Virus record (IMG/VR): IMGVR_UViG_3300025127_000320 | Coordinates: 1-22,325 of that record | Strand: one strand, 5' to 3' | DNA: 22,325 nt | Source: a virus | Shown here: positions 1 through 22,325 of the stretch, piece by piece | Position numbering within the stretch: position 1 is the stretch's first letter | Layout of the letters: each line of letters begins with the position of its first letter | Notes under the pieces: generated by a model | The model's database searches: none | What the model saw: the letters and a program-made list of their open reading frames with translations, nothing else | Told to the model about the DNA's origin: nothing | Translations under genes and position numbers: made by a program

Positions 1-310
1 TATCTGGCCATGGCAGCTGCTCATGCTTTACAATTAGATCAAAATGCTCAATAAAAATAGATCTGGCTTCATCAAAGCCGGCCTGTTCTCTGGCCTTATT
101 GCCTCTTGTATATAATGGAGTCCTTGTATTTTTTAATTCTGGTGGCTTCTCCTCTACATAATTTGACTCTGTATGCGGCCAATGCTTTCTGCATCTATGG
201 CAATAACTAAAATCTTCCTGTATACTGACACTAAAATCTTTCCCGCAATCTGGTTGTGGGCAAACCGCTCTAGTGCCGCGCGAATTCACGCGACTAAAGT
301 GCGGTTTCAA
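1..310 (-). CDS. Zinc-finger N-terminus of a probable DNA primase or primase-helicase (partial)
   Basis: The reading frame is open from a TTG at 310-308 to the left edge, so about 103 N-terminal residues are visible. They contain a zinc-ribbon pattern: CPQPDC near residues 17-22, then FSVS, then YCHRC about 13 residues later. A CPxxxC, a short beta segment with FSV and a CxxC is the layout of the zinc-binding domain of DnaG-type and T7 gp4-type primases, which read template and start RNA primers. The visible part then runs into a charged linker, so the catalytic TOPRIM domain would lie outside the window. The TTG overlaps the TGA of the upstream nuclease gene (TTGA), which argues for translational coupling; a GTG 24 bases further in is the alternative start. 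The replication-gene context supports primase. A different zinc-ribbon replication protein is possible. Confidence 0.55.
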   Translation of the reverse strand, partial: MKPHFSRVNSRGTRAVCPQPDCGKDFSVSIQEDFSYCHRCRKHWPHTESNYVEEKPPELKNTRTPLYTRGNKAREQAGFDEARSIFIEHFDLIVKHEQLPWPD

Positions 311-1098
311 ATTGTATTCTTTTTATTGTGTAGATTTAGAAGATCTTGAAATATACTGATACCGGCATCAATCTTTTTACGGTCCACCTTATGCTGGTGG
401 TACTTTACCTCAGTTTTATCAAATCTTAATATCATGGCATAAGCAAATTTTCGCGCATTTTTAGATTGCTTTAGCTTCTTTGGCGCACCGCGTTCCATCA
501 CATAATAATCTACATTTTTATCTTTTTCCATCATATGTACGTACTGAGATATTTGAATTTTATGCTCTTTATATAAATATTTTGAACTTTTCCAATCAAT
601 CAAAACCAAGTCATCGCCAACCTTACCAACACAGTCCACTGTGCCAGCTACACGCTGGTCATTATCTACCAGTATAACCTCACTTGCCAATGGTTTAAAT
701 TTTACCTTGTTTGCCCAATTTAAATAACCAGTGAAACACTTCATAGCGCTTACAAATTGATTCTCAGTAAAATCTCTTGGGTCCACATCAAAACCACGTT
801 GGTGAGCTTCAATTAATATATGTAACAGTGTACCAGTCTCCCCGGCGTCTTTTAGCATAGCGTCTACATCATTACCTAAAGCCGTTTGACGCTTTGCCCA
901 AGCCATTAATGCGTTTTTATTCCAACCTAAATTTTCTCCAATAATCGTAGTAACACTTGGAGCCTTTGTCTCATCATCAAGTAGGTACATGTGACCATGT
1001 TTTTTAAACTTATTATATTTTAAAACATCGCCAATTGTTTCATCAAAGCCGGCTTCCACAAAGCCTTTATCCTTATTGTGTTTTAATAATTTCCCCAT
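307..1098 (-). CDS. RecB-like PD-(D/E)XK exonuclease
   Basis: This 263-residue protein carries the ordered motifs of the RecB/Cas4-like branch of PD-(D/E)XK nucleases. There is a GTLLH helix (residues 89-93), an acidic residue E140, GTVD with D154 at 152-155, the core LIDWKSSK with D168 and K170, and Q182-x3-Y186, the RecB-type QxxxY motif. Family members are Mg-dependent DNA nucleases that trim double- or single-stranded ends during phage recombination and repair. The start at 1098 has an AGGA seven bases upstream. It is the last complete gene before the probable primase, whose TTG start overlaps its stop. No ATPase or helicase domain is attached, so it is a stand-alone nuclease. The fold call is firm; the exact substrate is inferred. 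Confidence 0.85.
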   Translation of the reverse strand: MGKLLKHNKDKGFVEAGFDETIGDVLKYNKFKKHGHMYLLDDETKAPSVTTIIGENLGWNKNALMAWAKRQTALGNDVDAMLKDAGETGTLLHILIEAHQRGFDVDPRDFTENQFVSAMKCFTGYLNWANKVKFKPLASEVILVDNDQRVAGTVDCVGKVGDDLVLIDWKSSKYLYKEHKIQISQYVHMMEKDKNVDYYVMERGAPKKLKQSKNARKFAYAMILRFDKTEVKYHQHKVDRKKIDAGISIFQDLLNLHNKKNTI

Positions 1099-1112
1099 TT
1101 TAAATTCCTATG

Positions 1113-1286
1113 TTATGCGTTTTTAATTAAGTCTGCTAATTTTTGTTTTATACTACTGCTTTGCCACGCCTGTTTACATACGCTTATCATCATCATCATT
1201 GTAAACAACCCGATTGCAAAAAAGAAAAATGCCAATGACAGCACTAATGCTTCTACACACCATTCAGCAACGTCAATCAGAAACAT
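1113..1286 (-). CDS. Small membrane protein, 57 residues
   Basis: A single strongly hydrophobic stretch of about 25 residues (rich in Leu, Phe, Met and Ile) follows a short acidic N-terminus, and the tail is basic and polar (QSSSIKQKLADLIKNA). This is the layout of a one-pass inner-membrane protein. A GAGGAGG Shine-Dalgarno sits six bases before the ATG at 1286, which decides that start over the ATG and TTG just upstream. It overlaps the preceding membrane-protein gene by 14 bases, so the two are probably made together. No family was recognised. Small paired membrane proteins in the early region of temperate phages are often exclusion or envelope-interacting proteins, but nothing in this sequence proves that. 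Confidence 0.65.
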   Translation of the reverse strand: MFLIDVAEWCVEALVLSLAFFFFAIGLFTMMMMISVCKQAWQSSSIKQKLADLIKNA

Positions 1287-1470
1287 GATCATCCTCCTCA
1301 AACAGCATATCTAGTTTTTTATTTATTGCTAATAATAATAACCATATGCGCTTAAACCAGATCCAAACATACCACTTCATCAAAAAGTAAAACACTACAC
1401 CAAATAGCGCAACCATCAACACATCCATCACCCCGGTCATCATTACCTCATATAAATACCATTTTGCCAT
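1273..1470 (-). CDS. Small membrane protein, 65 residues
   Basis: The protein is almost entirely hydrophobic from residue 9 to about 50, with many aromatic residues (Trp, Phe, Tyr), a basic break (WFKR) that could separate two membrane passes, and a short acidic tail (FEEDDHVSD). An AGGAGA Shine-Dalgarno lies five bases before the ATG and is itself inside the last codons of the zinc-ribbon gene upstream. It overlaps the next membrane gene by 14 bases. I see no recognised family. Two small membrane genes in tandem inside a replication operon suggest a joint role at the cell membrane, which is inference only. Confidence 0.65.
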   Translation of the reverse strand: MAKWYLYEVMMTGVMDVLMVALFGVVFYFLMKWYVWIWFKRIWLLLLAINKKLDMLFEEDDHVSD

Positions 1471-1471
1471 A

Positions 1472-1678
1472 CTATCTCCTCATGTTTTTGCATCGCGGAC
1501 ATGTTTTAATCTCTTTACCATATCTAGGTATGACACCAAATGGATAGATCATATGGTCCACTGCATGTACGCGTTTATTTACTTTTTCCCACACTTGGCC
1601 ACAATGTCCGCAAGCTTTCAACACATCATCAACTATTAGTTTACGACCTCTGGTTTCTTTATTTTTTATGAATAACAT
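1472..1678 (-). CDS. Zinc-ribbon protein, 68 residues
   Basis: Two Cys pairs are visible: CGHC (C23, C26) and CPRC (C60, C63), separated by 33 residues. This is a four-cysteine zinc ribbon (treble-clef or rubredoxin-like knuckle). The surroundings are basic (RGRK near residue 10, RCKNMRR at the C-terminus), which fits nucleic-acid or protein binding. The start ATG at 1678 overlaps the stop of the preceding gene as TAATG and has GAGGAAA upstream. There is no enzymatic domain. Such proteins in phage replication clusters often act as small regulators or adaptors, but the partner cannot be told from the sequence. Confidence 0.7.
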   Translation of the reverse strand: MLFIKNKETRGRKLIVDDVLKACGHCGQVWEKVNKRVHAVDHMIYPFGVIPRYGKEIKTCPRCKNMRR

Positions 1679-1893
1679 TACCCAATTTCCTCCCTTACCT
1701 TCATTGTAATATCATGTTCTCTTCCACTTTTATCTATATACGCAGCAAAGTGTACCTCAGAATTTTTTCTGCGATCCATGAACGATTTCATATCTTTTAC
1801 TAAATCTTTAAACGAAAAGGCCATAAACATTGCATCTTCCCATTCGTCGTGTTCATTGTCATATGCAATGCTACCAGCATAATGTCGTTCCAT
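1678..1893 (-). CDS. Hypothetical acidic early protein, 71 residues
   Basis: I do not recognise this protein. It has an acidic, aromatic N-terminal part with DEWED around residues 16-20, a central helix with alternating charges (FKDLVKDMKSFMDRRK) and a C-terminal strand-like segment ending in KVREEIG. It has no Cys pairs, membrane segment or nuclease motif. Both ends form exact stop-start overlaps (TAATG) with its neighbours, which supports it being a translated gene within the operon. Confidence 0.6.
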   Translation of the reverse strand: MERHYAGSIAYDNEHDEWEDAMFMAFSFKDLVKDMKSFMDRRKNSEVHFAAYIDKSGREHDITMKVREEIG

Positions 1894-2279
1894 TAACTAA
1901 ACTCCGGAAAATGTTCGTAACTGTAAAACCACTTACGATGTTTTGTTTGATTGTTCTTACTGGTTTTTAATGCAAGCGATAGCGCATGTGTATTTTCATA
2001 AGGCACATATGCAATGATGTCATCTGGCATGTAATACACAGCGACGACGTCAATTCTATTCGTATTTTTATATTTTGTCAAGCTTACCTCTACAGCCGTA
2101 CCGCGTTTTAATTCTGTAACAGTTTTAATTTGGACTCGCTTCATTGAGCCGTTATTTAATTCAACAATAAGATCTACTTGTTTTGAATCCACAACTGGTA
2201 CGTAAATACCATATCCTTGCTGTATTAAATTTTTTTGCACAGCTAGCTCGCCCATCTTACCTTTATTTAGACTGTGCAT
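1893..2279 (-). CDS. PD-(D/E)XK endonuclease-like protein, 128 residues
   Basis: The N-terminal half has the minimal nuclease core: NKGKMGELAV with E11 in the first helix, then QVDLIVEL with D36, then RVQIKT with Q50 and K52. The order GE, D, QxK is that of the Holliday-resolvase and group-I-intron-associated branch of the PD-(D/E)XK superfamily. The ATG at 2279 is preferred because GGAG lies eight bases ahead and the nuclease motif follows directly; an extension to an alternative codon at 2306 adds nine unlikely residues. It overlaps the previous nuclease gene by 17 bases. Function is probably DNA cleavage in replication or recombination; the substrate is unknown. Confidence 0.7.
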   Translation of the reverse strand: MHSLNKGKMGELAVQKNLIQQGYGIYVPVVDSKQVDLIVELNNGSMKRVQIKTVTELKRGTAVEVSLTKYKNTNRIDVVAVYYMPDDIIAYVPYENTHALSLALKTSKNNQTKHRKWFYSYEHFPEFS

Positions 2280-2748
2280 AGCGATTGCTCCATAGCTGCT
2301 GCACACTCTGTAATTGATTTTGTTCTAGAGTATAAAATTGTCCATACCCTGTGTCTTTTATGTTGGTCGAGCGCAGTAAATCTTGTGCTGTAGCACCGCC
2401 CTGAATGGTATAATGCGGTAAATCAGCTGTAACTAATAAATAAATGTCGGCATCTTCAAATCTTTTATTGAGTTTTGCCTGTAGATAACCGGGGTTGTAT
2501 GTAGTGGTCTTTACATCAACTTTACGGCCAGTAATGATAAGATCGTAGCCACGCCTGTGTGGTCCTACTGATAAATCTGGAAATCGATTAAACGCTTTGG
2601 CTACCGCTATTTCGCCAGCCATTCCATTTATGTCTGGATCAAGTTTTTGTTTGCGTGTACTCTTTCCATTTTTTTGGTTCTGTAGCAGTCTCTCCGCTCC
2701 GCTCAGTAGTGCCATGCTCAGTTCCATCTGGTTTAGTGTTATCTTCAT
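2263..2748 (-). CDS. PD-(D/E)XK nuclease-like phage protein, 161 residues
   Basis: The core reads NGMAGEIAVAKAFN with E46, RGYDLIITG with D69, and KVDVKTTTY with D78 and K80, a clean E, D, DxK nuclease signature. It resembles a phage family I know that opens with a short helix, a polar NGK-rich linker and an LDxDIxGMxGExAVAKxFN motif, and this guided the start choice at 2748. No strong Shine-Dalgarno precedes that ATG; ATGs at 2727 and 2715 are alternatives. The first 110 bases overlap the end of the preceding gene in another frame. It probably cuts DNA, possibly damaged or structured ends, but the target is not readable. Confidence 0.65.
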   Translation of the reverse strand: MKITLNQMELSMALLSGAERLLQNQKNGKSTRKQKLDPDINGMAGEIAVAKAFNRFPDLSVGPHRRGYDLIITGRKVDVKTTTYNPGYLQAKLNKRFEDADIYLLVTADLPHYTIQGGATAQDLLRSTNIKDTGYGQFYTLEQNQLQSVQQLWSNRYAQSK

Positions 2749-3058
2749 TTGGTTGTGGTTCTTTTTTAAGTCCAGTGTATAAAACCATGTAATTACAAAT
2801 GTCCATCGCTCTGGAAAATACCGTTTCATCAGATACTTGTACCCCGGTTTTTGCGTCATTACATATTGCATCTACATGCTTCAATACGTAGACCATTAAT
2901 GCTTGCTCTGGCGTAATACCCAGCCGAGCAGCAACATGTTTAAAATTATATAGTCGGTCAATATTTGAGATCGTATACTCAACGCTCTTAAGATCACTTA
3001 GAGACATTGCAGCTTCAAAAAATTCTTTTCTATGTTGATTAAATTCTTTACTGTTCAT
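2639..3058 (-). CDS. Hypothetical helical early protein, 139 residues
   Basis: The middle of the protein (about residues 45-98) is a compact helical domain reading ARLGITPEQ, then VLKHVDAI, then RAMDICNYMVLYTGL. A KHxxxI helix followed by DxxNY is reminiscent of the small phage domains linked to nucleotide metabolism (DUF1599 type), but the match is weak. The last 40 residues are a hydrophilic, Thr/Glu-rich tail (TERSGETATEPKK) that is also overlapped by the next gene for 110 bases. The start at 3058 overlaps the stop of its upstream neighbour by 11 bases and has AAGAAGA ahead. I do not assign a function. Confidence 0.6.
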   Translation of the reverse strand: MNSKEFNQHRKEFFEAAMSLSDLKSVEYTISNIDRLYNFKHVAARLGITPEQALMVYVLKHVDAICNDAKTGVQVSDETVFSRAMDICNYMVLYTGLKKEPQPNEDNTKPDGTEHGTTERSGETATEPKKWKEYTQTKT

Positions 3059-3458
3059 CGTTCTTCTTAAAGTTTTTTGGATTGTCTAAAAATCTTAATA
3101 TTTCGTCGCATACGTCCATAGCGATTTCTATGCGCTTTTCTTCATTTAAGGCGATTGCAGATGTTTCTGTGTGTGTATGTTTTTTCAAAACCTTATCTAC
3201 GCTACTACCAACGATTTCAACTAAATTTGCTCTTGCATTCATTTTATTATCTCCTAATGCTTGCGGGGCCTTGGCTGTTACCACCAACGCCGACCCTTGA
3301 CCAGTTTTTACAACACTTTTGACCCCGCTTTCATGCACTGCGACATGATCGGCATTTTCAGCTGGAGAATTACTTGTTTTGCCAACTAAAAAGATCTCAT
3401 TTGCCATTCTTTTTATTTTTAATTCTCCAGCGTAATCTTTATTTACTACGAAACACAT
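3048..3458 (-). CDS. Hypothetical protein, 136 residues
   Basis: This is not a family I recognise. After a variable N-terminus the region from residue 18 (MANEIFLVGKTSNSP) to about 90 is rich in Val, Ala and Ser and looks like beta structure. The last 40 residues are a charged helix with IEIAMDVCDEILRFLDNP. The start at 3458 overlaps the resolvase-like gene by 13 bases. An ATG at 3407 is a credible alternative, although its GGAG lies too far upstream (about 18 bases) to decide the matter. It lies between the recombination genes and the unknown helical gene, so a role in DNA metabolism is likely but unproven. Confidence 0.5.
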   Translation of the reverse strand: MCFVVNKDYAGELKIKRMANEIFLVGKTSNSPAENADHVAVHESGVKSVVKTGQGSALVVTAKAPQALGDNKMNARANLVEIVGSSVDKVLKKHTHTETSAIALNEEKRIEIAMDVCDEILRFLDNPKNFKKNDEQ

Positions 3459-3757
3459 TTCTCTAATAATCTTTTAAAAGTTGACTCACGTAAAATATAT
3501 ATCCAGCGACCTCTATCTTGCCTTGTCGCTACTAAATCACAGTTTTTAAACTGCAAGTACGCTGGTAGCTTTTTGCGACGTTTTACTTGTACTTTTAAAT
3601 CTATATCATCGACTTTCGCTAAAATATCTACATCGCTTTTTTGCATAATGCTACGGCCATCACTACCCCATGCGCGTACTGCTTCGATGTCAAGGCTCTC
3701 AAATAAATTGAGAACCTCGACTTCACCACGGTAACCTTTTTTCTGGACGTTTATCAA
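3446..3757 (-). CDS. Holliday-junction-resolvase-like PD-(D/E)XK protein (Hjc type)
   Basis: This 103-residue protein has the compact archaeal-Hjc-like layout: KKGYRGEVEVLNLFE with E12, a RAWGSDGRS loop, SDVDILA with D44, and KVQVKRRKK with Q57 and K59. The second half (YLQFKNCDLVATRQDRGRW) matches the dimer-forming segment of small resolvases. It would resolve four-way junctions or recombination intermediates in replicating phage DNA. The start is a TTG at 3757 that overlaps the TGA of the SSB gene as TTGA, so it is most likely translated by ribosomes finishing the SSB. Pairing with an SSB directly upstream supports a recombination role. Confidence 0.8.
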   Translation of the reverse strand: MINVQKKGYRGEVEVLNLFESLDIEAVRAWGSDGRSIMQKSDVDILAKVDDIDLKVQVKRRKKLPAYLQFKNCDLVATRQDRGRWIYILRESTFKRLLEKCVS

Positions 3758-4272
3758 AACGGCAAGCTTTCTTCTGAATCAGTTGCTTCTTGTTTATAAA
3801 CCACACCTCCATCTTTAAATAACTCTTCTGGCCTGTAATGATCCTTCATGTTTGCCCACGCATCTTTTGCTGCTTTTGATAACGGCTTTTTTGGTACTGG
3901 AGCAATTCGGTATTGCGTTTCCATACCTTCTCCTTCTCGATGCACAATTACATCATAATCTGTTAAATCACCCCAATCTTCGTTTGCGTCAAAGAATGCT
4001 AATTCTTTAATAACAGTTTTTTGAGCCATTTCTAAAAATTTAACAGAATCGTTCATCCATACTGGTACAAACCAAAAATGCTTGACGTCATCCGCACCAG
4101 CTGGTACATCAGACATTGCTTTGTATCTTGTTGGTTTACGATCTTCCCATACTACGTAACCGGTGGTAGGTGCTGCAAGCACTCGAAACCGATTTTCACC
4201 GGGTTCTAGTCTTTGAAAAAGATCCGCTCCTCCGCTTTCCGGTACTTCGTAATCATTAGGTAATATTCCCAT
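3754..4272 (-). CDS. Phage single-stranded DNA-binding protein
   Basis: The 172-residue protein ends in an acidic tail with a hydrophobic tip, DSEESLPF, the hallmark of SSBs whose tail recruits other replication proteins. Ahead of it are GENRFRVLAAPTTGYVVWED (residues 25-44) and a strand-rich segment with WFVPVWM and KTVIKEL, compatible with an OB fold, followed by DYDVIVHREGEG and a basic loop (VPKKPLSK). An AGGAGA Shine-Dalgarno lies before the ATG at 4272. Its stop overlaps the TTG start of the resolvase-like gene. It should coat single-stranded DNA during phage replication and recombination. The family call rests on tail, length and context, since phage SSB cores are very divergent. Confidence 0.75.
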   Translation of the reverse strand: MGILPNDYEVPESGGADLFQRLEPGENRFRVLAAPTTGYVVWEDRKPTRYKAMSDVPAGADDVKHFWFVPVWMNDSVKFLEMAQKTVIKELAFFDANEDWGDLTDYDVIVHREGEGMETQYRIAPVPKKPLSKAAKDAWANMKDHYRPEELFKDGGVVYKQEATDSEESLPF

Positions 4273-4284
4273 GTATTATTTCTC

Positions 4285-4527
4285 CTATTTGCTTGTTTTA
4301 TTACGCAGTAATGTATAACCACGCCGTTCAACTTGACTCAACACTTGAGCCAATATTTTTTTATCAATTCCATTAGCTTTAATACCAATGTCTGATTTTA
4401 ATATTTTATTTTTGTTTCCGGGTATGTATTCAACGGCTTTTATATTTGCGCTTTTAAGAATTTTTTTAATTTTAGCTGCAAACGCGTAACGCTCATTCTG
4501 GTCCGGTATGTGTACAATATATTGCAC
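4285..4527 (-). CDS. Hypothetical basic protein, 80 residues
   Basis: The sequence is not recognised. It is basic, with many Lys and Ile residues, two predicted amphipathic helices (FAAKIKKILKSANIKAVEYI and KKILAQVLSQVERRGY) and a strand-turn between them. The layout of helix, strand, helix in 80 residues could fit a small nucleic-acid-binding fold. It starts at a GTG (4527) that lies inside the 3' arm of a long stem-loop, with AAGG nine bases upstream, so its translation is probably conditional. The SSB gene follows 12 bases downstream. Confidence 0.55.
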   Translation of the reverse strand: MQYIVHIPDQNERYAFAAKIKKILKSANIKAVEYIPGNKNKILKSDIGIKANGIDKKILAQVLSQVERRGYTLLRNKTSK

Positions 4528-4594
4528 TAGACGACGCCTTGTGTCTTAAAAGGAAAGATAGACATCATACTTGAGAAGCAACGCCGTCTAGTGC
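4524..4594 (-). promoter_or_regulatory. Long stem-loop linking a stop codon and a GTG start
   Basis: On the minus-strand transcript the arm 4594-4580 (GCACTAGACGGCGTT) pairs with 4538-4524 (GGCGTCGTCTAGTGC) over 15 pairs, three of them G-U, around a 41-base loop. The 5' arm contains the TAG of the helix-turn-helix gene and the 3' arm contains the GTG of the 80-residue protein. Translation to the end of the upstream gene should melt the stem and free the start. Inside the loop an ATG ATG at 4568 opens a 13-codon frame whose TAG overlaps the same GTG as TAGTG. There is no U tract, so it is not a terminator. Confidence 0.55.
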
Positions 4595-4812
4595 TGCGGA
4601 GCATTAATTTGTATTGATTCGATTTCATCTAAACTTTGCACATTTATAAGTGTGCGATTTCCATATTGTTTTAACAACAAACTATGATTTGCCTTATTTT
4701 TCTTTTTTAAAGTAACCGCATATTTAAGACCTCTTTCCGAAACTCCTAAATATTCAGCTGCGTCCTTGATCGTCATCCAACCTATCTTGTTTTGTACTTT
4801 TTCTGTGGCCAC
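4588..4812 (-). CDS. Small helix-turn-helix protein, excisionase or MerR-like
   Basis: Residues 13-32 read MTIKDAAEYLGVSERGLKYA, a winged helix-turn-helix of the kind found in excisionases and MerR-like small regulators. The rest is basic (LKKKNKANH, KQYGNR) and ends in a short acidic tail. It starts at a GTG at 4812, overlapping the Cro/CI-like gene by 31 bases; an ATG at residue 13 is possible but has poor spacing. It lies close to the integrase promoter region, so a role as excisionase (recombination directionality factor) or early regulator is plausible. Which of the two cannot be told from sequence. Confidence 0.65.
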   Translation of the reverse strand: MATEKVQNKIGWMTIKDAAEYLGVSERGLKYAVTLKKKNKANHSLLLKQYGNRTLINVQSLDEIESIQINAPQH

Positions 4813-5012
4813 TTTATACTACTTTCATCAACATTAAATATTTTTGTAATTACTAATTTATGTCTGGTTAAAAACTTACGTTCTCCATTAAATAACCTAC
4901 ATAGCATACTTGGAGACAGGCCGGTCATAGGCGATAAATCACGCAAGCTATATTGATATTTTTTCATTAAATCTTGAATTGTCCAACGGTTCTGTGATGT
5001 GTTTATAATCAT
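4782..5012 (-). CDS. Cro/CI-type transcriptional regulator
   Basis: The 76-residue protein carries one HTH_3 (XRE) domain: YSLRDLSPMTGLSPSMLCRL at residues 21-40 followed by FNGERKFLTRHKLVITKIFNV, with the typical LSxxTGLSxxxxxRLxNGxR order. It has no oligomerisation or cleavage domain, so it is Cro-sized rather than a full CI repressor. It is the first gene of the minus-strand early operon and faces the integrase across a short divergent promoter region, the classical place for a lysis-lysogeny switch protein. The ATG at 5012 has only a weak ribosome site (CAAGA) and a very short predicted leader. The likely targets are the promoters at 5024-5090. Confidence 0.8.
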   Translation of the reverse strand: MIINTSQNRWTIQDLMKKYQYSLRDLSPMTGLSPSMLCRLFNGERKFLTRHKLVITKIFNVDESSIKWPQKKYKTR

Positions 5013-5023
5013 ATCTTGCGGTT

Positions 5024-5053
5024 AATATATTTAGATAGATATTTGTTTTACAA
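5024..5053 (-). promoter_or_regulatory. Predicted early promoter (leftward)
   Basis: On the minus strand TTGTAA (5053-5048) and TATATT (5029-5024) are spaced by 18 bases, a fair sigma-70 type match. The start of transcription would fall near 5017, only about five bases ahead of the regulator ATG at 5012. The -35 box overlaps a TTGT-TTT-ACAA palindrome (5043-5053). The assignment is by eye and the region is AT-rich, so chance matches are common. Confidence 0.4.
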
Positions 5054-5061
5054 GTATTATT

Positions 5062-5090
5062 TTGTTTTTTGTGCATATTTATGCTTATAT
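5062..5090 (+). promoter_or_regulatory. Predicted integrase promoter (rightward)
   Basis: TTGTTT (5062-5067) and TTATAT (5085-5090) are separated by 17 bases, giving a start near 5097, about 20 bases ahead of the integrase ATG at 5117. A strong AAGGAAAGG ribosome site lies at 5100-5108. The promoter is back to back with the leftward one. The spacer holds a perfect palindrome that ends against the -10 box. Moderate support only. Confidence 0.4.
5073..5084. promoter_or_regulatory. Candidate operator palindrome
   Basis: GCATATTTATGC is a perfect 12-base inverted repeat with a 2-base centre. It sits in the spacer of the predicted integrase promoter, touching its -10 box, and between divergently transcribed integrase and Cro/CI-like genes. 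This is where a dimeric helix-turn-helix regulator would be expected to bind. The binding protein is inferred. Confidence 0.4.
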
Positions 5091-5116
5091 TCGACCATAA
5101 AGGAAAGGTAAGTAAC

Positions 5117-6244
5117 ATGGCATCTATTAGTAAACGTAAAGAAATCACAGCAAAAAAACCGTATGTGTTATCATACTATGATCCAGTGCTGTGCAAATGG
5201 AAGAAAGCAACATACAGCGACCAGCAAACAGCTCAAGAGGAATTGCTGCGTTGGGAAAATATTGCTCACTATCATAAAACACACAATCCAGTGTGGGAAG
5301 CATTATACTATCAAGCAGATGATACGATTACTATACAAGACGTATTTGAAGCATATACTAATAATGTACTGTCTCACAAGTTAAACCAGCTAACCATTAC
5401 CAGATACACGGCTGTAATGAACAGCGTAGGTAAAATATTTAGCTTAGACACACCAGTTAAAAACATACGCAGCATGAAACGTGATGGACTTATAGGCTGG
5501 GAGATATATAAAGCAGAGCGCTCCAAAACATGTAAGCGTAATGGCGTCAATAGCTACTTGCGAGATCTCAGAAATATATTTATGTGGGCCAAGTGCAATG
5601 GCGGACCACAGGGTCAAGGTATGGTAAATTTTGAAGTAATCACTAAAAACGACAAGTACCATGCAAGTGAAGTTGAAGAGTTGCAGATAAAAATCTGGAA
5701 AGATGAAGAGATTATGACGCTGTTTAATCACCCGGGATTATCCGAGTTTCAATTAGACTTAATCACACTATACTTCCGCACTGGTGCTAGGGCCAAGGAG
5801 CTGCTGGGATATAATTACAAGAACAGGAAGAAAGAGCTGCAATGGTATCATGTGGACTTTGACAAGCGCGAGATCAGCATTTTACCAAAGCGCAAGCAAT
5901 CTAGAAAGCTTGCAAAGCAACATCCAGTGGTCATGCAGATCCTTAGAAAGTGGAAAGATCAAGGTAACGAAAGGCCACTGCCATTTGCATATAAAAAACT
6001 TAGACAAATTATCCGTGAGATTAATGATATAACTGGTGTCCAGTTTACGTGCCATGATTTACGTAGGCTTAAAGCACAGCTGGCTGAAGAAGAATTCGGC
6101 GATATGCAGCTTGCTGGGTACGCTATAGGCGATACTACGCAATCAGTAGTACAACGTCACTACGCTCCAGTATCTCATGCAACCATGGATAAGATCAACA
6201 ACAGCGTGGAAAGCGCTTTTAATCGTAAAATAGGAGAAGCATAA
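5117..6244 (+). CDS. int: Tyrosine recombinase (phage integrase)
   Basis: This 375-residue protein has an N-terminal arm-type DNA-binding part (about 1-60), a core-binding helical domain (about 70-165) and a catalytic domain from about 190. Catalytic residues visible are R225 in FRTGARAKELL, a Lys in the beta hairpin SILPKRKQSRK, H313 and R316 in CHDLRR, and the nucleophile Y349 in QRHYAP. The usual second His of the GH motif is Asp here (AIGD, D339), which is unusual. The start is the ATG at 5117 because AAGGAAAGG lies eight bases upstream; an open frame reaches further left but has no such site. It would integrate phage DNA at an attachment site, which I could not locate. The next gene overlaps it as TAATG. 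Confidence 0.92.
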   Translation: MASISKRKEITAKKPYVLSYYDPVLCKWKKATYSDQQTAQEELLRWENIAHYHKTHNPVWEALYYQADDTITIQDVFEAYTNNVLSHKLNQLTITRYTAVMNSVGKIFSLDTPVKNIRSMKRDGLIGWEIYKAERSKTCKRNGVNSYLRDLRNIFMWAKCNGGPQGQGMVNFEVITKNDKYHASEVEELQIKIWKDEEIMTLFNHPGLSEFQLDLITLYFRTGARAKELLGYNYKNRKKELQWYHVDFDKREISILPKRKQSRKLAKQHPVVMQILRKWKDQGNERPLPFAYKKLRQIIREINDITGVQFTCHDLRRLKAQLAEEEFGDMQLAGYAIGDTTQSVVQRHYAPVSHATMDKINNSVESAFNRKIGEA

Positions 6245-6645
6245 TGAAAGTAAACATAGAAGTCGAATTATCTGTACAGGATATGATGGATTTTCTTTGC
6301 ACCGCTTTTGAGGGCGGTGTGAATTACTGGGTTACATCTATCCTTGGTGAAGGCGGAGACACTGGTAAACTACCAGAAGGCCGCACCAAAATAGAACATG
6401 AGTATGAGTGGCTTGCTGTTGGTGGTAGTTTAAAAATAGGATATGACGATGAGGAGCGTCTTTACAGATACTTAGATCAAGATAAGCTACAGAAAGGTCT
6501 GCAAGAGTGGATTTCTAGAAAACCAGTACAAGTATACTATGATGGTGCGCGCAGAAATACAGCATTAGATTTGAGTATTATTGATGCTGGTGACGCAGAT
6601 GAGATTGTGCAATTTGCGTTATTTGGAAAGCTTGTATTTGGCTAA
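6244..6645 (+). CDS. Conserved phage hypothetical protein, 133 residues
   Basis: The N-terminus has VQDMMDFLCTAFEGGVNYW, a segment I associate with a widespread uncharacterised phage family (the ...AFEGGxNYW... motif). The remainder alternates strands and charged helices and ends in a hydrophobic FALFGKLVFG. The start codon overlaps the integrase stop as TAATG with AGGAGA ahead, so it is co-translated with integrase. No catalytic motif or membrane segment is visible. Because it shares the integrase transcript it may act in lysogeny or early metabolism, but this is only context. Confidence 0.6.
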   Translation: MKVNIEVELSVQDMMDFLCTAFEGGVNYWVTSILGEGGDTGKLPEGRTKIEHEYEWLAVGGSLKIGYDDEERLYRYLDQDKLQKGLQEWISRKPVQVYYDGARRNTALDLSIIDAGDADEIVQFALFGKLVFG

Positions 6646-6659
6646 TTAGTAGCACGCCA

Positions 6660-6685
6660 GCGCGGTCCTCTCCATTGGGCCGCGC
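6660..6685. terminator. GC-rich hairpin between convergent transcription units
   Basis: GCGCGGTCC (6660-6668) pairs with GGGCCGCGC (6677-6685), nine pairs with one G-U and an 8-base loop. It lies in the 43-base gap between the plus-strand integrase operon and the end of the minus-strand late operon. That position, and GC content far above the surroundings, suggest a bidirectional terminator. Neither strand has a U tract after the stem, so intrinsic termination may be weak. Confidence 0.45.
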
Positions 6686-6688
6686 ACC

Positions 6689-7765
6689 CTAAAACTCTTC
6701 TTCAATCCTTAATTTAAAATTAAATCGATTACTAGCCACTTGCTGCATCTTTAAATCTGATTGACCAAACCTCGCAAAGATATGACTACTCTCCGCATTA
6801 GTTCCAGTGTGTGTATTATCAATACTAAATATGAATGGCAAATGATTGCCATTTGTTACATTCCACACGTCATTAACAAATGAATCTCCGCTAGGATTGT
6901 AAGTATTATATTGAGCTGGCATTAATTCATCATGAGCTACATGACTCATGGTCATATCATAAATCATACGGCCGCCAAACACTTGTTGTTGTGTGGTAGT
7001 AGTAACAAATGGAGATTTAGATGTACTAGATGTCTGACGACCGTGATTTAACATTGTTGAAAATCTTTGCCCACCTATGCTTTCTTGAACATTTACACCA
7101 TCAAAATCTATGGTTCTGGTTAAATTGACATCCACTGGAGCTGCATCAAAAAACTCGCCCACGAGTACACAGCCCACGGTAAGGTCTGTGCTGCCAAAAG
7201 ATCCGTCGCCGGTGGTAACACCAGTTTGACCAGATGTACCCTCAAACTGTATACCCACATAACGCAAATCGTGTTCTGCTGACGTTACTAACGTACTACC
7301 ATCTGATGCCGGCGCAAACATATTTGATGATCCATTTGCACCGCCGGCGTTTACTACTTCTGTGCAGTTTATTGCAGTTGCTCCAGTAAGATCGTCATTG
7401 GTAATGTGGCTTTTAGTATCGCTAGCTGATATTCTAATCTTACCAGATGCTGTGGCCAAATTATGATTTAAAATTGCAATAAATGATCGTTTGGATGCTG
7501 TTTCGCCAGTTACATCTAAGCTTAAGACAACATGATCATCTTTAGAAGCAGACGAAGCAGCAGTATCAAACGTCACTAAATTATGTGGACGCATGTCAAA
7601 TAAATCTTCTTCAGTACCAAAACCGCTTTTAATTCCTACCAAGTTATTGCTTGTGCTGGTTGCCTGTACATCATAAAAACCATTAACTGATATACCACGC
7701 GATAAACGATAACTTATCTGATCACAGTAAAATCTAACTCTTGCTATGGGTAAATTGCTTGCCAT
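6689..7765 (-). CDS. Distal tail / minor tail structural protein
   Basis: This 358-residue protein is rich in Ser, Thr, Asn and Gly with regular strand-forming segments and no enzymatic motif, as expected of a virion structural protein. It contains a segment resembling a carbohydrate-binding or jelly-roll structure (residues 70-200: repeated short strands and Gly/Ser turns). It is the last gene of the late operon, directly after the hub, where siphoviruses encode tail-tip proteins. The start overlaps the hub stop as TAATG with GAGGTG ahead. A receptor-binding role is possible; I do not recognise a specific family. Confidence 0.55.
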   Translation of the reverse strand: MASNLPIARVRFYCDQISYRLSRGISVNGFYDVQATSTSNNLVGIKSGFGTEEDLFDMRPHNLVTFDTAASSASKDDHVVLSLDVTGETASKRSFIAILNHNLATASGKIRISASDTKSHITNDDLTGATAINCTEVVNAGGANGSSNMFAPASDGSTLVTSAEHDLRYVGIQFEGTSGQTGVTTGDGSFGSTDLTVGCVLVGEFFDAAPVDVNLTRTIDFDGVNVQESIGGQRFSTMLNHGRQTSSTSKSPFVTTTTQQQVFGGRMIYDMTMSHVAHDELMPAQYNTYNPSGDSFVNDVWNVTNGNHLPFIFSIDNTHTGTNAESSHIFARFGQSDLKMQQVASNRFNFKLRIEEEF

Positions 7766-10257
7766 TAGGACACCTCTCTTGCTGTTATATCAATCGATCC
7801 AATCTTTCTTACTAAGTTAGTAATCATAAAATATTTATTTGTAAATGCATCTGCACCAGCGCTATATGGCATATCAGAAAACAAAATTACATCCCCAGTC
7901 TCTAAGTTATATGCTTTGCTTGGATTAGTAATACTGCATGACACCACATCTTTTATATCGCCGTGCAAATGATCAATAAAACTGTAAAAATCAGCGTTAT
8001 GATCTGTGGCTGGTGTTGTAGCTGGAGTGCCAACATTCATGTCTAAATTTACTTCTATAATATTTTCTTTATCATTGAAAGCAAACTTCTCTCTTTTAGT
8101 TGTATTAACTCCGGTAGTACTGGTTACGTATTCGTTGTTCTTAGCTGGGTGCAATTCATTATTGATTATCATTTTAGTAATAACATCATCGATGCTTGTT
8201 TGACTTAGTTTAAAAGAATTTCTTTCAATATCATTTTTAGTTATGGTTGCAGCTGCGTCGTTAGCTTGATAGGCGCTGTTTGATCCATTACCAACGCCCG
8301 GCATAATATAAGCCATGGATCCATCTGGCCTTCTTTTAAATATAAAATTAAACTCATAAGATAGTTGATCTAATTTATCTTTGAGATTAACTGGCTCTAA
8401 TGCCCAATACCTTATTTTATAATTATCAATATGTCGTTTATCATGTAAACCGCCACTTGTTTCTGAGCTATCATGAAAGCTGGCTTCCCACCCATCTGGA
8501 TCTGTTGGATTTATACCGGCATATCTAACCATTAAATCTCTGTGTACTTCATGCCCATGAGCAGCCAATGCGCTTGAACCACTGTATGTTTCTGTTAAGC
8601 CATTAGTTCCAATATACATGTGTTTTATTTTTTCGATTTCACTATAAGTACTTTTAGTTTTTGCTGTACCATCGAAATCACTTTCCACATCTAAATACAT
8701 TATAAAATCGTTACATGTAATAGTTGAAGCTATTTGTGAACTTACTGACCATTCTGCTTGCAATCTTATATTCATCAACTGAGCATTATTATTATTGTAA
8801 ACGGTTAACGCGTCAAGCTCTTGATAACTATTGCCGTAAATTGCACTAGCTGCTCCTAAATCATCGCCTAATGAATTACTATAATTCGCAGCTGTAGCGC
8901 TGTTTAAGTCTAAATAAGATCCGTAACTAAACGATCCAGATTGGTTTCTATATCCTACCCTAAAATCTATAAATGCTGTGCCAGTGTTGTTGTTAAATTG
9001 CACAAGTCCTTTCGCAATAAATTTTATTGCATTATACTTACCTCGTATTTGTGGAAAGTTAAAATGAATATTATTTTCTTGCGCCCCGGCCCCACTTAAA
9101 TTGGTAAAACTTGCAGATGCACCACCAGAATTGTATGAATGTGCAAGTAGATTACCCATGCTTGTCCAATTACTAGCAGCTGTGGTATCAGAAAGACTTA
9201 TAGGAGCTGCACCAAATCTTCTTCTTAAAGAAACATTGACTAAACCAATATTCGCATTAGAATCATAATTAGAATTATTATTTTCAGTTGCTGATTGATA
9301 CGATCCACTATGTAACTGAACAAAAGAATCCATAGACTCTTCATAAAGATGCGGCCTTATGTCGGTGTAGCTTTGCGGCATGAGTAACAAAATTTCCGGA
9401 TCGGACAACCGTAATACTGGCACTGGATGTACTTTTTTTGTTGCTTCTCTTACTTTGTGTTCATCACTATTGGCAGCATATTCACCATATGCAACTGGAA
9501 TGTAAATATTACCAATACTTGACTTGTCTTGTGGAAAACTTATATTGTGCCAAGGCTCTGGACTTTCTAATTCTAATTCCAAAGCAGTGCCATCATTAAT
9601 CATTGATATGCTGGTTACAATACCAGCGAACACAGTACTTCCATTGCTTTCTGTATCTTCATTAAATAACATACTCATAATTCGCACTGGACGGCGTAAA
9701 TAATTGCGAGTTCCGTTTATTAATTCTTCACTGATATCAGCTGCATTATATTGAAAGTTTGGTATCTGAATTGTGACATTTGATACTGAGCTACTCATTG
9801 AATTAAGATCAATACTTGTTCGTATTGATGGAGAATTGCTAATGCATCCAGTATAATGCTTACCGCCTACAATTGTATTGCTGGTTGCAATTTTTATATT
9901 AGTAACGGTAAATAATTTACTGTCATCAGCGTGTACTCTTTGAATTGTCGATCCAATTGCTCTTGTAACACCTATTAAACTTGTGCTAATGTGTTGTTGA
10001 GCAGTGATTTCCATTAGTTCGTCATTAATACGAATAATAGTATCATCTGGTAAATCAGCTTCAATAGCATCGCTTTTATCAGAGTCACTGCCACCTACTC
10101 TTGGATTTAATGCTATGCTAGATGTTTCGTTGATAGATACTTCTTCATCTAATGTATACCCACTATCTACGTCACCATATAGATCTACTATCCAAGTTTC
10201 TGCAATGTTTGTAGCCTTAATGGCATTTGAATATGCTGATGGTAGCGTTAATGGCAT
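7765..10257 (-). CDS. Central tail hub / baseplate protein
   Basis: An 830-residue protein follows the tape measure gene directly, the standard place for the hub. The N-terminal 110 residues carry a small beta domain with DTIIRINDELMEITA and GVTRAIGSTIQRVHADDSK, as seen in marine phage tail proteins. A middle Ser/Asn-rich beta region and a later part with KDKLDQLSYEFNFIFKRRPDG follow. The C-terminus ends LETGDVILFSDMP, then KYFMITNLVRK and SIDITAREV; a GDVI...F.IT.....I.ITAREV ending is typical of hub proteins that close the tail tube. Start and stop both form TAATG overlaps. The role is inferred from position and these patterns; I see no peptidase or lysozyme motif. Confidence 0.65.
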   Translation of the reverse strand: MPLTLPSAYSNAIKATNIAETWIVDLYGDVDSGYTLDEEVSINETSSIALNPRVGGSDSDKSDAIEADLPDDTIIRINDELMEITAQQHISTSLIGVTRAIGSTIQRVHADDSKLFTVTNIKIATSNTIVGGKHYTGCISNSPSIRTSIDLNSMSSSVSNVTIQIPNFQYNAADISEELINGTRNYLRRPVRIMSMLFNEDTESNGSTVFAGIVTSISMINDGTALELELESPEPWHNISFPQDKSSIGNIYIPVAYGEYAANSDEHKVREATKKVHPVPVLRLSDPEILLLMPQSYTDIRPHLYEESMDSFVQLHSGSYQSATENNNSNYDSNANIGLVNVSLRRRFGAAPISLSDTTAASNWTSMGNLLAHSYNSGGASASFTNLSGAGAQENNIHFNFPQIRGKYNAIKFIAKGLVQFNNNTGTAFIDFRVGYRNQSGSFSYGSYLDLNSATAANYSNSLGDDLGAASAIYGNSYQELDALTVYNNNNAQLMNIRLQAEWSVSSQIASTITCNDFIMYLDVESDFDGTAKTKSTYSEIEKIKHMYIGTNGLTETYSGSSALAAHGHEVHRDLMVRYAGINPTDPDGWEASFHDSSETSGGLHDKRHIDNYKIRYWALEPVNLKDKLDQLSYEFNFIFKRRPDGSMAYIMPGVGNGSNSAYQANDAAATITKNDIERNSFKLSQTSIDDVITKMIINNELHPAKNNEYVTSTTGVNTTKREKFAFNDKENIIEVNLDMNVGTPATTPATDHNADFYSFIDHLHGDIKDVVSCSITNPSKAYNLETGDVILFSDMPYSAGADAFTNKYFMITNLVRKIGSIDITAREVS

Positions 10258-12458
10258 TACGCTCTGTTCATTGATTTTTTAATTTCTGGAACCATGATAT
10301 CTCTTACAAATGATTTATCGCTAACCATATTGCCTTGAATATTTATAGTTAAACCACCGCTACTTTGACCAGAATTCATCGCTGCTAAATTATCAACGCC
10401 TATGTTTTGCACTGCGCTGCGTTGCATTATAAACTCACCAGCTTGCGCCATAATTGGTATGTTATCTTGCCCTTGGACCATACCGCCAGTAGCAAAACGC
10501 TGTATACCGTTATTTTTTATTAATCCACCAGTATGGCCTACAAACATTGATCCAGCTTGTAAAAATGCTCCACCAACTTGACCGCCTGGTATTGCCATTA
10601 AAATACCACCTATAGTTTGCATTGCAAGTGACATTTTTTGCTCAAATGTCATAGACTCATCGCTCGCTCTTTTTAATGCTCCAGCAACCGCAATAATACT
10701 ACCAGCAAGTAATTGCATACTTCGCTGCTCTTGTTGAGCTACTTTGGATGCATCCTTCATAGACTGACTGTTTTCTTTTTCTTTTTCAGAAGCTTCAAAG
10801 TTAGCGCTAGCTAATTCAATGGTCTTATTGGTTCTATCTACAATCTGTTGAGCAAGAGCTTTCTGCTCCTCAGTTGCATTTTGTAATTCTATATTATCAA
10901 GCGATAGTGCATCAGTTGATTCTGTAACTTTACCTACTAAGTCTTTATACGGAAGATCTAAAGCATCTGCTAATTCGCTAGCTGTTTTATCAAGAATTTT
11001 CATCTTTTCAATCTGCAATTCATTTGCTCCATCTAGCGTAGCCTGTATCAATAATGCTTCTTGATTTACTCGTGCAATAGCATTCATTGTGTCCAATCTG
11101 TCTTTCTCTACCTTTAAATCCTCTTCTTTTTCTTTTTTGGCAGCCTTTAATGCATCAATTTGCTTTAAAAGCTCAACTTCAACATCACTTAATATTCTAC
11201 CTTCCGCAATAAATGCTCTTTCCCGTGCCTTACCAAGTTCTGTGTCTTCTTGCATCATAGCTAACCTTACAGCTAAACCAGTTTCGCTTTTTTCTAATGC
11301 TTCATTTGCCTCTTTAAGTGCTTTATTTTGTGCAGCTTGCGCGGCTGCTGCTGCGTTAGTACCACCTGACAAGTCAAGCTGAGAAGCTGCTAGGTCCTTT
11401 ACTAATTGATCTAGTGGATCGATTTCTACTGCTGCTTCTTCAGTTCTTGCACTTAACAAACCCATTTTAGTTGCTATTATCTCAATACCCATTGCTATTA
11501 GCGATGCACCAGCAATAAGTATGTTTCTTTTTGCTGCGGCGCTTAAAGCTAAAGTTGCTCTAGTGGCCAGCGCAGCCTTTACGGCATAGCCAGCTAAACC
11601 AATAGATGCTATTAAAAGTCCAGCCTTTAATGTGCGAAAGTTTGCTACAAGATTTGTAATTCTTAAAGCAAAACGACCAAGGGGCATAACAAAATTTCCG
11701 ATGTCAATTGCTAAAGTTTGTAATCGTCCTGTAGTAGCTTTCAACTGATTTGCAAATTCTAATTTGGTTTTGTTCAAGTCTCCTTGTGCGTCACCAGTAC
11801 CTTTAAACAATAAGCTCATACGACCAAGTATTTTTGCTTCTTCGGTCATTTCTTCATTGGCTCCAATAATACCTAGATTGAACGCTTCTTGTTTTATTCT
11901 TGCTTCAGTTAAGCTTATACCTAACTCGCGCACTGCTTCATGGTTGCCAATTAATGCACTTGTAAATCTACTAGCTACATCTCCAGTTGCTAATTTTTTA
12001 AATGAGCCAACGTCTAATGATAATTGAGCAATAGACATAGAAAGCTTACTAGCTTGCTCTCTACTAAATCCTAATGGCACAAATGTGTCTTGCAATCCAG
12101 CAAGTAACGCAACCATTTCGGATTTTGCTATACCAAAACTATTTTGCACATTGCCAGCAAATGCGTCTGCTTCATCTGCAAAATCGCCAAATACTACTCG
12201 AAATTGACTTGTCATTTCTCTTGCATCGGATGCAGCCATTATAAATCGACCTAAACCAGTGATAGCACCACCGATCGCAAACGTATATAAAAGCATGTTA
12301 TTACGAAGTTGACTTACTTCTTTTCTAAATGTTGCACCAGCGTCTTTAGCGTTATTTGCTTCCCTTGCAAACGATCTTGTTTGTTGCGTAGCTTTTTTAA
12401 GTTCTGTTTCTAGCTTGCCAAAGCCTTTGGTTCTTACTTCTATTATAAATTTAGACAT
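10257..12458 (-). CDS. Tape measure protein
   Basis: This 733-residue, Ala- and Lys-rich helical protein has long heptad-like stretches (residues 10-60, 390-560) and hydrophobic segments near 65-90 and 280-340, the profile of a siphovirus tape measure protein that sets tail length and travels to the cell membrane. Motifs such as FGDFADEADAFAGNVQNSFGIA and LGISLTEARIKQEAFNLG are familiar from tape measure proteins. The gene lies directly after the frameshifting chaperone pair, as in lambda. The ATG at 12458, overlapping the chaperone stop by eight bases (ATGTCTAA), is preferred over a codon at 12491 because of the overlap pattern. At 733 residues it would imply a tail of roughly 100 nm by the usual rule. 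Confidence 0.88.
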   Translation of the reverse strand: MSKFIIEVRTKGFGKLETELKKATQQTRSFAREANNAKDAGATFRKEVSQLRNNMLLYTFAIGGAITGLGRFIMAASDAREMTSQFRVVFGDFADEADAFAGNVQNSFGIAKSEMVALLAGLQDTFVPLGFSREQASKLSMSIAQLSLDVGSFKKLATGDVASRFTSALIGNHEAVRELGISLTEARIKQEAFNLGIIGANEEMTEEAKILGRMSLLFKGTGDAQGDLNKTKLEFANQLKATTGRLQTLAIDIGNFVMPLGRFALRITNLVANFRTLKAGLLIASIGLAGYAVKAALATRATLALSAAAKRNILIAGASLIAMGIEIIATKMGLLSARTEEAAVEIDPLDQLVKDLAASQLDLSGGTNAAAAAQAAQNKALKEANEALEKSETGLAVRLAMMQEDTELGKARERAFIAEGRILSDVEVELLKQIDALKAAKKEKEEDLKVEKDRLDTMNAIARVNQEALLIQATLDGANELQIEKMKILDKTASELADALDLPYKDLVGKVTESTDALSLDNIELQNATEEQKALAQQIVDRTNKTIELASANFEASEKEKENSQSMKDASKVAQQEQRSMQLLAGSIIAVAGALKRASDESMTFEQKMSLAMQTIGGILMAIPGGQVGGAFLQAGSMFVGHTGGLIKNNGIQRFATGGMVQGQDNIPIMAQAGEFIMQRSAVQNIGVDNLAAMNSGQSSGGLTINIQGNMVSDKSFVRDIMVPEIKKSMNRA

Positions 12459-12840
12459 CTGATTTTGTAGCCTTATTATACTCTTCATCAATAGCAGAAA
12501 AGATGACTAAACGGTGGTAAAGAGCTTCGTCTATATTGTTTGCAAATGGGATATTAAAGCGCTTCATACTCATATATTCTTCCAAGGCGATGATTACCTC
12601 GTCTGTAAGAAAATACGCGGGATTTGCGCAATGTATAAGGTTATAATAGCATTGCTGACCAAGGCTAAACTTACGCTCTGGATCTTCTGCCATAATGCGA
12701 TCTATCTCGTTCCACAGCTCATCTTCGGTGTACGTTACCGGCTTGCCCAATGTTGGACTTATTGCTGTGTACGGAAAATTAAAGTCGTTTGGTTTTGCTG
12801 ATTTGATACTACACCACAATCCTATGCGGTGCATTAAGTC
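12451..12840 (-). CDS. Tail assembly chaperone, frameshift extension (lambda gpT analogue)
   Basis: This frame is entered by a -1 slip on A AAA AAG at 12846-12840. After the slip the ribosome reads Asp, Leu and then MHRIGLWCS..., which continues for 127 residues and ends at 12451. The frame has its own ATG at 12834 overlapping the chaperone stop as TAATG, but no Shine-Dalgarno is visible, which favours frameshifting. A fusion product of 218 residues results. The extension contains DELWNEIDRIMAEDPERKFSLGQQ and is helix-rich. In lambda and relatives the gpG-gpT fusion binds the tape measure while gpG recruits tube subunits. Confidence 0.75.
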   Translation of the reverse strand, partial: DLMHRIGLWCSIKSAKPNDFNFPYTAISPTLGKPVTYTEDELWNEIDRIMAEDPERKFSLGQQCYYNLIHCANPAYFLTDEVIIALEEYMSMKRFNIPFANNIDEALYHRLVIFSAIDEEYNKATKSDV

Positions 12841-13106
12841 TTTTTTTTAGAGACTCCAGACTTGTATTTATTATATGCTGCGATAAGAATTTCATCAATG
12901 ACGTTGTCATCCATTTCAGCAAATAATTTCTCTGGATTTGTAAATGCAAAATTCATGATATACTCAAGCATATCATAAAATTTATCATTGTTCATTTCCC
13001 CAGATTTAAGATCAATAGCGGCAACTTCCATACGATGGATTTTGCGCCTATCTGCAAAGGTAAGCTCACGGATCTCAAAGTCACCGTGATCGGTTTTTAG
13101 CTTCAT
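12834..13106 (-). CDS. Tail assembly chaperone (lambda gpG analogue)
   Basis: The 90-residue protein opens with KLKTDHGDFEIRELTFADRRKIHRME, a strand-turn followed by helices typical of phage tail chaperones, then DKFYDMLEYIMNFAF and DDNVIDEILIAAYNKYK. It ends KKKT just after a slippery run. It lies between the major tail protein and the tape measure gene, exactly where gpG-like chaperones are found. It should keep tube subunits and tape measure in a form ready for assembly and is not part of the virion. The start overlaps the major tail gene stop as ATGA. Confidence 0.82.
   Translation of the reverse strand: MKLKTDHGDFEIRELTFADRRKIHRMEVAAIDLKSGEMNNDKFYDMLEYIMNFAFTNPEKLFAEMDDNVIDEILIAAYNKYKSGVSKKKT
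12840..12846 (-). promoter_or_regulatory. Programmed -1 frameshift site A AAA AAG
   Basis: In the chaperone frame the codons run TCT AAA AAA AAG ACT TAA, so the heptamer A AAA AAG is correctly phased two codons before the stop. The -1 frame is closed just upstream (TAA at 12849-12847) and open for 130 codons downstream. This is the best-known bacterial -1 slippery sequence and sits in the gene pair where tailed phages use it. A downstream pseudoknot was not traced. Confidence 0.85.
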
Positions 13107-14125
13107 GTAATACTAACTTTTAGTGTCCCGAATAAAAGCTTTTGTTCTACATCGTACATCATTGCAGCTTGCTCATTTAAGCTCATTCCGGTAATGATGG
13201 CCTTGTCGCAGTCGAATGCAAAGTTACTAACTTGAGACATATCAAAATCGCTACGATCTGACATGTGATTTGCTAAACCAGTTTGTGCTGATGCATTCAT
13301 AAAATTACCAAGTAAATCTTTGGTAGAAAGATCCAGTTTTACTGTAGAGCTTAATGTACATACTGGTCCTTCCGGTACACTTCGGCTTATGCTATACGGT
13401 CTATTATTATTTGGATCATATCCAACGTAATCAGCTGGATTTTCTATATTTAAATTAAAACTAGCTACTACCGGTGCGGTTACTCCAGCAATTTTGCGAT
13501 ATGAAAGATCATGAATCGTAGTCATACCAGTAGTTACCGGCGCAGTGACTGTACCGGGTGCGTGTAAAAAGTTTGGTAAATATCCAGTTTTAAATGTTAC
13601 GCTATATTTTAATCTTCCCCCATCGGTTCCAGCATCTGCAAAAACAGAAAGCGCTGTTACTGAACAACCAAACAACTCAACACAGCCATCACTCGTGCTG
13701 GGTGATCCGGCGTTGTTGGTTAACTGAGGAGAAATTAACTTTATTGTGTATGTTCGAGTTGCAGCTGCGGTGGTCATTCCATGAAATAAATTTGGAGCTG
13801 TATACGAATCGCTTACCGAGATAATATCATCAGAATCAGCAGCATTATGTAGTACACCTTCAAACAAGGTTCCAACCGTATCGTTGTATAAACCAGTTGC
13901 TGTAATCTCTGACGCTGTGTTTTTACTACTAGAATATATTTCTGCAAAGTCTGCAACAAATTTACCTGACTTCGCTGATAAATCTTGATCTGGCGCAAAC
14001 GACGGCAGACTTACGCTATCTGTGAACAGTTGTGTCGGATCATCAATTGGAGTACCAAGCGTTGTTTCAGCTTTTATTGCTATCCCAAAATCATTGGGTT
14101 GATGTGCTGCGTTATTATTAGCCAT
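13103..14125 (-). CDS. Major tail (tube) protein
   Basis: A 340-residue protein with an all-beta look: alternating short strands, GIAIKAETTLGTPIDDPTQL near the N-terminus (the opening seen in many tube proteins, where strain or antigen-like residues follow ETTLGTP), Ser/Thr-rich loops and SVTFKTGYLP in the middle. It precedes the tail chaperone, as in other siphoviruses, and should polymerise into the tail tube. AAAGG lies ahead of the ATG. The length is greater than lambda gpV (246), which may mean an extra surface domain. Confidence rests mainly on position and the ETTLGTP opening. Confidence 0.78.
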   Translation of the reverse strand: MANNNAAHQPNDFGIAIKAETTLGTPIDDPTQLFTDSVSLPSFAPDQDLSAKSGKFVADFAEIYSSSKNTASEITATGLYNDTVGTLFEGVLHNAADSDDIISVSDSYTAPNLFHGMTTAAATRTYTIKLISPQLTNNAGSPSTSDGCVELFGCSVTALSVFADAGTDGGRLKYSVTFKTGYLPNFLHAPGTVTAPVTTGMTTIHDLSYRKIAGVTAPVVASFNLNIENPADYVGYDPNNNRPYSISRSVPEGPVCTLSSTVKLDLSTKDLLGNFMNASAQTGLANHMSDRSDFDMSQVSNFAFDCDKAIITGMSLNEQAAMMYDVEQKLLFGTLKVSIT

Positions 14126-14127
14126 AA

Positions 14128-14295
14128 TTACTTACCTTTCTTAACCTCTTCTACATAATCTTTTGCTACTTCTGGAATCATATCGACATCCACAACCTTG
14201 CCACTGTTAAGTTTGTTCCAGTTTTCGCGTGAAAAACCACTGTGACTATTAAACTTTGGCACAGAATCTACTTTGTCTTTTTTCTTGATCTTCAT
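14128..14295 (-). CDS. Small basic protein, 55 residues
   Basis: A short frame fills the gap between tail terminator and major tail genes. The protein begins MKIKKKDKVDSVP, contains FSRENWNKLNSGKVVDVDMIP and ends in a charged helix EEVKKGK. The ATG overlaps the terminator gene stop as ATGA and has GAGG five bases before it; the stop leaves two bases before the major tail ATG, and its last codons supply that gene's ribosome site. The tight fit and a plausible protein sequence support a real gene. Function unknown; it may assist tail assembly. Confidence 0.65.
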   Translation of the reverse strand: MKIKKKDKVDSVPKFNSHSGFSRENWNKLNSGKVVDVDMIPEVAKDYVEEVKKGK

Positions 14296-14726
14296 ACAAC
14301 CTCAAATACGTTTGCTGTGAATGTTGCTTCTACTAATAGCACATCGGATGACAAATCACCAGTATCTGGTGCATAATTAATATTATCAAGCTTGCCATTA
14401 AAGAAAAATGTGCTATGTGAAGTATTGTTTCTAATTAGTCTTTTAGCACGCTCCATTATAGATGAAAGCGTATCAAGGTGGGTTTCTCTTTTATATTCCC
14501 CACCTACAATTCTATAATACTGGACCAACACCTCGTAAAGCCTTGTATGGCCATTGGCTTGCTCTTCTTCAATAGTGTCGCTAATTGGTTTTAGGTTAAA
14601 CCAGTTGGTTCCGCGTTGTACATAGTCTCTATCATAACTTACTTGTTGTGTAAACTCTGCAACTAGCAAAGCTTCTAATGCAGATAAAACATTAGTATTT
14701 AAATGATTGGTAAACGTGATAGCCAT
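14292..14726 (-). CDS. Probable tail terminator / tail completion protein
   Basis: The 144-residue protein has an N-terminal helix (NTNVLSALEALLVAEFTQ), a strand set with VLVQYYRIVGG and a C-terminal strand VLLVEATFTANVFEVV. Helix first, then a beta sheet, in about 140 residues is the fold size of lambda gpU and similar proteins that cap the tail tube under the head. It lies between the connector gene and the major tail protein, the conserved position of this gene. Both ends overlap neighbours exactly (TAATG and ATGA). No direct sequence motif confirms it, so the call depends on order and size. Confidence 0.6.
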   Translation of the reverse strand: MAITFTNHLNTNVLSALEALLVAEFTQQVSYDRDYVQRGTNWFNLKPISDTIEEEQANGHTRLYEVLVQYYRIVGGEYKRETHLDTLSSIMERAKRLIRNNTSHSTFFFNGKLDNINYAPDTGDLSSDVLLVEATFTANVFEVV

Positions 14727-15709
14727 TAACGATACATTTGTCCAGATTTAACACTTCCAACGGCTACATCGGACGATTGAAACGTAACGGCAAATTCATC
14801 TCCTGTAACGTATAATCCCGGCTGCCATATTACTTGCGATCCATAGGCGCACGTTTGATAGCTACCAGTAATAGTTTCAGCATCAACTACTTTACTCATA
14901 CCCAACCCTGTGTCATCTTTTACCAAAACATCGTATTTAACAGTGCTTGCTGATTTTGGTTGAAAATTACCGCCAGTAGAAATCACTAATCTTATCTCGT
15001 CGTAGTCTACGTTTGGCGGACCATGCATTTTTATATCTCTTGGATAACCAGTAGTAGAGCTGTCAATTGACACTACTTGAACGATGCCATCCTCTGATCT
15101 ATTTGTAGTTTCGTGCCACAATGCAAAATCACCACGTTTTAATCGATCTAACAATCCATCTCCATCAACACTAATAGCTTTAGAGTATATCTCATCTGCT
15201 TTCTCTTCATCATATCTACGGACCAAATCAGAAGCGGCTAATAACGCGTTTATTCGCACCAAAATGAAGTCGTATTCGCGTGAGCTTGCACCTTGTAGGT
15301 CTGCGTTTTTTCTGCGGTATACAGGCCGATTTATATAGGATCTGATTAAATCAGCGCTTTCATTAACTACTTGCGTTTTTAATGTGCTAAAATCCTGACT
15401 TTCCTCAAAGTTTAACGCTTCTAATGCAGTAACACTGCTGGATGTCTCAAAGTACTCTAAACGATCATCAGCTGCAACATAACGCCATGTTTGATTACTA
15501 CTAGGTTCACTGCTTTGAGCAGCTCCAAGATCTTTACCATTTCGGTACAAAACGCTGCAAAATCCGGAGTTATGAAGAAAATATAGGTTGGACGTACTGG
15601 AAGCTACCCAAGCATTGTTTGGTAGTACTCTCTTGCGATCGTAAGAATCTATATCGCAGATCGCTTGTAAATCTGTTGTCGTGTTGCAAAATGCTTCGTA
15701 TCTACTCAT
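14726..15709 (-). CDS. Head-tail connector-like structural protein
   Basis: This 327-residue protein has three parts: an N-terminal beta region (residues 1-100), a helical segment at about 107-196 (ESADLIRSYINRPVY, LVRINALLAASDLVRRYDEEKADEIY) that resembles gp6/DUF1320-type connector helices, and a C-terminal beta domain (210-327). Connector proteins stack below the portal and join head to tail. The gene is followed by the tail terminator and is the first connector-type gene of the late block. ATGA overlap with the upstream 61-residue gene. Exact adaptor or stopper role is uncertain. Confidence 0.55.
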   Translation of the reverse strand: MSRYEAFCNTTTDLQAICDIDSYDRKRVLPNNAWVASSTSNLYFLHNSGFCSVLYRNGKDLGAAQSSEPSSNQTWRYVAADDRLEYFETSSSVTALEALNFEESQDFSTLKTQVVNESADLIRSYINRPVYRRKNADLQGASSREYDFILVRINALLAASDLVRRYDEEKADEIYSKAISVDGDGLLDRLKRGDFALWHETTNRSEDGIVQVVSIDSSTTGYPRDIKMHGPPNVDYDEIRLVISTGGNFQPKSASTVKYDVLVKDDTGLGMSKVVDAETITGSYQTCAYGSQVIWQPGLYVTGDEFAVTFQSSDVAVGSVKSGQMYR

Positions 15710-15891
15710 GCTTGTGCCATAGTCGGTTTATTATTACTTAAAATGGTTACATTTGGTATCTGTACTGTATGAATTAATGCCATCATAAGACTCATAATTA
15801 CAAAATCTCTTGACTCTGCATATATTAACTCTAATTCTTTGAGTTGCTGCATAACCTCTATCAGTCTATCTATTTGTTGTGCGTCATCCAT
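15706..15891 (-). CDS. Hypothetical protein, 61 residues
   Basis: The first 27 residues form an acidic amphipathic helix (DDAQQIDRLIEVMQQLKELELIYAES), then a moderately hydrophobic stretch (FVIMSLMMALIHTVQIPNVTIL) and a polar tail follow. It might be a small coiled-coil protein attached to a membrane or to a virion component. It overlaps the lysozyme-like gene by eight bases and the connector gene as ATGA. I do not recognise a family. The exact fit between two strong genes is the main support. Confidence 0.5.
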   Translation of the reverse strand: MDDAQQIDRLIEVMQQLKELELIYAESRDFVIMSLMMALIHTVQIPNVTILSNNKPTMAQA

Positions 15892-16366
15892 ACTTACTTA
15901 CTATTTCTGCAAAATGTTGTGGCGTACCCTTTCCTTTGTAAGTATTGTAAAAACTTTTCCAGTAAACTGCTTGCTCTTCTAAGGTACGTGGAAGAGGCTT
16001 AGGTACGCGTCTATAGTGCATCCGCGTCATGCATATTTGAGCATACAGATTACTAGTAAGTATGTGTTGCCAATCGTCCTCTTTTGGATTTATAAAGTAT
16101 TTTAGATCTACCATACATACTTCTGCGATTTTCTTCATCAAGCTTTGTCTATATTTTAAATAGTTGGAGCAAATATCCATTGCGGTGGCAAACTCCATTT
16201 GAAAGTAGCCGCGCGCTGGTCCTTTAATCTGTTTAATATAAACATACTTTGATTCTACTAAGCCAGTATTATATATAAGCTCAATAGCCTTGGGATCGGC
16301 ATATTTGGACCCCAAGGCATTTAATGTATCAGTGATGACCTCACGCATTTGGGATGCGTTTATCAC
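15884..16366 (-). CDS. Lysozyme-like / transglycosylase-fold protein
   Basis: The 160-residue protein has AIELIYNTGLVESKY (residues 27-41) with E38, followed by GPARGYFQME (49-58). A Glu in a VES helix followed by a GxxxGxFQ loop is the active-site signature of lysozyme/SLT-type muramidases, which cut the peptidoglycan glycan chain. The rest is helical with a conserved-looking CMTRMHYRRVPKPLP and YWKSFYNTYKGKG. The start is a GTG at 16366 with GAGGAAG ahead, overlapping the stop of a tiny basic gene as GTGA. It may be the endolysin, since holin-like genes lie upstream in the same operon, or a virion-bound hydrolase. Confidence 0.65.
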   Translation of the reverse strand: MINASQMREVITDTLNALGSKYADPKAIELIYNTGLVESKYVYIKQIKGPARGYFQMEFATAMDICSNYLKYRQSLMKKIAEVCMVDLKYFINPKEDDWQHILTSNLYAQICMTRMHYRRVPKPLPRTLEEQAVYWKSFYNTYKGKGTPQHFAEIVSKYG

Positions 16367-16452
16367 TTGCGCTTCCTCATCTTCACCATGCGTCTTTTCT
16401 TCTTCTTCTTACCCTTCTTTTTCATTTTACTTCCGTAATGTCCCGGCATCAT
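16363..16452 (-). CDS. Tiny Lys/Arg-rich protein, 29 residues
   Basis: A 29-residue frame begins MMPGHYGSK and then is almost only Lys, Arg and Met (KKKGKKKKKRR...). AAGGAGGG lies directly upstream of paired ATG codons at 16452 and 16449, one of the strongest ribosome sites in the window, and the stop overlaps the GTG of the next gene as GTGA. The upstream gene's stop overlaps the first ATG as ATGA. Small MPGHYG-K-rich peptides occur in marine phages as I recall. It should bind nucleic acid or acidic surfaces; a virion role is only inferred. Confidence 0.65.
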   Translation of the reverse strand: MMPGHYGSKMKKKGKKKKKRRMVKMRKRK

Positions 16453-16694
16453 GCCCTCCTTACTCTGGCTGCTGTTTTTTTACTGTATTTAGCACGCTGC
16501 TTACCTTTACGGCTTGCTGCACGCTTCTTACGATTTTCGTAAGCTTTTTGTGATGCTGTCATACCTTTACGCACACTAGCTGGTAAATATCTACCACGCT
16601 TACGTCTTGGCTTTTTTGCATCGCCTTTTGAAACGTACCCCCAATCTTGCTTGGTCCATTTCTTTAAACTGCGTTGTGACTTTTTAAGCGCCAT
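16449..16694 (-). CDS. Basic protein matching the second half of DUF5872-type viral proteins
   Basis: The 81 residues include SLKKWTKQDWGY (9-20), RGRYLP (33-38), a helix RKGMTASQKAYENRKKRA and SRKGKQRAKYSKKTA. I recall viral DUF5872-type proteins with the order SLxxWTxQxW, then RYLP, then LTxxExAxTxRAKR, then GKQ...PKKIA, which fits well. In larger viral members this segment is joined to a preceding domain ending in RKAQ...YKxxGGGY; here that domain is the immediately upstream gene. The start forms TAATG with it. It is extremely basic and probably binds DNA or another acidic partner. No enzymatic motif. Confidence 0.65.
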   Translation of the reverse strand: MALKKSQRSLKKWTKQDWGYVSKGDAKKPRRKRGRYLPASVRKGMTASQKAYENRKKRAASRKGKQRAKYSKKTAARVRRA

Positions 16695-16913
16695 TACTTA
16701 TACCCGCCACCGGCTTTTTTATATGCTCTTGCTAACATTTGTGCTTTACGTAATTGGATGCCCCCAAAGGGGTCGTCCTGACCATTGGCCAGCTCTACCT
16801 CCTTTTGACCCAGCCTTAATTCGGTAAAACAATCTTTTACGAAGCGCTGGCTTGGTGTAGTTACCCGCTTCGTTTACTCTTGACTTAGCTTTTCTTTTTC
16901 TTTTTTTTCTCAT
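16694..16913 (-). CDS. DUF5872-type first-domain protein, split between two frames
   Basis: From the ATG at 16913 the first frame encodes a Lys/Arg-rich start, NEAGNYTKPALRKRL and IKAGSKGGRAGQWSGR, then runs into unrelated residues and a TAA at 16748-16746 (55 residues). The family continuation, RKAQMLARAYKKAGGGYK, is encoded in the +1 frame from 16750 to the TAA at 16696. The two halves are 25 bases too far apart; without these bases the protein reads GQWSG-RKAQM with family spacing and has 64 residues. The continuation's frame overlaps the next gene start as TAATG, so the operon order is kept. Either translation skips or shifts here, or the gene is broken. Start support: GGTG five bases ahead. 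Confidence 0.6.
16748..16772 (-). other. 25-base coding gap, candidate bypass or +1 frameshift element
   Basis: Codons run TGG TCA GGA CGA, then 22 bases, then CGT AAA GCA. CGA and CGT both encode Arg and can be read by the same inosine-bearing tRNA. Directly after CGA is CCCC-TTT-GGGG, and the stem can be extended with GGA pairing TCC across two mismatches, enclosing the CGA. An internal AAAGGAGGT lies about 25 bases upstream. The borders share ACG. CCC-C at the start of the gap is also a known +1-prone Pro site. A real, non-programmed insertion is the alternative. Confidence 0.4.
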
Positions 16914-16917
16914 AATA

Positions 16918-17172
16918 TCACCAATTGCGGCATGACCAATATCGAGCCGTTAATTTATTTCTCCTAGTAGCTGGAGAATCACATTTATGCCTAGCGCGAA
17001 ATGATTTACGTCGAGCTGGATTTGATTTTTTAATTCGCATGTTCGGGTCACCAAAGCGAATAAGCTTGACCCGCTTTCCTTGCTTTGCAAGCACCGCAAA
17101 CTTTTTACGCTTGCCGGGCGTGCGCTTGACCTTATTGTAACCAGAAAATCTTTCACCTCGGTATGTAATCAT
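16918..17172 (-). CDS. Conserved basic marine-phage protein (DUF5754-like)
   Basis: An 84-residue, strongly basic protein with ordered motifs YRGERFSGYNKVKRTPGKRKK (start), KKFAVLAK, RVKLIRFGD (34-42), KSFRARHKC (56-64) and the C-terminus ARYWSCRNW. I recognise this series from a widespread small phage protein, which I associate with DUF5754. Two cysteines (C64, C81) are close to the end and could bind metal or each other. It is the first of four very basic genes in a row. Biochemical role is unknown; a DNA-packing or virion-internal role is plausible. The start overlaps the stop of the previous gene as TAATG. Confidence 0.7.
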   Translation of the reverse strand: MITYRGERFSGYNKVKRTPGKRKKFAVLAKQGKRVKLIRFGDPNMRIKKSNPARRKSFRARHKCDSPATRRNKLTARYWSCRNW

Positions 17173-17348
17173 TATATGCCTATTTTTTTAAGCAGCACGC
17201 CTTTAATTACTTTCCATAGAGCTTCTAATATTTTTTGCTCAGTTTTTTCTGATATGATTGGTATGTCAACTGCTTTATTAATTTCAGCAATGACCTCTGC
17301 GCCATTTTCATCAGACAATAAATCGTCTGCTATTAGTTTTGCTAACAT
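17172..17348 (-). CDS. Small phage protein, 58 residues
   Basis: The frame fills the gap between the holin-like gene and the basic cluster and is joined to both by TAATG overlaps. The protein begins MLAKLIADDLLSDENGAEVI, has a middle IPIISEKTEQKILEALWKVIK and ends in a basic-hydrophobic GVLLKKIGI. The EKxILEALWxxI segment is familiar from small proteins encoded near lysis genes of marine phages, though I cannot name a family. It is mostly helical, with no clear membrane segment. Support comes from the double exact overlap and the amphipathic pattern. Confidence 0.65.
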   Translation of the reverse strand: MLAKLIADDLLSDENGAEVIAEINKAVDIPIISEKTEQKILEALWKVIKGVLLKKIGI

Positions 17349-17563
17349 TATACTAACCTCATTATTACGTTTACTATTACTGGTATGCTTACCACTGCCA
17401 CCGCACCAACTGTTTGCAGTTTAGTTATGGCGGTATCGTGATCTGCTACTTTACCATTTAACTTTTCTAAATGTTTCTCTATTCTATGCAATGTATTAAA
17501 TATGGTCCTTTGCCTTTCATCAAACTTGACCATCATTGCAAATAAATCTTTATCGTTGGCCAT
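17348..17563 (-). CDS. Holin-like / XhlA-like protein with C-terminal membrane anchor
   Basis: The 71-residue protein has a charged coiled-coil segment (residues 12-45: DERQRTIFNTLHRIEKHLEKLNGKVADHD) followed by one C-terminal membrane segment (about 50-69, VGAVAVVSIPVIVNVIM). This is the layout of XhlA/haemolysin-type phage membrane proteins that cooperate with holins. The start has GGAAGGA ten bases ahead and overlaps the previous gene by 14 bases. Its position beside two other coiled-coil membrane proteins and upstream of a lysozyme-like gene suggests a lysis role, but no unique motif proves it. Confidence 0.6.
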   Translation of the reverse strand: MANDKDLFAMMVKFDERQRTIFNTLHRIEKHLEKLNGKVADHDTAITKLQTVGAVAVVSIPVIVNVIMRLV

Positions 17564-17846
17564 GTCCGTTTATCCTTCCTTTTAAAAACGATAAATCATC
17601 GCTTATCTCACGCCAAAAATCTTCACGTTTTGAATCTGATGCATTGCTTCTGTCAACTAGCTTAATAATAATATTTTGACTATTTGATATTTCGCTTTCC
17701 ATCTTAGATATACTTTGCTTAATAGATTCTAAATCTTCGCTTTGTTCCTTTTGACTTTGAATGAGATTAAAAATCATAAATCCAAATAGTAAAAAAACAA
17801 AACCAGCTGCGCCAACTTGCAAGTATAAATCTGCTAACTCCGTCAT
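17550..17846 (-). CDS. Holin-like protein with N-terminal membrane segment and coiled coil
   Basis: The 98 residues begin with a short polar lead, a membrane helix at about 9-28 (LQVGAAGFVFLLFGFMIFNLI), then a long charged coiled coil (residues 30-66, with KEQSEDLESIKQSISKMESE). This resembles small phage holin-type proteins (BhlA-like) anchored by their N-terminus. Its orientation is opposite to the next gene, whose anchor is at the C-terminus, so the two may pair. ATGA overlap with the upstream tiny gene. It could also be a tail- or membrane-associated factor. Confidence 0.6.
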   Translation of the reverse strand: MTELADLYLQVGAAGFVFLLFGFMIFNLIQSQKEQSEDLESIKQSISKMESEISNSQNIIIKLVDRSNASDSKREDFWREISDDLSFLKGRINGHGQR

Positions 17847-17950
17847 TTCCAGCGTACCTCTCTATTCATCCAATATTGTGTTTCAATTATTTCTTCTTGC
17901 GTTTTTTGGTCCAAGATAATGGATTTAGATTTAGCTCTTGCTGAAACCAT
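17843..17950 (-). CDS. Possible small protein nested in the end of the membrane gene, 35 residues
   Basis: A frame from the ATG at 17950 (beginning MVSARAKSKSI) to 17843 covers the 40-base gap before the next gene and overlaps the end of the 108-residue gene by 64 bases. GGAGG lies nine bases ahead of the ATG and the stop overlaps the next start as ATGA. The peptide is charged and helical (QKTQEEIIETQYWMNREVRWK). The same frame is open further upstream, but that part looks like a shadow. Without it the operon would have an unusual gap here, which is mild support. Confidence 0.45.
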   Translation of the reverse strand: MVSARAKSKSIILDQKTQEEIIETQYWMNREVRWK

Positions 17951-18213
17951 TTTAACTGTTCCTCCATCTCTTTGACCTTTACAACATCCTCTTGAATGTG
18001 CTGATCTATTAGATTTTGTAGCTGCGCTTGCGCCTGAGATAAGTTTCTCTCTAAGTCGTTTAACTTTGTTTCTAATCGGTAGTACGAATACACCAACATT
18101 CCAACCAGTCCTAAGATTTGTATCAGCCATTTTATATTCAGATTAATTTGAAACGAGTCGTCAATAACGGCTCCGTTAAAACTTCTAGCACCATTTTTAT
18201 ATTGCTTTTCCAT
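17887..18213 (-). CDS. Membrane-anchored coiled-coil protein, 108 residues
   Basis: The N-terminal 26 residues are polar, a membrane helix follows at about 27-45 (IKWLIQILGLVGMLVYSYY), then a heptad-rich coiled coil (residues 46-95: ETKLNDLERNLSQAQAQLQNLI) and a very basic tail (KKRKKK). It is the first of three similarly built proteins in a row and may be a lysis accessory, spanin-like or superinfection factor; no lipobox or Rz-type signature is visible. It begins two bases after the stop of the preceding gene. Function is not assigned. Confidence 0.6.
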   Translation of the reverse strand: MEKQYKNGARSFNGAVIDDSFQINLNIKWLIQILGLVGMLVYSYYRLETKLNDLERNLSQAQAQLQNLIDQHIQEDVVKVKEMEEQLKWFQQELNLNPLSWTKKRKKK

Positions 18214-18214
18214 A

Positions 18215-18505
18215 TCATATTAATGCCACTTTATTATCTACTAACTTGTGAAGCGCGACATCGATGCGCCCATGATCATCACTATCTTTACGAGATTCAC
18301 ATTCTTTTATATACTGATCTTCAATCGTTTTATAATTATCAGATTTCTTAACAATCTTATCATTAACGCGTAAAAAATATTGCTTGGTACTTGGGTAGGT
18401 AAGCTCAATAACCGATCCATCGCTCAATTGAACGTCCTTTTTCATACCTTTTTTATTATTAAGATGAATTACAACATCATTGTCATAGGCGCATCGTATA
18501 ATCAT
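18215..18505 (-). CDS. Hypothetical protein, 96 residues
   Basis: I do not recognise the protein. It begins MIIRCAYDNDVVIHL, a strand-rich start, followed by KKDVQLSDGSVIELTYPSTKQYFLRVND (two beta hairpins) and a charged C-terminal helix with ECESRKDSDDHGR. It could be a small beta-sheet virion or chaperone protein. Its ATG overlaps the preceding stop as TAATGA and its own stop precedes the next ATG by one base. There is no membrane segment or metal motif. Confidence 0.55.
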   Translation of the reverse strand: MIIRCAYDNDVVIHLNNKKGMKKDVQLSDGSVIELTYPSTKQYFLRVNDKIVKKSDNYKTIEDQYIKECESRKDSDDHGRIDVALHKLVDNKVALI

Positions 18506-18720
18506 TACTCTTCTTTTTCCAGCGATTCACGAAGCATAGTTACAAACCCATCGTGACCAACTTGTAATTGATCAGCAATAAATCTGTTTGATGCTTGTTT
18601 GTTTTGTATGTCACGCAAATGAGCAACCATCATTTTTTGCTCATCCGACATTTTATTAATCTCATACTGTTGATCATCTAATGTGAGTATGTCTGACTTT
18701 TCTTTTTCTTTTTTAGCCAT
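18505..18720 (-). CDS. Conserved phage protein, 71 residues (DUF6447-like)
   Basis: The protein has SDILTLDDQQYEINKMSDEQKMM near the N-terminus, then a long helix (VAHLRDIQNKQASNRFIADQLQV) and an acidic end. A short ILTLDDxxYxIxxLSDExK hairpin followed by a coiled-coil helix matches a small marine-phage family that I associate with DUF6447; function is unknown. The ATG at 18720 is chosen because AGGAGA lies six bases ahead; an upstream in-frame codon at 18744 lacks this. It shares a nearly identical leader with the 87-residue gene. Confidence 0.65.
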   Translation of the reverse strand: MAKKEKEKSDILTLDDQQYEINKMSDEQKMMVAHLRDIQNKQASNRFIADQLQVGHDGFVTMLRESLEKEE

Positions 18721-18735
18721 TATTTTCTCCTGTTT
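18715..18735 (-). repeat. Duplicated translation leader, copy 2
   Basis: AAACAGGAGAAAATAATGG ahead of the 71-residue gene is almost identical to the leader at 19036-19056 (one base differs over 21). It includes the Shine-Dalgarno, the spacer and the first codons. Confidence 0.6.
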
Positions 18736-18737
18736 AG

Positions 18738-18776
18738 TTAACAATTACAATTCTTGCAATTACAGCATTTGCACAT
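18738..18776 (-). CDS. Cysteine-rich micro-ORF, 12 residues
   Basis: Between the stop of the 87-residue gene (18778) and the leader of the next gene lies an ATG opening twelve codons: MCKCCNCKNCNC, then TAA. Six of the twelve residues are Cys, spaced CxCCxCxxCxC, a metallothionein-like density. The ATG follows the previous stop after one base (TAATATG), so reinitiation is possible; no strong Shine-Dalgarno is seen apart from a GAAGAAGAA run. The DNA has an 8-base direct repeat (18742-18749 and 18757-18764), so the peptide could be a by-product of repeat structure. Expression is not shown. Confidence 0.35.
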   Translation of the reverse strand: MCKCCNCKNCNC

Positions 18777-18777
18777 A

Positions 18778-19041
18778 TTATTCTTCTTCTTCAGATTCTT
18801 CTGGTTCAGGTTTACTATCTTCATACGCTTTCTTAATTTCATCTGTCCACAGTGCACTAGCTAATGCTCTCAATTCAGAACTTTCAGCACTTACATCTGC
18901 ATCTGGCATAAATGATTTTCTATGATATGAAAATGATATTTCTTCACCATCTTCCATAATAGATGTTTTACATCGCTCTTGAATACATTTGTATTCTCCA
19001 CGAATCTCATAATCGTATGTTTTTTTCTTTTCTAAAGCCAT
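18778..19041 (-). CDS. Conserved phage protein, 87 residues
   Basis: The sequence reads YDYEIRGEYKCIQERCKTSIMEDGEEISFSYHRKSFMPDADVS, then a helix LRALASALWTDEIKKAYED and a strongly acidic tail ending EESEEEE. A strand-rich front with EDGEEIxxSYHRxxxxPxxD and an ALWTDxxKxAY helix is a pattern I recall from small proteins encoded just after fibre genes in marine phages, with no known function. AGGAG lies ahead of the ATG. It follows the fibre gene after 43 bases, so it may help fold, attach or regulate the fibre. Confidence 0.6.
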   Translation of the reverse strand: MALEKKKTYDYEIRGEYKCIQERCKTSIMEDGEEISFSYHRKSFMPDADVSAESSELRALASALWTDEIKKAYEDSKPEPEESEEEE

Positions 19042-19056
19042 TATTTACTCCTGTTT
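19036..19056 (-). repeat. Duplicated translation leader, copy 1
   Basis: AAACAGGAGTAAATAATGG ahead of the 87-residue gene. It matches the leader at 18715-18735 except for one base, suggesting either a duplication of the leader or strong selection for an optimal ribosome site. Confidence 0.6.
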
Positions 19057-19084
19057 GTCCATTCCAAGAATCCACTCGGAATAA

Positions 19085-22000
19085 TTATGCGACTCTATAA
19101 GAGCCACCTATTATAACTGCATTTCTATTTGATCCATCTGACGGTGAACTTTCATCGAGTGTGGAATCGTCATCATTAACATCAGTTCTTTTGTATAATG
19201 CTATATAACTACCAGCATTAGTAATTCTAGCACTAATCGGATTGTTATTAGATGCAAAGAAAAAACTATTGATAGAACAAGCAGTAACCACATTAGTCGT
19301 ACTATCTGGAGCAAATGGTAATCCAGTAATTCTTAAATCTCCAGAACCGCTACTGTTGGAATAGCCATCTGTTCTAATAAAGCATTGAATGTGAACAACA
19401 TTACCAACTTTGGTATAGCGACCAATTTGTCTATCATGGGTGAATGAAGAATCGCCAGCAGTAGTCAATGTATAAGTAGGTGTCCAAGTGCCTTCTTCAT
19501 AGTCATCAAGTGCATTTGCATTACTATTTGCAACTTGTGATGCTGGAAACCTAATTGCACTTGCATAAACTTGAGCTTCACCATCAAATGCCATATAGAC
19601 ATCAGTTACATTTGAATTACCAAGAGTGACTGTATTACCGCCTTTACCTACAGTTCCATATCCAATTGCTGTTTGATTAGTGCCATTAACAACGGATGTG
19701 TCTGTATCTGCCCCTATGAGAGTATTTTGATTTCCTGTGGTAATAGAATCACCGCTACTTTTTCCGATGGATACGTTATGGTCTCCTGAAGTAATTGCTA
19801 ATAAGGAATTATGACCTACACCAACATTATTTGCTTCTGCTCCAGATGCACCAAAACCAGATTTGAATCCTACATAAGTGTTTGCATCGCCAGCAGTATA
19901 AGCACCAGCCCTATCTCCAACTGCTACATTCTCATCACTTGTAGTATAGTATAATGCTTCTGCTCCGATTGCTGTATTTGAATATCCAGTTTGGTTTGTA
20001 ATAAATGAGTTCCAACCCAATGCTGTATTTTTATATCCAGTATTGTTGACTTTTGCACTTTCATAACCGATTGCGGTATTATGATAGCCATCAGCCAAAG
20101 CTCCTAATGCAGATGTACCAATCGCTATTGTTCCTATTTGTTCGTTTGCTCCAGTAGAATCTAATGCTTGATACCCAATAGCAATATTGCTTTCAAGATG
20201 TCTTGTACCTGTTAATGTGCCCCCAGCTAAAGCATCAGTTCCAATCGCCACATTGCGTTTTATTTCTCTATTGGTACTACTTGCTGTTCCATCTTGTTTA
20301 GCCGCACCTAATGCACTATTACCAATAGCAATGTTATCTGATTCATCATCAGCCGCAGTTGTTAATGTTGCTCTTCCCACTGCTACATTATGACTTCCAG
20401 CAGTTAAAGCACCAAGCGTAGACCTTCCAACTGATGTGTTATATCCACCCGTAGTAAGAGCATCAGAATTGTATGAGCCGATTGATGTATTTTGTTGTCC
20501 AGTAGTTAATGCAAATAATGAATTATAACCAATCGCAGTCGTACCATCTGTAGCAGTAGTTGTAGCAGATGCATCCCCATAAAAGGCATTTGCACCTATA
20601 GCTACACATTGTGCAATTCCATTAGCAGTGCCATTCATTGCCCTCATTGCAGAATCACCAACAGCAACATTCTTACTTGGGCTTATTGCATCGTGTAAGG
20701 CTTTGTGACCTAAAGCAGTATTATCTGCCCCATCTCCATCTGTATCTCCATTTAGAGCTTGATAGCCAACAATGGTGTTAGCACCGCCTGTTGTGGTTAC
20801 TTCACCAGCCCCAGAACCGATTGCAACATTGTCATCAGCAGTTGTAACTGATTTTAAAGCTTCGTAGCCTACTCCAGTATTATTTGTTGCTCCATCACAA
20901 GCACTTCTCATCACAGAATTACCAATTCCTGTATTATAACTTGTTGCAGAATCTGCCCAAGTTCCTGAACCAGACTGGTATCCAATAAAAACATTTTCTG
21001 TTGAACCTAAACTATTTGAACCAGCATCAGTATCAAACATTGATTGATACCCAATCGCCATATTTTTTGCACCAGTAGTATGAGTTTTTAGAGCTTCATA
21101 TCCAATGGCTAAATTACCTGCACCCGATGTTAATGCTGTAAGGGCTTCATATCCAATTGCTACTGTTCCATTTGCACCTGAACTATTGATTGAATAACCA
21201 CTACTTCTTCCAACTAAAGTAGTATATTGTGTTGTAGTTAAACTTCCACCAGCCTGTCTGCCAATAGCGACATTAGAATTACCTTCAGTTAAAGAAAAAA
21301 GAGTATCTGAACCTACAGCTACGTTGGAATCTCCAGTAGTGATGCTCCTCATAACAGCAAATCCAATTCCAGTGTTACGCTCTGATGCACCAATGTTACC
21401 AGCACCCATTGCTTCTTGACCAAATATTGTGTTGTAGTCGGCTCCTACATTAGCTGATTGTTGCCAAGCAGTATGTCCAAATATTGTATTGCCTGTGTTT
21501 CCACCATCATTATTAGCTAATGAGATAACAGAGTTGGAGTCAAGTAACATAACTGTTGTTGTAGGAACACCATCACTTGCACTTGTTACTATTTCAAGTG
21601 AGCCTTGAGTTGTACCATCACCGCCATAAACACGAATTTGTGACTTACTTGATGATTCCTGACCTAAGACCATAGCACTTACATCGTGAACTGTGTTTTG
21701 ACCATATACAGTGACTGCACCATTTACAGATAAAGGATGTGAAGGATTGTTATCGTTTATACCCAACATACCAGATTCTGTTAATCTCATTAATTCAGAA
21801 CCACCACTATCTGATGCTCTATTTTTACCGAATACAAACTCTGTATCAGTTTGACTGTTGTCACTATCAATGTTGAAATACATTGATTCTGGAGTGTTTA
21901 TCTTTCCATTAGTTGAGCCACTGACTCCTAAAGTAAGTGCAGAATTAAGGCTTACATCACCAGATGCTACTATATTGCCAATACTAAGGTCACCATTAGC

Positions 22001-22325
22001 CCATTCAATGTTCCCACTACCACTAAAATAACCTCTTTGCGTTCCACCTGTAGAAAATGCTATTGTATTATCTGCTAAGAAAAATAAACCTGTATGAGTA
22101 TCGCCAGTATTTGTTAATGATGGAGCAGAAGCAGAACCATCTGGAAGAGAAATAGAACCAGCAAAAGTAGCTGATTGGTCTGAGCCTATGGTTAAGGCAG
22201 TAGAATAAGCACTTCCATTGTATCCTCTAATTACTAAACTTCCGTGACTTGAGCCATTTCTTAAACTTAGATATGTAGTTGCTCCACTTGTAAGAAGTTC
22301 AGATATTTGGTTTGTTCCATCTGTA
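19085..22325 (-). CDS. Tail-fibre-like protein with many YadA-type repeats (partial)
   Basis: The frame is open from the right edge to the TAA at 19087-19085, at least 1079 residues; an ATG at 21883 is internal because the same frame continues upstream with repeats of the same style (GNIVASGDVSLNSALTLG). Over 30 units of the type NTAIGYxAL, separated by TTG/SN turns, run from about 21500 to 19620; such units form left-handed beta-roll, trimeric adhesin-like stalks. The C-terminal 140 residues start with LDDYEEGTWTPTY and GRYTKVGNVVHIQ, a widespread tip domain of phage tail fibres. It should bind host receptors. It lies far upstream of the tail genes, so a head-fibre role is not excluded. Confidence 0.75.
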   Translation of the reverse strand, partial: TDGTNQISELLTSGATTYLSLRNGSSHGSLVIRGYNGSAYSTALTIGSDQSATFAGSISLPDGSASAPSLTNTGDTHTGLFFLADNTIAFSTGGTQRGYFSGSGNIEWANGDLSIGNIVASGDVSLNSALTLGVSGSTNGKINTPESMYFNIDSDNSQTDTEFVFGKNRASDSGGSELMRLTESGMLGINDNNPSHPLSVNGAVTVYGQNTVHDVSAMVLGQESSSKSQIRVYGGDGTTQGSLEIVTSASDGVPTTTVMLLDSNSVISLANNDGGNTGNTIFGHTAWQQSANVGADYNTIFGQEAMGAGNIGASERNTGIGFAVMRSITTGDSNVAVGSDTLFSLTEGNSNVAIGRQAGGSLTTTQYTTLVGRSSGYSINSSGANGTVAIGYEALTALTSGAGNLAIGYEALKTHTTGAKNMAIGYQSMFDTDAGSNSLGSTENVFIGYQSGSGTWADSATSYNTGIGNSVMRSACDGATNNTGVGYEALKSVTTADDNVAIGSGAGEVTTTGGANTIVGYQALNGDTDGDGADNTALGHKALHDAISPSKNVAVGDSAMRAMNGTANGIAQCVAIGANAFYGDASATTTATDGTTAIGYNSLFALTTGQQNTSIGSYNSDALTTGGYNTSVGRSTLGALTAGSHNVAVGRATLTTAADDESDNIAIGNSALGAAKQDGTASSTNREIKRNVAIGTDALAGGTLTGTRHLESNIAIGYQALDSTGANEQIGTIAIGTSALGALADGYHNTAIGYESAKVNNTGYKNTALGWNSFITNQTGYSNTAIGAEALYYTTSDENVAVGDRAGAYTAGDANTYVGFKSGFGASGAEANNVGVGHNSLLAITSGDHNVSIGKSSGDSITTGNQNTLIGADTDTSVVNGTNQTAIGYGTVGKGGNTVTLGNSNVTDVYMAFDGEAQVYASAIRFPASQVANSNANALDDYEEGTWTPTYTLTTAGDSSFTHDRQIGRYTKVGNVVHIQCFIRTDGYSNSSGSGDLRITGLPFAPDSTTNVVTACSINSFFFASNNNPISARITNAGSYIALYKRTDVNDDDSTLDESSPSDGSNRNAVIIGGSYRVA
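19620..21500 (-). repeat. Protein-level tandem repeats in the fibre gene
   Basis: More than 30 degenerate units with the core N-[TV]-x-[IVL]-G, spaced 14-30 residues apart, with TTG, SLT and YxAL signatures. At DNA level they differ in most positions, so the array is old or selected for protein shape. This is a stalk repeat and not a CRISPR or satellite. Confidence 0.7.

Follow-up and report, generated by a model that had tools for sequence, protein, structure and literature searches.

Here, we report that a virus fragment from IMG/VR (IMGVR_UViG_3300025127_000320; "the window" refers to the whole 22,325-nucleotide stretch that was analysed) carries a 12-codon micro-ORF in which half of the residues are cysteine. 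The micro-ORF recurs in marine phages with its frame, Cys codons and spacing conserved, it is either present or cleanly absent, it moves between gene contexts, and it belongs to a class of look-alikes. From these patterns we infer translation, metal or thiol binding and a benefit to the phage. Judging from sequence features, we see about an even chance that this is a translated micro-gene with a very small metallothionein-like product that would bind metals or thiols.

The (-) strand of the window encodes, in order, a tail-fibre-like gene, an 87-aa phrog_6228 gene, the micro-ORF and a 71-aa DUF6447 gene (Table 1). From 18776 down to 18738 the codons read ATG TGC AAA TGC TGT AAT TGC AAG AAT TGT AAT TGT TAA, giving a peptide with 6 Cys among its 12 residues in the spacing CxCCxCxxCxC. 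Its location and composition are as described in the first-pass annotation, which had also called this spacing rare by chance. Indeed, none of 150 dinucleotide-preserving shuffles of the window produced such an ORF and the real window has one; the micro-ORF is beyond chance. The same annotation had placed it in the only sizeable gap in this part of the operon, but a second gap of about 43 bases separates the tail fibre from the 87-aa gene. A single nucleotide lies between the upstream stop codon and the micro-ORF ATG, and 17 nt separate the end of the micro-ORF from the DUF6447 start codon (18720). The 22.3-kb fragment also contains an integrase gene (its Phage_integrase match is sub-threshold), and its small proteins have relatives in Pelagibacter and Roseobacter phages.

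Table 1. Features at and around the cysteine-rich micro-ORF in the window.
Feature	Position	Strand	Remarks
Cys-rich micro-ORF	18738..18776	(-)	MCKCCNCKNCNC followed by a TAA stop; homologues and neighbour-fetched loci
Stop-start junction	18777..18780	(-)	TAA of the upstream gene (18780-18778), a single T, then the micro-ORF ATG
Purine-rich GAAGAAGAAGAA	18781..18792	(-)	3' end of the upstream gene
Upstream gene, 87 aa, phrog_6228	18778..19041	(-)	
Downstream gene, 71 aa, DUF6447 (PF20045)	18505..18720	(-)	
AGGAG Shine-Dalgarno of the DUF6447 gene	18727..18731	(-)	Begins 7 nt past the micro-ORF stop codon
Tail fibre / tail spike-like structural protein	19085..22325	(-)	Extends beyond the window
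Terminator-like hairpin	19089-19107	(-)	Just past the tail fibre, ahead of the 87-aa gene

Relatives were gathered by a pattern scan of IMG/VR and by fetches that used both neighbouring genes, the latter loci being selected without any cysteine requirement. More than 40 further marine viral contigs have the cassette with the micro-ORF in the equivalent position, after the tail fibre (or the small gene that follows it) and before the DUF6447 gene. Neighbour-fetched loci have either an intact Cys ORF of 12-14 codons or a gap of about 15-25 bases without any remnant; in a few distant loci the gaps are longer and unrelated. No decayed copies were seen among these loci, the sole exception to the intact-or-absent pattern being a fusion on one contig (L077:93-332), where the phrog_6228 protein has its own C-terminus deleted and runs in frame into CCKCKDCNC. 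An independent pattern scan returned polar-type, in-frame, stop-free matches at this locus only. Of eight contigs checked for the peptide pattern, seven had a single match; the last had been chosen as cassette-free and had none. Searches of cultured phages in INPHARED gave no confident DNA match to the cassette, and scans of Roseobacter phage DUF6447 neighbours, pelagiphages and HTVC008M gave no sense-strand peptide of this kind.

Across variants, the Cys codons differ only between TGT and TGC, as the first-pass annotation had proposed to check in related phages. The residues between them vary (codon 6 is N, K or D; codon 9 is N, D or E), the spacing is constant in every 12-codon form, and the longer forms MCDCKCC.. 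and MCDCKDCNCKECNC retain 7 or 6 Cys. All family variants are built from M, C, K, N, D and E only. In the neighbour-fetched set there are two variable Cys sites, both changing at the third position (p ~0.10), or three when the window is included (p ~0.025); the synonymous-site argument in this unbiased set is thin when taken alone. A first p value of 0.005 was inflated, since its haplotypes had been found with TGY patterns. In other families all 15 of 15 variable Cys sites are synonymous; these larger counts support Cys-codon conservation without proving it, because the scans demanded TGY.

These comparisons bear on the possibility that the locus is a DNA or RNA element, or a repeat, whose translation is incidental. 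The sequence is short and AT-rich, the cassette comes and goes in a cut-and-paste manner, and the window's copy does contain the 8-base repeat that had been pointed out (TGTAATTG, present twice). Most relatives have TGTAAATGTAAAGATTGTAATTG instead, however, and the repeat is absent from variants with AAA and GAT codons. An origin as a chance product of the repeat is refuted, because Cys codons, frame and spacing persist through changes in the repeat; the annotation had looked to a conserved repeat or structure with a drifting Cys frame as the sign of an artefact, and the opposite pattern was found. With changes in the Cys codons restricted to third positions, and RNA structure and an Rfam match both absent, this explanation is largely refuted and we regard it as highly improbable.

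Signals for translation are found upstream of the micro-ORF in most relatives. There the preceding gene ends GAATCTGGAGAATAATATG, GAATCTGGAGAA replaces the window's purine-rich stretch, and a GGAG Shine-Dalgarno stands about 7 nt before the ATG; where the cassette directly follows the tail fibre, the upstream end reads TTAGAAGGTAAATAAAATG. Shine-Dalgarno-like sites occur in 7 of 9 distinct ends before a cassette versus 7 of 26 in cassette-free relatives (p 0.015). Several of the cassette-free ends with such a site keep the ESGE ending, and these loci look like recent losses. The window's copy has only GAAGAAGAAG before its ATG, the weakest site of the set, and therefore its micro-ORF may rely on reinitiation after the upstream stop. 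The junction in relatives is TAA-[A/T]-ATG or, in one context, TAA-ATG with no gap. We propose that the micro-gene would be translated by stop-start coupling to the preceding gene, together with the late tail genes. A programmed +1 frameshift from the upstream gene into the peptide was also considered; a fixed shift of this kind is excluded because a third upstream context, the MAIEWKAK gene, joins TAA and ATG without a gap and so in another frame relation.

The stop-start junction upstream and the Shine-Dalgarno just downstream could also mean that the mini-ORF merely relays ribosomes between the upstream gene and DUF6447. In cassette-free relatives, however, the downstream Shine-Dalgarno is unchanged and normally spaced, and six Cys would not be retained in a spacer. 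Such a coupling role is very unlikely to be the explanation.

The micro-gene is repeatedly gained or lost in phages. Three kinds of gene precede the cassette (a phrog_6228 protein, the tail fibre itself or the 79-aa MAIEWKAK gene) and two kinds follow it (DUF6447 or a coiled-coil gene). Mapped onto a tree inferred from the upstream gene, with the cassette left out, presence switches about 10 times, and well-supported branches require at least 6 of these changes. The relative closest to the window has 98% identity in the upstream gene and no cassette.

The main rival explanation is a cis-acting leader that senses cysteine, in which slow decoding of the six Cys codons would alter access to the downstream Shine-Dalgarno. 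Cys makes up half of the codons, six of them stand ahead of DUF6447, and the micro-ORF stop is followed 7 nt later by that gene's AGGAG. The stop codons of cousin peptides share bases with the Shine-Dalgarno that follows (GAATAGGAGG in L485 and TTAGGGGGATAATATG in L480), and the gene downstream in L485 encodes a sulfur-using Fe-S scaffold. Cys-rich leaders are also known: Canestrari et al. (2020), as cited in PMC9094748, described polycysteine leaderless short ORFs of mycobacteria as attenuators. Those ORFs resemble the micro-ORF in being short, Cys-rich and just upstream of a gene, whereas the micro-ORF is operon-internal, has a ribosome-binding site, changes contexts, shows chelation-type spacing and has no cysteine-metabolism gene downstream.

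RNA structure does not favour such a leader. We folded 24 versions of the region, spanning 20 nt upstream of the ATG through 45 nt beyond the ORF, and the energies match those of shuffled sequence (z-scores of about -1.4 to +1.2). The downstream Shine-Dalgarno is about half unpaired, and no structure hides it. An RNA attenuator structure was rejected on these near-zero z-scores. The cassette region has no match in Rfam, and no terminator-like site was found between the micro-ORF and DUF6447, the single one found being just past the tail fibre. The genes downstream vary and most are not sulfur genes: the cassette itself precedes DUF6447 or the coiled-coil gene, and only the L485 cousin precedes Fe-S genes. 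Furthermore, close relatives have lost precisely the cassette, with the downstream start region unchanged, and a sensor would not need the fixed CxCCxCxxCxC spacing. The leader explanation is weakened by these observations and we consider it unlikely.

Slightly less probable still is that the peptide is a virion part, a Cys tag that would crosslink through disulfides or metal with the tail fibre or the preceding small protein. The cassette directly follows the tail fibre in one context, the L077 fusion attaches CCKCKDCNC to the 87-aa protein, and ..KCNC forms the C-terminus of several Peptidase_S74 tail fibres (L142, L359, L362 and L363). The KCNC endings are located at L142:3979-3981, L359:2393-2419, L362:11408-11434 and L363:206-232, with Peptidase_S74 confirmed in L142, L359 and L362; the scan for CNC-ending tail fibres returned mainly noise and a few genuine S74 fibres. 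Against a tag, loss of the cassette is frequent, fusions are few and cousin peptides also occur far from tail fibres. The S74 tails, moreover, sit on the chaperone part, which is normally cut off. A tail-associated tag is suggested, but it is not needed by most of the evidence.

Of the three interpretations that the first-pass annotation had offered, the repeat artefact has fallen, the cysteine-sensing leader has lost ground, and a putative metal-binding peptide is the best supported. The six thiols, at fixed CxC, CC and CxxC spacings, could bind a soft metal (Cu(I), Zn or Fe) or buffer thiols, and the peptide might act during infection or within the particle. A thiol-acting peptide, most simply one that binds a soft metal, would fit the fixed spacing, the presence of at least six thiols, the polar filler, the independent emergence across many phage backgrounds and the accessory presence. 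One small Cu(I) or Zn cluster would suit six cysteines.

The copper metallothionein of the fungus Neurospora has about 25 residues, and we know of no characterised metallothionein as short as 12. The micropeptide resembles metallothioneins (e.g., Pfam Metallothio_2, PF01439) in its very high Cys content (6 of 12 residues), in its CxC, CC and CxxC motifs, whose spacing is invariant in the 12-codon haplotypes, and in the polar residues between them, with no aromatic residues in any family variant. It differs in length (12 residues versus at least 25) and in its setting in phage late operons. A family-level match is lacking: Metallothio_2 is sub-threshold for two longer cousins (E 1-3; 10.6 and 9.4 bits against a cut-off of 23), and the longer cousins have no above-threshold match in Pfam, NCBIfam, PHROG or PDB. 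We therefore describe the peptide as metallothionein-like, without claiming membership of the metallothioneins. A search of openly accessible literature found no paper describing phage metallothioneins. The micro-ORF is like phage small proteins generally in being an unannotated small gene between larger ones; the text of a review of such proteins (PMC11323111) mentions neither cysteine nor metal. We found no existing name for this class of Cys-rich micropeptides.

Similar peptides appear in other marine phages. A wider scan with the peptide pattern without stop codons returned more than 100 viral contigs, which split into two groups. Chance frames are mostly rich in Y, W, F, L or I and rarely have a Shine-Dalgarno, whereas the second group consists of polar residues and Cys only, mostly has a Shine-Dalgarno 6-12 nt before the ATG and is tightly fitted between genes. 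A looser pattern scan of genome contigs gave chiefly chance frames. The polar group includes MCKCCKCCTCTCPECN, MCSCCKCCNCNCC, MCTCCKCCNCTCC, MCKCCKCCNCTCCE, MCNCCDCCDCGCGCKS, MCKCCDCCDCDCGCNC and MCDCCDCCNCCCK, together with the 23-residue MCDCCGCETCVCPPECPDCGCNS, which has one V besides; earlier scans had found MNCNCKNCNCDPCDCSCTCC, MKNCNCQKCKCGTSCSCKCCNC and MSCNSPNCKCGPTCDCKDCNC in the same style. Altogether, other marine phages carry at least 10 further peptides of 12-23 residues in this style. Searching INPHARED at the DNA level gave no match for the PECN and IscU cousins.

On a 103-kb marine phage contig (L485, 3577-4359), MCKCCKCCNCTCCE ends 8 nt before a NifU_N (IscU-like) gene, which is followed by an Fe-S_biosyn (IscA-like) gene. 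This Fe-S neighbour is a single case and a hint of a metal role; other class members lie among structural and small uncharacterised genes, most contexts being structural rather than metal-related. In contigs related to cyanomyophages (L477, L507, L526 and their relatives), MCKCCKCCTCTCPECN is located between two structural-like genes, and the gene after it starts 1 nt before the end of its stop codon. More Cys-rich small ORFs were noted elsewhere (L378, L382, L387, L389, L020, L301 and L322), in other contexts: a holin-like region of a phage, one contig of bacterial appearance and one from Pacearchaeota. One of these ORFs has a signal-peptide-like N-terminus.

More tentatively than for the micro-ORF itself, we suggest that ocean phages may carry a large polyphyletic set of metallothionein-like peptides of 12-23 residues. 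Coupled to late and structural genes, these might handle copper, zinc, iron or thiols in the course of infection or supply virions with metal, and they would have been overlooked as falling below the length limits of gene callers.

If translated and metal-binding, these peptides would be smaller than any other metallothionein-like gene product found in nature, and their genes would form a novel kind of accessory gene for phages of metal-poor seawater. Gene callers that impose a minimum length would then be overlooking a recurrent class of phage genes, and metal control by phages, including the idea of iron in phage tails, would become directly testable.
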